In this document: one piece after another, positions 1-64,000 of the stretch
Numbering within the stretch: the first letter of the stretch is position 1
How the letters are laid out: each line of letters starts with the position of its first letter
NCBI RefSeq assembly: GCF_004167665.1
Contig: NZ_SEWE01000020.1
Coordinates: forward strand, 1 to 64,000
Length of the DNA stretch: 64,000 nt
Source of the DNA: Hymenobacter persicinus
GTDB lineage: Bacteria; Bacteroidota; Bacteroidia; Cytophagales; Hymenobacteraceae
Direction: 5' to 3'
Made by a program: the position numbers and the translations under genes
Notes under the pieces: generated by a model
What the model saw: the letters and a program-made list of their open reading frames with translations, nothing else
The model's database searches: none
Told to the model about the DNA's origin: nothing

Positions 1-350
1 CCCTCGAAGACGATAAACACCGGCCCCTGCCGCCAGCCGGCCGGCACCCGAAACCGGTGTTTGTAGAGCCCTTTCTCATCGGCGAAGCGGAAGTTCTTGC
101 CGTAGGTTTTGTAGTCGCGGCCGTAGTTGTAGGAGCCAAAGCCCTGCTGCTCCCAGCACGAGGGCACCTGAATGGTGGTCCAGGTGCCGCTGCGGCGCCC
201 GCCGGTGCAGAAAAAGTCCCAGGTGGCCGTGTGCCCGTTGTCGGTACCCGACAAATACTGCACCTGCCGGCCGGAAGCGGCCAACTGGGCGCGGGCGGGC
301 AAACTCAGGCAGAGCAGGGCGAGCAGCCACAAGAAAGACGAAAGGCGCAT
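1..350 (-). CDS. Glycoside hydrolase family 2 (beta-galactosidase-like), N-terminal part
   Basis: The 5' end of a minus-strand gene that runs off the left edge of the window; about 116 residues are visible. It begins with a Sec signal peptide (MRLSSFLWLLALLCLSLP, ending ARAQ) and continues into the jelly-roll sugar-binding domain that opens family 2 glycoside hydrolases: the stretch VPSCWEQQGFGSYNYG and the following YKTYGKNF and YKHRFRVPAGW are typical of that domain. The family hydrolyses beta-galactosides, beta-mannosides or beta-glucuronides. The catalytic TIM barrel lies outside the window, so the substrate cannot be inferred. Location is probably periplasmic. Confidence 0.75.
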   Translation of the reverse strand, partial: MRLSSFLWLLALLCLSLPARAQLAASGRQVQYLSGTDNGHTATWDFFCTGGRRSGTWTTIQVPSCWEQQGFGSYNYGRDYKTYGKNFRFADEKGLYKHRFRVPAGWRQGPVFIVFE

Positions 351-509
351 ACGGACGGGAGCTGAAGGAAGGGCTAAACATAGCCGCGGCCGACGGCATC
401 AGCGCCCTGTACCATCCTGCTCGCCGCCGCGCGGCCCGGCCCAGTCCGCCTTTCCGGCCGGCGGAGCCGTATAGCAAGTTCTGTTTGCTCACTTACTTCT
501 ACGCCTCTT

Positions 510-1442
510 ATGGATTTGCACTACGTTCGTCAGGGTAGCGGCCGGCCGCTGCTGCTGGTTCACGGCATCGGCGGCAGCTGGCGCTCCTGGAATACCATCA
601 TGGGTCCTCTGGCTGCGGAGCGCGAGGTCTTGGCCGTCGACCTGCCCGGGCACGGGGCCTCCCCCGCCCTGGCCGGCGAAAACTCCATCGGCACTTTCGC
701 CGACGCGCTGACCGCCTTTCTGACCGAGCACGACTTGCTGGGCATCGACGCGGTGGGCTCCTCCATGGGGGCCCGGCTGGTGCTGGAGCTGGCCCGGCGC
801 GGGGGCGTGCTCGGGGCCGTCGTATCCCTCGACCCCGGCGGCTTCTGGCAGGGCTGGCAGATTCCGGTGTTCTACCACTCCGTCGCCGTTTCGCAAAAGC
901 TGGTGACGGCCCTGCAGCCGGTGATGCCCGCGCTGATGCACTCGGCGGTGGGCCGCACGGCGTTGCTGCCGCAGTTTTCGGCCCGGCCCTGGGCCCTGGA
1001 TGCCCAGCAGTCCACCGACGAAATGTACACGTTGGCCCACACGCCCGTGTTCGGGGAAATGCTCGACCAGCTGGCCCACGGCGAAGTACAAAAGCCCGCG
1101 CCCCGAGGCAGCATCACCGAGCCGCTGCTCATTGGCTGGGGCCGCCAAGACCGGGTGTGCCTACCCAGCCAGTCCGAGCTGGCCCTGATCAAGTTTCCCG
1201 ACGCCCGCCTGTACTGGTTTGAGCACTGCGGCCACTTCCCGCAGTGGGACCAGCCCGCCGAAACGGTCCGCCTGATTCTGGCCGTCACCGGCCGCCGCGC
1301 CTTTACCGACGCCGACCTTGCCCCGCGCAAAAAACCTGCTTCAACTGCGCCCACCGCTCCCCGAACCGCGGTAATCGGGGCCGGGCTGGCCTTGCTGGCG
1401 GGCGGCATCTGGCTGCTGGCCCACCGGAAAAAATCAGCGTAG
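510..1442 (+). CDS. Alpha/beta hydrolase with C-terminal membrane helix
   Basis: A 310-aa alpha/beta-fold hydrolase. The oxyanion-hole segment LLVHGIGGS lies near residues 15-23, the nucleophile elbow is GSSMG with Ser85, an acid candidate sits in GRQDRV, and the catalytic His is in EHCGHFPQWDQP near residue 240. After the domain comes a Pro/Ala-rich linker and one hydrophobic helix (about residues 285-305, AVIGAGLALLAGGIW) followed by HRKK, which suggests tail anchoring in the inner membrane. The substrate is unknown; such proteins are esterases, lipases or C-C hydrolases. It stands alone, divergent from the partial GH2 gene and ending at a strong terminator. Confidence 0.75.
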   Translation: MDLHYVRQGSGRPLLLVHGIGGSWRSWNTIMGPLAAEREVLAVDLPGHGASPALAGENSIGTFADALTAFLTEHDLLGIDAVGSSMGARLVLELARRGGVLGAVVSLDPGGFWQGWQIPVFYHSVAVSQKLVTALQPVMPALMHSAVGRTALLPQFSARPWALDAQQSTDEMYTLAHTPVFGEMLDQLAHGEVQKPAPRGSITEPLLIGWGRQDRVCLPSQSELALIKFPDARLYWFEHCGHFPQWDQPAETVRLILAVTGRRAFTDADLAPRKKPASTAPTAPRTAVIGAGLALLAGGIWLLAHRKKSA

Positions 1443-1468
1443 CCTCAGGTGTCGAAAAGCCATAAAAA

Positions 1469-1500
1469 AGCCCCGCCGGGAGTCCGGCGGGGCTCTTTTA
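1469..1500. terminator. Rho-independent terminator (bidirectional)
   Basis: Perfect 11-bp GC-rich stem (AGCCCCGCCGG / CCGGCGGGGCT) with a GAGT loop. An A-run precedes it and a T-run follows, so it can serve both the hydrolase (+) and the convergent flavin oxidoreductase (-). Confidence 0.85.
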
Positions 1501-1522
1501 TGGCAAACAAGGAATCGAACCG

Positions 1523-2539
1523 CTACGACACTGCCTGCCGGGTTTCGGCCAGGATTTCGTAGGAGCGCAGGCGGGCGTCGTGGTCGAAGATGTGGGCTAC
1601 GGCCAGCAGCTCATCCACCTGGGTAGCGTCCACGAAGGCTTGTACCTCCCGGCGAATTTCGGCCGGTCCGCCGATAAACGAATACGTCATCATACCCCGG
1701 ACGGCTTCTTCCTCAAACTCATTCCAGACCCCGCGCATGCTGTCGATGGGCGCCTGCAGGGGCCGGCTGATGCCCCCGCGCACGATGCCCAGCGCAAACT
1801 GGTAGAAAGAGGTGGCCAGGCGCTCGGCTTCGGCGGCCGTATCGGCGGCAATGACGTTGACGCAGGCCGCGGCGTAGGGCTCGGCCAGGTGCTCGGAGGG
1901 CGTAAAGTGGTGGCGGTAAGTGGCCAGGGCCGCCTGCAGCTGGTGGGGCGCGAAATGACTGGCGAAGGCAAAGCGCAGCCCCAGCATCCCGGCCAGCTGG
2001 GCACTGTAGGTGCTGGAACCCAGCAGCCAGATCGGAATGTCGAGGCCCTCGCCCGGAATGGCGCGCACCTTGCTCGTGCGGTTTTCCGCCGACAAATACG
2101 CCTGTAACTCCTGCACGTGGCGCGGAAAGTCGTTGACGGAACCTTGCAGGTCGCGGCGCAGGGCCTGGGCCGTGAGCTGGTCGGTCCCGGGCGCCCGGCC
2201 CAGGCCCAGGTCGATACGGCCCGGGTACAGGGATTCGAGGGTGCCGAACTGCTCGGCAATAATCAGCGGGGCGTGGTTGGGCAGCATAATGCCACCCGAG
2301 CCCACCCGGATAGTGGAGGTGCCGCCGGCAATGTGGCCGATGAGCACGGCGGTGGCGGAACTGGCAATGCTGGCCATGTTGTGGTGCTCGGCCAGCCAGT
2401 AGCGCACGTAGCCCCACTTTTCCACGTGACGGGCTAGGTCGAGGCTGTTGCGGAAGGTATCGGTCGGCGTGTGGCCTTCCCGGATGGCGGCCAGATCCAG
2501 CACGGACAGCGGCAGGTCGGCGAGTTTTTTTGCGGTCAT
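1523..2539 (-). CDS. LLM-class flavin-dependent oxidoreductase (luciferase-like)
   Basis: A 338-aa TIM-barrel flavoprotein of the luciferase-like monooxygenase family; members oxidise small molecules with FMNH2 and oxygen. Visible family marks are LPLSVLDLA at the N-terminus, YWLAEHHNM near residue 47, [15 protein letters not shown], and [14 protein letters not shown], the last typical of the single-subunit bacterial group. I start it at [15 protein letters not shown]; the reading frame stays open upstream, but that extension is Pro/Gly-rich and unlike the family. The substrate cannot be told. Confidence 0.8.
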
Positions 2540-2781
2540 ACTTCTCTCAGGAAAACAAGGGCCGGTCGGACTTACTAAGCAGCCCGGGGCCGTGACTTCC
2601 CTAAACACGCGGCCCCGAACCAGGGTTTGCGCCGCGGCGGATTCTGCCGGCCCCCAGCTCAACCATGTTACCCCGGCGGGGCGCTGACCGGGCCAGCCTC
2701 AACCGCCAGGCTCAGCCTTCCGGCCGGATTTGGGGTATACTGCCCGTCGGCCCGGCCGTCAAACCACACACGAGTACTGCC

Positions 2782-4353
2782 ATGAAAAAACTGCTGCTCT
2801 TTTTCTGTCTGCTGCGCCTACCGGCCCTGGCCCAGCTGCCCGCCTCGCCCCGGCAGCTCTACCCCGGTTTGTTTGAGGCCGTGCAGTTGGCCCGCGTGTA
2901 TCCCGACAACAAAACCTTCGTCGATGCCGTGGCCCGGCAGCCGCCCGCCCAGGTTATGGCGGCCTACGCCCGGCAGAAAGACCAGCCCGGCTTCGAGCTG
3001 CGCGCGTTTGTGGATACCTACTTCACGGCGCCGGCCGCGGCCCAGGCCCACTACCAAAGCCGCGTGGCCGCCGGCCTGCGCCCCCACCTCGACACGCTCT
3101 GGACCGTGCTCCAGCGCCGCCCCGATTCGGCCGCGGCCGGGCCGGGCTCGTCGCTGCTCCCCCTGCCCTACCCGTACATTGTGCCGGGAGGGCGGTTTCG
3201 GGAGGTCTACTACTGGGATTCTTATTTCACTATACTGGGCCTGCAGCAAAGCCACCGCACGCCGGTCATCCGCCACATGGTCGACAACTTCGCCTACCTG
3301 CTCGACCACTACGGCTTTATTCCGAATGGCAACCGCACGTACTACCTAACCCGGTCCCAGCCCCCGTTTTTTGCGTTAATGGTGAGTCTGCTGGCCGAGG
3401 AGGAAGGCGCGCAAAGCCTGGTCCGCTACCAGCCCCAGCTTCTGCGCGAATACGCCTACTGGATGAGCGGGGCCGACTCGCTCCAACCCGGCACGGCCCG
3501 GCGCCGGGCCGTGCGCATGCCCGGTGGGGAAGTGCTCAACCGCTACTGGGACGGCAGCGCCGAGCCCCGGGAAGAGTCGTACGCCGAGGACGTGGCGGCG
3601 GCTCGGTTGAGCAAGCAGGCCCCGGCGGCTTTCTACCAAAACGTGCGCGCCGCGGCCGCCTCGGGCTGGGATTTCAGCACCCGCTGGTTTGGCCCCGACG
3701 GGCAGCTGGGCTCCATTCAAACCACCGACCTGGTGCCCGTGGATCTGAACTGCCTGCTGTACTACCTCGAAACTACCCTGGCCCGCACCTACGAACTCCA
3801 GGGCCACGCAACTCAGGCAGCCGCTTTCCAAGCTAAAGCCAAAAGCCGCCGCAACGCCGTGCTGCGCTACTGCTGGGATGCCCAAGCCGGCTGGTTTCAG
3901 GACTACAACCTGCCCCGCCACCAACGCTCCACCATCCAAACCCTGGCCGGCGTGTACCCGCTCGCCTTCGGCCTGGCCACTTCTGCCCAGGCCGATAAAG
4001 TAGCCGCCGGCCTGCAAAGCCGATTCTTGCGCCCCGGCGGTCTGCTCACCACGCTCAGCGCCAGCGGACAGCAGTGGGACGCGCCCAACGCCTGGGCCCC
4101 GCTGCAGTGGCTGGCCATCGACGGACTGGAGCGTTACCACCATCCAGCCCTGGCCCGCACTATTGCCACGCGCTGGGTGCGCCTGAATGCCGACGTGTTT
4201 GCCCAAACTGGGAAGCTGATGGAGAAGTACAATGTGGTAAACACCCAGCTCAAGGCCGGCGGCGGCGAGTACCCAACCCAGGATGGCTTCGGCTGGACCA
4301 ACGGCGTGCTACTCACGCTGCTGAACCGCTACAAACTGGCCGAGTCCCGCTAA
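2782..4353 (+). CDS. treA: Periplasmic trehalase (GH37)
   Basis: A 523-aa family-37 trehalase that hydrolyses alpha,alpha-trehalose to two glucose molecules. It opens with a Sec signal peptide (MKKLLLFFCLLRLPALA), so it is exported. Both family signatures are visible: PGGRFREVYYWDSYFT near residue 135 and QWDAPNAWAPLQW near residue 430, and the C-terminal GGGEYPTQDGFGWTNGV segment is diagnostic. Length matches E. coli TreA (565 aa). The start is placed at the signal-peptide Met rather than at an upstream in-frame ATG. No transporter or trehalose biosynthesis gene is adjacent. Confidence 0.9.
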   Translation: MKKLLLFFCLLRLPALAQLPASPRQLYPGLFEAVQLARVYPDNKTFVDAVARQPPAQVMAAYARQKDQPGFELRAFVDTYFTAPAAAQAHYQSRVAAGLRPHLDTLWTVLQRRPDSAAAGPGSSLLPLPYPYIVPGGRFREVYYWDSYFTILGLQQSHRTPVIRHMVDNFAYLLDHYGFIPNGNRTYYLTRSQPPFFALMVSLLAEEEGAQSLVRYQPQLLREYAYWMSGADSLQPGTARRRAVRMPGGEVLNRYWDGSAEPREESYAEDVAAARLSKQAPAAFYQNVRAAAASGWDFSTRWFGPDGQLGSIQTTDLVPVDLNCLLYYLETTLARTYELQGHATQAAAFQAKAKSRRNAVLRYCWDAQAGWFQDYNLPRHQRSTIQTLAGVYPLAFGLATSAQADKVAAGLQSRFLRPGGLLTTLSASGQQWDAPNAWAPLQWLAIDGLERYHHPALARTIATRWVRLNADVFAQTGKLMEKYNVVNTQLKAGGGEYPTQDGFGWTNGVLLTLLNRYKLAESR

Positions 4354-4376
4354 CGCACCACGGTCCAAACCCCGCT

Positions 4377-5090
4377 TCAGGCGGCTAGCAGCGCCGCCGT
4401 CAGGGCCCCGGCCAGGGTGTTGAGCATATTGACGGCGTTGTTGCCCAGCAGGTGGCGGCGCTCCAGTGCGGCGCCGGCCACCGAGTCGGTCAGGTTGCCG
4501 ACGGTGCCGGCCAGCAGCAGCTGCCCAAAGGCTGCGCCCCAGCCAAAAGCCGCGCAATATGCCCCGGCTACCAAAGCGCTGCCCGCCAGCCCCAGCAGCG
4601 TGCCCTCCAGACTTACCACGCCGTTTTCACCCCGCACGTCGGGCCGCCAGGTGAGGACATTGTAGTAGCGGCGGCCGTAGATGTTGCCCAGCTCCGAAGA
4701 CAGCGTATCGGCCGTAGCGGCGGCAAAGCTGCCAGCCAGCAGCAGGTGCAGCAGTGGGGCCTGGGCCGGCCAGAGCCAGGCAGCGGCGCCCAGCAGCCCT
4801 GCCACACCCGCATTGGCCACTACCTGGCCCGCGGTGCGGCGGCCCTTGTTGGCCTCGGCCAGCCCGAGCCGGCGTTTGTCGGCCACTTTCCAGGCCGAGG
4901 CCGCTGAGCCGAGCCCGAAAAATAAAGCCAGCAGCCCCAGCCCGGCCCAGCCGCTGCCCATAAAAATCAGCAGGCCCAGCCCACCGCCCGTCCAGGCCGC
5001 AGCGGCCGTGAGCTTGCCGCTGCGCACGCTGTAAAGCATACCCAGGCCGAGCAGCAACACCACCAAAGTCAGGCGAAGAACAGGCGTCAT
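4377..5090 (-). CDS. DUF92 family membrane protein (TMEM19/VTE6-like)
   Basis: A 237-aa polytopic membrane protein with about six to seven hydrophobic segments. Conserved DUF92 features are visible: GRRTAGQVVANAG, then ADTLSSELG, TWRPDVRGENGVVSLEGTL, and a C-terminal GNLTDSVAGA...NNAVNMLNTL. The plant homologue VTE6 phosphorylates phytyl phosphate, and bacterial members are usually called uncharacterised prenyl-phosphate kinases; this is family knowledge, not proof for this protein. It lies just downstream of the island. Before insertion it would have followed ssrA on the same strand. Confidence 0.75.
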   Translation of the reverse strand: MTPVLRLTLVVLLLGLGMLYSVRSGKLTAAAAWTGGGLGLLIFMGSGWAGLGLLALFFGLGSAASAWKVADKRRLGLAEANKGRRTAGQVVANAGVAGLLGAAAWLWPAQAPLLHLLLAGSFAAATADTLSSELGNIYGRRYYNVLTWRPDVRGENGVVSLEGTLLGLAGSALVAGAYCAAFGWGAAFGQLLLAGTVGNLTDSVAGAALERRHLLGNNAVNMLNTLAGALTAALLAA

Positions 5091-5188
5091 GCGAGAAAGC
5101 AGAGAGTTTGGGTGGGGTAACCAGCGGGGACGCCCCACGGCCCCGGCCCCGCGCACAGCTGGCGGCTTGTGAGGCGGCTAAAATAAAA

Positions 5189-5220
5189 AAACCGCCTTCT
5201 CATAGCAGGAAAGGCGGTTT
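5189..5220 (-). terminator. Ancestral ssrA terminator, displaced by the island
   Basis: A 10-bp stem (AAACCGCCTT / AAGGCGGTTT) with a 12-nt loop and, read on the minus strand, a run of T. It directly adjoins the left copy of the tmRNA 3' end at 5216-5246. It was therefore probably the original tmRNA terminator and now lies 25 kb from the gene. Confidence 0.7.
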
Positions 5221-5246
5221 AAAGTGGAGCTGCAGGGAGTCGAACC
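5216..5246. repeat. Left attachment site of the ssrA island (att direct repeat)
   Basis: Thirty-one bases starting GGTTTAAAGTGGAGC and ending GAGTCGAACC are identical to 30192-30222, which is the real 3' end of the tmRNA gene (T-loop and acceptor stem). Only the last part of ssrA is present here; the sequence diverges right after GAACC. This is what tyrosine-recombinase insertion into a tmRNA gene leaves at the far end of the element. Confidence 0.9.
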
Positions 5247-5353
5247 TAGTATCTATATGCGATTGAATGCAGCAGTAAAATATGCCCAAGTAGGTTATTG
5301 AGGGGGCACGAATTATCAGGAAGTAACATTTAGTCGCAACTTGACGCAAGTTC

Positions 5354-5376
5354 TGTACCCCTATTTGTACCCCAGA
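5354..5376 (+). promoter_or_regulatory. Probable integrase arm-type binding sites (left end)
   Basis: Two direct copies of TGTACCCC begin at 5354 and 5366, 12 bp apart. The right end of the island has an equivalent pair (TGTACCCCAGA at 30135 and CGTACCCCAGA at 30147) with the same 12-bp spacing. Paired short direct repeats at both ends of an element are the usual form of integrase arm sites; the assignment is inferred. Confidence 0.55.
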
Positions 5377-5394
5377 TCAAATATATTAGCTTTG
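5364..5394 (+). promoter_or_regulatory. Bacteroidota-type promoter of the integrase
   Basis: A -33 TTTG at 5364-5367 and a -7 TAGCTTTG at 5387-5394, separated by 19 bp, fit the Bacteroidota primary sigma consensus (TTTG...TAnnTTTG). The ATG follows about 25 bp later. The -33 box overlaps the second GTACCCC arm-type motif, so bound integrase could repress its own promoter. Confidence 0.65.
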
Positions 5395-5419
5395 CTTACC
5401 ACATTGGTTACTGATCTAT

Positions 5420-6634
5420 ATGGCCAGCCTCAGCTTCCACCTAAAGCGCCCCCAGAGCGACAAGCCTACATCCATTTTTATCCTGTTCAATGCAAACGGG
5501 AAACGGACCAAGGTCTATACTGACCTTAAGATTCTACCAGCAAAGTGGGATACGGGGGAGCAACGTGCTAAGACTTACAGACAGGGCAATGCTAACCAAG
5601 TGCTCAACGACACCCTTGACCTGTTCCGCGAGCAGCTACTGGAGTTCTATGCCGATCAACGTGCGAAGGGCCTAGTTCCCGACGCTCAAGCCTTACGAGC
5701 CGCAATAGAACCTAAAGAGGTCAGCGCGGCTCCCGATAAAGCTGACGCTCTCCATGCCTTTGCTGACTGGATAGACTACTGCAGCCGTAGCAAGCGCCCG
5801 AACACTATCAAAGTTTACCGGACCGCGCTGCGCCACCTGCGCGAGTTCGGTCAGTACGCGAAGCACCCCATAGACTTTGACTACTTCACTTTAGGTTTTG
5901 CTGACAAGTTCACCTCGTATCTGATGGAGCAGCGGGAGTTAGCTGACTCGGCTATACACAAGAACCTAGCGACACTAAAGAATTTCTTGGGCTACGCCCA
6001 AGATCGTGGCTTGCACACCAATACGGCTTTTAAACGGTTCACCTGGCGCCGCCGTGAACCGTCTATTCTGACTCTTACGGCTCACGAGCTCCGTACTATT
6101 GCTGACCTGAACCTCCCTGATGGTTCTTACCTAGACAATGCCCGGGCCCTCTTCCTGCTCGGGTGCTACACGGGCCTACGTTATTCCGACATCAGCACCT
6201 TGCGGCCAGAGCACATCTTTGAAACCTCCTTGCGAATCACCACCCAGAAAACGGCTGAGGACCAAATCATCCCGTTACGGCCTGAGGCACGTCGCATTGT
6301 CGCTCGCGTTCAAGCTGGGCACGTTCGTCCAATCAGTAACCCGAAGCTTAACCAGTACGTGAAAGAATTGGCCCAGCTGGCCGGTATTGATCGGGAGGTG
6401 GAACGCGTTCGATACAGCGGCGGAAAACGCTTGGCAGAACGCGCCCCTAAGTACGCTTTCGTTACTACCCACACTGCACGGCGTACTTTCGTAACCCTCG
6501 CTCTGGAAGACGGCATCGAAATGAGCCGGGTGATGAAGGTGAGTGGCCACCGTACTTGGGCCGCCTTCAAGCGTTATGTAAACGTTACTGATGAGTCAGC
6601 CGCCGATGCATTCGCCGCAGCTTATGGACAGTGA
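5420..6634 (+). CDS. int: Tyrosine recombinase / integrase of the ssrA island
   Basis: A 404-aa site-specific recombinase. Layout: N-terminal arm-binding segment (about 1-90), SAM-like core-binding domain (about 105-200, including FADWIDYCSRSKRPNT), and the catalytic domain from about 215. The catalytic set is complete by eye: Arg254 in TGLRYSDI, Lys277 in TTQKTAED, His351-x-x-Arg354 in HTARRTF, His377 in SGHRTW, and the nucleophile Tyr386 in FKRYVNVT. It is the first gene inside the left att site and reads inward, as is typical for an integrase beside its att site. It most likely catalyses integration into and excision from the 3' end of ssrA. Confidence 0.93.
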   Translation: MASLSFHLKRPQSDKPTSIFILFNANGKRTKVYTDLKILPAKWDTGEQRAKTYRQGNANQVLNDTLDLFREQLLEFYADQRAKGLVPDAQALRAAIEPKEVSAAPDKADALHAFADWIDYCSRSKRPNTIKVYRTALRHLREFGQYAKHPIDFDYFTLGFADKFTSYLMEQRELADSAIHKNLATLKNFLGYAQDRGLHTNTAFKRFTWRRREPSILTLTAHELRTIADLNLPDGSYLDNARALFLLGCYTGLRYSDISTLRPEHIFETSLRITTQKTAEDQIIPLRPEARRIVARVQAGHVRPISNPKLNQYVKELAQLAGIDREVERVRYSGGKRLAERAPKYAFVTTHTARRTFVTLALEDGIEMSRVMKVSGHRTWAAFKRYVNVTDESAADAFAAAYGQ

Positions 6635-6692
6635 TATTTCTGTCTGTTATTCATTCCCTTAGCGGCGAAACCTATACTTCCAGGGTCATTTT

Positions 6693-6723
6693 TTTGGAAG
6701 TAATGTTCCTGCCCCTAATTTTG
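6693..6723 (+). promoter_or_regulatory. Bacteroidota-type promoter of the helix-turn-helix gene
   Basis: TTTG at 6693-6696 and TAATTTTG at 6716-6723 with 19 bp between them, the same spacing as the integrase promoter. The start codon is 50 bp downstream. Confidence 0.6.
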
Positions 6724-6772
6724 CAGAAGAGTACAGAAGGTACTCACACAAACTCGTTGCCCCGAGGGGCCA

Positions 6773-7189
6773 ATGACTTCCCTACCCAACCTCCATCACG
6801 ACGTCCTTACGACTCGTGACGGCATGTTTGCTCCCTCTCAGAGTGGCGCTAGCATGCTAACTGGCCTTATTCAGGCCTTCTCTCCTCTTATCGAGCAAAT
6901 CGTAGAGGAAAAACTTGCCGTGCGGCTGGCCTTACTCGCCCAGCAATACACTGCTCCTCAGCCCTCTACTGAGTGGTTGACGGTTAAAGAGGCTGCCCTA
7001 TTTTTTGATGTTTGCCGGCAAACCATCCACCGGTGGTCTAAGAAGGGCACTATCTCTCGTTTTAAACTAGATGAGAGAGGCACGACGTACTACAACAAGG
7101 CTGAGCTTAATGCTGCTTTTAAGAAGCAGCTACGTCCTGACGGTACGCGAAAGCACGCTCGTCGCCGGTTCCAGAAAAGCGCCGCCTAG
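6773..7189 (+). CDS. Small helix-turn-helix protein (excisionase/MerR-like)
   Basis: A 138-aa protein whose centre, about residues 64-110, is an excisionase-type winged helix: EWLTVKEAALFF, DVCRQTIHRWSKKG and a wing ending in TTYYNKAEL. The first ~60 residues look helical and may dimerise. The tail is very basic (KHARRRFQKSAA). In Bacteroidota elements such a protein next to the integrase often serves as recombination directionality factor or regulates replication; that role is inferred from position. A downstream in-frame Met at residue 17 is an alternative start. A 26-bp-arm hairpin begins 4 bp after its stop. Confidence 0.8.
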   Translation: MTSLPNLHHDVLTTRDGMFAPSQSGASMLTGLIQAFSPLIEQIVEEKLAVRLALLAQQYTAPQPSTEWLTVKEAALFFDVCRQTIHRWSKKGTISRFKLDERGTTYYNKAELNAAFKKQLRPDGTRKHARRRFQKSAA

Positions 7190-7193
7190 GTCA

Positions 7194-7247
7194 TCGCCGA
7201 AAGGGCCTTTTCTGAAAATAAATTTTCAGAAAAGGCCCTTTCGGCGA
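7194..7247. repeat. 54-bp near-perfect palindrome (26-bp arms, 2-nt centre)
   Basis: Arms 7194-7219 and 7222-7247 are exact inverse complements (left arm begins TCGCCGAAAGGGCCTTTTC). There is no clear T-run after it on either strand. It lies between the helix-turn-helix gene and the polymerase-like gene. It could terminate the upstream transcript, or be a cruciform origin or directionality-factor site for the element. Function not established. Confidence 0.7.
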
Positions 7248-7314
7248 ATTGCGCCGCAAAAAGCTAAATTCCACGTAGTTGCATGCTTCGGCCCTACTAC
7301 TGTGGTTCTCAGCA

Positions 7315-8877
7315 ATGCTGATAATACCCAGCAACTTGGATGTACATGCTCTCTTGGAGCAGTGTCATCCATATGAAATCAATGAGGTCGCCGTATTCAA
7401 TATTGACCACCTCATCTACATTCTGGACTTTCTCACCGCTGCCCCTCTGCGAAACAAAAAATTTGCAGAAAGGATAGTCGATGGGTATGTGCCCGTGGTT
7501 GCTCACTCCCTCCAACGGGTAGTTCCACGCTATAATGTCTACTTGGCTTACCTCAAAAGAGCAGGCATAATTGAGGTATACAAGAATGGAACGTTCCGAC
7601 CGGGCACTGTTAAGCAGCCAGGCAAAAGCAGGAAATATCGGTTCACGGAAGCATATCGCCAGCAGCCAATCCGATTCGTAGAGGTTACTACTAAAGCGTT
7701 TAAAAAGCGCATGAGCGCCTTACATAGTAAAGAGTGGTGTAGCCCTCGGCACCGTGATTACCAGCACTTGTTGAAGTACCTGGTGCCTGATGGTCTCTTA
7801 CGAATAGACGCCGCCGCTCGGCAGTGGAATCAAGAACGTCTAGGCCTGATACAGCTGTACCCCGAATTGCGTAAAGTCAAAAAAAGCAGCAACTCGTCCT
7901 ATCAACGCGTTGATGCCTACGTTGACCCAATTGAGCAATATAACCACGCGGAATACTGCATCGGACGCCTAGAGCATCAGGTGTGGGATGTAGTTATAGA
8001 TGATAAAGTCAACCGGCTTCACACCCCGCTTACCAACATGCCCAGCGGCCTACGTCACTTCCTCACCTACGACGGGGAGGCACTGGTATCACTGGACATC
8101 GCCAACAGTCAACCCTATCTGGCCACCCTGCTCCTACGCCCGGAATTTTACAAAGAGTCAGGAGGAGTGCTCCCACGCCTTTTTTTTGATAAGGAAGGAA
8201 CACAGATAAAACAGGAAAGGGAGAAACATCAAATGGATCAACCCTACATTATTCTACAAAATACAGGATTTAACCCTGATGCACAAGACATTAGAACCTT
8301 CAACACTCTCACCTCCGACGGGCTCTTGTACGAGTACTTGCAGGACAAGTTCAGAGCCCAGCTAGGGGAAGCCAACTGCGGAAGGGGGCAAGTAAAGGAA
8401 GCCATCTTTGAGGTCCTGTTTGCCAAGAACAGGTACACCTCTGAGCGGAAAAAGCTGTTCGAAAAGCTCTTCCCTTCGGTTTCCCAGATCTTTAGAATGC
8501 TCAAAGAGGAGGACCACACTATGTTGCCCCGCCTGCTCCAGATACTCGAATCTCATATTGTTTTGAGGAAGGTCTGCGGAGTTATTGCTAAAAAGTATCC
8601 CAAGGCACCGCTGCTTACTATCCACGACAGCATCGTTACTACCCTTCGTTATGAGGAGCGGGTAGAAACCATCATGAAGGAAGAGCTTGAGAGACTCGTT
8701 GGTTTGGCGCCAACGATTAAGCGGGAATGCTGGCAGGCGGCCAATGCAGAGACTATTTTAGAGAAGATGCGAAAGACAGTAGAGTTGCCAAACCCAGAGG
8801 TGAGTAAGCCGGAACTACGAACTGATTCTCTGAAAAAGCCGATCGTATTGACTTCCTGCGTCAGTGAAGTGGTATAA
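7315..8877 (+). CDS. Putative element replicase with family-A polymerase-like motifs
   Basis: A 521-aa protein that I do not know by name, but whose second half follows the palm motifs of family-A DNA polymerases and T7-type RNA polymerases. In order: R234-LHTPLTNMP (compare GRLSS..PNLQNIP), motif A D261 in LVSLDIANSQPYL, motif B R357-x3-K361-x3-F365-x3-F369 in GRGQVKEAIFEVLFA (compare RRSAKAINFGLIYG), and motif C H437-D438-S439 in LLTIHDSIVTT (compare QVHDE in Pol I, IHDSF in T7 RNA polymerase). No exonuclease domain is seen; the first 230 residues may bind the origin. It probably copies the excised element, as polymerase or primase. I use the ATG at 7315; the frame is open to a TTG at 7279. 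Confidence 0.6.
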   Translation: MLIIPSNLDVHALLEQCHPYEINEVAVFNIDHLIYILDFLTAAPLRNKKFAERIVDGYVPVVAHSLQRVVPRYNVYLAYLKRAGIIEVYKNGTFRPGTVKQPGKSRKYRFTEAYRQQPIRFVEVTTKAFKKRMSALHSKEWCSPRHRDYQHLLKYLVPDGLLRIDAAARQWNQERLGLIQLYPELRKVKKSSNSSYQRVDAYVDPIEQYNHAEYCIGRLEHQVWDVVIDDKVNRLHTPLTNMPSGLRHFLTYDGEALVSLDIANSQPYLATLLLRPEFYKESGGVLPRLFFDKEGTQIKQEREKHQMDQPYIILQNTGFNPDAQDIRTFNTLTSDGLLYEYLQDKFRAQLGEANCGRGQVKEAIFEVLFAKNRYTSERKKLFEKLFPSVSQIFRMLKEEDHTMLPRLLQILESHIVLRKVCGVIAKKYPKAPLLTIHDSIVTTLRYEERVETIMKEELERLVGLAPTIKRECWQAANAETILEKMRKTVELPNPEVSKPELRTDSLKKPIVLTSCVSEVV

Positions 8878-8901
8878 GTCGGAATGAGCGTTCTATTGCT
8901 T

Positions 8902-8937
8902 GGTAAAAGACTGACTCGTTTAAGTCAGTCTTTTACC
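8902..8937. terminator. Terminator hairpin after the polymerase-like gene
   Basis: Perfect 15-bp stem, GGTAAAAGACTGACT and its inverse complement, with a six-base loop (CGTTTA). It follows the replicase-like gene by 25 bp. The remaining intergenic stretch to 9230 shows no gene or clear motif. Confidence 0.7.
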
Positions 8938-9230
8938 TCGTTCTGGACCTGAAAACTGAGAAGAAAAGCCCATACAGTGAAGATTGTATTGACAATTACC
9001 GTAGCAAGCGGAAAGAGCTAATACGGGCTCCCAACGCATTTTCCGGGCATAAAATAGAGCCAAAGTGTTATCCTTTCATACTACTGAACCTTTGGACTGT
9101 AGCTGTTCCGACTAAGCGCGCAGCTCACTGTTTTTCCCACCGACAACCTCGGCGAGACCGAACCCATACGTAAGCCCCACCCTGCTTCTCCGAACAGCCT
9201 AAAGCAACTCAATGAGCTGCCGAGTAATGA

Positions 9231-9324
9231 AAAAAGACCTACCCGATCTGATAATTTCGTTTCCTTTTGCCTTCGCCCACCCCCTAGTATTCATCAGCTA
9301 CTCCGCACCGGCAAATGCTTCTTA
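9231..9324 (-). repeat. Conserved 3'-untranslated/terminator repeat, copy 1
   Basis: About 75-90 bp resembling 26218-26312 at roughly 80% identity by eye. On the minus strand it reads ...GGAGTAGCTGATGAA..., then a short hairpin (AGATC/GGTCT) and a T6 run, so it ends the two-component operon. The hairpin is kept in the other copy although its bases differ. A weaker partial copy may lie at 25014-25046. Confidence 0.6.
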
Positions 9325-9402
9325 GTTCATAGGGTAAGCAGGAAACAAAGCCCTGAAGCGCCTTCTTGGGAGTACAGAAGAAGATGAAACAAGTGACATA
9401 GC

Positions 9403-10677
9403 TCACGCAAATTGGACGCGCAGGGTGTGGCGGCCATCGACTTCTGTAAATGCATACTGAATCTTGAAGCCGTAGTACCGGCAGATGTGCTGGGCAATGC
9501 TCAGCCCCAGGCCGGGGGAATCGGACGCCAGGTTGTGTTTCTGAAAACGCTCAAAAAACCGCGCTGGATCACCCGTGGGCGCTGGCCCAGTATTGCTGAT
9601 GGCCAATGATTTTGCCTGCAGGAACACCTCGACTTGTCCGCCGGGGTAGTTGTGGCGGATGGCATTATGCAGCAGGTTCTGGAGCAGCGAATCGGCCAGA
9701 CCGGGGTGCATCGTGCGCAGGGGCAGCGGCGGTTCGGTGTGCATCGTAAGCGTCACCTGACGAGCTGCCAACAGGGGTTCCAGCATGGCGGCCCGCTCGC
9801 GTAGCACTTCCTCCAGCTGCAAGGGTACGGCCTGGGTCGGCACAAACTGGTGGTTTTCCAGGCGCGTGAGAAGCGTCAGAGACTGATGCAGGCGCGAGAG
9901 ACGCAGGGTGGCCCGCAACGTTTCGCCTACTAGGTTGGCCGTGCCTTCGTCTTGCATCAGCGTCGGTGCCTGCAGCAGCTGCTCCAGCTTGGCCTGAATG
10001 ATGGCCAGGGGCGTTTGGGTTTCGTGAGCCGCGTTTTCGGTAAACTGCCGCAGGCTCTCGTAATCCAGTACCAGGCGCTCACTCAGGCTGTTGAGCGCCT
10101 GGTTCAGGGCCGCAAACTCTTCAATGGCGGGAGTGGGCAGGTTCAAGGGCTGATGGCGCTGCAGGTCGTAGGCCCTTAGCGCAGCTAGGGTGCGCTGAAA
10201 CGGGGACCAGATGCGGCCGGCCAGCCAGCGGTTCAGGCCCACCACGCCCAGCAGCAGCAGCGCCAGCACGCCCACCATCACGCCCAGCACCACGGCCAGC
10301 ACGTCCTCGGTTTCGACGAGTGACTTGCGCAGCGTCAGCCACTGAGGCGCACTGACCGCCCTTGCCGGTTGCAGCCGGAAGGTAAGCTGGCGGTAGGGCA
10401 CCATTTCCCGCTCCACCGTATCCAACAGCAGCGTGTCAGAGAATCCTAGAGGCAGAGGCTGCTGGCTGTACTCCAGGTTGTCGGTGAATGCGGCCGCGGG
10501 CAGTGGTAGGCCACTAGCTACCAGGTTCTGGATGTGCAGCTGGCGATTGTACAGCAATTCTTCCACCTCGTTGCGCAACGCCCAGCCAAAGCCCACATAC
10601 AGCAGGGCGCTGGCCAGGGCGAACAGGCCGGCCGTGAGCAGCAGGTAATAGCGGGTAGTAGCGGTCAGCAGCTTCAT
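9403..10677 (-). CDS. Sensor histidine kinase (CusS/HAMP-type)
   Basis: A 424-aa membrane kinase that would phosphorylate the adjacent response regulator. TM1 spans about residues 9-31, a periplasmic sensor part about 35-125, and TM2 about 127-149, then a HAMP-like linker. The phospho-acceptor is His218 in AAHETQTPLA; N-box LLQNLLHNAIRHN, F-box FFERF and G2 box GLGLSIAQH are present. The G1 box reads ISNTG, with Asn where Asp is usual, a variant I associate with Bacteroidota kinases. Its gene follows the regulator by 27 bp on the same strand. Position suggests control of the neighbouring RND metal efflux genes. Confidence 0.9.
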   Translation of the reverse strand: MKLLTATTRYYLLLTAGLFALASALLYVGFGWALRNEVEELLYNRQLHIQNLVASGLPLPAAAFTDNLEYSQQPLPLGFSDTLLLDTVEREMVPYRQLTFRLQPARAVSAPQWLTLRKSLVETEDVLAVVLGVMVGVLALLLLGVVGLNRWLAGRIWSPFQRTLAALRAYDLQRHQPLNLPTPAIEEFAALNQALNSLSERLVLDYESLRQFTENAAHETQTPLAIIQAKLEQLLQAPTLMQDEGTANLVGETLRATLRLSRLHQSLTLLTRLENHQFVPTQAVPLQLEEVLRERAAMLEPLLAARQVTLTMHTEPPLPLRTMHPGLADSLLQNLLHNAIRHNYPGGQVEVFLQAKSLAISNTGPAPTGDPARFFERFQKHNLASDSPGLGLSIAQHICRYYGFKIQYAFTEVDGRHTLRVQFA

Positions 10678-10704
10678 AGAAGTAGGGAAGAAAAGCAGAC
10701 TAGC

Positions 10705-11382
10705 CTACTCTTTCAACAGCTTGTAGCCTACACCGTAGAGCGTCTGGATGTACTCGTCGGCACCTTTTTCCTGCAGCTTGCGGCGCAGGTTTTTCATGTG
10801 GGTGTAGATGAAGTCGAAGGAGTCGGCAGTATCCACTGCGTCGCCGCAGAGGTGCTCCGCTACGGCTTCCTTAGTCAGTACCCGGCCGGGATTAGCCAGG
10901 AAGTACAGAAGCAGATCGTACTCCTTGCGGGTCAGGTTCAGGGGCTCCCCACGCACGTGGGCTTCACTTAGATCGGGCCACACCAGCAGGTCGCGGAACA
11001 CAATGTGATGGTGGCCGTTGAACTGCCGGCGACGCAGCAACGCCCGCAGGCGGGCATTCAGCTCGGACAGATGGAAGGGCTTGGTCAGGTAATCGTCGGC
11101 ACCCAGGTCCAGCCCCTGCACCCGGTCGTCGAGGCCGTCGCGGGCGGTGAGGATGAGCACGCCGGCTGCGGAGCCGTCGGACTTGAGCGTGCGCACTAGA
11201 TCCAGCCCATCTCCGTCGGGAAGGGTCAGATCAATCAGTACGCAGTCATACTGGTAGAGCTTGATTTTTTCGTAAGCCTGCTCGAAGCTGACAGCTACTT
11301 CCACCAGGTAGCCGTTTTCGCGCAGGGCCTCTACCAGCGTCTGGCGCAGGGCCTCCTCATCTTCTACCAGTAACAGTTTCAT
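10705..11382 (-). CDS. OmpR/CusR-type response regulator
   Basis: A 225-aa two-domain regulator. The receiver domain holds the acidic pair ED near residue 8, phospho-acceptor Asp51 in CVLIDLTLPDGDG, and Lys101 in YLTKPFH. The C-terminal winged helix (about 127-225) shows LTRKEYDLLLYFLANPGRVLTKEAV and ends in YIQTLYGVGYKL, as in the OmpR family. I start at MKLLLVEDE; an upstream in-frame Met would add nine unlikely residues. First gene of a two-gene operon with the kinase. Candidate target: the CTTTAAC direct repeats at 17919-17936 ahead of the efflux operon. Confidence 0.92.
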   Translation of the reverse strand: MKLLLVEDEEALRQTLVEALRENGYLVEVAVSFEQAYEKIKLYQYDCVLIDLTLPDGDGLDLVRTLKSDGSAAGVLILTARDGLDDRVQGLDLGADDYLTKPFHLSELNARLRALLRRRQFNGHHHIVFRDLLVWPDLSEAHVRGEPLNLTRKEYDLLLYFLANPGRVLTKEAVAEHLCGDAVDTADSFDFIYTHMKNLRRKLQEKGADEYIQTLYGVGYKLLKE

Positions 11383-11497
11383 ACGGGCACATTCAGGATA
11401 GAAGATCAAAAATGCTACTAGATTCTGTGGGATTTCTGAATGGCAGCTTAATGCTTGGGCCCAAACCAGCGGTCGGGACTGCGGTGCTTTTCCTGAT

Positions 11498-11914
11498 TCA
11501 CTTCCAGATGAGTACCAGTGTGCCGGCGACTATAAGGCTTGCGCCCACGCCGGTCTGCCAAGTGAGCCGCTCACCCAGAAATGCTACGGATAAGCCAATG
11601 GCCAGCGCCACGCTGAGCTTATCGACCGGGGCCACCTGCGAAACCGTGCCCATCTGCAGGGCTTTGAAGTAGCAGAGCCACGACAAGCCCGTCGCCAGCC
11701 CCGACAAGCCCAAAAACAGCAGGTTGGTGCGCGTAAGGGCCGTTATTCCGCTGAGCCCGCCGCGGACGTAGACAATGGCCCAGGCCAGCACCAGAATTAC
11801 CACGGTGCGGATGGCCGTTGCCAGGTTAGAGTCGACGCCGCGGATACCGACTTTGGCCAGCACGGCCGTCAAGGCCGCAAACAACGCGGAGAGCAAGGCA
11901 TATAACCACCACAT
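11498..11914 (-). CDS. EamA-family (DMT) small transporter
   Basis: A 138-aa membrane protein starting MWWLYALLSALFAALTAVLA, with four to five hydrophobic helices, a single EamA unit (most EamA proteins have two). The sequence LATAIRTVVI...CYFKALQMGTVSQVAPVDKLSV...FLGERLT matches the family well. Half-size members act as dimers. The substrate is unknown; the position between the two-component system and the RND operon suggests metal or metabolite export. I prefer the ATG at 11914; the frame extends eight codons further. Confidence 0.82.
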   Translation of the reverse strand: MWWLYALLSALFAALTAVLAKVGIRGVDSNLATAIRTVVILVLAWAIVYVRGGLSGITALTRTNLLFLGLSGLATGLSWLCYFKALQMGTVSQVAPVDKLSVALAIGLSVAFLGERLTWQTGVGASLIVAGTLVLIWK

Positions 11915-12031
11915 GACCGAAGACAAGTAGATGAGCAAGGTAAAACCGACTGGGCGATTTCTGCCTATTGGTTCGCCAGAAAGCGCGTTTGCCGTTAGTT
12001 GCTGCGGGCAGAAGGGTGCCGGCAGCCTCTG

Positions 12032-15000
12032 CTACGAAACGGTGGGTTCGGCCGTTGCTGACTCCGCGCCCTGTTTGCGCCCGAAGGCCCAGTACAGCGC
12101 CGGCATGCCCAGTAAATTGAGCACCGTCGAGGTAATGACGCCGCCCAGAATGACCACTGACATCGGGTGCTCAATCTCGGAGCCCGGCTCGTTACCGGCC
12201 ACGATGATGGGCAGCAGGGCTAGCACCGAGGTCAGGGCCGTCATGATGATGGGCGACACCCGCTCCAGAGAGCCGCGGATGATGAGGTCCTTGCCGAAGG
12301 GCATGCCTTCCTCCACCTCCAGGTGGCGGTAGTGGCTCACGAGCATGATGCTGTTGCGGGCCGCCACGCCCAGCACTGTGATAAAGCCCACGATGGAGCC
12401 CAAGGACAGTACGCCGCCCGTTAGAAACGCCGCCAGCAGGCAGCCCGACACGGCAAAAAACAGGCTCAGCAGCCCCAACGTGGCCAGACGTAGCGTGCCG
12501 AAGTCGGTGTAGAGCACCAGGAAGATGCCGATAAGCGAGAGACCGACCAGCAGTAGCATTCGATTTTGCGAGGCCTGGCGCTCGGCGTACTCACCCAGGA
12601 TTTCGGGGTGGTAGCCGGGTTCGAAGACCACGCCGTCGACTTGGGCTTGCACGTCGCGGGCCACGGAGCCTAGGTCTCGGCCCCGCACGTTCAGCGTCAC
12701 ATCGATGCGGCGGGAGGATGCTTCACGGGTGATTTCGTTGGGCGTGGGTACGATGAGCACATCGGCCACCTCGCGCAAAGGTACCGAGCCGCCGCCGGGC
12801 AGGCCGATGAGCAGGTCGCGCACGGCCCCGAAGTCGGCGCGCACGGCGGGCTGCCCCCACACGGCCACGTCGAAGATCTTCTGCTCCTGGTAGATTTCGC
12901 CCACCTTGCGGCCCTTCACCAGGGTGCTGATGGCTTGGAGCACGGTGCCGGGGTTCAGGCCGAAGCGGGCCGCGGCTTCGGGCTTGATCTTCACCTGAAT
13001 CTGGGGCACCAGCGTCTGCTGCTGTACTTTCAGATCTACCACACCGTCCACGCCTTCAAGCTTACCTCCTACTTCCTTGGCCTTAGTGTAAAGTTGGTCG
13101 AGGTCGGGACCGAAGATGCGCACCACGATAGTGGCCGAGGTGCCGGTCAGCACCTCCTTGATTCGCTCCCGCAGGTAAGTTAGCAAGTCGCGGTAGAGGC
13201 CGGGGTAGCCGTCTACCACGGTCTGGATTTTGGCCACGGTCTGCTCGTAGTTCACTTTGGGGTCGACGGAAATCCAGAGCTCGGTGAAGTTGGGGCCAAC
13301 CACCTCATCGGCTACCTCGGCCCGGCCGATGTGGGCCCCGAAGTTGCGGACCCCGGGAATGGCACGCAGCTCCTTGCTGGCCCGCACCGTGATGCGCGAC
13401 ATGGCCTGCAGCGAGGTGCCGGGCTTCTCCACCCAGTGCATCAGAAAGTCGTACTCTTTGAAGTTGGGCAGAAACTCCTGGCCGAAAAACGGCAGCGTGA
13501 GCATCGAGAACACCGCGGCGGCTGTCAATGACCAAGCCACGCGCTTGGGCCGGGCCAGCAAACCGGGTAGCATCCGAGCATAGTGGCGCTTCAGCCAGGC
13601 CACCACCGGCGAGTCCTTGGATTCCTTGGCTGCCGCCTTGGGCAGCAGGATCAAGGCTAAGGCCGGCGTGAGCGTCAGGGCCACGAACAGGGAGGCCAGA
13701 ATGGCCAGCACGTAGGAAAATGCCAACGGCTGGAAAAACGCCCCCGACAGGCCCGGCAGCAAGAAGATGGGCAGCAGCACCAGCGCCACGATAACCGAGC
13801 CGTAAATCACGGCCGAGCGGACTTCCATGCTGGCCTCATAGACCACCGCAAACGCCGATTTAGGCGAGCCGGCCTCGTGGTTGAGCCGCAGCCGGCGCAT
13901 GATGTTCTCCACGTCGATAATGGCATCGTCGACCACTTCCCCCAGAGCAATGATAAGGCCGGCCAGCACCATTGTATCAATGGTTTTGCCGGAGTAGCGC
14001 AGGGCTAGCGCCGCCGCAATCAGCGACGTGGGCAGGGCCAGGGCGCTGATCAGGGCCGTGCGCCACTCGTAGAGGAAGAACAGCAGTACCAGCACCACCA
14101 ACACGCAGCCGATGAGCAACGACTTATTCAGGTTGCTGAGCGACATCTCGATAAAGGTGGCGGGGCGGAAGATGGTCGAGTCGATTTCCAGCCCTTTCAG
14201 CCCCGGCCGCATGGCATTCAGCGCCGCTTCCACCTGCCGGGTCACGTCCAGGGTATTCGCGCCGGGCTGCTTTTCCACGATGAGCAGCAGTCCCGGACCG
14301 TCGTTAATCACCGCGTCGCCGATGGGGGCCGGGAAGCCCTCGACTACCTGCGCTACCTCGCCCAGCTTCAAACTCACGCCATTGCGGAAGGTGACGGGCA
14401 TCTGGGCTAGGTCGGCGGCCGACTGGATGGCCGAGCTTTGCGACACGGCCAGCCGTTGATTAGGCGAGTCGATAAAGCCCCCGCCGGCCAGCGTCGTGGC
14501 GTCGGCAGCGGCCTTTTCCACCTCGGCCAGCGTCAGGCCCAGGTTGCGCAGCTGCTCGGGGTTGACTAACACCTGCAATTGCCGGTCGCGCTGGCCCCAG
14601 ATAGCCACGTTGGCCACGCCGGGCACGGCCATCAGGCGGGGGCGGATGCTCCAGCGGGCCAGCGTCGTCATTTCCACCTGCGTGAGGCTATCCGAGGAAA
14701 CACCGATTTTCAACACCCGGCTCGTCGACGACAGCGGGGAGAGCATCACCGGGGGCCGGGCCACGCCGGGCAGGGTGGGCGCCACCCGCGCCAGCCGCTC
14801 CTGCACGGCCTGGCGGGCGTTGTTGATGTCGATGCCCTGGGGAAAGTAGAGCACCACCGACGAGAGCCCCAACACCGACTTGGACCGGATTTTCTTCACG
14901 TCGGGCGTGCCGTTCAGCGCATTTTCCAGGGGTACGCTCACCAAGGCTTCCACCTCGGCTGTACTCAGGCCGGGGGCTTCCGTTTGCACTTCTACGTAGG

Positions 15001-15130
15001 GCGGGGCAAACTCGGGAAACACGTCCAGCGGGGTATTGCGCACTACCTGCAGGCCCGCAACCAGCAGTACCCCAAACAGCACCACGACCACCAGCCGCAG
15101 CCGCAGGGCCGATTCTATAATCCACTTCAT
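12032..15130 (-). CDS. RND heavy-metal efflux pump, inner-membrane subunit (CusA/CzcA-like)
   Basis: A 1032-aa proton-driven RND transporter, full length. It has TM1 at the N-terminus ([20 protein letters not shown]), two large periplasmic loops, and the central helix block. TM4 carries [15 protein letters not shown], the acidic proton-relay motif of the heavy-metal subgroup. The final part ([18 protein letters not shown]...[18 protein letters not shown]-type segment) is typical of CzcA/CusA. It pairs with the adaptor and outer-membrane genes 5' of it (order C-B-A in transcription). Whether it moves Cu/Ag or Co/Zn/Cd cannot be read from these motifs. Confidence 0.9.
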
Positions 15131-15138
15131 AAGGTCAA

Positions 15139-15231
15139 GAGTGAATGGTGGAATGAATCAATGGGCGAATAAATAGATAGCTCCACTGGAGCATTCACTC
15201 ATTCAACCATTTATTCATTCCCCCATTGATT
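15139..15231. repeat. Nested inverted repeats between the pump and adaptor genes
   Basis: An AT-rich spacer built from inverted words: GAGTGAATG (from 15139) pairs with CATTCACTC (15192-15200), and AATCAATGGG (15156-15165) pairs with CCCATTGATT (15222-15231). The RNA could fold into a large hairpin that tunes adaptor-to-pump expression. Similar word-like spacers occur at 38478-38558 and 62200-62270. Confidence 0.6.
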
Positions 15232-16441
15232 AGTGGCTGCCGCCAAATTCAGTTCCGAATAACTCCGCCGCGCCGTCGGTGACGACTTCGGCCCCGGCCT
15301 TTACGCCCCGGGAAATGACCACCTGGTCGCCCACTGTGCGCTGCACTTCCACCCGGTGCCGGGTGTACTGCTGGGGCGCAGTGTGCACGTACACCCATTG
15401 GCCGCCCGAGGCGTCGTAGAGCAGGGCGGCGGCCGGAATAGTCAGGGCCCGTGTGGTGGCGGACGTTGCGCCTGGGCCGCCTGCGGCGGAGTCGCCGCTA
15501 CCCAGGGCCACATCGACGGCGACCCGCTCCCCGGGGCGGAAGGCTTCGTCAGCGTTATCAATTTCATAGAAAACGTCGGCTGTGGCCGTGCCGGCGGTAC
15601 CGCCAATCGTAGGGGCGTCCACCGGCTTGGCTGGCCGGGCCGCACCGCCGTTCAGCGGCCGCACCGTCACGGTCTGGCCGGGGCTGAGGCGGCGCAAGTC
15701 CCCCACGAACAAGGGCACGCGCACCCACACCTTATTCAGGGCGGCTAGCTCCAGCAGCACGGTATTGGTCGTCACCACGGAACCTGGGGCCACGGTCACG
15801 CGCTGTACCACGCCGCTCAGAGGCGCTTTGATGGGCAAGGCCTGGCCGCCGCCCGTGTTGCCGCTCATAGCTCCCTGCCGGGCGCGGGCGTCGGCTAGGG
15901 CGCGCTGGGCCAGGGCCACGTCGGCGCGGGCATCGTCGCGGGCCCGCACGCTGCCGGCGCGGTCGGCCAGCAGGTCTTCGGCCCGGGCCAAGCGGGCCTG
16001 GGCCACCTGCAATTGGGTGCGGGCCTGGGCCGTGCCCTGGTCAAGGGTCAGCAGGTCGCGCTCCGGCGGCAGGGGGACCAGACTATAGAGCGTCTGGCCC
16101 TGGCGCACCCGCTGGCCGGCGGTGATTCCCGCACCGCCGCGCAGCGTGCCCTGCACGGGCGCCACGATGGTCACGGCCTGGCCCGGCACGGCCTGAATCT
16201 CACCGCCCACCTCGCGGGTGGCCTGCACGTTATCGGCTTTGATGACGGCCGTGCGGATGCCCAGGCGCTTCTCGGCCTCCGCCGTAATGGCCACGGTGGT
16301 CAGTTGCGATTCCTTGACCGGGTTTTTCACCTCCGAGGGGCTGACGGCCTTGGGTTTTTCCGCTTTGCCGCAGGCCACGCAGCTGAGCAGGCTGAGCAGC
16401 GCGAAGCGGCGGGAAACAACGAATACGTTCGATGCGGACAT
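15230..16441 (-). CDS. RND efflux periplasmic adaptor (CusB-like lipoprotein)
   Basis: A 403-aa membrane-fusion protein joining the RND pump to the outer-membrane channel. The N-terminus has a lipoprotein signal (LLSLLSCVACGKAE), Cys near residue 24 being the lipidated residue. Then come barrel-sandwich halves around a coiled-coil hairpin (about 135-190, rich in AQARTQLQVAQARLARAED), and a beta-barrel with LNKVWVRVPLFVGDLRRL, typical of CusB/CzcB. It sits between the outer-membrane and pump genes. Confidence 0.9.
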   Translation of the reverse strand: MSASNVFVVSRRFALLSLLSCVACGKAEKPKAVSPSEVKNPVKESQLTTVAITAEAEKRLGIRTAVIKADNVQATREVGGEIQAVPGQAVTIVAPVQGTLRGGAGITAGQRVRQGQTLYSLVPLPPERDLLTLDQGTAQARTQLQVAQARLARAEDLLADRAGSVRARDDARADVALAQRALADARARQGAMSGNTGGGQALPIKAPLSGVVQRVTVAPGSVVTTNTVLLELAALNKVWVRVPLFVGDLRRLSPGQTVTVRPLNGGAARPAKPVDAPTIGGTAGTATADVFYEIDNADEAFRPGERVAVDVALGSGDSAAGGPGATSATTRALTIPAAALLYDASGGQWVYVHTAPQQYTRHRVEVQRTVGDQVVISRGVKAGAEVVTDGAAELFGTEFGGSH

Positions 16442-16463
16442 AATCTATTGGTCTGAAAAAGAG

Positions 16464-17831
16464 TTAGAAACGGGCCCCGCCTACGCTGTAGCGGAGCCGG
16501 GCCAGGGCCCGGCGCTGGTCGGCACGGGCGTCGGCGGCACGCTGGCGGGCGTCGAGCAGCTGGCGGGTGGTTTCGGCCACCTGCACGTAGGGGAAGTCCC
16601 CGTTGATAAAGGCTTTGGTGGAGCGGCGCAACGCATCCTGCAGGCTGGGCAGGTAGCTTCGCTCCCACAGCGCCACGCTCTGGGTGGCCTGCTCGTATTG
16701 GACGTAGGCCTCACGCACATCGAGGCCCACGGTCTGCCGTAAAGCCAGGTACTGCCAGGAGGCCTGCTCAAGCTCGGCCTTCACCCGGGATATGCGGCCC
16801 TGGTTGCGGTTGAAGATGGGCAACCCGATGGCCGCGCCAGGACCGAGGTGAACCGGGTTCGGGTCATTCAGGCGGGCATTCAGCGACAACACGAAGGAGA
16901 ATACCCGGCTCCGCTCCCACTTTAGCCGTTTGCCGATGGCCTCGATGCCCGTGCGCGCCGCCCACAGGTCGGGCCGGGCCGCGTAGGCCGAGTCCAGCAA
17001 GGCGGGCAGTGGTGGCACGGCAGCAGCAGCGGCCGGAGTTACCACAAAGCGTACAGAGTCCACATTCATAGAGTCCAGGCCCAGCGGGGTCAGCAGGCGC
17101 AGCCGGGCCACCCGAGCATCGCGGCGGGCGCGGTAGTAGTCGTCCACGGCCCGCAAGGAATCGGCACTGGGCGCTACGGTTTCCAATTCGCTGGCCTCGC
17201 CCACCCGGTAGCGGGAGCGGACGATGCGCGCTACCTCGGCCCGCATGGCAATGGCTTCGCGGGCAATACGCAGGCGCTCATCGGCCAGGGTCACGTCGGT
17301 GTAGGACACCTGCGCGTCGCGGCCCACGAGCAGGCCGCGGCTGACCAAGTTTTCGGCTACGCGCTGGGTTTCGAGCTGGGCGGCGCCCACGCGGCCCGGG
17401 CGCTGCCAGAGCAGGTCGGAGGCGAAATTCAGGGCTAATGAGAAGGGCGCGCTGCCGTAGGAGGTAATACCCGACAGCACCGGGTTGGCCAGCAGGCCCG
17501 CGTCCTGTAAATCAGCCTGGGCTAGGGCCAGCGTGCTCAGGTCGGCCTGAAAGGCGGGGTTGCGGGTGAGGGCCAGCCCCACTGTTTCTTCCTCGCTGAG
17601 GCCATCCTGCAGGTTGGGCAGCGGGGGCGCGGGGGCGTTGGCGGCGCGGACCGGCCCCAGTTCAAAGCCGCCCCGAGCCTGGAGCTTGCGGGCTACCTGC
17701 TCACGGGTGTAGGCCGACTTGGTGCTGACGCAGCCGGCTAGCAGCAAGGATAAAGTAAGTAGCCAGACCAGAATTGGGTGCAGAAAGCTGCGACCAGGAG
17801 GGCGGGGTTGCACAAGGTGGTTGTCAGTCAC
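16464..17831 (-). CDS. TolC-family outer-membrane efflux channel (CusC-like)
   Basis: A 455-aa outer-membrane channel of the TolC family. A lipoprotein signal ends in LLLAGC. Two repeats of long helices with TolC marks follow: LALTRNPAFQADLSTLALAQADLQDAG in the first half and LDSAYAARPDLWAARTGIEAIGKRL in the second, and a QQRAADARADQRRALARLR-like C-terminal helix. It is the first gene of the CusCBA-like operon, 22 bp before the adaptor gene. Confidence 0.9.
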   Translation of the reverse strand: MTDNHLVQPRPPGRSFLHPILVWLLTLSLLLAGCVSTKSAYTREQVARKLQARGGFELGPVRAANAPAPPLPNLQDGLSEEETVGLALTRNPAFQADLSTLALAQADLQDAGLLANPVLSGITSYGSAPFSLALNFASDLLWQRPGRVGAAQLETQRVAENLVSRGLLVGRDAQVSYTDVTLADERLRIAREAIAMRAEVARIVRSRYRVGEASELETVAPSADSLRAVDDYYRARRDARVARLRLLTPLGLDSMNVDSVRFVVTPAAAAAVPPLPALLDSAYAARPDLWAARTGIEAIGKRLKWERSRVFSFVLSLNARLNDPNPVHLGPGAAIGLPIFNRNQGRISRVKAELEQASWQYLALRQTVGLDVREAYVQYEQATQSVALWERSYLPSLQDALRRSTKAFINGDFPYVQVAETTRQLLDARQRAADARADQRRALARLRYSVGGARF

Positions 17832-17891
17832 AGAAACAGGAATTGAGAGAAGGTGAAAGCATTCTAAAAAGCGTCAAAGCAAGCCACATTA

Positions 17892-17964
17892 AAATATGAT
17901 TAAAAATAAATTAAAACGCTTTAACTAGTCTTTAACGCGCTAATAATTATGACTAATCATATTT
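17892..17964 (-). promoter_or_regulatory. Probable control region of the efflux operon
   Basis: The low-GC stretch 17832-18285 upstream of the efflux operon holds two direct CTTTAAC repeats at 17919 and 17930 (11-bp spacing, one helical turn, as OmpR-type regulators prefer), enclosed by an 11-bp inverted pair AAATATGATTA (17892-17902) / TAATCATATTT (17954-17964). The assignment to the response regulator at 10705-11382 is inferred. The rest of the stretch shows no convincing gene. Confidence 0.45.
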
Positions 17965-18285
17965 ATGAAGATTGAATGAAGTTAGATTGAGCAAGGATAG
18001 AATCGGTTTCTGAAGCAAATCTGTCTGCCCGATCAAAAGGTGCAGTTCCCGTCGTAGCAAGAGCTGAGGGCCAAGCCGCGTATAGCGAGCGAGGAATGAG
18101 TTGCCGGGCAGGCTGAACCAGAGGCCCGCCACCCGGTGCAGATTTAATACAGAATCAAGTCGGTGCTTTACCAAAAAGCCAGCCGGTACCCATAGTACTG
18201 CATCATTCCTGCTAAGCTCAAGTAGGTTGGATACCTGCTACCGCCACCTGCGCCTGCTTCAACTACTTCATTCTGCCCTCAGCTC

Positions 18286-19107
18286 ATGCACAACCTCCTA
18301 TTTTTAGTGCTTTTCGCAGCCGTTGAAGCCTACTTTCCGGCTCCTGTTGTCTCCACTACCAGCTACGACCTGACCCGGCCGACTGCCACGTTCCGGATGC
18401 CCACGGCGCTGCGGGAACTCTCCGGCATTGCCATGCTGCCCAACCAGCGCGTGGCGTGCATTGAGGATCAAACAGGGACCATTTACATCTACAGCCTGCT
18501 TTCCCAGCGTATCGAGCAGACCATTGCCTTCGGCCCCGCCGGGGACTATGAGGATATAGTGCAGGTGGGCAAGGACTGGTTTATTCTGCGCAGCGACGGG
18601 ACCCTGTTCCGACGCTCGGGCACGAAGACAACCACCTATGCTACGGGGCTAAGCACGGCCAACAACCCGGAGGGGCTTGCCTATGATGCGGCCACGAAAT
18701 CCTTGCTGGTTGCCTGTAAAGGAGCCGCCGGGGTGGGTGGCCCCGACCAGATGCGTGCCGTGTACCGGCTTGATCCTAGCACGTTTCACCAAAGCGTGAA
18801 GCCCGTTTATCTATTGAGTGTGGCGCAGGTGCAGGCCACAAATGCTGCCATTAACCGCTTTGCCCCCTCCGCAATTGCCATTCAGCCCCAGACGGGCCAC
18901 CTATTTATTGCCGCTGCCAGTGGCAATGCCCTGCTGGAGCTCGATGCCCAGGGGCATATACTACATGCCGACAAACTGCCCCGAAATCTGTTTCCGCAAC
19001 CCGAAGGGCTCTCCTTTGCCTCTAATGGGGACCTCTACATCAGTAGTGAAGCCGGAGATGCCAAAACGGCCTTGATACAGCGCTTCAAGATTCGTACAAC
19101 CCTATAG
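18286..19107 (+). CDS. SdiA-regulated/YjiK-like beta-propeller protein
   Basis: A 273-aa protein with a weak signal-like N-terminus and then beta-propeller blades. The recurring pattern LRELSGIAMLPNQRVACIEDQTGTI, GDYEDIVQVGKDWFILRSDG, NNPEGLAYDAATKSLLVAC, PSAIAIQPQTGHLFIAAA and PEGLSFASNGDLYISSE is that of the SdiA-regulated (YjiK) family. Its molecular function is not known; members are periplasmic or surface-located. It diverges from the efflux operon. Confidence 0.7.
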   Translation: MHNLLFLVLFAAVEAYFPAPVVSTTSYDLTRPTATFRMPTALRELSGIAMLPNQRVACIEDQTGTIYIYSLLSQRIEQTIAFGPAGDYEDIVQVGKDWFILRSDGTLFRRSGTKTTTYATGLSTANNPEGLAYDAATKSLLVACKGAAGVGGPDQMRAVYRLDPSTFHQSVKPVYLLSVAQVQATNAAINRFAPSAIAIQPQTGHLFIAAASGNALLELDAQGHILHADKLPRNLFPQPEGLSFASNGDLYISSEAGDAKTALIQRFKIRTTL

Positions 19108-19176
19108 TGTCTGGGTGCTACGGCGTACAGTCGTCCTGAAGCGGTGACGAACAGGCGAACAATCCCTCGTTTACTT

Positions 19177-19437
19177 ATGGCTAAAACCCAGCCTTTCTTT
19201 CAGCATACGGCCCACGTAACCGGCCTGCGCGCCCCCTTGCCGGAACCCGTACGCTTGCCGTTCCACGACAATGACGAGTGCCCGATTGGGCAGCAGGTCA
19301 AAAAGAAGGGAGAATGGCAGTATTATGAGCCGGTGCGAATTGAAGAAACTCGGCCCCGCTGCCCGCGGTGCAGGGACTTGGATTCGGCAACTCAACCGCC
19401 AACAAATAACAGCTCAGTTCTGCCTAGACGCATATAA
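19177..19437 (+). CDS. Small hypothetical protein with a CPRC knuckle
   Basis: An 86-aa protein I do not recognise. Visible features: DNDECPIGQQV near residue 32 and RPRCPRCRDL near residue 61, so three or four Cys could bind zinc, as in a small zinc ribbon. The start is the ATG giving MAKTQPFF; the frame extends to a GTG at 19144. No partner gene is evident. Confidence 0.4.
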   Translation: MAKTQPFFQHTAHVTGLRAPLPEPVRLPFHDNDECPIGQQVKKKGEWQYYEPVRIEETRPRCPRCRDLDSATQPPTNNSSVLPRRI

Positions 19438-19517
19438 CTAGAAAGAAGGAAGTGTCAGATTGCCGACAGAATGAGCCGCTAGTATTGCGTCATCATCCAC
19501 TTTCTTTCCAAAAAGTC

Positions 19518-19955
19518 ATGAAAAAGCTCCTGCTATTTGCCGCATTACTACCGCTGGCAAGCCTGGCCGCCCAGGCCCAGAAAATAACCGCCAAGCAAGT
19601 TCCGGCCGCCACCGTGGCGACTTTCAAAAAAGCGTACCCCACCGTCAAGGCGGTGGCCTGGGAAAAGGAAGAGGCTAACTATGAGGCCGGCTTCACCCAG
19701 GGCAAAAGCGAAATGTCGGTAGTGATTACGCCCACCGGGACGCTGCTGGAAACGGAGATGGAAATGCCCGTCACGCAACTGCCAGCCGCCGTGCGCACCA
19801 AGCTGGCCACCGACTACAAAGGCTATAAAGTCCTGGAGGCCGCCAAAATCGTGACGGCTGCCACCGGCGCCACCACCTACGAGGCGGAAGTAAGCCAGGC
19901 CGGCAAGAAGCGGGACGTCCTCTTTCACGCCGATGGCACCGAAGTAAAGAAATAA
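19518..19955 (+). CDS. PepSY-like secreted protein
   Basis: A 145-aa secreted protein: signal peptide MKKLLLFAALLPLASLAAQA, then two related ~60-residue units of the PepSY-like (BLIP-fold) family, VPAATVATFKKAYPTVKAVAWEKEEANYEAGF and LPAAVRTKLATDYKGYKVLEAAKI...TYEAEV. Bacteroidota encode many such proteins near two-component systems and TonB receptors; the function is not settled. The start is the ATG ahead of the signal peptide. It precedes the receptor gene and is separated from it by a hairpin. Confidence 0.8.
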   Translation: MKKLLLFAALLPLASLAAQAQKITAKQVPAATVATFKKAYPTVKAVAWEKEEANYEAGFTQGKSEMSVVITPTGTLLETEMEMPVTQLPAAVRTKLATDYKGYKVLEAAKIVTAATGATTYEAEVSQAGKKRDVLFHADGTEVKK

Positions 19956-19990
19956 GGGCGCCTACGCGCGTCAGCAGTGACAATTTGGTT

Positions 19991-20023
19991 AGAAGGCCGG
20001 CCCGGAGCGCGGGCCGGCCTTCT
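19991..20023. terminator. GC-rich hairpin between PepSY-like gene and receptor gene
   Basis: Perfect 13-bp stem (AGAAGGCCGGCCC and its inverse complement) around GGAGCGC. It lacks a long T-run, so it may terminate weakly or attenuate; it ends 15 bp before the receptor start codon and could limit its translation. Confidence 0.55.
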
Positions 20024-20038
20024 ACCTTGCCAGCCAGT

Positions 20039-22468
20039 ATGAAAGATAGAGTACGCATCCTGCGGCCAGCCTTGTTGCTGGCCTTTTTAGTGGGCTTTTG
20101 CCCCCTGCTGCTTCAGGCCCAGACCGGCGCGGTGCGCGGTGCGCTCCTGGATGCGGCGACGGGCCAGCCGTTGCCCTTCACCAATGTAGTGCTGCTGCGC
20201 GCCCCCGATTCGAGCTTTGTGGCCGGGGCGCAGACGGCGGAAAGCGGCGCGTTTGCGCTGGAAAAGCTGGCCCTGGGCACGTACTTTCTGCGGGCCACCG
20301 CCGTGGGCTACCGCACCGGCCGCCGCACCATTACCCTCACCACGGCCACGCCTTCCCTGACGCTGGGCACCTTGCGCCTGCGCAGTACGGCTACCCAGCT
20401 GCGCGACGTAGTGGTGACGGCGGAGCGGCCAGTGGTGAGCGACAACCTCGACAAGAAGGTTATCGACGTGAGCAAGGACCTGACCGTAACCGGCGGCACG
20501 GCCATCGACGTGCTGCAAAACGTGCCTTCGGTAAGCGTGGATCAGAACGGGGCCGTGAGCTTGCGCGGTTCCAGCGGCGTGACGGTATTCATCGACGGCA
20601 AGCCCACCACCACTACGCTCGACCAGATTCCGGCCAGCACCATCCAGAGTGTGGAGGTGATTACCAACCCTTCCTCGCGCTACGACGCGGCCGGGGCGGG
20701 CGGCATTCTCAACATCGTGCTTAAGAAAGAGCGGCGCGACGGCCTCAACGGCCAGGCCAGCGCGACGGCGGGCACCGGCGGCAAGTACAACACCTCGCTG
20801 AGCCTGAACCTGCGCCGGGGCAAGCTCAATGCGTTTGCCTCCTACGACTTCCGCCAGGACCGGCGCCGCATTACCGGCCGGCTCGACCAGACCACCACGG
20901 CGCGCGACACCACCCTGCAACTGCACCAAGACCGCACCGGCGTTAACACCCAGAGTTCCCACGCCCTGCGCCTGGGCCTGGACTACGCGCTGACGCCCGA
21001 GCAGACGCTCACGCTGGCCGTGCAGCCCCGCCTCAACCCGCTCGAAAGCCAGGAAACGCTGGATTCGCGCCAAGTGAATGTCACGGATGGCAACCGGCCG
21101 GTACTGGCCGGCACCAGCCACCGCGTCAACACCAGCACGGGCCGCTTCCGCTCAGCCGATGTGGCCCTGGATTACCGCCGCACCTGGGCCGGGCAGGAAG
21201 GGCGGGAGCTAACCGCCAACGCTGTCTATACGCCCCTGCTGGCCGATAACACGGTGAGGTCCCTCATCAGCTATCCGACGGACAACACGGCCGTCACCCA
21301 GCAGCAGCGCACCGTCAACCACACGACTCAGGCCTCCGCCCAGGTCGACTACAGCCACCCGCTGGGCGAGAAAAGCCACGTGGAGGCCGGCCTGCGCAGC
21401 ACCCTGCGCCGCTACGACCTGGACTACCGGTTTAGCCACTCTCCGGCGCTTTCCTTTGATCCGTCGAACCGGTTTCTCTACAACCAGTACGTGCAGGCCG
21501 GCTATGCTCTCTACGTCAATGCGCGGGGCCGCTTCAGCTACCAGGTGGGGCTGCGGGCTGAGCAAACTAACTTGGACGGCAACCAGCTGGCTTCCCGCGA
21601 GCAATTCGCCCAGCACTACTTCAACCTGTTTCCCAGCGCCGTGCTGGCCTATGAGCTGCCCCACGACCAGCGCCTGCAGCTCAGCTATAGCAAGCGCATC
21701 GAGCGGCCCGATGCCGGTGAGCTGAACCCCTTCACCGACCGCTCCGATCAGCTCAACCTGGTGACGGGCAATCCGCAACTGCGGCCCGAATACGTGCACG
21801 CCGTAGAGTTGGGCACACAGAAGACCTTCGCCGGCGGGCGCAGCGTGAGTGCCACGGCCTTCTACCGGCTTGAAACCAACACCGCCCAGGGCTTTCGCCG
21901 GGTGCTCACTGACCCGCTTACGGGCAACATCGTGACCAGCACCACCCGCCAGAATCTGGGCCAGGAAACCTCTTATGGGCTGGAGCTGGTGGGCGCTACG
22001 CCCCTGACCAGCTTCTGGAAACTCAACGGCACGGCCTCCACTTTCCGGCGCATTATTAAGGGTGCCTCGGCCGACGGGACGCCCATCAATACGGCCAGCC
22101 AGGTGTACTCAACCCGGCTCAACAATACCTTCTCGCTCAGCAAGCAACTGGATCTGCAGCTGGCCCTGAACTACCGCTCCCCCATCAACACTTCCCAGGG
22201 CCAGCGGCGGCAAAACTTCAACATCGACTTCGGGGCCCGGCACAACGTGCTCGGCGATCGGGGCACCGTCACCCTGCGCGTGGCCGACGTGTTCAATACC
22301 CTGCGCTACGACTTCACCGCCACCGGCCCCGGCCTGGTCACGGACAGCCGCTTTAAGCGGGAGTCGCGCATCGCCTTTCTGGGTTTTGCCTACCGTTTCG
22401 GGCACAGCCAGACCACCAAGCCGGCCCGCAAAAGTGAGCCGGCCGACGACGGGGGCGGGTTTGAGTAG
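20039..22468 (+). CDS. TonB-dependent receptor (outer-membrane beta-barrel family)
   Basis: An 809-aa outer-membrane receptor. A signal peptide ends near LLLQAQ; residues about 30-110 form a CarboxypepD_reg-like domain (GAVRGALLDAATGQPLPFTNV); the plug follows (VIDVSKDLTVTGGTAIDVLQNVPSV...LRGSSGVTVFIDGKPT...VEVITNPSSRYDAAGAGG); the rest is a beta-barrel with repeated YxxxLxNxxSL-like strands. The sequence fits the outer_membrane_beta-barrel family, often linked to siderophore, metal or peptide uptake. The start is the ATG before MKDRVRILRP, right after the hairpin. With the PepSY-like gene it may form one unit. Confidence 0.88.
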   Translation: MKDRVRILRPALLLAFLVGFCPLLLQAQTGAVRGALLDAATGQPLPFTNVVLLRAPDSSFVAGAQTAESGAFALEKLALGTYFLRATAVGYRTGRRTITLTTATPSLTLGTLRLRSTATQLRDVVVTAERPVVSDNLDKKVIDVSKDLTVTGGTAIDVLQNVPSVSVDQNGAVSLRGSSGVTVFIDGKPTTTTLDQIPASTIQSVEVITNPSSRYDAAGAGGILNIVLKKERRDGLNGQASATAGTGGKYNTSLSLNLRRGKLNAFASYDFRQDRRRITGRLDQTTTARDTTLQLHQDRTGVNTQSSHALRLGLDYALTPEQTLTLAVQPRLNPLESQETLDSRQVNVTDGNRPVLAGTSHRVNTSTGRFRSADVALDYRRTWAGQEGRELTANAVYTPLLADNTVRSLISYPTDNTAVTQQQRTVNHTTQASAQVDYSHPLGEKSHVEAGLRSTLRRYDLDYRFSHSPALSFDPSNRFLYNQYVQAGYALYVNARGRFSYQVGLRAEQTNLDGNQLASREQFAQHYFNLFPSAVLAYELPHDQRLQLSYSKRIERPDAGELNPFTDRSDQLNLVTGNPQLRPEYVHAVELGTQKTFAGGRSVSATAFYRLETNTAQGFRRVLTDPLTGNIVTSTTRQNLGQETSYGLELVGATPLTSFWKLNGTASTFRRIIKGASADGTPINTASQVYSTRLNNTFSLSKQLDLQLALNYRSPINTSQGQRRQNFNIDFGARHNVLGDRGTVTLRVADVFNTLRYDFTATGPGLVTDSRFKRESRIAFLGFAYRFGHSQTTKPARKSEPADDGGGFE

Positions 22469-22602
22469 CGCCGACCAGGATAGTGAAAGGGAGAAAAGCG
22501 CAGAAGGCAGATTTGCGTCAGATTCGGCCGCTAGGTTTGGGCGTTGCCCAACTGGCGCCGTTCAGCGGCCTGGGCAGATGGTTTCACGCTCTTTCTTACC
22601 CC

Positions 22603-23424
22603 ATGCGCCTGCTTCGCTCCACCCACACGTTCCTTGCCATACTTCTGCTGGGCTTTGCCTCGCCAACTTTCGCCCAAGTTCCGCAGAACCCAACCCCCGC
22701 GGCCGCCGATACGACGCACAAGTTTGAGAACCCCGCCGGCGTATCCCCAGTCCGGCCCGGCACCCCGTTCTTTCAGAAAAAGCTGGTGAAGGCCAGCATC
22801 GTGCCGGCCCTGCTGATTGGCTACGGGGCCTATACCTTTAACGGGGGCGGCTTTTATACTAACCAGCAGGCCAACCGCGACATTCACAAGCTCTTTCCCA
22901 CCTACCGTTCTCACCTCGACAACATCCTGATTTTTGCCCCTTACGCCGAGCTCGGCTTGGTGGCGCTGGCGGGCGTAGAATCGAAGAACGACCGACTGAA
23001 TACGCTGCTCGTCATTGGCAAATCGGAGGTGATTATGCTGGCGTCCGTTTTTGCCGTGAAAAGCCTGAGCCACGAAACCCGCCCCGACGGCTCGGACAAT
23101 CTCTCGTTTCCGTCCGGGCATACGGCCCAGGCCTTTCTGGCCGCTAGCATCGTGCACAACGAATTTCGGGATAAAAGCCAGTGGTACGGCATCGGGGCCT
23201 ATACCCTGGCCACCAGCGTGGCCGCCCTGCGCATGATTAACACCAAGCACTGGCAGTCCGACGTAGTAGCCGGCGCGGGCTTCGGGATTCTGTCCGCTCA
23301 CCTGGGCTACCTGACCCACCGCAACCGCTGGGGCCGTAAGCCGCAGCTGACCGGCCTGCACATGGCGCCTACCTATTTCGGCGGGGGCACGCCGGGCGTA
23401 TCGCTCAGCTGGCGGGCCCACTAA
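22603..23424 (+). CDS. PAP2-family phosphatase, secreted
   Basis: A 273-aa phosphatidic-acid-phosphatase-type-2 protein. A signal peptide (MRLLRSTHTFLAILLLGF) precedes a mature domain with all three signature blocks: K-x6-RP as KSLSHETRP, PSGH as FPSGHTA, and R-x5-H-x3-D as RMINTKHWQSD. Such enzymes remove phosphate from lipid phosphates. I start at the ATG ahead of the signal peptide. With the DUF347 gene and a second PAP2 gene it forms a three-gene row. Confidence 0.85.
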   Translation: MRLLRSTHTFLAILLLGFASPTFAQVPQNPTPAAADTTHKFENPAGVSPVRPGTPFFQKKLVKASIVPALLIGYGAYTFNGGGFYTNQQANRDIHKLFPTYRSHLDNILIFAPYAELGLVALAGVESKNDRLNTLLVIGKSEVIMLASVFAVKSLSHETRPDGSDNLSFPSGHTAQAFLAASIVHNEFRDKSQWYGIGAYTLATSVAALRMINTKHWQSDVVAGAGFGILSAHLGYLTHRNRWGRKPQLTGLHMAPTYFGGGTPGVSLSWRAH

Positions 23425-23461
23425 GTTCCAACTGCTGGTTGTCCATTTTATCTCAGCTGAC

Positions 23462-24229
23462 ATGAAGAAGATACCGGAAGTAACGCTGCTGTTCTGGGTG
23501 ATGAAAATCTGCGCCACTACGCTGGGTGAAACCGCCGGCGACCAACTGGCCCAGACCATGAAAGTCGGGTACGCCGTCAGCTCCCTGATCCTGATTGGTT
23601 TCTTTATCGTGGTGCTCATTGGGCAGCTGGCGGCCAAGCGTTACATCCCGGCCCTGTACTGGGCCGTGATTCTGGCCACCAGCACGGCCGGCACCACGAT
23701 GTCCGACTACATGGACCGCACCCTAGGCCTGGGCTATGCTACCGGCTCGGCTATCCTGATTGCGATTCTACTGGCCGTGCTGGGGCTGTGGTGGGTGAGC
23801 GAGAAGTCCTTGTCGGTCACGGAAGTGCAAAGCCGCAAGGCTGAACTGTTCTACTGGACGGCCATCCTGTTTTCCAATACCCTGGGTACCGCGCTGGGCG
23901 ACTACCTGGCCGACGATTCCGGCCTGGGCTTCGGGGGCGGCGCCCTGCTCATTGGCAGCCTGCTGGCTGTGGTGGTGCTGGCCTATTACTTCACGAGCAT
24001 TTCGCGGGTGCTGCTGTTCTGGGTGGCCTTCGTGCTGACGCGCCCGTTCGGAGCCACCTTCGGCGACCTACTCACCAAGTCGCCCGAGAAACACGGGCTG
24101 GGCTTTGGCACCAGCGGCTCCTCCCTGATTTTGCTGGGGATTCTGGTAGCACTGGTCGTGTATGACACCGTCAAGCAGCGGAGCGCGGGTTGGCTGGAAA
24201 GTAACAGCGGGGCCGGCAGCCGGCCCTAG
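23462..24229 (+). CDS. DUF347 (COG4705) four-repeat membrane protein
   Basis: A 255-aa inner-membrane protein with eight hydrophobic helices in four repeats, each with the DUF347 signature: TTLGETAGDQLAQ, STAGTTMSDYMDRTLGLGYATG, NTLGTALGDYLADDSGLGFGGG and RPFGATFGDLLTK...GLGFGTSG. The four-repeat layout matches that family, whose function is unknown. It lies 37 bp after one PAP2 gene and 51 bp before another, so the three are likely co-expressed. Confidence 0.82.
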   Translation: MKKIPEVTLLFWVMKICATTLGETAGDQLAQTMKVGYAVSSLILIGFFIVVLIGQLAAKRYIPALYWAVILATSTAGTTMSDYMDRTLGLGYATGSAILIAILLAVLGLWWVSEKSLSVTEVQSRKAELFYWTAILFSNTLGTALGDYLADDSGLGFGGGALLIGSLLAVVVLAYYFTSISRVLLFWVAFVLTRPFGATFGDLLTKSPEKHGLGFGTSGSSLILLGILVALVVYDTVKQRSAGWLESNSGAGSRP

Positions 24230-24280
24230 CTTCTGCCCTGTCCACCTGTTCCATTGCTCGCCCTTGTTACCGCAGTTAGC

Positions 24281-24994
24281 ATGACCCTCTCTTCCCTGCT
24301 GGGCTACGCACGGCTACTCTGGCAAAAGCACCGCAGACTGTTGCTAACCCTGTGCCTAGGGTTTATCGGCCCGTGGTTCGTATTTATCAAGGTTGGGCAG
24401 GAAGTCTGGGAAGACAAAGGGTTTCCCGGCGACCAGCTGATTTTGCGGCTGCTCCACCGCTTCGGCAGCCCCGGTCAGGATGCACTGGCGGTGTGGCTGG
24501 CCCAGGCCGGCGGCACACGCTGGACACCGTTGGTAGAAGCGGTGGTGCTGGCCGGTCTGTTGCTGGCCCGGCAACGGCGGGCGGCACTGTTTTTCCTGCT
24601 CTCAGTAGGTGGGGCCGGGGCATTAAATTTATTTGCCAAGTTACTACTGGCCCGCGCCCGCCCGGACTTTTGGGTATCCATTGCCCCAGAAACTTCTTAC
24701 AGCTTTCCCAGTGGGCACGCCATGGGCGCGGCGGCCCTAGCCCTGACGCTGGGTATCTTACTCTGGCCCACCCGGGGCCGCTGGGTAGCCGTGCTGCTAG
24801 GGACTGCTTGGGCGCTGCTCATGGGCTGGTCGCGCATGTACCTGGGCGTACATTTTCCTTCCGACGTGCTGGCCGGCTGGGTCGGTTCCGTCGGCTGGGT
24901 TTGGGGCGTACACCTGCTGTTTTCCCGCTTTGCCCTGGCCCTGCGCGGCCTATGGGGCGATACCCGCTCCTACTGGCTAAATCGTCCTAGATAA
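24281..24994 (+). CDS. PAP2-family phosphatase, integral membrane
   Basis: A 237-aa membrane phosphatase of the PAP2/undecaprenyl-pyrophosphatase type. Signature blocks: K-x6-RP as KLLLARARP, FPSGHAMG, and SRMYLGVHFPSD (SR-x5-H-x3-D). About five to six membrane helices flank them, as in PgpB/YbjG enzymes. The substrate may be a lipid or isoprenoid pyrophosphate. I prefer the ATG at 24281 over the upstream TTG. It is the last gene of the three-gene row. Confidence 0.85.
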   Translation: MTLSSLLGYARLLWQKHRRLLLTLCLGFIGPWFVFIKVGQEVWEDKGFPGDQLILRLLHRFGSPGQDALAVWLAQAGGTRWTPLVEAVVLAGLLLARQRRAALFFLLSVGGAGALNLFAKLLLARARPDFWVSIAPETSYSFPSGHAMGAAALALTLGILLWPTRGRWVAVLLGTAWALLMGWSRMYLGVHFPSDVLAGWVGSVGWVWGVHLLFSRFALALRGLWGDTRSYWLNRPR

Positions 24995-25073
24995 TTACTT
25001 GGCGTCCCCCGTCGTTCTATCAGCTACCCCCTACTCAAATGCTCTTCGGGACGGATTAGAGTTAGGCCGTAAA

Positions 25074-25325
25074 TCAGCTCTTATTAAGCTTATCTACTGC
25101 CTCAATTCCAGGACAGTTCATTAGCTCCTGTAGAGGAATCTCAAATGCCCGAGTGAGGGAAATCAATATGTCAAGGGTCACCGAGAACTTGGCCAATTCG
25201 AGGCGTTGGATAGTGAGCTTTGAAACATCCGCCATATCAGCTAGGGCCTGCTGGCTAAGCTGTCGTTGCTCCCGTAGCCGGCGCACGTGTAGCCCAAAAA
25301 CTATAAGACCGGCCGGATTTTTCAC
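25074..25325 (-). CDS. XRE-family repressor
   Basis: An 83-aa DNA-binding protein with a complete HTH_3 domain: LREQRQLSQQALADMADVSKLTIQRLELAKFSVTL, followed by ILISLTRAFEIPLQELM. It begins with GTG. It diverges from the gene at 25422, and the perfect 16-bp palindrome at 25359-25374 in between is a likely operator for it. Confidence 0.8.
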   Translation of the reverse strand: MKNPAGLIVFGLHVRRLREQRQLSQQALADMADVSKLTIQRLELAKFSVTLDILISLTRAFEIPLQELMNCPGIEAVDKLNKS

Positions 25326-25358
25326 CAGCGCAAGGTCTACTGGGCTTCAAGGCGTTTA

Positions 25359-25374
25359 GATACACATGTGTATC
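25359..25374. promoter_or_regulatory. Palindromic operator in the divergent XRE promoter region
   Basis: GATACACATGTGTATC is a perfect 16-bp palindrome, 34 bp from the XRE start codon and upstream of a -7-like TAGCTTTG (25394-25401) of the rightward gene. It covers the expected -33 position of that promoter, so binding would block it. Confidence 0.6.
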
Positions 25375-25421
25375 CAAAACAAGGAAATATCAGTAGCTTT
25401 GAGTCTAACTTGTTTAGCTAT

Positions 25422-25847
25422 ATGGTAAAAATGGCCTCAGAACTGTCGCGGCATGAGCTTGATGACCTTTGCACGCAATATCAGAAGCAGCTAGAAGGCC
25501 CAATGCGGCAACAGCAGATTGCCATAAATTGTGCTAGCGACTACTTCAGCAGCATTCCTGAATCTGAACGGTCTCCCGAACTGTCTGCCTTACAAGAAAT
25601 CTTCTCGGAAGCAGCAGGAGACCCGCAGTGGAAAGACCTGCTCGAAGATCTAACAATCATGAGAGAGGATTTTTCGACACCAGAGCTGCGAGACGAGTTC
25701 TGGTTCGGCTTTCAGCATATAATCTATATGCGGGCGTGCCTAATGAACCTGTACTACCCCCTAGCGCAGAAAATGGCGGCGCAGTATGGGTTCAAACTGC
25801 CTGATGAGGCGAACACCATCCCTCGCCCAAGCACAGCCGCTGCCTGA
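25422..25847 (+). CDS. Hypothetical protein paired with XRE repressor
   Basis: A 141-aa protein I do not recognise. It looks mostly helical and charged (ELSRHELDDLCTQYQKQLEG, then LEDLTIMREDFSTPELRDEF) with no signal peptide or membrane helix. The start is the ATG of MVKMASELSR, 20 bp after the TAGCTTTG -7 box. Divergence from an XRE gene across a palindrome resembles toxin-antitoxin or phage-control layouts, but no toxin fold is visible. Confidence 0.55.
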   Translation: MVKMASELSRHELDDLCTQYQKQLEGPMRQQQIAINCASDYFSSIPESERSPELSALQEIFSEAAGDPQWKDLLEDLTIMREDFSTPELRDEFWFGFQHIIYMRACLMNLYYPLAQKMAAQYGFKLPDEANTIPRPSTAAA

Positions 25848-25920
25848 CACCTTGGCCTCAATACCCTTGTTAAGACAGATTAGGGTGCCTATGTAGGTCT
25901 ATAGAAGCCTGTACTATTCC

Positions 25921-26193
25921 ATGAAAGTATTACGCACAGCTTTTTTTGCAGCATTGCCCTACTTGGTAGGGTTGCTCTTCTTTCTTATTGAATGGGGTAT
26001 TGGTGCGGTTATACTGACCTACCTCCTACAGTGGCTCGGTTGTGGAGTTACCACGCAGCGCGTTGTAGCAACTATTTGGTTGTTATTGGCCTCCTTTAGG
26101 GCGGCAGCACGCCACAGCCGCAGCAAACGCAATAAGATGTTGCAGATGTATATAGATGGCGAAATCGACACTCATCCTGACGACGTGAAATAG
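25921..26193 (+). CDS. Small membrane protein
   Basis: A 90-aa protein with two hydrophobic segments (about 7-35 and 45-60) and a basic then acidic tail (RHSRSKRNKML...DTHPDDVK). I do not recognise it. It follows the 25422 gene by 73 bp on the same strand and may share its transcript. Confidence 0.45.
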   Translation: MKVLRTAFFAALPYLVGLLFFLIEWGIGAVILTYLLQWLGCGVTTQRVVATIWLLLASFRAAARHSRSKRNKMLQMYIDGEIDTHPDDVK

Positions 26194-26217
26194 AATGGAG
26201 ATCCGTAAGGGCCAAGT

Positions 26218-26312
26218 AAAAAACAGACCCACCCGGTCTGACAATTGCGTTTCCATTTGCCTTAACTCCCCCCCTATTTTCATCAGCTACCCCGCGCCGG
26301 TGAGTAGCTCTT
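26218..26312 (-). repeat. Conserved 3'-untranslated/terminator repeat, copy 2
   Basis: Resembles 9231-9324. On the minus strand it reads GGGGTAGCTGATGAA..., then a perfect hairpin CAGACC-GGGTG-GGTCTG and a T6 run, so it ends the CapH/CapP-like operon. Both stem bases differ from copy 1 while pairing is kept. Confidence 0.6.
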
Positions 26313-26395
26313 GGATACATATACTATTTCAACATATTCACTAACAGTCAGCAGGTAATTCCCCTGGTAACTATGCACCAATTGTCTATCATAGG

Positions 26396-26989
26396 CTAAG
26401 GTCGCAGGTAAGCCAATTGACGTTTTACACCTGTTCTATTAATGCGGAGCTGTACCATTTGAGCACTAGCTTGATAATGCTCCATAATTGTGGCATTGTC
26501 CCATCCCTTACTTAGTGCGAAAAGCAACGCAGCTCGGGGTAACAAGAGCGTCCACCCGAGGCAGTCAGCTTCTGACTCCTGCTCCTCCGGGTAAAGCCGC
26601 ATGTAATCGGGCAGCCCATTGCCTGTATCGATGGCAGACAATTCATGTCCACAAAGAATGTGTGCCACTTCGTGCATCACATTGCTTTGTTGCCGTGCAG
26701 GTGAATGTACCCCGTTGTGAATGATAAGGTGGGTTGACTGTTGAGACGGGTGATACGGCATAGTAAGCGCCGACCAGTGCTTTCCGCTCGGATGACAGAG
26801 TGTTGTTAAGCTCTTCGATGAAAGCCCAACCAACTGCTGAGCCACGACGACCTTAATGCGCAGGTGCTCACAAAGCCGGAAAGCACATAAGGGCTCGTAC
26901 GGCCGTAGACCCAGCTCTTGGCGCAAAGACTCAGCTTTTCGCTCTGCTTTTGCGGCGAAACCGTGGGGGAGTTTGGACTTCGCTGCCAT
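26396..26989 (-). CDS. ImmA/IrrE-type metallopeptidase (CapP-like CBASS regulator)
   Basis: A 197-aa zinc peptidase with the ImmA/IrrE motif HEVAH at residues 106-110 (NVMHEVAHILCGHE) and a downstream acidic motif EEQESEADCLGW that can supply the third zinc ligand. In known CBASS loci, CapP cleaves the repressor CapH after DNA damage. The gene lies 15 bp after an XRE gene and this pair diverges from the CBASS genes, the CapH-CapP arrangement. Role inferred from that family and position; the same fold also regulates ICE and phage repressors, so control of the island is an alternative. Confidence 0.8.
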   Translation of the reverse strand: MAAKSKLPHGFAAKAERKAESLRQELGLRPYEPLCAFRLCEHLRIKVVVAQQLVGLSSKSLTTLCHPSGKHWSALTMPYHPSQQSTHLIIHNGVHSPARQQSNVMHEVAHILCGHELSAIDTGNGLPDYMRLYPEEQESEADCLGWTLLLPRAALLFALSKGWDNATIMEHYQASAQMVQLRINRTGVKRQLAYLRP

Positions 26990-27004
26990 TAGGACGCTAT
27001 TTAA

Positions 27005-27358
27005 TTAGTGCCCAATAGCTTCTTGACTCACTTGACGATAGGCAAGTTGAATCATTTCTATCAGCGCTTGTGCCGTCGCCTTGGGCAAAACGCGGTCGGC
27101 TCGCAGGTGAGCCACTATTTTATCGCTTTCGGAGGCCGTAGCGCCTTCGTCGGTAGTAGTGAATGTATCGGTGGGGACGTTTAACCATTTGCAGAGCTGC
27201 AAGAAGGTATTCACGTCTGGAACGGAGCCTTGCTCAATTCGAGAGAGAGTAGAGGCGCTGACTTCGCCTATCTCCTGGGCTACTGCTCGTAACCCCCGAT
27301 TCGCTCGCTTGGATTTCACCATCGCGGCAAGTTTGTCAGTGTCAAGTTGTACGCTCAT
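27005..27358 (-). CDS. XRE-family repressor (CapH-like CBASS regulator)
   Basis: A 117-aa protein with an N-terminal helix-turn-helix: LAAMVKSKRANRGLRAVAQEIGEVSASTLSRIEQG, then VNTFLQLCKWLNV, and a helical C-terminal tail (about 75-117) where cleavage by the adjacent peptidase could occur. I use the ATG giving MSVQLDTDK; an upstream in-frame Met at 27514 would pass through the operator region. It is the upstream gene of the regulator pair and diverges from the patatin gene. Two matching dyads lie in the intergenic region. Confidence 0.8.
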   Translation of the reverse strand: MSVQLDTDKLAAMVKSKRANRGLRAVAQEIGEVSASTLSRIEQGSVPDVNTFLQLCKWLNVPTDTFTTTDEGATASESDKIVAHLRADRVLPKATAQALIEMIQLAYRQVSQEAIGH

Positions 27359-27395
27359 GATGGGCTGGTGGCATTGTTGCGCAAAGTAAACATTT

Positions 27396-27440
27396 GTTTC
27401 ACCGGTGGAACAATTATTGGAGTCGTTTCGTTCGTGAAAC
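27396..27440. promoter_or_regulatory. Pair of operator dyads between CapH-like and CBASS genes
   Basis: Two 16-bp imperfect palindromes share the form GTTTC-N6-GRAAC: GTTTCACCGGTGGAAC (27396-27411) and GTTTCGTTCGTGAAAC (27425-27440), 29 bp apart. On the minus strand the first lies between a TTG and a TACTTTG -7-like element of the repressor gene. They are good candidates for CapH-like operators controlling both directions. Confidence 0.6.
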
Positions 27441-27535
27441 AGTCGTATTGCAAAGTAGACAAGCTTATCCATTATACGCATGCCACAATGCAATGACGGC
27501 CTTTCCCTGTACAAAAGAAACCCAGATACTCTGAA

Positions 27536-28627
27536 ATGACTCCTACTACTCCTTCGCTTGAGAAACCATTTCGCATTCTATCCCTTGATGGTGGGGGGAT
27601 TCGCGGCCTTTATACCGCTCGATTCTTAGCCGACCTGGAAGCGCAGCTGCAACGAGACGGCCATGAACAAACTTCTCTTTATCAACACTTCGACTTAATC
27701 TGTGGTACCTCAACCGGCGGCATTATCGCTTTGGCGCTGGCATTAGGCATGCCGGCTCGGGAACTCGTTCACCTGTATTCCCACCACGCCAAGGACATTT
27801 TCGGCGCAGGCCGTAACCTCGTTTCTTGGCTGGGTACGGCCCGGTACTCCAATAAGAATCTGGAGGCGCTGTTGAAAGAAAAGTTTGCCCCCTACTCTGC
27901 AGACGGAAATACCCGGCTGGGACACGCCCGCACACGGGTGTGCATTCCAGTGTTCAACGCCGTGTCGGGCAAGGTGAGCGTTTACAAAACCTGCCACCAC
28001 AAAGATTTCATTCGGGACTATCAGATGCCGGCCTATCAAGTTGGCATGTCCACGGCTGCGGCCCCTACCTATTTTGACCCCTATAGCCCGCGTTACCTAG
28101 CGGACGTAACGGAAGAGGAGGTTATCATTAGCCACAACGTAGACGGCGGCATTTTCGCCAACAACCCCGCCCTTATTGGCCTGAATGAGGCCCACGGCTG
28201 CTTGGCTGTGCCGTGGGCCAATGTTAGACTGCTCTCCATTGGCACCGGCCGGCAGGCCTTCACTGAGCGCCCTGAGCAACGGCGGTGGGGCCTGTTTTAC
28301 TGGGCCAACAAAATGCGCATCCTAGACATGATACTTCATGCCCAAGCCGACCACACCGATAGCATCTGTCAAATGCTCAGTCGGGGAGCTGGCCGAGAGA
28401 CCCCGCAAGCTTTTTTGTACGAGCGGGTTCAGTTCGACTTTCTCAATAAACAGGAATACGTCGATCTAGATACCACTTCCCCAGCAAAGCTCACAGTTTT
28501 GCAGGAGCGGGCTAGCAACCAGTTCCGCGAACGTGGCCGACACATCATTGATAATTTCTGTACTGAGCCGACGGCTGCATTTGCTCCCTGCCGCTCACTG
28601 AGCAAGCCCGCGCTGGTAGCTGCTTAA
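27536..28627 (+). CDS. Patatin-like phospholipase, CBASS effector (CapV-like)
   Basis: A 363-aa patatin-type phospholipase. The oxyanion loop is GGGIRG (residues 19-24), the nucleophile Ser59 lies in GTSTGG, and the catalytic Asp203 is in NVDGGIFANNPAL; the dyad is intact. In CBASS, CapV is activated by the cyclic nucleotide made by the linked cyclase and degrades the bacterial membrane, killing the infected cell. The cyclase gene follows after 18 bp on the same strand, so they form an operon. Length fits CapV (about 360 aa). No transmembrane segment is visible. Confidence 0.92.
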   Translation: MTPTTPSLEKPFRILSLDGGGIRGLYTARFLADLEAQLQRDGHEQTSLYQHFDLICGTSTGGIIALALALGMPARELVHLYSHHAKDIFGAGRNLVSWLGTARYSNKNLEALLKEKFAPYSADGNTRLGHARTRVCIPVFNAVSGKVSVYKTCHHKDFIRDYQMPAYQVGMSTAAAPTYFDPYSPRYLADVTEEEVIISHNVDGGIFANNPALIGLNEAHGCLAVPWANVRLLSIGTGRQAFTERPEQRRWGLFYWANKMRILDMILHAQADHTDSICQMLSRGAGRETPQAFLYERVQFDFLNKQEYVDLDTTSPAKLTVLQERASNQFRERGRHIIDNFCTEPTAAFAPCRSLSKPALVAA

Positions 28628-28645
28628 CAATTAATTCCTTTTTTT

Positions 28646-30088
28646 ATGGCCAACTGCAACAAGTTGTTTCTGGACTTTAACCAGAACCTGAACGTGCTTA
28701 CCACGAAAAAAGCCAAGCTCAGCATTTCCAAAAAGGAGCTTCGCCGCAAAATCACCGACCACTTTAAAGAACACCACCCCGACTACAAGCCGAAGTTCTT
28801 CACTCAGGGCTCGCAGAAGCTGGGAACGGTGATTCGCATCCATGACGACACCTGTGATCTGGACGATGGCGTGTACTTTTTGTGCAAGCCCGACGTGACG
28901 GCTACCACCTTGCAGCGTTGGGTATACGAGGCCGTTAAAGACCACACCAGTGAGCCAGCACAGTGGCGTAAGAAATGTATTCGAGTAACCTATAAGGCCG
29001 ATTATCACATTGACTTGCCCGTTTATTACATGCTGGAAGACGAAGACCATCCTCACCTGGCAGTGAAGAACGAAGGTTGGGAAGACAGCGACCCAAAGGA
29101 GTTTATCACGTGGTTTCGCAAGCAGCGCGATGCCAAGGGCCAACTGGTACGGTTGGTGAAGTACCTGAAATCTTGGTGCGACTGGTGTGCACACAAGATG
29201 CCCAGTGGGTTGTGCATGACGGTGCTGGCGGAACGCAACTTCGTGGCCAATGACCGAGACGACTGCGCCCTGCGCGCCCTCCTCAAAGCCATTCGGAGCG
29301 ACCTAAAACGGGAATGGAAGTGCACGATGCCTACCACGCCCCAAGATGACTTGCTGAGCAAATACTCTGACGAGCTGAAGCGGAATTTCTTCGATGCGCT
29401 GGACGAGTTTATCGAGGATGCTAATGAGGCGGTAGACGATGAAAAAAACCAGTTGAGCGCCAGCAAACTTTGGCGGCACCACCTAGGCTCACGCTTCCCT
29501 GACGGGCTCGACGAGGACGTGGATGCCAAAGAAGCCAAGCTGCGCGCCTCGGCCGTGCTCATCAACAGCGGGCGCGCAGCCACAACAGCCGCTGTCGGTA
29601 TCACGACCCACCGCTATGGTGTGCCTAACCAAGCACACCGCTTCGATGGAGGGCGTCGTTTTCATCCACTAGCGCGACAGGGCAAAGACTGGTTTGCCGT
29701 TTTTCATCGGGAAAAGCAGCTGGTTGAAAGGCACTATCCGACTTTTCGGTGCCAGCTTAAGCGCAATGCGTTGAGCTGTCGCGGGCAGGTTTCCTCACCT
29801 GGTGGCGAAGGCACTTACCATATCAAGATTGATTACGCTCCGGGCCGGCCCCCAAAAGTGTTCGTGCTCAATCAAGGTGTTGAGTACCGGCACCATGCCC
29901 TTACGCACTTCTATCCGGCCGATAACAGCCTATGCCTTTACTATCCCGGTGACCTGACCTGGTCTGACAAACATCATCTGTATGATAAGACTATTCCGTG
30001 GCTTGCCGAGTGGCTGGTTTTCTACGAGCTGTATCAGATTACCGGTCGCTGGGAAGGCCCAGCCGTGGACCATGGCCAGCACAGTTAG
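28646..30088 (+). CDS. CD-NTase (DncV-like) fused to an E2-like conjugating domain
   Basis: A 480-aa CBASS protein of two parts. Residues 1-300 are a DncV-type nucleotidyltransferase: QGS at 54-56, the metal-binding CDLDDG with Asp71/Asp73, the third carboxylate Asp123 in YHIDLPVYY, and LWRHHLGSRFP near 275-285; the catalytic set looks complete. Residues ~345-472 match the E2 fold in order: LSCRGQVSSP (strand), GTYHIKIDYAPGRPPKV (compare ...FPxxYPxKPPKV), HFYP near 421, Cys430 in NSLCLYYPGDLTW with Trp439 (compare GSICLDIL...WSP), and the C-terminal helices PWLAEWLVFYELYQITGRW. E2-only enzymes occur in type II-short CBASS as separate genes. Here no separate E1, E2 or JAB gene is present. Product nucleotide unknown. 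Confidence 0.85.
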   Translation: MANCNKLFLDFNQNLNVLTTKKAKLSISKKELRRKITDHFKEHHPDYKPKFFTQGSQKLGTVIRIHDDTCDLDDGVYFLCKPDVTATTLQRWVYEAVKDHTSEPAQWRKKCIRVTYKADYHIDLPVYYMLEDEDHPHLAVKNEGWEDSDPKEFITWFRKQRDAKGQLVRLVKYLKSWCDWCAHKMPSGLCMTVLAERNFVANDRDDCALRALLKAIRSDLKREWKCTMPTTPQDDLLSKYSDELKRNFFDALDEFIEDANEAVDDEKNQLSASKLWRHHLGSRFPDGLDEDVDAKEAKLRASAVLINSGRAATTAAVGITTHRYGVPNQAHRFDGGRRFHPLARQGKDWFAVFHREKQLVERHYPTFRCQLKRNALSCRGQVSSPGGEGTYHIKIDYAPGRPPKVFVLNQGVEYRHHALTHFYPADNSLCLYYPGDLTWSDKHHLYDKTIPWLAEWLVFYELYQITGRWEGPAVDHGQHS

Positions 30089-30134
30089 AAACCGGCCATC
30101 GTAAATAGCTGCTCGCTATTGTTCCTTTATAGAT

Positions 30135-30157
30135 TGTACCCCAGAACGTACCCCAGA
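30135..30157 (+). promoter_or_regulatory. Probable integrase arm-type binding sites (right end)
   Basis: TGTACCCCAGA at 30135 and CGTACCCCAGA at 30147, 12 bp apart, like the left pair at 5354/5366 and in the same orientation on the plus strand. They sit 35-57 bp inside the right att repeat. Confidence 0.55.
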
Positions 30158-30164
30158 AACCAAA

Positions 30165-30196
30165 AAACCCGCTTTACAGTACTGTAAAGCGGGTTT
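30165..30196 (-). terminator. Island-supplied replacement terminator for ssrA
   Basis: A perfect 32-bp palindrome (arm AAACCCGCTTTACAGT) immediately after the tmRNA 3' end on the minus strand, followed on that strand by a T6 run. Unlike the displaced original (5189-5220) it belongs to the island, so transcription of tmRNA still ends properly after insertion. It overlaps the first 5 bp of the att repeat. Confidence 0.7.
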
Positions 30197-30222
30197 AAAG
30201 TGGAGCTGCAGGGAGTCGAACC
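30192..30222. repeat. Right attachment site of the ssrA island (att direct repeat)
   Basis: Identical over 31 bases to 5216-5246. This copy is continuous with the intact tmRNA, so the element recreated the ssrA 3' end when it integrated. Confidence 0.9.
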
Positions 30223-30568
30223 CTGGTCCAGACAAGGAAACCGTCGAGCTTTCTACGTGCGTATCTACGCTTGAATTTTCGTGGTACTCCGGGCGCGCAT
30301 CAGGCCCGTAGAGTCCCCTTAGATGCAGTTGGGTTTCGCCAGAAGGTCACACCTCCCTCCTGACTATCTTCTACTTACGACGCCCCGTGCTCACCCGTGT
30401 AAAAGAAAACGGATGCGGGACGATGACAATGCTTAGTACCTAGACTAGGCAGCCATGGCGTAGCTATACTCGCCAGTTATTGTTCGAATGATTTGATCAC
30501 AGGAGATTCATTCAACTCCTGGCACGCTTACTCGCGACCTGCGCAAGCTGTCAATTCCGGTCAGCCCC
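30201..30568 (-). ncRNA. ssrA: tmRNA
   Basis: A one-piece tmRNA of about 368 nt that rescues stalled ribosomes. The 5' end GGGGCTG pairs with CAGCTCC at the 3' end as acceptor stem (one G-U pair), and the T arm GGTTCGACTCC is next to it. The discriminator A is at 30201 and CCA is not encoded. The tag frame (30445-30474) reads GEYSYAMAA followed by TAG; the ending AA is the usual protease signal. The gene is the insertion target of the island. Confidence 0.93.
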
Positions 30569-30683
30569 AAATGGTAAAGAACGATGCCCGCCACGGTAGC
30601 AGCGGGGTGCGAATGTACGCACATCGGGGAGAAAACGTTGGGACCCGCCCAAATTGTTCCGGCGGGCCCCACCGTTTCTTACC

Positions 30684-32864
30684 TCATTTTACGGCCACTT
30701 TTGCCGGCTGAAAGGCGGACGCCCCGGTCTGCCAGAGCCCAAAAGCCAGCAGGTCGGCCATGACCTCAAACTGCTTCTGCTTGGAGTCGCCGATGCCGTG
30801 GCCGGCTTCGGAGTCGGTGAAAAACAGCACGGGCTTGTCCGAAACGGTGCTGGCCTGCAGGCGGGCGGCAAACTTGGCCGGCTGCCAGGCAATAACACGC
30901 GGGTCGTTGAAGCCAGCCGTGATGAGGGCCGCCGGGTACTTCGTATTGGGCTGCAAGTGCAGGTAGGCATCCATTTCGAGCAGGGCCTTGCACTCGTCTT
31001 CCTTTTGCACGGTGCCAAACTCCGGCACGTTCACGGGGCCGTTGGGCGAGTTTTCCATGCGCACCGCGTTCAGGCAGCCTACTTCGGGCATGGCCGCGGC
31101 AAACAGGTCGGGGCGCTCCGTCATGGCCCGGCCGATAAGGATACCGCCGGCGCTGCCCCCGTTAATGGCAATTTTACCCAGGCCGGTGTAGCGGTTTTTC
31201 ACTAGGTAGTCGGCGCAGGCAATGAGGTCTTTCCAGGTGTTGGGCTTGGTCGTTTTCTGCCCGGCTTTGTGCCAGGCTTCGCCCAGCTCCCCGCCCCCGC
31301 GCACGTGGGGCACGGCCAATATGCCGCCCTGCTGGGTCCAGAGCAGGTAAGGCGGGTAAAAGAACGGGCCGGTGCTCTTGGCGTAGGCTCCGTAACCGAC
31401 CATCAGCACTGGCGCCGAGCCGCTGCGGGGCGTGCCTTTTTTGTAGACCAACGACAGGGGCACCCGCACGCCGTCGTGCGAGGGCACCATGAGCTCTTCT
31501 ACTACCAAGTCGGCAAACTCGGGGTAGGCCGCTTCCGACGACAATGACTCGGGCACGAAGCGGTGGCCGGCGGAGGTGTAGCGGTAGCGCGTACGGTCGG
31601 TGGTCCAGCCCACGGCCGTCACCCACAGGTCCGGCGACTGAGCATTCTTGGTTTCCAGCGTGAGGTTGCCGGCCGCCGTGGGCAGCTTGATTTCCTGCGC
31701 GGCCTTCGTGCCCCGGGGCACGAAGTAGAGCTTGGCGGCCACGCCGTTGCGCATCCGCACGAAGTACAGCCCTTCACTGGTGGCCTTGAGCTGCTCGTCC
31801 TCAATCGACTCGTCGGCACTTTCCGGCACCAGCACCTCGGCCGTAGCCACGCTCGGCCGGGCCACGGGCATCCGCATAATTTTCTGCCGGGGCGTGTTTT
31901 TGGACGTGGTGAAGTAGATGTACCGGGCGTCGCTGGCAATGTTGGTGGCCTCGTCGGCGGGCTTAAACAGGGGCTGCCAGGGCACGTTGGGCTTATCCAG
32001 GGCCGCCGCCGGGGCGTAGTAAGCGTACAGGTACCGGTCGACGGTGTAGAGCATGCCGATGGCCAGCTTGGAGTCCCGGTCGACGAAGGCGAAGGGGTAG
32101 TCGGCGGGCCCGATGCCCAGTTTGGGATAGAGGGCGGCGGAGAAAACCGGCTGGTCCTGGCTCTGGGCGGTGCCCACGCGGTGCAGGCGGCACTGCATGT
32201 TCTGGCGGGCGGCCATGTCTTTCAGGTCGCCGTTGTTATAGGGCGTGTAGGTCAGGGTCTGGTTGTCGGGCAGCCAGTCGCCGCCGCCGCGGGTGAGCAG
32301 CAGCTGCTCCGGATACAGCTTTTTGGCGGGCACGTCCAGGATGAGCATGCGGCCCAGCTCGGCACCTTTCTCCGTGATACCAAACGACACCTTGGAGCCA
32401 TCCGGGCTGGGCGCAAAGCCGCTGATAGTGTACACCTTGCCGGCCTCATAGGACTCAGGGTCGAAGAGCAGCCGCTCGGTGCCCTGAAACCCGTCGCGGC
32501 AGTAGAGCTTGGGCTGTTGGTCCTGGGGGCGGGTTTTGAGGTAGAAGTAACGGTTGTTGTCGGCAATGATCAGGCTGGCGACGCGGGCCGCCTTACGCCC
32601 GTCAATTTCTACCATTTTATCGATGAGCCCCTGCCGGCCGGGAATACCGTTGAGCGTCTGGCGGGCGTAGTCACTCTGGGCCTTCATCCAGGCGGCCACG
32701 GCCGGGTCGGTGAGGTTTTCGAGGTTGCGGTAAGGATCCGTTACCGGCACGCCGAAGTAAGTGTCGGTGGCGGGCCCCGAGGGTGCGGCGGCGGGCCCCG
32801 ACTGCGCCTGGGCAACGGAGCCGGCCAGCAGACCAGCGGCAAGTAGTAGAAAACGTGGTTTCAT
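30684..32864 (-). CDS. Prolyl oligopeptidase (S9A)
   Basis: A 726-aa exported prolyl oligopeptidase that cuts short peptides after Pro. Signal peptide MKPRFLLLAAGLLAGSVAQA, then a seven-bladed propeller (TDPYRNLENLTDPAVAAWMKAQ at the start is characteristic) and the catalytic domain near the C-terminus: Ser in NGGSAGG, Asp in AGFNDPRV, His in SEAGHGIG. Size fits the family (about 700 aa). It stands alone between ssrA and dnaX, on the same strand as ssrA. Confidence 0.92.
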   Translation of the reverse strand: MKPRFLLLAAGLLAGSVAQAQSGPAAAPSGPATDTYFGVPVTDPYRNLENLTDPAVAAWMKAQSDYARQTLNGIPGRQGLIDKMVEIDGRKAARVASLIIADNNRYFYLKTRPQDQQPKLYCRDGFQGTERLLFDPESYEAGKVYTISGFAPSPDGSKVSFGITEKGAELGRMLILDVPAKKLYPEQLLLTRGGGDWLPDNQTLTYTPYNNGDLKDMAARQNMQCRLHRVGTAQSQDQPVFSAALYPKLGIGPADYPFAFVDRDSKLAIGMLYTVDRYLYAYYAPAAALDKPNVPWQPLFKPADEATNIASDARYIYFTTSKNTPRQKIMRMPVARPSVATAEVLVPESADESIEDEQLKATSEGLYFVRMRNGVAAKLYFVPRGTKAAQEIKLPTAAGNLTLETKNAQSPDLWVTAVGWTTDRTRYRYTSAGHRFVPESLSSEAAYPEFADLVVEELMVPSHDGVRVPLSLVYKKGTPRSGSAPVLMVGYGAYAKSTGPFFYPPYLLWTQQGGILAVPHVRGGGELGEAWHKAGQKTTKPNTWKDLIACADYLVKNRYTGLGKIAINGGSAGGILIGRAMTERPDLFAAAMPEVGCLNAVRMENSPNGPVNVPEFGTVQKEDECKALLEMDAYLHLQPNTKYPAALITAGFNDPRVIAWQPAKFAARLQASTVSDKPVLFFTDSEAGHGIGDSKQKQFEVMADLLAFGLWQTGASAFQPAKVAVK

Positions 32865-33054
32865 AACGAAAGCAGTGAGGTGGAACGCGGAAAGCCGCCA
32901 CCGAACCCGGCAGCAGAGCGGGTCGAAATAGATAATTTTTTATATAAAATAACACTATAGTCACATCATCATGTTAGGCGCCGGGTCAGCGGCGGCGGTA
33001 CGGACATTGGGCGGTCAGTCGGACCAGCAGGGCGGAATCGGGCCGAGCTTTGCG

Positions 33055-33062
33055 TATCTTTG
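33055..33062 (+). promoter_or_regulatory. -7 promoter element of dnaX
   Basis: TATCTTTG matches TAnnTTTG and lies 12 bp before the dnaX start codon, implying a very short leader. No clear -33 element at standard spacing. Confidence 0.45.
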
Positions 33063-33074
33063 TGGCTAGCTCGT

Positions 33075-35192
33075 ATGGAAAATTTCGTCGTTTCGGCCCG
33101 CAAATACCGTCCTGCCACGTTTCGGAGCGTGGTAGGCCAGCAGCACGTTACTACCACGCTGCAGAACGCCATTGTCAGCAAGCACCTGGCCCAGGCCTTC
33201 CTGTTTTGCGGCCCCCGGGGCGTGGGCAAAACCACCTGCGCCCGGATTCTGGCCAAGACCATCAACTGCGAGTTTGTGGAGGAGCACGTGCGCCAGGGCC
33301 GCTCCGTATCGGAGCTGCTGCAAACCCGGCCCGACATCGTGCCCGCCGCCCTGCAGCAGGCCGCCGACCCCGACAACACGCCGTTTGAGCTCGAAGCCTG
33401 CGGCCAGTGCAGCTCCTGCCGGGCTTTCCAGGAAAATGCCTCGTTCAACGTGCACGAGCTCGACGCGGCCTCCAACAACTCCGTCGAAGACATTCGCAGC
33501 CTCGTGGAGCAGGTGCGCTACGCTCCCCAGCAGGGCCGCTTCAAGGTCTATATCATCGACGAGGTGCACATGCTCTCGAATGCGGCCTTCAACGCCTTTC
33601 TCAAGACGCTGGAGGAGCCGCCGTCCTACGCCATTTTCATTCTGGCTACCACCGAGCGGCACAAGATTATTCCGACCATCCTCTCCCGCTGCCAGATCTT
33701 CGACTTCAACCGGATCCGGGTCGACGACATCCGCGGGCACCTGCGCTACGTGGCCACCCAGGAGAAAATCGGGGCCGAGGACGACGCCCTGCACCTGCTG
33801 GCCCAGAAAGCCGACGGCGGCCTGCGCGACGCGCTGAGCATGTTCGACCAGATGGTGACCTTCGCCGGCCACAACCTGACCTACAAGGACGTGGTCCAGA
33901 ACCTGCACATTCTGGACTACGAGTACTATTTCCGCCTCATCGACGCCCTGCTGACCGAGAATCTGAGCGGCACGCTGCTGCTGCTCGACGAGGTGATGCA
34001 GAACGGCTTCGACCTGCACAACTTCGTGGTGGGTGCCGCCGAGCACCTGCGCGGGCTGCTGGTGTGCAAAGACCCGATTACTGTGCAGCTGCTGGAAGTC
34101 TCGGACGGCATCCGGGCCCGCTACGTGCAGCAGGCCCAGGCCGCGTCGCTGGCTTTTCTGCTCTCGGCCCTGAACCTGGTCAGCCAGTGCGACCGGGAAT
34201 TCAAACAAGCCAAAAACCAGCGCCTGCACGTCGAGCTTACCCTCATGAAGCTGGCCTACCTAAACGGGGCCGTGCAGTTTGCCCGCGACCTGAGCGGTTC
34301 CGCCTCGGCCCCCAACGGCGAGGCGAAAAAAAAAACTAGTATAGCCCCGCCGGCCGCAGCTGCCGTACCGGCCAGCGCCCCGGCCCCAACCGCGCCGATG
34401 CCGGCTCCTGTTGCCGCCAGCCGCCCAACCAGTTCCCCGGCCCCCAGCCAACCATTGGCCCACGCCCCTGCCGACCCGGAGCCCATTGTGCCCATCGACA
34501 GCGGCGTGGAAGAGCTGCACGACACGCCCAGCATCGAGGATGAGGCCGCCACGGAGGTGCCCGCCACCCGCCAGCTGCGCGACACGGTGCCCCACGTTGA
34601 AATCGGGCGACCCAGCATTGCCGGCCACGAGCCGGGCCAGCCGGCCGTGACGGCGGCGCCCCTGCCCCCGCCCCGCCCCGGGCAGGCGGCTCCCAAGCCC
34701 ATCAGCCTCGGCACCAAACTGCCGGGCCTGGGCTCCTTGAAGGAAATGCAGGCCCAGCGCGAGCAGCAGGCCGCCGCCAGCAAGGCCCCCGTGGAAGCCG
34801 AGTACAGCGGGCCCACCACCGGCCTGCCAACCATCGACGAGGCCGTGCTGCAGCGCGTCTGGGCCGAGCTGACGCAGGAGCGCAAAGACCACAGCCTGAG
34901 CGAATACACCATCCTCAACCGCCCGATTCAGGCCAACGACCAGCACGTGATTGTGCTGCGCGTCGACAACCCGATTCAGGAAGACCAGTTCAACGAGTTT
35001 CGGGCCGGCTTCCTGGGCGAGCTGCGCCGCCGCACTGGCTACCCCCGCCTCAACGTGCAGACCGAAATAGTGGAGCGCGTGGATACTGGCCGCAAGCTTT
35101 ACACCTCTTCCGACAAGCTGGAATACTTGGTCGAGAAGTTTCCGATGCTGGCCCAGATGAAGCAGCGCCTGGGGCTGGACGCAGATTTCTAA
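33075..35192 (+). CDS. dnaX: DNA polymerase III tau (and probably gamma) subunit
   Basis: A 705-aa clamp-loader ATPase of the replisome. It starts MENFVVSARKYRPATFRSVVGQ; Walker A is GPRGVGKT at 46-53; a zinc module has CGQCSSC; the Walker B region reads IIDEVHML; LEEPPSYAIFILATTERHKI and the arginine-finger area follow. After the third domain (about residue 415) comes a Pro/Ala-rich linker to ~560 and the tau-specific C-terminus. At codon 418 an A10 run with an immediate shifted-frame TAG suggests a shorter gamma form of about 421 aa. A first in-frame codon upstream (33060) is less likely than this ATG. Confidence 0.95.
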   Translation: MENFVVSARKYRPATFRSVVGQQHVTTTLQNAIVSKHLAQAFLFCGPRGVGKTTCARILAKTINCEFVEEHVRQGRSVSELLQTRPDIVPAALQQAADPDNTPFELEACGQCSSCRAFQENASFNVHELDAASNNSVEDIRSLVEQVRYAPQQGRFKVYIIDEVHMLSNAAFNAFLKTLEEPPSYAIFILATTERHKIIPTILSRCQIFDFNRIRVDDIRGHLRYVATQEKIGAEDDALHLLAQKADGGLRDALSMFDQMVTFAGHNLTYKDVVQNLHILDYEYYFRLIDALLTENLSGTLLLLDEVMQNGFDLHNFVVGAAEHLRGLLVCKDPITVQLLEVSDGIRARYVQQAQAASLAFLLSALNLVSQCDREFKQAKNQRLHVELTLMKLAYLNGAVQFARDLSGSASAPNGEAKKKTSIAPPAAAAVPASAPAPTAPMPAPVAASRPTSSPAPSQPLAHAPADPEPIVPIDSGVEELHDTPSIEDEAATEVPATRQLRDTVPHVEIGRPSIAGHEPGQPAVTAAPLPPPRPGQAAPKPISLGTKLPGLGSLKEMQAQREQQAAASKAPVEAEYSGPTTGLPTIDEAVLQRVWAELTQERKDHSLSEYTILNRPIQANDQHVIVLRVDNPIQEDQFNEFRAGFLGELRRRTGYPRLNVQTEIVERVDTGRKLYTSSDKLEYLVEKFPMLAQMKQRLGLDADF
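34326..34339 (+). promoter_or_regulatory. A10 slippage site in dnaX with immediate out-of-frame stop
   Basis: Ten A (34326-34335) encode Lys418-Lys420 in frame. A -1 ribosomal slip, or one extra A in the mRNA, gives AAC then TAG (34337-34339). The place, just after domain III, is where E. coli (-1 frameshift) and Thermus (transcriptional slippage on A9) make gamma. Confidence 0.65.
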
Positions 35193-35266
35193 GCCCCGAA
35201 TTTTAGCTTCCGCGCCCGGCGCTACGGTTCAGCTTACGCAGCCCTCCGCTCCGGATTCCGTCCTTG

Positions 35267-35292
35267 AAAAGCCCTCCAAACGGGGGGCTTTT
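35267..35292. terminator. Terminator after dnaX
   Basis: AAAAGCCCTCC / GGGGGGCTTTT stem with a four-base loop and a T5 run (one G-T-type mismatch in the stem), 75 bp after the dnaX stop. Confidence 0.75.
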
Positions 35293-35380
35293 TGCGTTCC
35301 TATAAAGAAAATTTTCCACTTCGCGCCCGCCGGGGGCCTTTGCCGGGGCGTTGGCGTTTTTAATTGCCATAGTAGCCGCC

Positions 35381-35388
35381 TATCTTTG
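35381..35388 (+). promoter_or_regulatory. -7 promoter element of the M16 peptidase gene
   Basis: TATCTTTG matches TAnnTTTG and lies 41 bp before the GTG start. A -33 element at the usual spacing is not clear. Confidence 0.4.
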
Positions 35389-35429
35389 GTTCCTTATTGC
35401 CCTGCCCTGAATACCGCCCGGAACATCCT

Positions 35430-38400
35430 GTGAAAAAATCATTTCTGCTTTTATTTCCGGCGTTGGCAGCGTTGAGCCTTACCCAGTGTCAGACCAGCAA
35501 ACCCGCGGTTTCGAGCACGGCTCCGGCTTCCACTACCCCGGCGGCCTCCCCCGCCCAGCCCAAGGAATACAAGTACGAAACGGTCGCCGGCGACCCGCTC
35601 AAGGCCCGCATCTACACCCTCGACAACGGCCTGACGGTTTACCTCTCCGACTACAAGGACGCCCCCCGGATTCAGACCTACCTGGCCGTGCGCGCCGGCT
35701 CCAAAAACGACCCGGCTTCGGCCACTGGCCTGGCCCACTACCTCGAGCACATGGTGTTCAAGGGCACTTCCCGCCTGGGCACCCAGAACTGGGCCGCCGA
35801 AAAGCCCGAGCTCGACAAGATTGAGGCTCTCTACGAGGTCTACCGCACCCAGACCGACGCGGCGGCGCGCAAGAAGCTCTACCACCAGATTGACTCCGTG
35901 TCGGGGGTGGCGGCCAAGTATGCCGTGGCCAACGAGTACGACAAGGTGATGGGCGCCATCGGGGCCAAGGGCTCCAACGCCTACACCTCCGTCGAGCAGA
36001 CCGTGTACCAGGAAGACATTCCCTCGAATCAGCTCGAAAAGTGGGCGGCCATTCAGAGTGAGCGGCTCGGGGAGCTGGTGCCACGCCTGTTTCACACCGA
36101 GCTGGAGGCCGTGTACGAGGAGAAGAACCGCGGCCTCGACAATGACTTCAGCAAGGAGTACGAGGCTTTGAACCGCAGCCTCTACCCTACCCACCCCTAC
36201 GGCACCCAGACTACCATCGGCACGATTCAGCACCTGCAGAATCCGTCGATAACCGAGATTAAGAAGTATTTCGGCCAGTACTACGGGCCCAACAACGTGG
36301 CTTTGTGCCTGTCCGGCGACCTAGACTACGACCAGACCATCCGCGTCATTGACCAGTACTTCGGCAAGCTGCAAAGCCGGCCGGTGCCCGCCTTCACGCC
36401 CGCCCAGGAAGCGCCCCTTACCGCGCCCGTGGTGCAGGAAGTGGTGGGCCCCGACGCGGAAAACGTGATGGTCGGCTTCCGCTTCCCCGGTACCACCACC
36501 CACGAGGCCCTGCTGGTGCGCATGATTGACAAGGTCCTGACCAACGGCCAGGCCGGACTCATCGACCTGAACCTGAACCAGCAGCAGAAGGTGCTGCAGG
36601 CCACCAGCTTCGCCGACGTCAACAACGACTACACTTCCCACGTGCTCTACGGCACGCCCCGGCAGGGCCAGAGCCTGGCCGCCGTGCGGGATTTGCTGCT
36701 GGCTCAGCTCGAGGAAATCAAGCAAGGGAACTTCCCCGACTGGCTGATTCCGGCCATCATCAATAACGAGCAGCTCCAGCGCACCAAGAGCTACGAAAGC
36801 AACGAGGCCCGCGCCGGCGCCTTCGTGGCCGCCTTCGTGGCCCGCGAGAACTGGCAGGACTTCCTGGCCCAGTACGAGGAGTTCGGCAAAATCACCAAGG
36901 CTGAGGTCGTGGCTTTTGCCAAGCAGAACTACGGCCCGAACTACGCCCTGATCTACAAGCGCACCGGTAAGGATTTGACCACGGCCAAGGTGGTGAAGCC
37001 CGCCATTACGCCGGTGCCCGTCAACCGCGACGCGGCTTCGGCTTTCTACCAGGAAGTCACGGCCCAGAAGGCGCCCGAGCTCCGGCCGGTGTTCCTCGAC
37101 TACAAAAAGGACATTCAGGAGCTCAAACTGGCTTCCGGCGTGCCGGTGTACTACACCCGCAACACCGAAAACCAGCTCTTCAACCTGTACTACGTGCTCG
37201 ACCTGGGCACCAACAACGACCCGCGCCTGGGCCTGGCCGCCGACTACCTGCAGTACCTGGGCACCGACAAATACACCGCCGCCCAGCTTCAGCAGGAGTT
37301 CTACAAGCTGGGCTGCTCGTTCGGCGTGAGCAGCGGCCCCGACCGGGTGTTCGTCAGCCTCAGTGGCCTCGACCGGAACCTGGAGCCGGCCCTGCAGCTG
37401 TTCGAAAGCCTGCTCGCCAACCCCAAGCCGGATGCCGCGGCCCTAAAGAACATGGTGGCCGGCACGCTCAAGGCCCGCAAGGATGCCAAGCTCAACAAGC
37501 AGGTGATTCTGCAGCAGGCGTTGGTCAACTACGCCAAGTACGGCCCCAAGAACCCCTTCACCAGCCAGCTCAGCGAGAAGCAGCTTAAAGCTCTCAAGCC
37601 CCAGGACCTCACGGCCCTGACCAAGAAGCTCACCAGCTACCAGCACCGGGTGCTGTACTACGGACCGCGCAAAACGGCGGGGCCAGCGGCCGAGGTAACG
37701 AGCAAGCACTACGATGGCACGGGCACCGAGGAAATGCAGGCTCAGGGGCTGACGGACGTACTGAACCAACTGCACAAGACGCCCGCCCCTCTCCTGCCCG
37801 TACCGGCCAACAAGGACTTCGCCGAGCTGCCCATCAACTCCCGCCAGGTGTACTGGGTCGACTACAACATGGTGCAGGCCGAAATCCTGTTTCTGACCAA
37901 GGGCGACGTGTACGACAAGGCCCTGGTGCCCACTACCAGCCTCTACAACGAGTACTTCGGCGGCAGCATGGGCAGCATTGTGTTTCAGGAATTGCGCGAA
38001 TCCAAGGCCCTGGCCTACGCCGTGTCGTCGAGCTACGCCAACGCCAGCAAGCTGGGCCGCTCCAACTACATCCTCTCCTACATCGGCGCGCAGTCCGACA
38101 AGGTGCCCGAGGCCATGGCCGGCATGGAAGCCCTGCTCACCGACATGCCCGTGGCCGAAGCCAACCTGCAGATTGCCAAGGACGCCATCCGCAATAGCAT
38201 CGCCACCGAGCGCATCACCAAGGCCGACATCCTGTTCAGCTACGAGCGCGCCAAGCGCCTGGGCCTCGACTACGACCTGCGCCGCGACGTGTACGAGCAA
38301 GCCCCGAACCTGACTTTCGCCCAGCTCCAGCAGTTTCAGCAAGCCAAAATCAAGGGCCAGAACCAGACCATCCTGGTCATTGGCTCCAAAGACCGCCTCA

Positions 38401-38468
38401 ACTTCAAGGAGCTGGCCAAGTACGGGCAGCTCCACCAACTCACGCTGAAAGAGATTTTCGGCTACTGA
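35430..38468 (+). CDS. M16-family zinc metallopeptidase, lipoprotein
   Basis: A 1012-aa M16 (pitrilysin/insulinase-like) protein. With the GTG start at 35430 it has a lipoprotein signal peptide ending LSLTQC (Cys20); the ATG upstream would add an unlikely PCPEYRPEHP leader. The zinc motif HxxEH is HYLEH at 103-107 ([13 protein letters not shown]), and the third-ligand segment is [10 protein letters not shown] about 75 residues on. A second, inactive M16 half follows ([19 protein letters not shown]...[20 protein letters not shown]). Expected in the periplasm, degrading peptides. Confidence 0.9.
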
Positions 38469-38477
38469 CGATTCGTT

Positions 38478-38558
38478 TTTGGTTTTTAGTTATTGGTTTT
38501 TGGCGATTCGCCCCGAAGCCAACGACCACGAACCAAAAACCAATAACTAAAAACCAAA
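38478..38558. repeat. 26-bp perfect inverted repeat between the M16 gene and icd
   Basis: Arms 38478-38503 and 38533-38558 are exact inverse complements (left arm starts TTTGGTTTTTAGTTATTGG), with a 29-nt loop. It is AT-rich and word-like, similar in style to the spacers at 15139-15231 and 62200-62270. It may terminate the M16 transcript or shield icd mRNA. Confidence 0.75.
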
Positions 38559-38599
38559 CACTAAATAACCGCCACCTTACCCCTGGCACCTTTTTAACA

Positions 38600-39865
<1,266 letters not shown>

Positions 39866-39893
39866 CAGCTTGGCTTTTGCCAATTAGACAACG

Positions 39894-39931
39894 AAAACCC
39901 CGCGTTGGCTGTAAGGCCGGCGCGGGGTTTT
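39894..39931. terminator. Terminator after icd
   Basis: AAAACCCCGCG / CGCGGGGTTTT stem, 11 bp, with a 16-nt loop that can add more pairs (TTGGC/GCCGG region) and T-runs on both sides. Confidence 0.8.
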
Positions 39932-40024
39932 CACATCAATACCACCGTTTTTGCAAACGGCAGTTTCCTTAGGTTTGCCTGGCCAATGTTCAGGGATTAG
40001 CTTGGTCCGGACAAATGGCTTAAT

Positions 40025-40429
40025 ATGGAAACGTCGAAGTCGCCGTTGTTGGCGTTTTTTGAGAAAAGCCCGTTGGCATTCACGATGGGGACCCTGCTGC
40101 TGCTCGTGGTGTGCTACGTCCGGGTGATTTCGCCACACTCGCTGGTAGAGGCCTATTACGAAAGCCAAGTACATGCCCGCATTAATCGGGTCGGGGTTGA
40201 GCATGGTGAAATAATTGTGTCGCCGAGGGGCAACAGCGTACTGAACTCCAGCGTGTTATACGCTCCCTCCCCATGCAAGGCGTATGTGCGGACGAACGAC
40301 AGCGTGGTAAAGGAGGCCGGAAGCCGCTACCTGACCGTTTTTCGCGACAGCGGCCGCTGGCAAGTGACCACGACGTGGGATTATGAAGCTGCGACAAATC
40401 CAGTGGAGCGAAGGCATTGGCCCAAGTAA
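40025..40429 (+). CDS. Hypothetical membrane-anchored protein
   Basis: A 134-aa protein with one hydrophobic helix at about 15-35 (LAFTMGTLLLLVVCYVRV) and a soluble C-terminal part, SVLYAPSPCKAYVRTNDSVVK...YLTVFRDSGRWQVTTTWDYE. I do not recognise it. First of a row of small genes separated by a common ~33-bp repeat; copy R1 starts 13 bp after its stop. Confidence 0.5.
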   Translation: METSKSPLLAFFEKSPLAFTMGTLLLLVVCYVRVISPHSLVEAYYESQVHARINRVGVEHGEIIVSPRGNSVLNSSVLYAPSPCKAYVRTNDSVVKEAGSRYLTVFRDSGRWQVTTTWDYEAATNPVERRHWPK

Positions 40430-40442
40430 GATCAATAGTACC

Positions 40443-40475
40443 CTCGTTTAGATATTTGGACCCTTTTCTTGAACC
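40443..40475 (+). repeat. Dispersed ~33-bp repeat, copy R1
   Basis: CTCGTTTAGATATTTGGACC then CTTTTCTTGAACC. Same orientation as R2-R5; matches R4 at about 29 of 33 positions by eye. Downstream of the 40025 gene and upstream of the 40541 gene. Confidence 0.65.
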
Positions 40476-40540
40476 TTTGGAGATCCTAGCTTCATCCGAC
40501 CGCATTAGCACTCGAAGCAAGGCACCATGATCCGATAGCA

Positions 40541-40810
40541 ATGAACGCCAAATCCATTTTTTTACTCCTACTCCGAGGCTACACGGGATTCTACTTTACC
40601 CTCTCCTTACTGTTAGGAATTCTATCACTTGTTGGGGTTGTTCCTGCTACGCTGAACGACAAATCCTATTATGGCATTCAAGGATTAGGGATTTACGTCT
40701 TGTTTTCGCCCTTTGTCATCTTGATCCTGATTTTCTCCACTTGGATCTTTATCGCCCCAGGGCTTGCCCTTTACAATCTCGTCTGGGCACGAATAAAAGG
40801 CCATAAATAG
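40541..40810 (+). CDS. Small membrane protein
   Basis: An 89-aa protein that is mostly hydrophobic: helices at about 5-33 (FLLLLRGYTGFYFTLSLLLG) and 50-80. I do not recognise it. Flanked by repeat copies R1 and R2. Confidence 0.5.
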   Translation: MNAKSIFLLLLRGYTGFYFTLSLLLGILSLVGVVPATLNDKSYYGIQGLGIYVLFSPFVILILIFSTWIFIAPGLALYNLVWARIKGHK

Positions 40811-40871
40811 ACCTTGACTTTCCGAGAAGCTGCGGCTCTATATAAGATGCTTTACCTGGCTTTGGTAACTC

Positions 40872-40904
40872 CTCGTTTCGCTATTCGGACCGTTCTGCTG
40901 AACC
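40872..40904 (+). repeat. Dispersed ~33-bp repeat, copy R2
   Basis: CTCGTTTCGCTATTCGGACC then GTTCTGCTGAACC, followed by AGACGAGG, which can pair with the start (CCTCGT). Same orientation as the other copies; between the 40541 and 40942 genes. Confidence 0.65.
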
Positions 40905-40941
40905 AGACGAGGTACCTTCACCCGGCTCTTTCGCCATCCGC

Positions 40942-41259
40942 ATGAACCTACTAGACCTCACCATCCAATTAGCTAACCCGCATTCCCGGGATGCTTTTTT
41001 CCTTGACCACAGAGTGGACACCACCTCGGAGCATTTGTCTATCTATATGCACGGTGCGCCGGGTTTAGAGACGGCCATTGCGCTATTGGGCGTGGAAGAA
41101 ACGGACGAGGTGCTGGATTACTACAAAGACGGGGCACACTGGGTTAATTTCCTGCCCTTGTACATGGTCGAGGAGATAGTCGAGGGTGGCGTGGCCGCCC
41201 ATAAGAGCCCTGTTGAAATCGCCACCCGGGTGCTGGAATATGCTCGCAACGATGCCTAA
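40942..41259 (+). CDS. Hypothetical protein, possible immunity-type
   Basis: A 105-aa acidic soluble protein (LDLTIQLANPHSRDAFFLDHR, then LLGVEETDEVLDYYKDGAHW and EEIVEGGVAAHKSPVEIATRV). I do not recognise it; acidic single-domain proteins of this kind are common as immunity proteins, but there is no toxin gene nearby. Between repeats R2 and R3. Confidence 0.5.
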   Translation: MNLLDLTIQLANPHSRDAFFLDHRVDTTSEHLSIYMHGAPGLETAIALLGVEETDEVLDYYKDGAHWVNFLPLYMVEEIVEGGVAAHKSPVEIATRVLEYARNDA

Positions 41260-41316
41260 GACGCACAACACTCAAAAAGCAAGCGGACGAGGAACTAGCA
41301 GTTGGAAAGAATAATC

Positions 41317-41334
41317 CTCGTTTGGATTTCGGAC
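41317..41334 (+). repeat. Dispersed repeat, partial copy R3
   Basis: CTCGTTTGGATTTCGGAC matches the first half of the repeat with a 1-2 base shift, then degenerates. Located 57 bp after the 40942 gene. Confidence 0.45.
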
Positions 41335-41429
41335 TATCAAAGTGAGCAAAAGAAAAGTTGACGCTAGCTTATTGAGAAACAGCGTATGCAGCTAGAGATA
41401 GTTGCCCATGCGGTCTTGATATGACCAGC

Positions 41430-42959
41430 TTATTGCTTGATGATCCGCAGTTGCTGGTGCACTTTCTGGCTCGTTTCTACCAGGTATATTCCCGTTGGCA
41501 GGTCGCCCATCAGAATCTGCGCACCTTGGCCTTGTAGCTTCACACGGCCCAGCAAATCGCGCACGGTGTAGGTAGTAGAGGAGGGCAGGTGCAGTACATC
41601 CATTACAGGATTGGGGTACGCCTGCGCCGGCTCTACTCCAGGGGCCTGTATGGCAAGCGGCTGGCAACTCTGTAAGATAGCAGCTGGCGTGCAGCCAGCC
41701 GCGTTATTGTCAATAAAAGCCGAGCCATTCCGGCGCAGGTAACTGCAGATCCACGGCTGCGCGCAAGCGGCCAACAGAGGGTTATTCTGGATATACAATG
41801 ACGTGAGCGGGGCGTAAAAGCCAAAAGCAAAGCCTCGCTCAATACCCCGCAGCCGGGGGTTGTTTCTAATATAAATGATGGTTGGGGAACTGGCTCCTCT
41901 AAAGCCGGCAATGCTGTCCAGTTGGGTATTGTTCTGAACGCTGATATAGTTGGTAAAAGCAGCGCTTCGGAACCCGGAAATCACCGTTAGACCTGGATTG
42001 GTGTCGATGTTGACTACCTCGGAGGTGCTATTGTTAAACCCAGTGACGTTCAGCAGTACGGGATTGTTGTTGACATTGAGCTGCTGAACCCGTAGACCAC
42101 TAAAACCAGGAATGTCTTGCAATAGGGAGTTTCTAGCCACGATGCAGGTATTAGCCTGCAAGCCTCCATTGAAGCCGGCAAGGGTGGTCAGTCGGTTGCA
42201 GTCCTGAACAATCATGGAGGTGACGTTCCGCAAGTTGTTAAAGGCCGCAAGTCGTTGCAAGGTATTATTGAACGTGATGCTGAAGTAATCTACTGAGCTG
42301 AGCGAGCCGAACCCTATAATCTCTTCCAGGGCGGGGTTATTGCTGATGCTGAACTGGGAAGGCTCCCGGCTGTTTGGGCCCACCAACGTCGACAGGTTCG
42401 CAAAGCCGTTAATCGAGCGAAGGGCTGCGCATTGCGAAATAAAGAACAAACTGGTTGACTGCAGTGCATTAAACCCATTAATACCACCTAGCAAGGGGTT
42501 GCGGGTGATAGTGACCGTCCGAGCGGATCGGAGCAGGGGGAAGCCGGCAATAGCAGTTAAGCGGGGACAGTCGAGAATAGCCAGGTCTCCTCCAACGGAC
42601 TCCAGGCTTTGGAATGAATTTATGCCCAGGTTAGGATTAGTGGTGGCAGAACTAATACTAAAGTTGCCGCCGATAGTCCGGATATTGGCCAAGCCCTGAA
42701 GGCTGGTAAGGTCACTTACGGAGACGTACACCCCGCCGAGGACGGCAGTGATACCCGACAAAGGCGTTAAATCAACGATTTTGTCGGGGTCGGTAGAAGC
42801 GTTACTGCCACCATATATGGTAAGGCTCAAGGCGGTTGTGCAGCCGGAAGCGGCTACGTTGTTCACTTGCGTTTGCGACGTCAAGTTAAACGCGCACGGT
42901 TGCGCAGCCGCGAACCGGCTAACAGCGCATAGTAAAAAGATGAGTAGGAGTTGTTTCAT
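41430..42959 (-). CDS. Secreted leucine-rich/L-domain repeat protein with T9SS sorting domain
   Basis: A 509-aa exported protein. Signal peptide MKQLLLIFLLCAVSRFAAA; then an LRR/receptor-L-like solenoid, about fifteen repeats of 22-25 residues of the form L..I.GF..L....(F/I)I.NNP.L, e.g. SISNNPALEEIIGFGSL; a Cys cluster; and a type IX secretion sorting domain starting AYPNPVMDVLHLP and ending IYLVETSQKVHQQLRIIKQ. It is probably on the cell surface and may bind a ligand or surface. The start is the ATG ahead of the signal peptide. Confidence 0.8.
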   Translation of the reverse strand: MKQLLLIFLLCAVSRFAAAQPCAFNLTSQTQVNNVAASGCTTALSLTIYGGSNASTDPDKIVDLTPLSGITAVLGGVYVSVSDLTSLQGLANIRTIGGNFSISSATTNPNLGINSFQSLESVGGDLAILDCPRLTAIAGFPLLRSARTVTITRNPLLGGINGFNALQSTSLFFISQCAALRSINGFANLSTLVGPNSREPSQFSISNNPALEEIIGFGSLSSVDYFSITFNNTLQRLAAFNNLRNVTSMIVQDCNRLTTLAGFNGGLQANTCIVARNSLLQDIPGFSGLRVQQLNVNNNPVLLNVTGFNNSTSEVVNIDTNPGLTVISGFRSAAFTNYISVQNNTQLDSIAGFRGASSPTIIYIRNNPRLRGIERGFAFGFYAPLTSLYIQNNPLLAACAQPWICSYLRRNGSAFIDNNAAGCTPAAILQSCQPLAIQAPGVEPAQAYPNPVMDVLHLPSSTTYTVRDLLGRVKLQGQGAQILMGDLPTGIYLVETSQKVHQQLRIIKQ

Positions 42960-43143
42960 AGAGAAGGGAGAAAGCACAGTAGGAGTGTATGCCAGCCTTA
43001 TGGACATTTCTTTGCGCCGCAAAAAGCAATAGCGTGTTGCTCAAAGCGAGTGATTCACACAAAACTAAAAGCATATCCTCGCTAGTACAATACCTACCTG
43101 TAGGAACATGCTCTCCTTCACCATATTGGGGGTTGTACATGGG

Positions 43144-43175
43144 CTCGTTTAGATATTCGGACCGTTTTGCTGAAC
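43144..43175 (+). repeat. Dispersed ~33-bp repeat, copy R4
   Basis: CTCGTTTAGATATTCGGACC then GTTTTGCTGAAC, the most typical copy. It lies 8 bp beyond the 3' end of the minus-strand 43184 gene. The stretch 42960-43183 holds nothing else recognisable. Confidence 0.65.
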
Positions 43176-43183
43176 GCGGGGAC

Positions 43184-43492
43184 TTAGAGATAATCCAGCG
43201 TGTCCGGAGTCATGCGATGGGTAGTAAAGTCAGCCCAGTCGGCAAAAAAGGTGGTGTGGGGATACTGTGCATCCCCAGGCCCGCCCCAGGTAAGGTGTAC
43301 CACGGCCAGCCCACCATCTTCCAGTGCTACCAGCACATCATCCGTGCCCACATGTTTGCCCAAGAGAGTGCACTTGCACCCGTACAAAGGGTGCCCAGGC
43401 GCTAGTTCGCGCGCCATTTGAAGCTGAAAGGTGGCCTGCGTGCTTTCCGGCAAAGCAGCCCACGGTTCTTGCCAGGTATAGAAGAGTGACAT
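43184..43492 (-). CDS. Hypothetical protein
   Basis: A 102-aa soluble protein (LYGCKCTLLGKHVGTDDVLVALEDGGLAVVHLTWGG) that looks like a compact beta-rich immunity-type domain. I do not recognise it. It is on the opposite strand to its neighbours and is bracketed by repeats R4 and R5, as if inserted as a unit. Confidence 0.5.
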   Translation of the reverse strand: MSLFYTWQEPWAALPESTQATFQLQMARELAPGHPLYGCKCTLLGKHVGTDDVLVALEDGGLAVVHLTWGGPGDAQYPHTTFFADWADFTTHRMTPDTLDYL

Positions 43493-43549
43493 TGGTACGA
43501 TGTGATAGAGGCCACAAGTTAGTGCTCATAGCTTAGGGTAAATCATAGG

Positions 43550-43581
43550 CTCGTTTTTCTAGTCGGACCGTTTGGTTGAAC
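43550..43581 (+). repeat. Dispersed ~33-bp repeat, copy R5
   Basis: CTCGTTTTTCTAGTCGGACC then GTTTGGTTGAAC; 59 bp upstream of the 43641 start codon. Confidence 0.6.
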
Positions 43582-43640
43582 GCAGGAGCTATGTTCCGTA
43601 CTTGCACCCGGTGCCACCGTCTGCTTCTTCTGTTATTCCC

Positions 43641-44006
43641 ATGCCCCAAGACCTCGCCTATTCGTTTGACGACGAAATTGCTTCCAAGTTTTACTACGAC
43701 TTGGACGGCAAACGCCTAGAAATTCATTTCACCGGCTGTTGGGACGTGGCCGCTGAGCACCACCATGACGGCCCCTGCCATTTACTCATTCACCAGTGGA
43801 CCGATGCCCGCTGCCAAGACGTGCGACACGAGGAGGGCAACGTCAAGCCCCACCGGTTTGAGCCCTTGGAAAACGGCATGGGCATCGTCAGCCTGCTGCT
43901 CTCCCTCAACTGGACCACCGAGGGATTAGAATTGATGGTCAACACAATCGACGACCGCTATCTGCTGCTCCGATTTGCCAACCCGTCTGTGGAAGTGGTT
44001 CTGTAG
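43641..44006 (+). CDS. Hypothetical protein, possible immunity-type
   Basis: A 121-aa soluble protein: SFDDEIASKFYYDLDGKRLEIHFTGCWD, then PCHLLIHQWTDARCQD and GLELMVNTIDDRYLLLRFAN. The pattern YDLxxKxLEIHFTGCWD is like a small beta-rich immunity or DUF protein, but I cannot name it. I start at MPQDLAYS; the frame opens further upstream through the repeat R5. Confidence 0.5.
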   Translation: MPQDLAYSFDDEIASKFYYDLDGKRLEIHFTGCWDVAAEHHHDGPCHLLIHQWTDARCQDVRHEEGNVKPHRFEPLENGMGIVSLLLSLNWTTEGLELMVNTIDDRYLLLRFANPSVEVVL

Positions 44007-44378
44007 CTAAGCAACTACAGAAACGCTCCTTTTCCTGAACAGCTCGTGGTGGATGGCTGTAAGCCTTCTACGGTCCAGATTGAGTTCAAAAAACTGGTTC
44101 AGTTAACTAAGTACAAGAAACGCACTCTGGACATGAGTTTCGTGAACTCTCCAGACGTAGGGGTTGCCCTACCTTGCCGGTACCTCTCTGACTCATCTGT
44201 TGAGCAAATGAAGCGCTGTTTTCTGCCTCGGCTCAATCTCTAGTCTGGTTGCCTGGTACCATTGCCCCGTTCCGTGGGCCTTGGCAGCTATAAACTCCCC
44301 TGCTCGGCTCTGTCAACTCCAAAACGCAAACAGGGCACCCGTCACCGGGTGCCCTGTTTCCTTACCAGTCCTGCCCGG
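44007..44378. other. Non-coding stretch after the small-gene row
   Basis: No convincing gene. A 65-codon open frame at 44046-44243 has no family signature or clear start. A decayed repeat-like piece (CTCCTTTTCCTGAAC near 44025) follows the last small gene. A terminator hairpin lies at its right end. Confidence 0.4.
44328..44359 (-). terminator. Terminator of the 44379 gene
   Basis: Perfect 14-bp stem (AAACAGGGCACCCG / CGGGTGCCCTGTTT) with a four-base loop, 20 bp beyond the 3' end of the minus-strand gene. Confidence 0.8.
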
Positions 44379-45095
44379 CTACCCCTTCTTCTCCGCCGGC
44401 TTCCCCTCCCGCTCCTGCCGCACGCGCTTGAGGACCTGGCTTAGGGTGTAGTCGGCTTTCTTGGCTTTGTCGGAGCGGGCGTAGAGGGCCTTGCCATCGG
44501 TGAGCAGGTGGGTGATGGGCTTGTAGAGGGCGTTGAGCGTGGCCGTGTTGTCCTGGGTATGGCCTTTCTGGTTGCTCAGCTGGGTGCCCCGCCCGGTGGT
44601 TTCGGCCACCAGCGCCTCGTCGAGGGTTTGGAGCTGGGCGGTGTCAGCCGCCTTGTGGCCTTTTTTGCCCAGGGCCGCTGCATTGGCGGCCACATTCTGC
44701 AACAGCGTTTTCAGGGCGGCTTCCAGGGCCGGGTGGTCGTCCTCGTTGCGGGCCTGCCGGGCGGCCACCACGCCGAAGCGCTTGGCCGGCACCGTCAGCC
44801 CCTCGGCCCGGCGTACGCGGGCCTCCAGGAAATCCAGCTGCTGGGGCAGTTGCTCGTACAGCTCCCGGAGGCGCTGGGTAAAGGCGGCGGCCTTGGCAAT
44901 CTGTACCGAGGTTTCCTCCAGCGCGTCGGCGGCGGCATAGCGCTGGTCGTAGTCCGTCAGAAAGGCGGCGGTGTAGTCGTCGGGCAGCAGGGCCCGGAAG
45001 TCGGCCTGGTCGCGCACGTAGCTGGCGCGCAGCAACCGGGCCAGGGGCACCAGCTCATCAATCCGGCAGGAAAAATCACGCGTAACGGTTTTCAT
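44379..45095 (-). CDS. Hypothetical helical protein
   Basis: A 238-aa protein I cannot name. It is mostly helical, with RIDELVPLARLLRASYVRDQADFRALLPDDY near the start, and a basic C-terminus (KRVRQEREGKPAEKKG). No signal peptide. I start it at the ATG of MKTVTRDFS; the frame stays open for 82 more codons through a hydrophobic segment and the 21-bp repeat array, giving heptads like LRTLRKS, so a longer product is possible. Confidence 0.6.
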   Translation of the reverse strand: MKTVTRDFSCRIDELVPLARLLRASYVRDQADFRALLPDDYTAAFLTDYDQRYAAADALEETSVQIAKAAAFTQRLRELYEQLPQQLDFLEARVRRAEGLTVPAKRFGVVAARQARNEDDHPALEAALKTLLQNVAANAAALGKKGHKAADTAQLQTLDEALVAETTGRGTQLSNQKGHTQDNTATLNALYKPITHLLTDGKALYARSDKAKKADYTLSQVLKRVRQEREGKPAEKKG

Positions 45096-45165
45096 AAATA
45101 GCATAGGTAAGAAGTTGAACAATAGGGGTAATATAGAAAAATAGCCGGGCACCCTCAACCCCACC

Positions 45166-45354
45166 GTCCGCAACGATTTCCGGAGCGTCCGCAGGAGCTT
45201 CCGGGCCGTCCGCAAGAGCTTCCGGAGTGTCCGCAAGGACTTCCGGAGCGTCCGCAGAAGGTTCCGTACTGTCCGCAAGAGCTTCCGGGGCATCCGCAAG
45301 GGGTTCCGGGCTGTCCTCAGGAGGCTCCGGAACGTCCGCAAGCCCTTTCCGGCC
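45166..45354. repeat. 21-bp tandem repeat (nine units)
   Basis: Nine units in exact 21-bp register, beginning at 45166, 45187, 45208, 45229, 45250, 45271, 45292, 45313 and 45334, consensus GTCCGCAAGAGCTTCCGGAG plus one base, with point changes in each. It lies between the divergent 44379 and 45422 genes. Since 21 bp is seven codons, three frames remain open; none looks like a known protein. The stretch 45096-45421 has no other feature. Confidence 0.8.
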
Positions 45355-45421
45355 CGGCGCGCCCGGCATAGTAGAAGCAGAATATTACCTTCGCCCGTCC
45401 GCCGCCTTCTATCCCGTACGC

Positions 45422-45970
45422 ATGCCCACTCCCACGCCCCACCACCCCGTCCCGGTCCTCGAAACCGCCCACCTGTGGCTGCGCGGCTACTCCCCCGCCG
45501 ATTTGCCCGCCTTCGTGGCCATGTTTCAGCAGCCCGAGTTTTACCGCTACCTCACCGGCAAACCCATGAGCGAAGAAGACGTCTGGAGCACGCTCATGCG
45601 CAGCGCCGGCCACTGGACGCTGCGGGGCTTCGGCTTCTGGGCCGTGGAGGAAAAGGCCACCGGCCGCTTTATCGGCTCCATCGGCTTCGTGGACCGCAAG
45701 CGCACCTTGGAGCCCGCCATCGGCGAAGCCCCCGAAATCGGCTGGGTGCTGGACTCGGCCGTGCACGGCAAGGGCTACGCCACCGAGGCCGTGCGGGCCG
45801 TGCTGGCCTGGGGGGATGCCCACTTTCAGGGTGCCCGCACCGTCTGCCTGATGGACCCGGCCAACGAAGCCTCCCGCCGCGTGGCCGAGAAGTTTGGCTA
45901 CCGCGAATACGCCCGCACCACCTACCACGGCGAGCCGGCCGTGCTGCTGGAGCGCCCCGCCCAACGCTAA
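45422..45970 (+). CDS. GNAT N-acetyltransferase (RimJ/RimL-like)
   Basis: A 182-aa acetyl-CoA-dependent acetyltransferase of the RimJ/RimL group. ETAHLWLRGYSPADLPAF opens the domain; EIGWVLDSAVHGKGYATEAVRAVL contains the acetyl-CoA-binding motif (G-K-G-Y-A-T); NEASRRVAEKFGYREY is the usual motif B. The acceptor cannot be told: N-termini, amino acids or small molecules are all known. Starts at MPTPTPHH, 70 bp after the 21-bp repeats. Confidence 0.85.
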   Translation: MPTPTPHHPVPVLETAHLWLRGYSPADLPAFVAMFQQPEFYRYLTGKPMSEEDVWSTLMRSAGHWTLRGFGFWAVEEKATGRFIGSIGFVDRKRTLEPAIGEAPEIGWVLDSAVHGKGYATEAVRAVLAWGDAHFQGARTVCLMDPANEASRRVAEKFGYREYARTTYHGEPAVLLERPAQR

Positions 45971-46019
45971 AGCTTTCGGCGGCAGCCTTGCCAGGCAGCA
46001 CCCCGCCGGGCCGCGGGGC

Positions 46020-46538
46020 TCACGTGCCCAGGCCCGCCTTCAGCACCCGCACCGTGACGAGCAGCTGGCCCAAATGGCGCATGGTGTGCTCGGCGGCGTG
46101 CACCAGCAGGCCCAGCACCGTGGAAGGCAGCTGGGCCCGGCCTACCCCGCGCCCGTCGGTGAGCGTGCTGGCCGGGGTGGCGCGCAGTTGGGCCAGCGCC
46201 GCCTCGACCTGCCGGCTGAACTGCTCAACCAGCGCGGCCGCAGTACCGGGGCCCTGCCCTTCCGCCGCCAGATACGCCAGCTGGGTCGGGCTCAGGGCTT
46301 CGGCGCGGGCGTAGGTCAGCAGGCGGTCCAGCACGCCGGTCAGGTGCTGGAGGTGGAAGCCCGGGGAAGCCAGCCCGGCCGGCTTTTCCCAGAGCAGGTC
46401 GTCGGGGAAGTCAGCTAGCAGGGCCTGGAGCTCTTCGCGGGCCTGGAGCAGGGCGTGGGCCACGGGTTGGAGCAGCACGGGCACATCGGGCAGCGAACCG
46501 CGCAGCCACACTTCGGGCAGGTGGGGAGAGGAAGTCAT
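46020..46538 (-). CDS. DinB-like four-helix protein
   Basis: A 172-aa DinB/YfiT-fold protein. Two of the three metal-binding histidines are visible in FHLQHLTGVLDRLL and HAAEHTMRHLGQLL (H-x3-H). The superfamily includes thiol-dependent S-transferases and nickel-binding proteins. Starts at MTSSPHLPE. Convergent with the GNAT gene and divergent from the aminotransferase. Confidence 0.75.
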   Translation of the reverse strand: MTSSPHLPEVWLRGSLPDVPVLLQPVAHALLQAREELQALLADFPDDLLWEKPAGLASPGFHLQHLTGVLDRLLTYARAEALSPTQLAYLAAEGQGPGTAAALVEQFSRQVEAALAQLRATPASTLTDGRGVGRAQLPSTVLGLLVHAAEHTMRHLGQLLVTVRVLKAGLGT

Positions 46539-46662
46539 GCCGGGCAAACCGCGCCGGGCTGCCGGTTGTTGGAAACTTTCGGCCGGAGGCCGCTCATGGC
46601 GAAATCAGTTTACCCCGCCCGAGTTGGAGGGCTTTGCCGCGGCCGTGGTCTATATTGCCGCC

Positions 46663-47859
46663 ATGTTGGAAGTATCGCAGCGCGGGCAGGCCATGCCCTG
46701 GTCGCCTTTTCGCAAGCTCACCCCCTACGCCGATGCTGCCAAGCGCCAGGGCGTCGTGGTGCACCACCTCAACATCGGCCAGCCCGACATCGAAACCCCG
46801 CCCGCGGTGCTGGCGGCCGTGCAGCAGGCCGATATCCGGGTGCTGGAGTACAGTCCCAGCGGGGGCCACGACTCCTACCGCCGCAAGCTGGCCGGCTACT
46901 ACCAGGGCGTGGGCCTCGACGTGACGGCCGACGACATTCTCATCACGGCCGGGGGCAGTGAGGCCATTCTGTTTGCCTTTTTGGCCTGCCTCAATCCCGG
47001 CGACGAGGTCATCATTCCCGAGCCCTTCTACGGGGCCTACCCCTCGTTTGCGGTGGCCGCCGGCGTCCGGATCGTGCCCGTGCCGGCTTACCTGGAGCAG
47101 GACTACGCCCTGCCCCCCATTGCCGAAATGGAGCGCGTGATTACGCCCCGCACCCGGGCCGTGCTGATCTGCAACCCCAACAACCCCACCGGCTACGTCT
47201 ACAGCCGGGCCGAGCTGGAGCAGGTGCGCGAGCTGTGCTTGCGCCACCACCTGTTTCTGCTTTCCGACGAGGCCTACCGCGAGTTCAGCTACGACGCGCC
47301 CGCCCTCAGCGCCCTGCACCTGCCCGGCCTCGACCAACACGTGGTGTTGCTCGACACCATCTCGAAGCGCTACAGCGCCTGCGGGGCCCGGCTCGGGGCA
47401 TTGGTGACCAAGAACAAGGCCCTGGCCGAAGCCGCCCTCAAGTTTGCCCAGATGCGGGTGAGTCCGCCCGCGCTGGCCCAGCTGCTGGGCGAGGCCGCCA
47501 CCGAGCTGCCTGCCACCTACTTCGACACCACCAAGGCCGAGTACCAACGCCGCCGCGACCTGCTCGTGGCCCGGCTGCGGGCCATGCAGGGCGTGCGGTG
47601 CCCGGTGCCGAGCGGGGCATTTTACGTGATGGCCGAGCTGCCCGTCGAGGATACGGCGGCCTTCGCGCAGTGGCTGCTGGAGGAGTTTCGCCACGAGGGC
47701 CAGACCCTGATGATTTCGCCGGCGACCGGCTTTTACGCCACCCCGGGCCGGGGCCGCCGCGAAGCCCGCCTGGCTTACGTGCGCCACGCCGACGTGCTCC
47801 ACCGGGCCATGGACTGCCTGGCGCTGGCCCTGGAGCAGTATCCGGGTCGGCGCGAGTAG
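46663..47859 (+). CDS. Class I/II PLP-dependent aminotransferase
   Basis: A 398-aa fold-type I aminotransferase. Family marks: HHLNIGQPDIETPP at the start, GGSEAILFAFLACLNPGDEV, NPNNPTGYVYS, LSDEAYREFSYD, and the PLP-lysine in SKRYSACGARLG. Probable role is amino-acid transamination, aspartate- or aromatic-type. The start is the ATG of MLEVSQRGQAMPWSPF; the frame is open to 46537, but that part is unlike the family. Confidence 0.88.
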   Translation: MLEVSQRGQAMPWSPFRKLTPYADAAKRQGVVVHHLNIGQPDIETPPAVLAAVQQADIRVLEYSPSGGHDSYRRKLAGYYQGVGLDVTADDILITAGGSEAILFAFLACLNPGDEVIIPEPFYGAYPSFAVAAGVRIVPVPAYLEQDYALPPIAEMERVITPRTRAVLICNPNNPTGYVYSRAELEQVRELCLRHHLFLLSDEAYREFSYDAPALSALHLPGLDQHVVLLDTISKRYSACGARLGALVTKNKALAEAALKFAQMRVSPPALAQLLGEAATELPATYFDTTKAEYQRRRDLLVARLRAMQGVRCPVPSGAFYVMAELPVEDTAAFAQWLLEEFRHEGQTLMISPATGFYATPGRGRREARLAYVRHADVLHRAMDCLALALEQYPGRRE

Positions 47860-47943
47860 GCGGCAAGGGCGGTGGGCTGCGGATAAATTCCGTTCTTATG
47901 GCTCAAATCCTGGTTTTATCCGCCCCTCCACCACACGTTTTTG

Positions 47944-48603
47944 ATGCAAGCACATTCCACTCCCGTCGCCGAGGCCCCCGTGGGCAAGAAGAACTCCCTG
48001 GCTCTGCGCCTCTGGCACTGGGGCAGCGCGGCCGTTATTTCGGGCCTGCTGACCACCATTCTGTTTCTGAAAGTCATTCTCAAGACCAAGTCCCTGGGGC
48101 CCGAGTTTCAGGGTCTGTTGCAGAAAGACGGTCTGGTCCTGAGTCAGCAGCAGGCCCGTGGGCTCACCCACGCCATTGCGGAGCGCATCTGGGACTGGCA
48201 CATCTACCTGGGCCTGACGCTGACGTTTCTGCTGCTGTTTCGCATCGTGCTGGAGTTTTTCCAGCGGGGCCGGCAGCGGTTTTCGGTGAAGCTGAGCACG
48301 GCGCGCCAGTATTTCCGCCAGCAGGGCGCCGACTTGCAGGATGCCCGCCACTCCCTGGCCGTGAAGTACTCCTACCTGGTGTTCTATCTGATGCTGGTCG
48401 TGATGGTCGTCACGGGCCTGATGCTGACCTACGCCGACGACGTGGAGGCCCTGCACAAGCTGGAGCACACCGTGAAGGAAGTACACAACGTGAACATGTA
48501 CCTGATTCTGACCTTTATCGTGCTCCACATCGGGGGCGTGGTGTGGTCGGAGCAAACCAAGGGCAAGGGCATCGTGTCGGACATGATTAACGGCGGCCAA
48601 TAG
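47944..48603 (+). CDS. Cytochrome b561-type membrane protein
   Basis: A 219-aa membrane protein of the cytochrome b561/Ni-hydrogenase cytochrome-b group with four to five helices. His residues placed for bis-heme ligation: RLWHWGSA in helix 1, WDWHIYLGLTL in helix 2, HNVNMYLILTFIVLHIGGVVW in the last helix. Likely passes electrons from quinol to a periplasmic partner, which is not found nearby. Starts at the ATG of MQAHSTPV; the preceding TTG is less likely. Confidence 0.75.
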   Translation: MQAHSTPVAEAPVGKKNSLALRLWHWGSAAVISGLLTTILFLKVILKTKSLGPEFQGLLQKDGLVLSQQQARGLTHAIAERIWDWHIYLGLTLTFLLLFRIVLEFFQRGRQRFSVKLSTARQYFRQQGADLQDARHSLAVKYSYLVFYLMLVVMVVTGLMLTYADDVEALHKLEHTVKEVHNVNMYLILTFIVLHIGGVVWSEQTKGKGIVSDMINGGQ

Positions 48604-48669
48604 CCCGGGTCCCGCCACTTGCCGGTATCTTTACCCTTCGTTATCTCCCACCTTTCCACTGGTTAGTAC

Positions 48670-50217
48670 ATGCGTACTTTTTTACTGAAAATGGGCCTGG
48701 GGCTCGGCGGCTTGCTGCTGGGCGGGGCCCACTCCGCGGCGGCGCAGACGGCGGCGCCGGCCAACCGCTTCGTCACCGACAGCCTGGACCGCTACGTGCA
48801 GCGGGGCCTGAAACAGTGGGAACTGCCGGGCCTGGCCATCGTGGTGGTGAAGGACGGCAAGGTGGTCGTCAGCAAGGGCTACGGCGTGCGGGCCGTGGGC
48901 AAACCCGAGCCCGTGGACGCCAACACGCTGTTCATGATTGCCTCCAACACCAAGCTCTTCACCGGCACGGCCCTGGCCAACCTCGACGAGCAGAAAAAGA
49001 TTGCCCTCGACGACCGGGTCACGAAGTATTTGCCCGGCTACCAGCTCTACGACTCGGCCGCCTCCCGCCTGGTCACGGTGCGCGACCTGATGGGCCACCA
49101 CTTCGGCTTCAAGACTTTCCAGGGCGACTTCACGTTCTTCAACTCCAACCTCAGCCGCGAGGACATCATCTACCGCATGCGGCTGATGAAGCCCGGCGGG
49201 CAGTTTCGGCGCGAGTACGGCTACTGCAACTCCGGCTTCGTGGCCGCGGGCCAGGTGATTCCGGCCGCTACCGGCGGCACCACCTGGGAGGAATACGTGC
49301 GCCAGAACATCCTGCGGCCCCTGGGCATGACCAGCACCTCGATGAACTCCCAGGGCTTTGAGCAGCAGCCCAACCACGCCCTGGCCTACTCCAACACCTT
49401 CGGCCCCCTGGCCCAGGTGCCCATTGACAACTGGGACAACATGGGCCCCTGCGCCAGCATGACGTCCAACGTGACGGACCTGGGCAAGTGGCTGCAGATG
49501 CAGCTCGACTCGGGCCGCTACCAGGGCCAGCGCGTGCTACCCTGGAACGTGCTGCGCAAAACCCGGGACGCCAACACCCTGCTCAGCACCCGCAAGTCGC
49601 CGGCGCTGCCTACCCACTTCACCACCTACGGCCTGGGTGTGCTCAGCACCGACTACAACGGCAAGCAGGTGTTCTGGCACACCGGCGGGGCCTCGGGCCA
49701 GGTCAGCAACGTGTGCTTCGTGCCGGAAGCCGGCCTGGGCATTGCCATCCTGACCAACAACGACAACCAAAGCTTCTTCGAGGCCCTGCGCTACCAGATT
49801 CTGGACAGCTACCTGGGCGTGCCCTACACCGACCGGAGCGCGTTTTTTCTGAAGCGCGCCAAGGCTGCCCGCCTCGCCGACGACCCCACCAAGAAGCTCG
49901 ACGCCCGGGTGGCCAAGAAAGCCAAGCTGCCGATGAAGCTCGAGGCCTACGCCGGCAGCTTCGAAAATGCGCTGTTTGGCTCGGTTATCATTGCGCCCAA
50001 AAACAAGCAGCAGCTGCTCGTGCGCTTTCCCACCCACCCCGGCCTCACCGCCACGCTCGACTACATGGATGGCAACGAGTTTCGCTGCACCTACTCCAAC
50101 CTCGTGTTTGGGGTACAGCCAGCCATTTTCAAAGTCGAAGGCGGTAAGGTAACGGGCGTGCAGCTGCAGGCCAACGACTACGTAGAAGAAGACCCCTACC
50201 TGTTCACGAAGCGCTAG
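48670..50217 (+). CDS. Serine hydrolase (class C beta-lactamase-like)
   Basis: A 515-aa exported protein with signal peptide to about residue 25 (LLLGGAHSAAAQ). The class-C/DD-peptidase motifs are present: S-x-x-K as SNTK near residue 96, Y-x-N as YCN near 183, HTG near 336. A C-terminal beta domain of about 110 residues follows (DUF3471-like). Members are esterases, D-aminopeptidases or penicillin-binding; no drug-resistance role can be inferred. Confidence 0.85.
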   Translation: MRTFLLKMGLGLGGLLLGGAHSAAAQTAAPANRFVTDSLDRYVQRGLKQWELPGLAIVVVKDGKVVVSKGYGVRAVGKPEPVDANTLFMIASNTKLFTGTALANLDEQKKIALDDRVTKYLPGYQLYDSAASRLVTVRDLMGHHFGFKTFQGDFTFFNSNLSREDIIYRMRLMKPGGQFRREYGYCNSGFVAAGQVIPAATGGTTWEEYVRQNILRPLGMTSTSMNSQGFEQQPNHALAYSNTFGPLAQVPIDNWDNMGPCASMTSNVTDLGKWLQMQLDSGRYQGQRVLPWNVLRKTRDANTLLSTRKSPALPTHFTTYGLGVLSTDYNGKQVFWHTGGASGQVSNVCFVPEAGLGIAILTNNDNQSFFEALRYQILDSYLGVPYTDRSAFFLKRAKAARLADDPTKKLDARVAKKAKLPMKLEAYAGSFENALFGSVIIAPKNKQQLLVRFPTHPGLTATLDYMDGNEFRCTYSNLVFGVQPAIFKVEGGKVTGVQLQANDYVEEDPYLFTKR

Positions 50218-50242
50218 GCCAGGAAGCCAGCACCTACTCAAT

Positions 50243-50274
50243 GCCGCCCGGGAGTTGTTCCGGGCGGCTTTTTT
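50243..50274 (+). terminator. Terminator after the serine hydrolase
   Basis: Perfect 9-bp stem GCCGCCCGG / CCGGGCGGC, eight-base loop and T6 run. Confidence 0.85.
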
Positions 50275-50445
50275 AGTGGGCGGCGGGCCCGGAATAGCTC
50301 CGGCCGAAAGCCGCGTTTCTGCCGGCCGGGTGTTATCTTGAACTGCGGAAAGCTCCGGCAAATCAGCAGTTGCGGCCCGCCGGAGTTTCCGGCCTGATTT
50401 TTAACAGCTCGGCCCTGTCTTTCCGCCTTCCAACGTTACTGCACC

Positions 50446-50940
50446 ATGCTTGCACGTTTTCTTGTTCCCGGCCTGCTGCTGACGGGCCTGCTGGGCTTCA
50501 CCGCCTTCCGGCCCGCCCCCGTTACGCCGCCCGCCACCATTTCCCTGCGCATCAACGGCCTGCCCATTGCCACCGACACGCTCGGCTCCCGGCTGTTTGT
50601 GGGTGCCAACCACACGCTGCGCCTGAACGTGATTCGGGCCAATGACCCCGATGGCGAAGGACTGACCATTCTCATCGACCGATTTCCGCTCACGCCCGGC
50701 ACCTACGCCTTCCAGGAAATTCTGAGCGGGCACAACCGCGACGCTTCCTACCGCTACAACGAGGTGGCCGCCTATTCCAAATCCTGCCCCGACAACCCCG
50801 GTATGGTCAAAATCACGGCCGTCGATACCGTGCACCATGTGCTGACGGGCACCTACCATTGCCAGGTCTGCGAGTCGGGCAAAGGGGCGCGGCGCTTCAC
50901 GATGACCGGCTCGTTCAACTTTCCCTACGAGGAGGAATAG
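50446..50940 (+). CDS. Exported hypothetical protein
   Basis: A 164-aa protein with a signal-like N-terminus (MLARFLVPGLLLTGLLGF) and a beta-rich body: SLRINGLPIATDTL, TYAFQEILSGHN, KITAVDTVHHVLTGTYHCQVCESGKG. Two Cys (CQVC) near the end may bind metal or form a disulfide. The pattern G.lPI.TDTL...LtGTf... resembles Bacteroidota periplasmic DUF proteins of the DUF6252 type; not firmly assigned. Confidence 0.55.
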   Translation: MLARFLVPGLLLTGLLGFTAFRPAPVTPPATISLRINGLPIATDTLGSRLFVGANHTLRLNVIRANDPDGEGLTILIDRFPLTPGTYAFQEILSGHNRDASYRYNEVAAYSKSCPDNPGMVKITAVDTVHHVLTGTYHCQVCESGKGARRFTMTGSFNFPYEEE

Positions 50941-50966
50941 CGGCAAATGCGCCCCCCGAGAACAAA

Positions 50967-51003
50967 AAACGGCCCTCCCGAATCAGATTCGGGAGGGCCG
51001 TTT
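50967..51003. terminator. Bidirectional terminator
   Basis: An 18-bp inverted repeat (left arm AAACGGCCCTCCCGAATC), nearly loopless, with A-run and T-run on either side. Shared by the 50446 gene (+) and the alcohol dehydrogenase gene (-). Confidence 0.85.
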
Positions 51004-51033
51004 AGATTGGGGGCCAGAAGCTGAAACCGGAGC

Positions 51034-52077
51034 TTACAGCGTAGCCATGTCAATCACGAAGCGGTAGTGCACGTCGCCTTTCAGCATCCGCTCATAGGCC
51101 TCGTTGATTTGACTCATGGGAATAACTTCCACGTCGGACATGATATTGTGCTCGGCGCAGAAATCCAGCATTTCCTGGGTTTCGGCAATGCCGCCAATCA
51201 GCGAACCGGCCACGCGGCGGCGCTTGGCAATCAGGTTGAAGGCGTGCAGCTGGGGCGCTTCCGGGGGCACGCCCAGCAGAATCATGGTCCCGTCGCGGCG
51301 CAGCAGGTTCACGTACTGGCTCAGATCCAGCGGGGCCGACACGGTGTTGATGATGAAGTCGAAGTAGTTGGTGACGCTCTTGAGCTGGTCGGCGTCCTTG
51401 GTTACCACAAACTTGTGGGCGCCCAGCTCTTTGGCGTCGGCCTCCTTGTTGGGCGAGGTGCTCAGCACAGTTACTTCGGCACCCATGGCGGCAGCCAGCT
51501 TCACGGCCATGTGGCCCAGCCCGCCCAGGCCCATTACGCCCACGCGGTGGCCGGCGCCCACGTTCCACTGCCGCAGGGGCGAATAGGTGGTGATGCCGGC
51601 GCAGAGCAGGGGCGCCACGCGCTCCAGGGCCAGCTTCTCGGATACCTTGAGCACGAAATGCTCATTGACCACAATCTGGTTGGCGTAGCCGCCCTGGGTG
51701 GTTTTGCCGGTTTCCTTCTCGATACCGTTGTAAGTACCCGTGAAGCCGACTTCGCAGTATTGCTCGAGGTCTTCCTGGCAGCTGGGGCAGGTGCGGCAGG
51801 AGTCCACCATGCAGCCCACGCCGGCCAGGTCGCCGGCCTGGAAGCTCTTCACATGGTCGCCGACGGCCACCACCCGGCCCACAATTTCGTGGCCCGGCAC
51901 GAGCGGGAACATCGAGCCGCCCCACTCGTCGCGCACCTGGTGCAGGTCGGAGTGGCAGACGCCGCAGAACAGGATTTCAATTTGCACGTCGTGGGGGCCC
52001 ACGTCGCGGCGCTCAAAGGAGTAAGGTTCGAGGGGTACGTTCACGGCCGGGGCCGCGTAGCCTTTTGCTGCAATCAT
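51034..52077 (-). CDS. Zinc-dependent alcohol/aldehyde dehydrogenase (YahK/CAD-like)
   Basis: A 347-aa NADP-type medium-chain dehydrogenase. Catalytic zinc motifs: CGVCHSDLH and GHEIVGRV. Structural zinc: CRTCPSCQEDLEQYC. Rossmann fold: GLGGLGHMAVKLAAAMGAEV. Size and motifs match the cinnamyl-alcohol-dehydrogenase-like group, reducing aldehydes with NADPH. Monocistronic. Confidence 0.9.
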   Translation of the reverse strand: MIAAKGYAAPAVNVPLEPYSFERRDVGPHDVQIEILFCGVCHSDLHQVRDEWGGSMFPLVPGHEIVGRVVAVGDHVKSFQAGDLAGVGCMVDSCRTCPSCQEDLEQYCEVGFTGTYNGIEKETGKTTQGGYANQIVVNEHFVLKVSEKLALERVAPLLCAGITTYSPLRQWNVGAGHRVGVMGLGGLGHMAVKLAAAMGAEVTVLSTSPNKEADAKELGAHKFVVTKDADQLKSVTNYFDFIINTVSAPLDLSQYVNLLRRDGTMILLGVPPEAPQLHAFNLIAKRRRVAGSLIGGIAETQEMLDFCAEHNIMSDVEVIPMSQINEAYERMLKGDVHYRFVIDMATL

Positions 52078-52114
52078 CTAAGGTAGTCTTGAGGAAAAAA
52101 ATCAGAGTGAACCA

Positions 52115-52810
52115 TTACAACCCCGCGCCAGCGGGAAGGTTTGCTGCGGTGGGCCGGCTGGCCGTCGTCTGGCGCCGGGCCGCATCGACCTGGGCCCGCA
52201 TGCGCTCCAAGGACTGGTGGGCGAAGCGGCGCTGCAGCATGCGGCCGAACAGCTTGAAGCCGAACCAGTAGAAGGGGTTGCGGATGCGTCCCGGCTGGGA
52301 AAAGGCGTGAATGTGGAACGTGACCCGGCCGGTGCCCAGATTTTTGTGCACCGTGAACTCAATCTGCCCCCGCTCGAAGTGGCCTTCCAGGGTACGGTAG
52401 TTGTAGCCCCAGACCTGCTCCTGCCCGCCGTCGGGCAGCTTACGCGCTTCGTCGGTGACGCCGCCGATGCGCACGCCAAACCAGAAGGTGAAGAACAGAA
52501 ACTGGGCCCGCAGCACCATGGTGCGGTCTTCCAGCGGGGCGTCGGGCACGAAGATGCCGGTAATCAGGTCGGAGGGTGGAAAGGTGTAGGCGCGCAAAAT
52601 TTGTTGAGCGGCCTGCCAGGAGCCGCCGGGCGCGGGCGGTCCGGGAGCCTCGGCGGGCAGCTCGGTTTCGTAGTCGTCGATGCGCCAGCCGTTTTCGGCG
52701 GTGTACTCGCTGGTGCGCTCCAGGTCGAAGTTGACCTTGGCCTTGCTGAACGCTTCGAGCCGGGCTTTCTGCACCTCCCAGAGCGGAAGCGCGGGGGAGT
52801 TAGTGGCCAT
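52115..52810 (-). CDS. DUF1990-family protein (second of two)
   Basis: A 231-aa cytosolic protein with the DUF1990 pattern: YTFPPSDLITGIFVPDAPLEDRTM, FFTFWFGVRIGGVTDEAR, GYNYRTLEGHFERGQIEFTV and FHIHAFSQPGRIRNPFYW. Function unknown. Starts at MATNSPALPLWEVQK. It overlaps the upstream DUF1990-like gene by 11 bp, so translation is probably coupled. Confidence 0.7.
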   Translation of the reverse strand: MATNSPALPLWEVQKARLEAFSKAKVNFDLERTSEYTAENGWRIDDYETELPAEAPGPPAPGGSWQAAQQILRAYTFPPSDLITGIFVPDAPLEDRTMVLRAQFLFFTFWFGVRIGGVTDEARKLPDGGQEQVWGYNYRTLEGHFERGQIEFTVHKNLGTGRVTFHIHAFSQPGRIRNPFYWFGFKLFGRMLQRRFAHQSLERMRAQVDAARRQTTASRPTAANLPAGAGL

Positions 52811-53375
52811 GCTGCTCGCGGTTGGGGTTTTCCTCGTCGTGCTTGATAGTTTCCACGCTCACCGGGCCCAGGGCTTGGCCCCCGCTTTCCTCGGCTACCT
52901 TGGTGCAAAAGGCTTCCCAGGTTTTCTGCTGCACATTTTTGCCGATGCCCAGCGTGTCGTAGGTGAAGGCCACGAGCCCGTCGCGGGAGCGGGCCCAAGA
53001 GTGGATTTCGAAGCGCAGCTCTCCTTTAGCCCCGTGTGGCAGCTCCCGAATGGAAAAGCGAATCCGGCCCGCCTCGGGGTGGTTTTCGAGCGTGACGAAC
53101 TCGAAAAAATCGTCGCCGACTTCGGTCACGCGCACCGTGCCGTTCCAGGGGCCCAGAATCTTGATGCCGAACTCGTCGTCTTTGGCCAGGCCGCCGGTGC
53201 GGCCCTTGGTTTTCTCGAACTCGGCCAGCAGGTCGGGTGAGTAGTGCTCGACGCGGCACTTGATATCGTCCATCAGCTGCCGGGCCGTGAGGTGGGGCTC
53301 AGCAATGTCGATGCAGTAAATCCGCTCAAACAGCGGGCCGGCGCCGGTGTGGGCGGGTTGTTCGGGTTTGCTCAT
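52800..53375 (-). CDS. DUF1990-like protein (first of two)
   Basis: A 191-aa protein with the same general pattern as its neighbour: FGIKILGPWNGTVRVTEVGDDFFEFVTLENHPEAG, GELRFEIHSWARSRDGLVAFTYDTLGIGKNVQ. Members may bind a hydrophobic ligand like START proteins; not established. It heads the two-gene unit, overlapping the next gene by 11 bp. Confidence 0.6.
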   Translation of the reverse strand: MSKPEQPAHTGAGPLFERIYCIDIAEPHLTARQLMDDIKCRVEHYSPDLLAEFEKTKGRTGGLAKDDEFGIKILGPWNGTVRVTEVGDDFFEFVTLENHPEAGRIRFSIRELPHGAKGELRFEIHSWARSRDGLVAFTYDTLGIGKNVQQKTWEAFCTKVAEESGGQALGPVSVETIKHDEENPNREQHGH

Positions 53376-53543
53376 AGCGTGGGGGGCGGAAGAATGGAGG
53401 CTGGGAGCTTTCCCTAACGCAGCCGCCCGCCGCGGGGTTAGCGCAAGGCCGACTCGGGGCGCTCCGGCACGGGTACGGGGCCGGGTCTCGCCGCGGGCCG
53501 CCGTTTTTCGTATGGGCTACGGTTCCACCCTTGCCCATTGCGT

Positions 53544-54224
53544 ATGTACCGCCCCTACCACCCGCCCGCCGACCCGCTGCTCGTGCGCGAGCTAACCCAG
53601 GTGCAGCAGGAGCTGCGCGCCCACGTGCGCCTGCAGCCCCTGGGCTACGAGCCCACCCTCATTGCCGGCTGCGACTCCTCCTTCCCCACCCCCGAAACTA
53701 TTCTGTCGGTGTTCGTGCTGCTCCAGTTTCCGAGCCTGGAACTGGTGGAGAAAGTCTACCACGTGGGGCCGGTGGAGGTGCCCTACATTCCGGGCCTGCT
53801 CTCGTTTCGGGAGGCGCCCAACGTGCTGCGGGCCTACGACAAGCTGCAGCAGAAACCCGACATCATCATGGTCGACGGCCACGGCATTGCCCACCCGCGG
53901 CGCATGGGCATTGCCGCCCACCTGGGCGTGCTGCTCGACAGTCCCACCTTCGGCGTGGCCAAGCAAAAGCTCACCGGGACGTACCAGGAGCCGGCCATTA
54001 CCAAGGGCAGCATCAGCCCGCTCACCGACAAAAGCGGGGAGCTGCTGGGCGAAGTCATCCGCAGCAAGGACAAGGTGAATCCGCTGTTCGTGAGTCCCGG
54101 CCACCGCTGCGACCAGACCACGGCCACCCGCCTCACCCTGGCTTGCCTGCGCGGCTACAAGCTGCCCGAGCCCACCCGTCTGGCCGACCACTGGGCCGAG
54201 GAATTCAAGAAGGAGCTGCGCTAG
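53544..54224 (+). CDS. nfi: Endonuclease V (deoxyinosine 3'-endonuclease)
   Basis: A 226-aa DNA-repair nuclease that cleaves near deoxyinosine. Family signatures are clear: IAGCDSSF with the metal Asp, PYIPGLLSFRE (damage-wedge PYIP motif and catalytic Glu), VDGHGIAHPRRMGIAAHLGV, and SPGHRCDQTTA with the last acidic residue. Size matches E. coli Nfi (223 aa). A start two codons upstream (53538) is equally possible. Confidence 0.93.
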   Translation: MYRPYHPPADPLLVRELTQVQQELRAHVRLQPLGYEPTLIAGCDSSFPTPETILSVFVLLQFPSLELVEKVYHVGPVEVPYIPGLLSFREAPNVLRAYDKLQQKPDIIMVDGHGIAHPRRMGIAAHLGVLLDSPTFGVAKQKLTGTYQEPAITKGSISPLTDKSGELLGEVIRSKDKVNPLFVSPGHRCDQTTATRLTLACLRGYKLPEPTRLADHWAEEFKKELR

Positions 54225-54230
54225 GGCACA

Positions 54231-54316
54231 GTAGCGCGAACTTTGTAGTTCGCGTGAATGAACGACTCGTTAGCCCGATGGTCGTTCTGGTACGCGAACT
54301 ACAAAGTTCGCGCTAC
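54231..54316. repeat. 86-bp REP/MITE-like palindromic element
   Basis: Twenty-five-base inverted arms at 54231-54255 (starting GTAGCGCGAACTTTGTAG) and 54292-54316. Each arm is itself a hairpin (CGCGAAC-TTTGTA-GTTCGCG), and the centre has another pair (GAACGAC / GTCGTTC). Such nested symmetry is typical of small non-autonomous repeats. It covers the last 18 bp of the GluQ-like gene. Confidence 0.75.
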
Positions 54317-55186
54317 GGCCAGCGCCGCCTGTAGCACACCTAATGATTCGCCGGCTGCTAGGGGCAGTCCGAGCAGCCGAGCCACCGCCGCGTACACGGG
54401 CCGGGGTGTGGCCGTCTCGCCCACAATACCAGTAGCCAAGGGCCGCTGCTGCGACTTGGAAAGCTTTAGCCCCTCAGCGTCGGTGAGCAGACCGTGGTGG
54501 TAGAAGCGGATGCGGACGGCGCTGAACGGTGCCGTGGTGGGCAGCTGCCGGGCCAGCCAGAGCTGGGCGGCGGTGCTGGCCTGCAAATCGAGGCCGCGCA
54601 CGATGAGCGTGGTACCCAACCGCAGGTCGTCGACCACGGAAGCCACCTGGTAGGCCGCAACGCCATCTTTTTTGCGCACCACGAAGTCGGGCATGAGCTG
54701 GTCGAGGCGGACGGCAGTTTCGCCCTGCCAGGCGTCCGGGAAGCGGATGGCAGTAGGCACCGGAACTTGGGCGCGCCAGGCGGCGCCGGGCGTATTGAAG
54801 GGCACAACAGGCGCGGCCACGGCCGAATCGGTGCGGGAGCGGGAGCTGGCGTAGAGCAGGTTGGGCACTCGGGTCAGCTTTTGTAAAACGGCCTCGTACT
54901 CGGGCAGGCGGTGGAGCTGGGAATAGTTGCGCTCGAAGTCGTCGGGGCCGCTGGGGCCGTGGTCGTAGTCGAGGCCGAGCCAGTCGATGGTGCGGAAGAT
55001 GTTCTCCAGGTACTGGGGGCGCAGACGGGCGCGGTCAAGGTCGTCGATACGCAGGTGCAGCGTGCCCTGGGCGCGGCGGGTGAGCAGCCAGGTCAAGACG
55101 AAGTTGACGGCGTTGCCCAGGTGCAGAAAGCCGCTGGGCGTGGGCGCGAGGCGGGAAACGACGGGAGCAGGCGAGGTAGACAGCAC
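54299..55186 (-). CDS. Glutamyl-Q-tRNA(Asp) synthetase-like protein
   Basis: A 295-aa truncated GluRS-type enzyme (GluQ family, which glutamylates queuosine in tRNA-Asp). HIGH-like motif: RLAPTPSGFLHLGN; RIDDLDRARLRPQYLENIFRTIDWLGLDYD; KMSKS-like GLKLSKSQQRP. The zinc-binding Cys of E. coli GluQ (CxC...C) are replaced by Ser (YASSRSR), so the zinc site is lost. Best start is the GTG at 55186, right after a TACCTTG -7-like box, giving a nearly leaderless transcript; the frame extends to 55363 without family similarity. Confidence 0.82.
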   Translation of the reverse strand: MLSTSPAPVVSRLAPTPSGFLHLGNAVNFVLTWLLTRRAQGTLHLRIDDLDRARLRPQYLENIFRTIDWLGLDYDHGPSGPDDFERNYSQLHRLPEYEAVLQKLTRVPNLLYASSRSRTDSAVAAPVVPFNTPGAAWRAQVPVPTAIRFPDAWQGETAVRLDQLMPDFVVRKKDGVAAYQVASVVDDLRLGTTLIVRGLDLQASTAAQLWLARQLPTTAPFSAVRIRFYHHGLLTDAEGLKLSKSQQRPLATGIVGETATPRPVYAAVARLLGLPLAAGESLGVLQAALAVARTL

Positions 55187-55392
55187 GACGGCGCAAGGTA
55201 CGACGGCCACGCCAACTGCGTGGGCCCACTGGGGACAGTTGGGTCGTCGCAATAAGTTGTAGCCGCTCCTTACGTGGTGGCAGACTTCCTCAAAGCAGAT
55301 AAAGACGTTCCGAAAAGAAAGGCGGGCCCGTAAGTTAAACCTGGACTGTAGCGCGCCATCCAAGCCCGCACCCTGCCTTACTTTACGGCCCC

Positions 55393-56712
55393 ATGAAACA
55401 CGTACTACTTCTGCTTTTGCTGCTTCTTGCGCTGCCGGCGCCGCCCGCCCGGGCCCAGCAGCTCTACTTTCCGCCCGTCGGGGCCGGCACCTGGGCTAGC
55501 ACTTCGCCCCAGAGCCTGGGCTGGTGCCAGCCCCAGCTCGACTCGCTCTACAGCTTTCTGGGCCGCAAAAATACCAAGTCGTTTGTGGTGCTTAAAGACG
55601 GCCGCATCGTGTTGGAGCGCTACTACGGCACCTTCACCCAGGACTCCATCTGGTACTGGGCCTCGGCGGGCAAGTCGCTCACGGCCACGCTGGTGGGCCT
55701 GGCCCGGCAGGACGGGCTGCTGAGCCTGACCGATACCACTTCCCGCACCCTGGGCCGGGGCTGGACCTCGGCCCCCGCGGCCAAGGAGCGGCTCATTACG
55801 CTGCGTCACCAGCTGACCATGACCACCGGTCTCGACGACACCCCGCCCCCGCCCTGCGACAACGAAAGCACCGCGGCCGGCTGCCTGCTTTACCGCGCCG
55901 ACGCCGGCACCCGCTGGGCCTACCACACCGGCGCCTACCGCCTGCTGCAAAACGTGCTGGCCAACGCCAGCGGCCTGACCATCAATCAGTACACCAACCA
56001 GCGCCTGGCCTCGCGCATCGGCATGAGCGGGGCATGGGCAAACGACGTGTACTACAGCCGGGCCCGCGACATGGCCCGCTTCGGGCTCCTGATTCTGGCC
56101 CGGGGCACCTGGAACGGCACGGCCATCCTGCGCGACACGGCCTATTTCCGCCAGATGACCACGCCCTCCCAGACCCTGAATCGCAGCTACGGCTACCTGT
56201 GGTGGCTCAACGGGCAAAGCTCCTACCGGGTGCCCACGTCCCAGGTCACCTTTCCCGGTCCCCTGATGCCCACGGCCCCCAACGACCTGATTGCCGCCCT
56301 GGGCAAGAACGACCAGAAAATCTACGTCGTGCCCAGCCTGGGGCTGGTGGTGGTGCGCCAGGGCAAGTCGGCCGGCAACCTGCAGCTGGCCCTGTCCTCG
56401 TTCGATACCGAGTTGTGGCGCTACCTGATGGCGGCCATGCAGTGCCGGCCCCTGGCCGTGGCGGGCGCCGCGGCCCAGGTAGCCGCCCGGCTGTACCCGA
56501 ACCCGGCTACTGAGCAGATTACCGCTTCGGCCGTGTCCGGAACGAAACGGCTGCGCCTGCTCGACGCCACCGGTCGGGTGGTGCGCGAGGCCGTCGCGGC
56601 AACCGGGGAAACCGTGGTGCCGGTGGTCGGGCTGCCCGGCGGTCTGTACCTGGTGCAGTGGCTGAATTCGGAAGGCCGGGTGCTGGCGGGCCGGCGGCTG
56701 CAAAAGCAGTAG
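55393..56712 (+). CDS. Secreted serine hydrolase with T9SS sorting domain
   Basis: A 439-aa class-C beta-lactamase-like hydrolase. Signal peptide to about residue 22 (LALPAPPARAQ). S-x-x-K as SAGK near residue 96 (WASAGKSLTATLVGLA); Tyr in YHTGAYRLLQN serves as the Y-x-N-like motif, and GKNDQKIYVVPSLGLVVV near 310 is typical of the family. After residue 365 comes a type IX sorting domain: LYPNPATEQI...LYLVQWLNSEGRVLAGRRL. The HTG motif is not clear, so the substrate is uncertain. Confidence 0.85.
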   Translation: MKHVLLLLLLLLALPAPPARAQQLYFPPVGAGTWASTSPQSLGWCQPQLDSLYSFLGRKNTKSFVVLKDGRIVLERYYGTFTQDSIWYWASAGKSLTATLVGLARQDGLLSLTDTTSRTLGRGWTSAPAAKERLITLRHQLTMTTGLDDTPPPPCDNESTAAGCLLYRADAGTRWAYHTGAYRLLQNVLANASGLTINQYTNQRLASRIGMSGAWANDVYYSRARDMARFGLLILARGTWNGTAILRDTAYFRQMTTPSQTLNRSYGYLWWLNGQSSYRVPTSQVTFPGPLMPTAPNDLIAALGKNDQKIYVVPSLGLVVVRQGKSAGNLQLALSSFDTELWRYLMAAMQCRPLAVAGAAAQVAARLYPNPATEQITASAVSGTKRLRLLDATGRVVREAVAATGETVVPVVGLPGGLYLVQWLNSEGRVLAGRRLQKQ

Positions 56713-56793
56713 CTCAATCAGGCGGGCAATTCGCCGAAGGCAGTACATTTAACTCCGGCGGGCTGCTCTACCCGCTCTATTATCCTATTGGCT

Positions 56794-57330
56794 ATGCGTA
56801 TTGCTCCGCTGTTAACTACTGGCCTCCTGTTGCTGCTGCTTCTGGTTTCGGCCTGCAATTGCAACAACAAGATCTGCGACTGTTTCAGCGAGGGCGAAGA
56901 CCTGGTGCAGTTCACCTTCGACACTGACAGCCTACAAACGGGCTTCCGCAAGGCGGAAATCAACTCGGCCTACGTGGTGCGCTACCGGGCTCCGGGCTTC
57001 GCCACGCCTCTGGATACCGTCCGCCAGCGCTCCGGCCCCGACCGGATGCCCCAGTTCTACCAGTTCGGCTACGCGGCCTTGACGCTCAACGCCCTTTTTG
57101 CGCCCCGCCCCGACCAACCCGGCGCCCCGTTCACGGCCTACAGCTACCGCATCGTGGTGCCGGCCGCCAACAGGCGCTACGACGTGACGGAGCTGGAGCT
57201 GGCCGGCGAAACCCGGGGCAGCCGGTGCTGCCAGTGCTACCGCAATACCCGCAAAAGCCTGCGGCTGGATGGCACTTACCTGGCCGCGGAGGGACCGGAC
57301 CGCCTGCTGCCGCTGGTGCTGCGGCGGTAA
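56794..57330 (+). CDS. Hypothetical lipoprotein
   Basis: A 178-aa protein with a lipoprotein signal peptide (LLLLLLVSAC) and a Cys-rich mature start (CNCNNKICDCF), then a beta-rich domain ending KSLRLDGTY. A CCQC cluster lies near residue 150. I cannot name the family. Starts at the ATG giving MRIAPLL; the upstream TTG is less likely. Confidence 0.6.
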   Translation: MRIAPLLTTGLLLLLLLVSACNCNNKICDCFSEGEDLVQFTFDTDSLQTGFRKAEINSAYVVRYRAPGFATPLDTVRQRSGPDRMPQFYQFGYAALTLNALFAPRPDQPGAPFTAYSYRIVVPAANRRYDVTELELAGETRGSRCCQCYRNTRKSLRLDGTYLAAEGPDRLLPLVLRR

Positions 57331-57508
57331 CTCCGGCCAAAGGATTGTAGAGACACATAGTTGCGTCTCGTCGGGCGCCGTGCGGGTTTCATTCAATGGG
57401 AAACGCAAGGTTTCATCCCTCTAATCGTTTCCTGCACGACTCTATTGAATTGCTTGAGAGAAGCTTTTTTCGAGCCTGATATTTTCCCCTTCCTCCCTTT
57501 ACCGTTTT

Positions 57509-58219
57509 ATGAAATCAGTTTTTGCTTTATTCTTAGCCTCTTTGCCGCTGGCTGCAGTAGCCCAAGCCCCCGCCGACTCCACCCACCGCCACCAGCTAGG
57601 TCTGACGGCCAGCCCACAGTTAGACAAATTCTTTCAAGCCAACCGCAGTCTGCCGCTGGGCGTGCTGTATAAGCGGCAGATTACGCCGACCCAGGCCCTG
57701 CGCGTACGCCTAGTAGGCCAGTACAGCCGGCGTGACACGGCCAACTACCCTGGTAGTTATCCTGGTTTTTTCCCTGGCTTACGAGACGGCACTTATACTC
57801 AGTCCGGCGGCGTGAACCTATACGCTGGCTACGAATGGCAGCGGGCTATTACCCGGCGCTGGGTCTGGGCGTATGGGGCAGAGTTGGGCGCAGGGTGGAG
57901 CCAGAAAAAAGAGCACACGATCAGTGATGAAAATGTAGGTACTCCTCCAAGCTTCCTCTTTGTCCGATTCACCTTTACTCAGACAGCAACCATATGGGAA
58001 GGGCAAGCCCGACCATTTATTAGCTTACAATACCGCATCTCAAACCGAATTGCTCTGTTTGCCGAAAGCGCCGTGCTACTTACCTACCAGAGCCGAAAAG
58101 ATGAACAGGATGCCTCTGGTACAGCCCCATACGGCAGCTCTTATATCTATAACAAAAGCCACTCCCTTTCCTTACTGTGGCGGCCGGTGCAGCTGGTGGG
58201 CGCTACGTATGCTTTCTGA
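57509..58219 (+). CDS. Outer-membrane beta-barrel protein
   Basis: A 236-aa protein with signal peptide MKSVFALFLASLPLAAVAQA and about eight amphipathic strands alternating aromatic and small residues (LRVRLVGQYSRR, GGVNLYAGYEWQRAI, RPFISLQYRISNRIALFAES), ending in Phe as expected for an outer-membrane barrel. Fits the small OmpW/OmpA-like barrel group of Bacteroidota; no specific function. Confidence 0.7.
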   Translation: MKSVFALFLASLPLAAVAQAPADSTHRHQLGLTASPQLDKFFQANRSLPLGVLYKRQITPTQALRVRLVGQYSRRDTANYPGSYPGFFPGLRDGTYTQSGGVNLYAGYEWQRAITRRWVWAYGAELGAGWSQKKEHTISDENVGTPPSFLFVRFTFTQTATIWEGQARPFISLQYRISNRIALFAESAVLLTYQSRKDEQDASGTAPYGSSYIYNKSHSLSLLWRPVQLVGATYAF

Positions 58220-58305
58220 AGCCTGTTGACGGGGTTGCCTAGCAACACAGACAGCTGTTCCTGGCCCCCACTACGCCCAGCGTAAGATTTAGCTTCCAGG
58301 CTACA

Positions 58306-58343
58306 AAAAAAGCCCCTCCAAATTGCTTCGGATGGGCTTTTTT
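58306..58343. terminator. Bidirectional terminator
   Basis: AAAAAAGCCC / GGGCTTTTTT with inner pairs (TCC/GGA). Shared by the barrel-protein gene (+) and the S9B peptidase gene (-). Confidence 0.8.
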
Positions 58344-58359
58344 GATTAAGCTAACTGGC

Positions 58360-60540
58360 TTAGCGGGCGCCGGGGGGGCAGTGCTCCTTCAGATACTGGG
58401 TGAAGGTGGTAGCCAGGTGGCGGCTGGTGCCTTCGCCTTCCGAAATGCTGTGGGTGCGGTTCGGGTAGGCCATCATCTGGAACGGCTTATTGTACTTCAC
58501 CAGCTCGTTGATCATCTGCTCGGCGTTGTTGTAGTGCACGTTGTCGTCGCCGGTGCCGTGGATGAGCAGCAGGTTGCCGCGCAGGTTCTTGGCGTAGTTC
58601 AGCGGCGAGTTTTCCACGAAGTAGTGCTTGTCTTCGGGCAGCAGGCCCATGTAGCGCTCCTGGTAGATGTTGTCGTAGTTGAGCTGGTTGTCGACGGCGG
58701 CAATGGAGATGCCGGTCTTGTAGATCTGCGGATACTGAAACAGCAGGTTCAGCGTGCTCGAGCCGCCCCCGCTCCAGCCCCACACGGCCACGCGGGAGGT
58801 GTCGATAAAGGCGTTTTGCTTCAGCAGCTGCTTGGCGGCCATGGCCTGGTCGCGGATGTTGATTTTACCGATGTTGTGGTAAATCGACTTGCGCCACTCC
58901 CGGCCCTTGGGCGCCGGGGCGCCGCGGCCTTCCACCGAGGCGTAGATGTAGCCGTCCTCGGCCATGTTGCCGGCGTAGAGGCGGTTGAAGCCCGTGCCGA
59001 AACGGTCCACGACCGTCTGCGAAGCCGGCTCGCCGTACACGTAGAACACGATGGGGTATTTCTTGCTCGGGTCGAAGTTGGCGGGCTTCACCATCCAGCC
59101 GTCCATGGTGATGCCGTCCTCGGTTTTCACCTGGAAAAACTCGGTCTTGGGCAGCTTCAGGCTTTTGGCGCGCTCCGGGATTTCGCCCCCGCTCAGGCGC
59201 TTATGGTCGGGCAACGACACCACGTCGGCCACGGGGTAAGCAGCCGTGCTGGAGAAGTTGTGCAGGGCCAGCTTGCCGTTGGGCGAAATGTCGTAGCTGT
59301 GCGAGCCGGCCAGCTCCTTCGGCGACACCCGCTCGGCCTTGCCCCCCTTCATGGGCACTTTGTAGAGGTAGGTCTGGGTGGCATTCTGGGGCGAGGCCAT
59401 GAAGTAGATGGTCCCGTTTTTCTCGTCCACCAGGTTCAGGCTAATCACGTCGTAGTCACCTTTGGTGAGCAGCTTCTCCTGGCCCTTGCGGTCGATGGCG
59501 TAGATGTGGCGCCAGCCGTCCTTCTCGCTCAGCCATACGAAGCGCTTGCCGCCCTCAATCCAGTCCCAGCCCACGGCTTCGTTTTTGGCGTCAATCCAGG
59601 CCTTGTCGGTTTCGCTGTACAACGGCTTGACCTCGCCGGAAGCCGCGTTGGCGAGCAGAATCTTGCTTTCGTTCTGGCGGCGGTTGAGCTGCTGCACGAT
59701 GAGCTCCGTGGAGTTGTTGGCCCACTCCATGCGGGGCAGGTAGTTCTGCACGGCGTCGCCGGGAATTTTCATCCAGGTGGTAGCGCCGCCCTGCGCGGGT
59801 ACCACGCCAATGCGGGCCCGGCTCGGGTCTTCGCCCACCACGGGATACTCCACCGGCACCGTAAACGGGTAGAGCTGGTCGGTGGTGTTGAGCATCAGGT
59901 AGTTTTTGGTCTTGGCCGCGTCAAGCTGCCAGTAGGCCAGGCTCTGGCCGTTGGGCGACCAGCGGAACCCGTCGCGGGCGTCGAGCTCTTCCTCGTACAC
60001 CCAGTCGAAGGTGCCGTTGATGAGCGAAGTGGTGCCGTCGGTGGTCAGGGGCTTCACGGTGTTCGTGGCCAGGTCCTCCACGTACAGGTTGTGCTCACTC
60101 ACGTAGGCCACGTGCTTGCCGTCGGGCGAGAACTTGGCAAACATCAGCGAGGAGGCCGGCCGGCCCTGGCCGAGTTGCTTCAGGGTTTTGGCGGCCGTGT
60201 CGTACACCCAGTAGTCGCCGCGGGTGTCGTAGCGCCACACTTTCTTGGTGTTGGTATGAATCAGCACCTTCTGGCCGTCTTCCGAGAGCGAGAAGCGCCG
60301 TACTTCGAGCGGGGCGCTCTGGCCTTGGGGCGTGAGTTGGGCCTTGCTGACCAGCACCACCCGTTTGGAGGCGTCGCGGGCGTCGAGCTGCACGATTTCG
60401 TCCTTGTCGGCCTGCATATAGCCGTAGCCGTCTTTGGTCCACTGGGTGCCGGGCCCGAATTGGGCCGAAGCTGGCCCCAGCAGGATCAGCTGGAAAAGAA
60501 CGGCCGCACCGGCCACTTTCCGCGGGAAATTTCTGAGCAT
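58360..60540 (-). CDS. S9B dipeptidyl-peptidase IV-like protease
   Basis: A 726-aa exported serine peptidase. Signal peptide to about 27 (LILLGPASAQ); eight-bladed propeller with YWVYDTAAKTLKQLGQG and the DPP-IV double-Glu motif VYEEELDARDGFRWSPNG (EE binds the N-terminus of the substrate); catalytic Ser in WGWSGGGSST, Asp in GTGDDNVHYNN, His in NRTHSISEG. Removes N-terminal dipeptides, usually X-Pro. Expected in the periplasm. Confidence 0.93.
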   Translation of the reverse strand: MLRNFPRKVAGAAVLFQLILLGPASAQFGPGTQWTKDGYGYMQADKDEIVQLDARDASKRVVLVSKAQLTPQGQSAPLEVRRFSLSEDGQKVLIHTNTKKVWRYDTRGDYWVYDTAAKTLKQLGQGRPASSLMFAKFSPDGKHVAYVSEHNLYVEDLATNTVKPLTTDGTTSLINGTFDWVYEEELDARDGFRWSPNGQSLAYWQLDAAKTKNYLMLNTTDQLYPFTVPVEYPVVGEDPSRARIGVVPAQGGATTWMKIPGDAVQNYLPRMEWANNSTELIVQQLNRRQNESKILLANAASGEVKPLYSETDKAWIDAKNEAVGWDWIEGGKRFVWLSEKDGWRHIYAIDRKGQEKLLTKGDYDVISLNLVDEKNGTIYFMASPQNATQTYLYKVPMKGGKAERVSPKELAGSHSYDISPNGKLALHNFSSTAAYPVADVVSLPDHKRLSGGEIPERAKSLKLPKTEFFQVKTEDGITMDGWMVKPANFDPSKKYPIVFYVYGEPASQTVVDRFGTGFNRLYAGNMAEDGYIYASVEGRGAPAPKGREWRKSIYHNIGKINIRDQAMAAKQLLKQNAFIDTSRVAVWGWSGGGSSTLNLLFQYPQIYKTGISIAAVDNQLNYDNIYQERYMGLLPEDKHYFVENSPLNYAKNLRGNLLLIHGTGDDNVHYNNAEQMINELVKYNKPFQMMAYPNRTHSISEGEGTSRHLATTFTQYLKEHCPPGAR

Positions 60541-60812
60541 AAAGCGCTGCTTGATGAATAGGTAAGTGAAAGGAAGGGCAAATTACGCAATGCCGCCCAT
60601 TGGGTGGCGCCCGGCCTCGGCCAGAAACGCCGCCCCGGCGGCATCGGAATCGTCAACTGACAAGCTTTTTTGCCCGACGTTGCTTCCGCTTCGGCCAGTT
60701 TGGCATTGCCAGGCTGACAGAAGCAGGTCCGCAACGAGTTTGGCTCAATTCATGTAGGTACATATATCACAACCGCACCCGGCACTTGGCCGCTTGCCTT
60801 TCCTCCTCCGAC

Positions 60813-61526
60813 ATGAAAACGATTCTGCATCCGGCCGGCTCCCGCGGCCACGCCAGCCACGGTTGGCTCAACTCCTACCACACCTTCAGCTTCGCCGGCT
60901 ATAATAATCCCGAGCGGGTGCACTTCGGCGCCCTGCGCGTGCTCAACGACGATACCGTGGCGGCCGGCATGGGCTTCGGCGCCCACCCCCACGACAACAT
61001 GGAAATCATCAGCATCCCGCTGGCCGGCGACCTGGAGCACAAGGACAACACCGGCACCCAGGCCATTATTCGCCGCGGCGACGTGCAGGTGATGAGTGCC
61101 GGCACGGGCATCACCCACAGCGAGAAAAACCACAGCCAGACCCAGGAAGTGAAGTTTTTGCAGATCTGGGTATTTCCGAACAAGCGCGGCGTAAAACCCC
61201 GCTACGACCAGCAGACGTTCCGGACCGAAGACCGCCACAACCAGTTCCAGCAGGTGATTTCGCCCTCGCCCGACGATGCCGGGGTCTGGATTCACCAGGA
61301 CGCCTGGTTTAGCCTCGGCGACTTTGAGCCGGGGGCCCGGGCCGAGTACGCCATCAAAAAGCCCGGCAACGGGGTGTACGTGTTCGTGCTGGAAGGCGAC
61401 GTGACCGTAAACGGCCAGGCCCTGCACCGCCGCGACGGGTTCGGCCTCTGGGAAACCGAGGGCTTCACGCTCACCGCCGACAGCAACGCCCAGGTGCTGC
61501 TGATGGACGTACCCATGAATTTTTAA
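60813..61526 (+). CDS. Pirin-family protein (first)
   Basis: A 237-aa bicupin of the pirin/YhhW type. N-terminal cupin carries the metal ligands in GFGAHPHDNMEIISIPL and ...GTGITHSEKNHS; the second cupin is smaller. YhhW has quercetinase activity and many pirins act in redox responses. Starts at MKTILHPAG; the frame is open upstream to 60600 without family likeness. The nitroreductase gene follows 89 bp later. Confidence 0.9.
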   Translation: MKTILHPAGSRGHASHGWLNSYHTFSFAGYNNPERVHFGALRVLNDDTVAAGMGFGAHPHDNMEIISIPLAGDLEHKDNTGTQAIIRRGDVQVMSAGTGITHSEKNHSQTQEVKFLQIWVFPNKRGVKPRYDQQTFRTEDRHNQFQQVISPSPDDAGVWIHQDAWFSLGDFEPGARAEYAIKKPGNGVYVFVLEGDVTVNGQALHRRDGFGLWETEGFTLTADSNAQVLLMDVPMNF

Positions 61527-61615
61527 ACCAACGTTGCTTGCTGCTTGCGGGTGGTTTGCTTGTCGGCCTTTGCCGGCCCCGCCGCAACAGTTAACTTCCT
61601 ACCCTTACCCCAACC

Positions 61616-62194
61616 ATGAAAACTGCCGCCACCACTTACCCCGTCCACGAGTTGATTCGCAACCGCTGGAGCCCGCGCTCCTTCACCGACCAGCCGGTTT
61701 CGCCCGAACAAGTGGGCCAGCTGTTTGAAGCCGCCTCCTGGGCCGCCAGCGCCATGAACCTGCAGCCCTGGCGCTATATCTACGCCCACCGCGCCGACAC
61801 CGAGGCGTTTGAGAAACTGGCCGACTGCCTTGTGCCCGGCAATCAGCCCTGGGCCCCGAAAGCTGCCGTGCTGGTGCTGGCCCTGGCCAAAACCCAGAAC
61901 GACGACGGCACGCCCAACGGCGCGGCCCTGCACGATTTGGGCCTGGCCAACGGCAACCTGATTCTGGAAGCCACGGCCCTGGGCCTGCACGGCCACTTTA
62001 TCGGCGGCTTCGACCGGGCCAAGGCCAAGGAAACCTTTCATCTGCCCGAAGGTCTACAGCCCGTCGTCATGATTGCGCTGGGCTACCAGGGCCCGGCCGA
62101 GCAGTTGGCCGAGCCTTTCCTGAGCCGGGAAAATGCCCCCCGCCAGCGCAAGTCCGTGGCCGAAATTGCCTTCCAGAACCAGCTTCCTGACTAG
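61616..62194 (+). CDS. Nitroreductase-family flavoprotein
   Basis: A 192-aa FMN-dependent nitroreductase. Motifs: NRWSPRSF (FMN phosphate binding), LFEAASWAASAMNLQPW (typical S-x-x-N-x-Q-P-W), GNLILEATALGLHGHFIGGFD, and VMIALGYQG near the C-terminus. Reduces nitroaromatics, quinones or related electrophiles. Lies between two pirin genes, so it may be one stress-responsive unit. Confidence 0.9.
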   Translation: MKTAATTYPVHELIRNRWSPRSFTDQPVSPEQVGQLFEAASWAASAMNLQPWRYIYAHRADTEAFEKLADCLVPGNQPWAPKAAVLVLALAKTQNDDGTPNGAALHDLGLANGNLILEATALGLHGHFIGGFDRAKAKETFHLPEGLQPVVMIALGYQGPAEQLAEPFLSRENAPRQRKSVAEIAFQNQLPD

Positions 62195-62199
62195 TCATT

Positions 62200-62270
62200 G
62201 GTTGTCAGTTGTTAGCGTTCAACTGGTAATCAGGGCAAGACTGACAACTGCCAACTATTAATCAACAACT
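62200..62270. repeat. Inverted word repeats between the nitroreductase and second pirin
   Basis: GTTGTCAGT near 62205 pairs with ACTGACAAC near 62242, and GTTGTTAG-like words recur as inverse complements further right. Same style as 15139-15231 and 38478-38558. Can fold as a hairpin in the intergenic mRNA. Confidence 0.5.
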
Positions 62271-62273
62271 AAA

Positions 62274-62984
62274 ATGAACCACCGCATCACCCGGGCCGCC
62301 GAGCGGGGCCTCAAGGACATTGGCTGGCTGCAGAGCAACTTTTCGCTCAGCTTCAGCTCCTACCAGAACCCCGAGCGCGCCGGCTTCGGTTTGCTGCGCG
62401 TGTTCAACGACGACTTTGTGCAGGCCGGCGGCGGCTTCGGCCTGCACGCGCACGCCAACATGGAAATCATTTCGGTGATGCTGGCCGGACGCATGAACCA
62501 CATCGACTCGATGGGCTACCGCGAGGAAGTCACAACCGATTCGGTGCAGATTATGAGTGCCGGCAGTGGCCTGCGCCACGAAGAGCACAACATTGGCAAC
62601 GACGAGGTAAACTTTCTGCAGATCTGGATTGAGCCCAAGCTGCAAAACGTGACCCCGCGCTACCAGAAACGCAGCTTCCCGGCTGAAAAGCGCAAAAACC
62701 AGCTCACTACCATCGTCAGCAACGAGGAGGGCACGGCGCACTGCTGGATCAACCAGAATGCCCGCCTCAGCCTGGGCTACTTCGAGGCCGGCCAAACGGC
62801 AACCTACGCCCTGAATCCGCTCAACAAGTGCGTGTTCGTATTTGTGATGGAAGGCCGCGTGGTCGTCAATGGGCAGGCCCTGGAAAAGCGCGACAGTATC
62901 GGGCTCTGGGAAACCGACCTGGTAACGGTGGAATGCTCCCAGGAAAGCCGGTTTCTGCTCATCGAAGTGCCCATCAATCACTAG
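62274..62984 (+). CDS. Pirin-family protein (second)
   Basis: A 236-aa bicupin. Metal-ligand region: GGGFGLHAHANMEIISVMLAG and SAGSGLRHEEHN (His-x-His and Glu in the expected places). It resembles the first pirin in layout but is divergent (GAHPHDNMEIISI against GLHAHANMEIISV), so an old duplication is likely. C-terminal cupin includes VFVFVMEGRVVVNGQAL. Confidence 0.9.
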   Translation: MNHRITRAAERGLKDIGWLQSNFSLSFSSYQNPERAGFGLLRVFNDDFVQAGGGFGLHAHANMEIISVMLAGRMNHIDSMGYREEVTTDSVQIMSAGSGLRHEEHNIGNDEVNFLQIWIEPKLQNVTPRYQKRSFPAEKRKNQLTTIVSNEEGTAHCWINQNARLSLGYFEAGQTATYALNPLNKCVFVFVMEGRVVVNGQALEKRDSIGLWETDLVTVECSQESRFLLIEVPINH

Positions 62985-63471
62985 GCCCCGGCTTGGTTCA
63001 GCTGCCCGAAAGCCTCTCCCCGCGGAGAGGCTTTTTGGGTTTCCGCCCGCGGCGCCGCAAGCTGAACAGCAGCCGAAAAAGAAGGCCACCTGAAACAGCG
63101 CACGGCGGTTTTTGCGCGGCAGCTCGATTTTTTTTGGGCCCGGCAGTTTTTTCTCGCCGGCCTAATTTTTTTTTCGCGCCGCGGGGCGGGGGCCGACGTC
63201 CGGGGAGCAGCAGAAGGATCCTGCATAAAATACAATTTTCTGTATATCAATTACATACCTACGGCAAATAACCACCTTACGATAACAACGGGACCTGGTT
63301 TTGCCGAAATCCGGATTCTGGCCGTCGGTCAAGCTCTTCCGTCAGCCTGAGCGGGCTGGGCCGCGGCCACGGACCGGCGACAGTTGAACCAGCAACAACC
63401 TTATAGTTCGGGGTCCGGTATATAGGCTCGATTCAATACTGATTGAGTCTGACTCTCAACCCCCGTTCCAT
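62985..63471. other. Non-coding stretch with terminator
   Basis: A 487-bp region with a terminator hairpin at 63009-63034 (AAAGCCTCTCC / GGAGAGGCTTT, loop CCGC) followed by T5. The rest shows G/C-rich then T-rich runs (63120-63175) and an AT-rich part before the next gene, where promoter elements may lie; I see no gene or clear TAnnTTTG site. Confidence 0.6.
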
Positions 63472-64000
63472 ATGAAACTACCCCTTACTTCCGCTACCAA
63501 GGCCCTCGGGCTGGGGCTGGCGTTGGTGGCTGCTCTTCCCCACGCGGGGCAAGCCCAAAGCTCCGAACGAAAAACGGGCATCAGCCTCTACGGCACCACC
63601 TGGCAGTACCACGGCGACCTGGGCTCCGAATGGTTCAAGAACGACAAGATTGAGTTTGGCGCCGGCCTCAAAATCAGCCGCTACCTCACGCCGGGCCTCG
63701 ATCTGGGTCTCGACCTGAACTACGGCGAAATGGCGTTCAACGCCGACCCGCCGAAGAATGCCCAGTATGCTTTCCGCAGCTTCCGCGCCAACGTCGTGAA
63801 CATCGGCGTGCCGCTGAAGCTGAAGCTCAACAACGGCTGGGCCTTCAAGGAGGACGCCTTCATTGCGCCTTACCTGAGCATTGCCCCCGGTGTATTCTTT
63901 GCTAGCTCCGACCGGTTTGCGCTCAACGGCCAAGTCAACGCGCTCAGCGACATTTATGCCTGGGACCTGAAAGGGGCCGCTGGTATCACGTTCCAGTTCT
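63472..64000 (+). CDS. Outer-membrane beta-barrel protein (3' end beyond window)
   Basis: The first 176 codons of an exported barrel protein that runs off the right edge. Signal peptide to about residue 29 (LGLGLALVAALPHAGQAQ). The mature part has OmpA/porin-like strands: GISLYGTTWQYHGDLGSEW, KISRYLTPGLDLGLDLNYGEM, FRANVVNIGVPLKLKL, FIAPYLSIAPGVFFA. An OmpA peptidoglycan-binding domain may follow; not visible here. Confidence 0.75.
   Translation, partial: MKLPLTSATKALGLGLALVAALPHAGQAQSSERKTGISLYGTTWQYHGDLGSEWFKNDKIEFGAGLKISRYLTPGLDLGLDLNYGEMAFNADPPKNAQYAFRSFRANVVNIGVPLKLKLNNGWAFKEDAFIAPYLSIAPGVFFASSDRFALNGQVNALSDIYAWDLKGAAGITFQF

Follow-up and report, generated by a model that had tools for sequence, protein, structure and literature searches.

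The window analysed here, a stretch of 64,000 nucleotides from Hymenobacter persicinus, holds a CBASS cassette whose cyclase and E2 domain are encoded in one open reading frame. The features of the locus are listed below by their position in the window.

26382 to 30083, no strand assigned: block of four genes shared with the related loci L003-L005, at about 89% DNA identity
26396 to 26989, minus strand: CapP-like zinc peptidase (ImmA/IrrE, M78) of 197 aa; PF06114, E 9.3e-13; HEVAH (HExxH at residue 106)
27005 to 27358, minus strand: CapH-like helix-turn-helix protein; Pfam HTH_3, E 4.4e-7
27536 to 28627, plus strand: CBASS patatin-type phospholipase effector (CapV-like) of 363 aa; GTSTG at residue 57
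28646 to 30088, plus strand: fused cyclase-tail-E2 protein of 480 aa, a single open frame
28646 to 29542, plus strand: CD-NTase (CdnB-like) part, residues 1-299; match to PDB 7LJO with Z 39.2 and rmsd 1.3 over 286 residues
29624 to 29653, plus strand: retained E2-target tail PNQAHRFDGG, residues 327-336, with a predicted cut next to Gly335
29690 to 30073, plus strand: E2 domain, residues 349-476; PADLOC PDLC00862, profile and structure matches
29933 to 29935, plus strand: codon of the candidate catalytic Cys430
30198 to 30568, minus strand: tmRNA gene, its 3' end facing the cassette; a neighbour outside the system

The frame at 28646-30088 runs through 480 uninterrupted codons, and the proposal of the initial annotation that a CBASS cyclase and an E2 domain are fused in one protein is confirmed as an observation. 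Eighteen bases separate this gene from the effector gene of the operon, a CapV-like patatin that matches NCBIfam NF041079 with 340 bits (cut-off 200) and PADLOC PDLC00758 with an E-value of 9e-94. The helix-turn-helix and peptidase genes run divergently from this pair. The CapH-like gene is likely to start at the ATG at 27358 (MSVQ...), as it does in L003, and a longer frame with a TTG start runs from 27514. Helix-turn-helix and M78-type peptidase domains are found beside CBASS, and the PADLOC capP match of this peptidase is weak (E 8.7e-5).

Outside the four-gene block, the window between 20 and 36 kb is unmatched in L003-L005. The 3' end of the tmRNA gene is a possible insertion hot spot. 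No convincing direct repeat of the kind left by tmRNA 3'-end integration was found within 24900-31000, and no integrase was seen by eye among the reading frames listed for 20-40 kb. The initial annotation had seen no E1 or JAB gene nearby, and none was seen in the cassette. A search of the genome (134 contigs, 99.8% complete) returned no Prok-JAB and a lone ThiF match, a frame of 389 aa on another contig; no E1 or JAB partner was found for the system, as is characteristic of type II-short CBASS. The same genome carries a broken second cyclase-E2 gene (L002, contig C46, around 1480-1700) that retains the junction NQFHRFYGGTRFHPL and adjoins a reading frame that looks, by eye, like a recombinase.

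The cyclase half matches PF21654 (E 1.3e-20), PF18144 (E 4.6e-11) and the NCBIfam family NF041078, 'CBASS cGAMP synthase', with 231 bits against a cut-off of 150. It has the QGS motif (residues 54-56) and the catalytic residues Asp71, Asp73 and Asp123 expected of a CBASS CD-NTase. The earlier description of the enzyme as DncV-type is borne out for these motifs and not for the clade: in the predicted model of the full protein (mean pLDDT 90.2), the cyclase part is closest to Bacteroides fragilis CdnB (7LJO, Z 39.2), which places it nearest the CdnB clade rather than DncV.

The E2 half is invisible to some of the standard domain libraries; Pfam and NCBIfam scans reported no match for it, and operons of this kind may therefore be labelled as simple CBASS. 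The PADLOC E2 model PDLC00862 matches residues 343-476 (E 3.8e-42), and chain B of 8HSB, the Serratia E2, is recovered (E 6e-28) with a profile built from 32 aligned tail/E2 rows. When residues 318-480 were modelled (mean pLDDT 80), the best solved match was the Serratia E2 8yjy_B, with Z 11.6 and rmsd 3.4 over 133 residues; Foldseek gave an E-value of 1.8e-6 for the same pair. Next come eukaryotic UEV, UBE2S and UFC1 structures with Z values of 8-9, and all 50 entries among the structural matches listed are, judged by their titles, E2/UEV proteins or complexes that contain one. The domain has the E2 (UBC) fold.

The E2 landmarks named in the initial annotation lie at the residues that it gave: APGRPPKV from residue 398, HFYP from 421, Cys430 within NSLCLYYPG, and Trp439. 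Among the 32 aligned rows, Tyr391, His421, Cys430, Leu431, Trp456 and Trp469 are invariant. All 71 unique frames that bear an E2, drawn from 142 loci and aligned to a profile made from frames of this kind, have both Cys430 and His421. This is an E2 of the CdnG-E2 family with its conserved cysteine. A missing E2-fold match and a variable Cys430 had been named beforehand as the outcomes that would overturn the assignment, and neither was observed.

What does this family of E2 act on when it is encoded by a separate gene? The C-terminal ends of frames that precede a separate E2 gene were collected, giving 52 unique ends (45, plus one each from L148-L154; L147 repeats one already counted), after five further E2 groups without an upstream partner frame had been dropped. 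The partners are 48 CD-NTases, recognised by iterated profile search, and four Pycsar cyclases recognised by PADLOC. An aromatic residue followed by Gly lies within the last 12 residues of 47 of the 52 ends, compared with 7.9% of random 13-mers from long frames. In two more (L023 and L046) the residue before the Gly is acidic, and the Gly motif is missing from three (L028 and L078, both Pycsar, and the L085 group). The motif Gly is the last residue in one of the 49 motif-bearing tails; it is followed by one residue in 27, two in six, three in six, four in five, and five to eight in four. Three further tails (L010, L011 and L034) end in a second Gly. The nearest split relatives of the window protein, L010 and L011, encode a 337-aa cyclase that ends in HRNYGG and a stop codon, followed directly by the ATG of a 142-aa E2. 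In these two split systems (521-1486, minus strand) and in L147 (2889-3746), a second CD-NTase-like gene that lacks the tail follows the E2 gene.

The four cyclases beside a ThiF gene that were chosen as controls from the plasmid list all end in Ala or Gly and lack the motif. A C-terminal Ala or Gly is the cyclase end reported for Cap2 systems in one study (PMC10097602).

The cyclase of the solved CdnG-E2 complex, SmCdnG, has the C-terminal end NTFYGE, at residue 407. Work by Yan and colleagues from 2024 is said to describe processing of the cyclase C-terminus by the E2. In a review, a table gives the site of E2-dependent cGASylation as Y405, just before the tail Gly, citing Yan 2024 (PMC12135389). 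If so, the residues after the tail site are removed in the Serratia system. Conjugation of cyclase to cyclase has been proposed for the E2-only system (PMC11153139). The pairing of tail and E2 also occurs outside CBASS. In L023 (393-1932, plus strand), L028, L049 and L078, a Pycsar cyclase (PADLOC PycC, E 3.7e-120 to 2.6e-130 for L023, L049 and L078, and 2.1e-112 for L028) precedes a separate E2 that belongs to the same family, and NQPHRFHYEG is one example of the cyclase tails.

In the window protein, the corresponding sequence NQAHRFDGG is internal and lies 95 residues before Cys430. The initial annotation had noted the lack of a free C-terminal Gly on the cyclase; this is literally correct but overlooks the E2 target tail retained at the junction (331-HRFDGG-336). 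The aromatic-Gly-x cyclase end is present but internal, and Asp precedes the Gly. Among 18 unique fused frames, one of which is a fusion to a PLD-like domain and not to a cyclase, the Gly is kept in 16, at 91-95 residues before the catalytic Cys; L012 and L013 retain NQPHQFF without it. A profile built from the tails of separate-E2 systems alone (38 unique 9-mers) gives its highest score to the junction in 16 of the 18 fused frames and its second highest in L012 and L025. The tail of the Hymenobacter family, represented by nine unique sequences, reads HRF[D/Y]GG. The position equivalent to Tyr405 is occupied by Asp, which is not aromatic, in the window protein and in five of the eight others, and by Tyr in three.

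Confidence in the position of the tail is low in both predicted models (pLDDT around 64 in the full model and below 50 in the shorter one), which therefore lend no support to a cis geometry. Isolated DSSP bridge residues in the full model, at 333, 422, 429 and 473, raised the possibility that the tail docks beside Cys430 through bridges 333 and 429. This reading was withdrawn, since in the shorter model residues 422-423 and 428-429 form strands and the tail is left unplaced; these two segments probably pair with each other.

The fusion is not confined to this genome. Seven contigs of separate records carry a fusion of the window type at 86-95% identity, two of them incomplete, and the named relatives among them are Hymenobacter. 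Within the family to which the window belongs, it is present in nine of 204 genomes, counting the window genome and one copy that lacks its N-terminus; the two sets probably overlap. When 12 coding sequences, nine of them unique, were compared, pN/pS was 0.05 for the cyclase, 0.22 for the linker (residues 300-327) and 0.09 for the E2 domain, falling to 0.00 at residues 420-435. It was 0.13 for the tail at 328-338, 0.06 for its core at 331-336 (HRF[DY]GG), and 0.05 for the segment at 339-356. By this comparison the fusion in Hymenobacter is under purifying selection. Strong conservation is not peculiar to the tail, for residues 339-356 are as conserved.

Related fusions exist elsewhere in the order and the phylum. 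They include L012 and L013 (477 aa), L053 (492 aa), and a 545-aa type found in L024, L112, L113 and L114, with a more distant member in L115 (549 aa). In the family of genome G233, five of 222 genomes have the 545-aa type of fusion, L115 included. In L021 (1489-2598, minus strand) a PLD-like domain (PF13091) and an E2 of the same family are joined in one protein by way of an HRNYGG tail, and the domain scan reported no cyclase domain in that frame. Has the fusion arisen once or several times? The E2 tree requires four changes, two of them forced by its starred branches. A single fused clade is not rejected on the E2 tree (AU p 0.118), nor is a clade that unites the window type with L012 and L013 on the cyclase tree (AU p 0.115). 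The difference in N-terminal partners (CdnB-like, 545-aa type, L053 type and PLD) suggests repeated fusion or partner swapping. No relative was confirmed in a viral contig collection, the single match from a phage collection is distant and concerns the cyclase part, and the six rows examined out of 12 plasmid rows listed (142 records) have two genes each.

A free E2 might in principle be translated from an internal start. This was discarded: the window gene has no ATG beyond codon 228, and between 115 and 60 codons before the Cys there is no in-frame ATG, GTG or TTG common to all of the eight Hymenobacter sequences examined.

On balance we favour, with modest confidence and from sequence and fold, a one-chain, E1-free version of E2-only ('type II-short') CBASS, in which self-cleavage in cis or in trans would be followed by conjugation and by activation of the patatin. 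The target of Cys430 in the E2 domain would be a peptide bond adjoining Gly335, most likely that between Asp334 and Gly335, on the tail of the same or of a neighbouring molecule. The chain would break between cyclase and E2, leaving the C-terminus of the cyclase as a thioester on Cys430, formed without ATP or an E1. The cyclase would then be passed on, the acceptor being a lysine that probably belongs to another cyclase; the conjugated cyclase would produce a cyclic dinucleotide, which would switch on the patatin and so kill the infected cell. The E2 would thus treat the tail as in two-gene systems, with the E2 domain instead of a short end peptide as the leaving part. Since conjugation through the tail requires the chain to be cut, self-cleavage is the central prediction of this model. 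Retention of the tail inside the fusion makes an internal peptide bond a plausible substrate for the E2. Also consistent with the one-chain model are the domains and their fold, the conserved Cys and His, the operon, the lack of JAB with ThiF found only elsewhere, and the fact that the E2 half is most like that of the Serratia CdnG-E2 pair. From these features we infer that the fused protein is cleaved, conjugated and activated, and that it takes part in defence.

A more general form of this proposal, which we put forward tentatively and with some doubt, is that a precursor cyclase carrying its own E2 cuts an internal aromatic-Gly or Asp-Gly bond and is conjugated without E1 or ATP, and that tail and E2 make up a portable self-processing cassette. 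Its portability is suggested by the occurrence of tail and E2 with the four Pycsar cyclases, where the E2 is separate, and in the fusion to the PLD-like protein of L021.

Could the chain instead stay whole? Fusion might serve to keep cyclase and E2 equal in amount and close together, the tail remaining uncut and serving for docking, and the E2 would then gate the cyclase or modify some other protein. Some of the evidence agrees with this. The Asp at the Tyr405 position in most of the unique Hymenobacter sequences and the absence of the Gly from L012 and L013, which are nonetheless intact fusions, both argue against a fixed cut site, and the segment beyond the tail is conserved as much as the tail. 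An uncut chain accounts poorly, however, for the presence of Cys430 and His421 in every unique E2-bearing frame and for the near absence of amino-acid change around the cysteine, and the solved relative of this E2 acts on a cyclase tail, according to the published account. We consider an uncut scaffold unlikely, although it deserves to be taken seriously. It is far less probable that another protease, of the host or CapP-like, separates the halves and that ordinary two-gene type II-short action follows. There is a peptidase gene in the same cassette, and the linker before the tail changes fastest among the parts compared; but ImmA/IrrE-HTH pairs also accompany unfused systems, the peptidase therefore not being specific to fused ones, and a cut outside the tail would leave the cyclase without the right end.

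It is more improbable still that the fusion is degenerate, its E2 half a remnant with no enzymatic role. Such genes do decay, as the broken second copy in the same genome attests, but the window gene is intact and the low pN/pS of its E2 half holds over nine unique sequences. Nothing was found that speaks for an artefact of assembly or sequencing that joined two genes, and this has hardly any probability left, because a frame error or mis-assembly is ruled out by the same fusion in separate contigs (seven records) and genomes (nine of 204 in the family).

The question of how E2-only CBASS can do without an E1 is a young one, and a fusion with an internal target site offers a single-gene test system for E1-free, E2-driven cutting and joining. 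If the favoured one-chain reading is true, fusion would be possible in E2-only systems, as the tail site can lie elsewhere than at the C-terminus, and would be unexpected in Cap2 systems, where the target site is the C-terminus. The tail motif also provides a sequence signature for finding more E2 substrates, including some outside CBASS.

In the literature searched (chiefly text passages of openly available papers), no description of a cyclase-E2 fusion was found. The initial annotation had left it open whether the fusion was unreported; in databases, at least, it has a precedent. The PADLOC profile PDLC00816 (542 positions) spans CD-NTase, tail and E2 in one model and matches L024 (397-2034) over 5-545 with an E-value of 2.7e-249. 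It differs in representing another type of CD-NTase, L024 being 26% identical to the window protein, and in its label, which reads only 'Cyclase' and may cause such operons to be mis-typed as E2-less.

Among solved structures, the closest cyclase is Bacteroides fragilis CdnB (7LJO), with 48% identity over 286 residues; the solved chain has 341 residues and no E2 domain. The Cap2 (E1-E2) type II CBASS of Jenson et al. (2023) resembles the window system in that the C-terminal end of a CD-NTase is the target of an E2 Cys. It differs in having an E1 domain, a C-terminal Gly or Ala on the cyclase, and Cap3 (JAB). E1 and JAB were not found here, and the window system lacks the E1-E2 protein, Cap3 and the free C-terminal Gly or Ala of the Cap2 type. 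The Serratia marcescens CdnG-E2 system (type II-short; 8HSB, 8YJY) shares the family and fold of the E2, has a cyclase tail of the N/H-x-F-Y-G-x form and is described as having E2 only. By contrast, its two proteins are separate where the window has one chain, its cyclase is CdnG and not CdnB-like, and in the window protein the tail is internal, with Asp at the Tyr405 position (Tyr in some relatives). Type II-short systems encode cyclase and E2 in separate genes, and the window has one open frame; it is therefore filed as a variant of type II-short and not as a standard member. E2-only CBASS is already known, and the fused arrangement is a variant of it.
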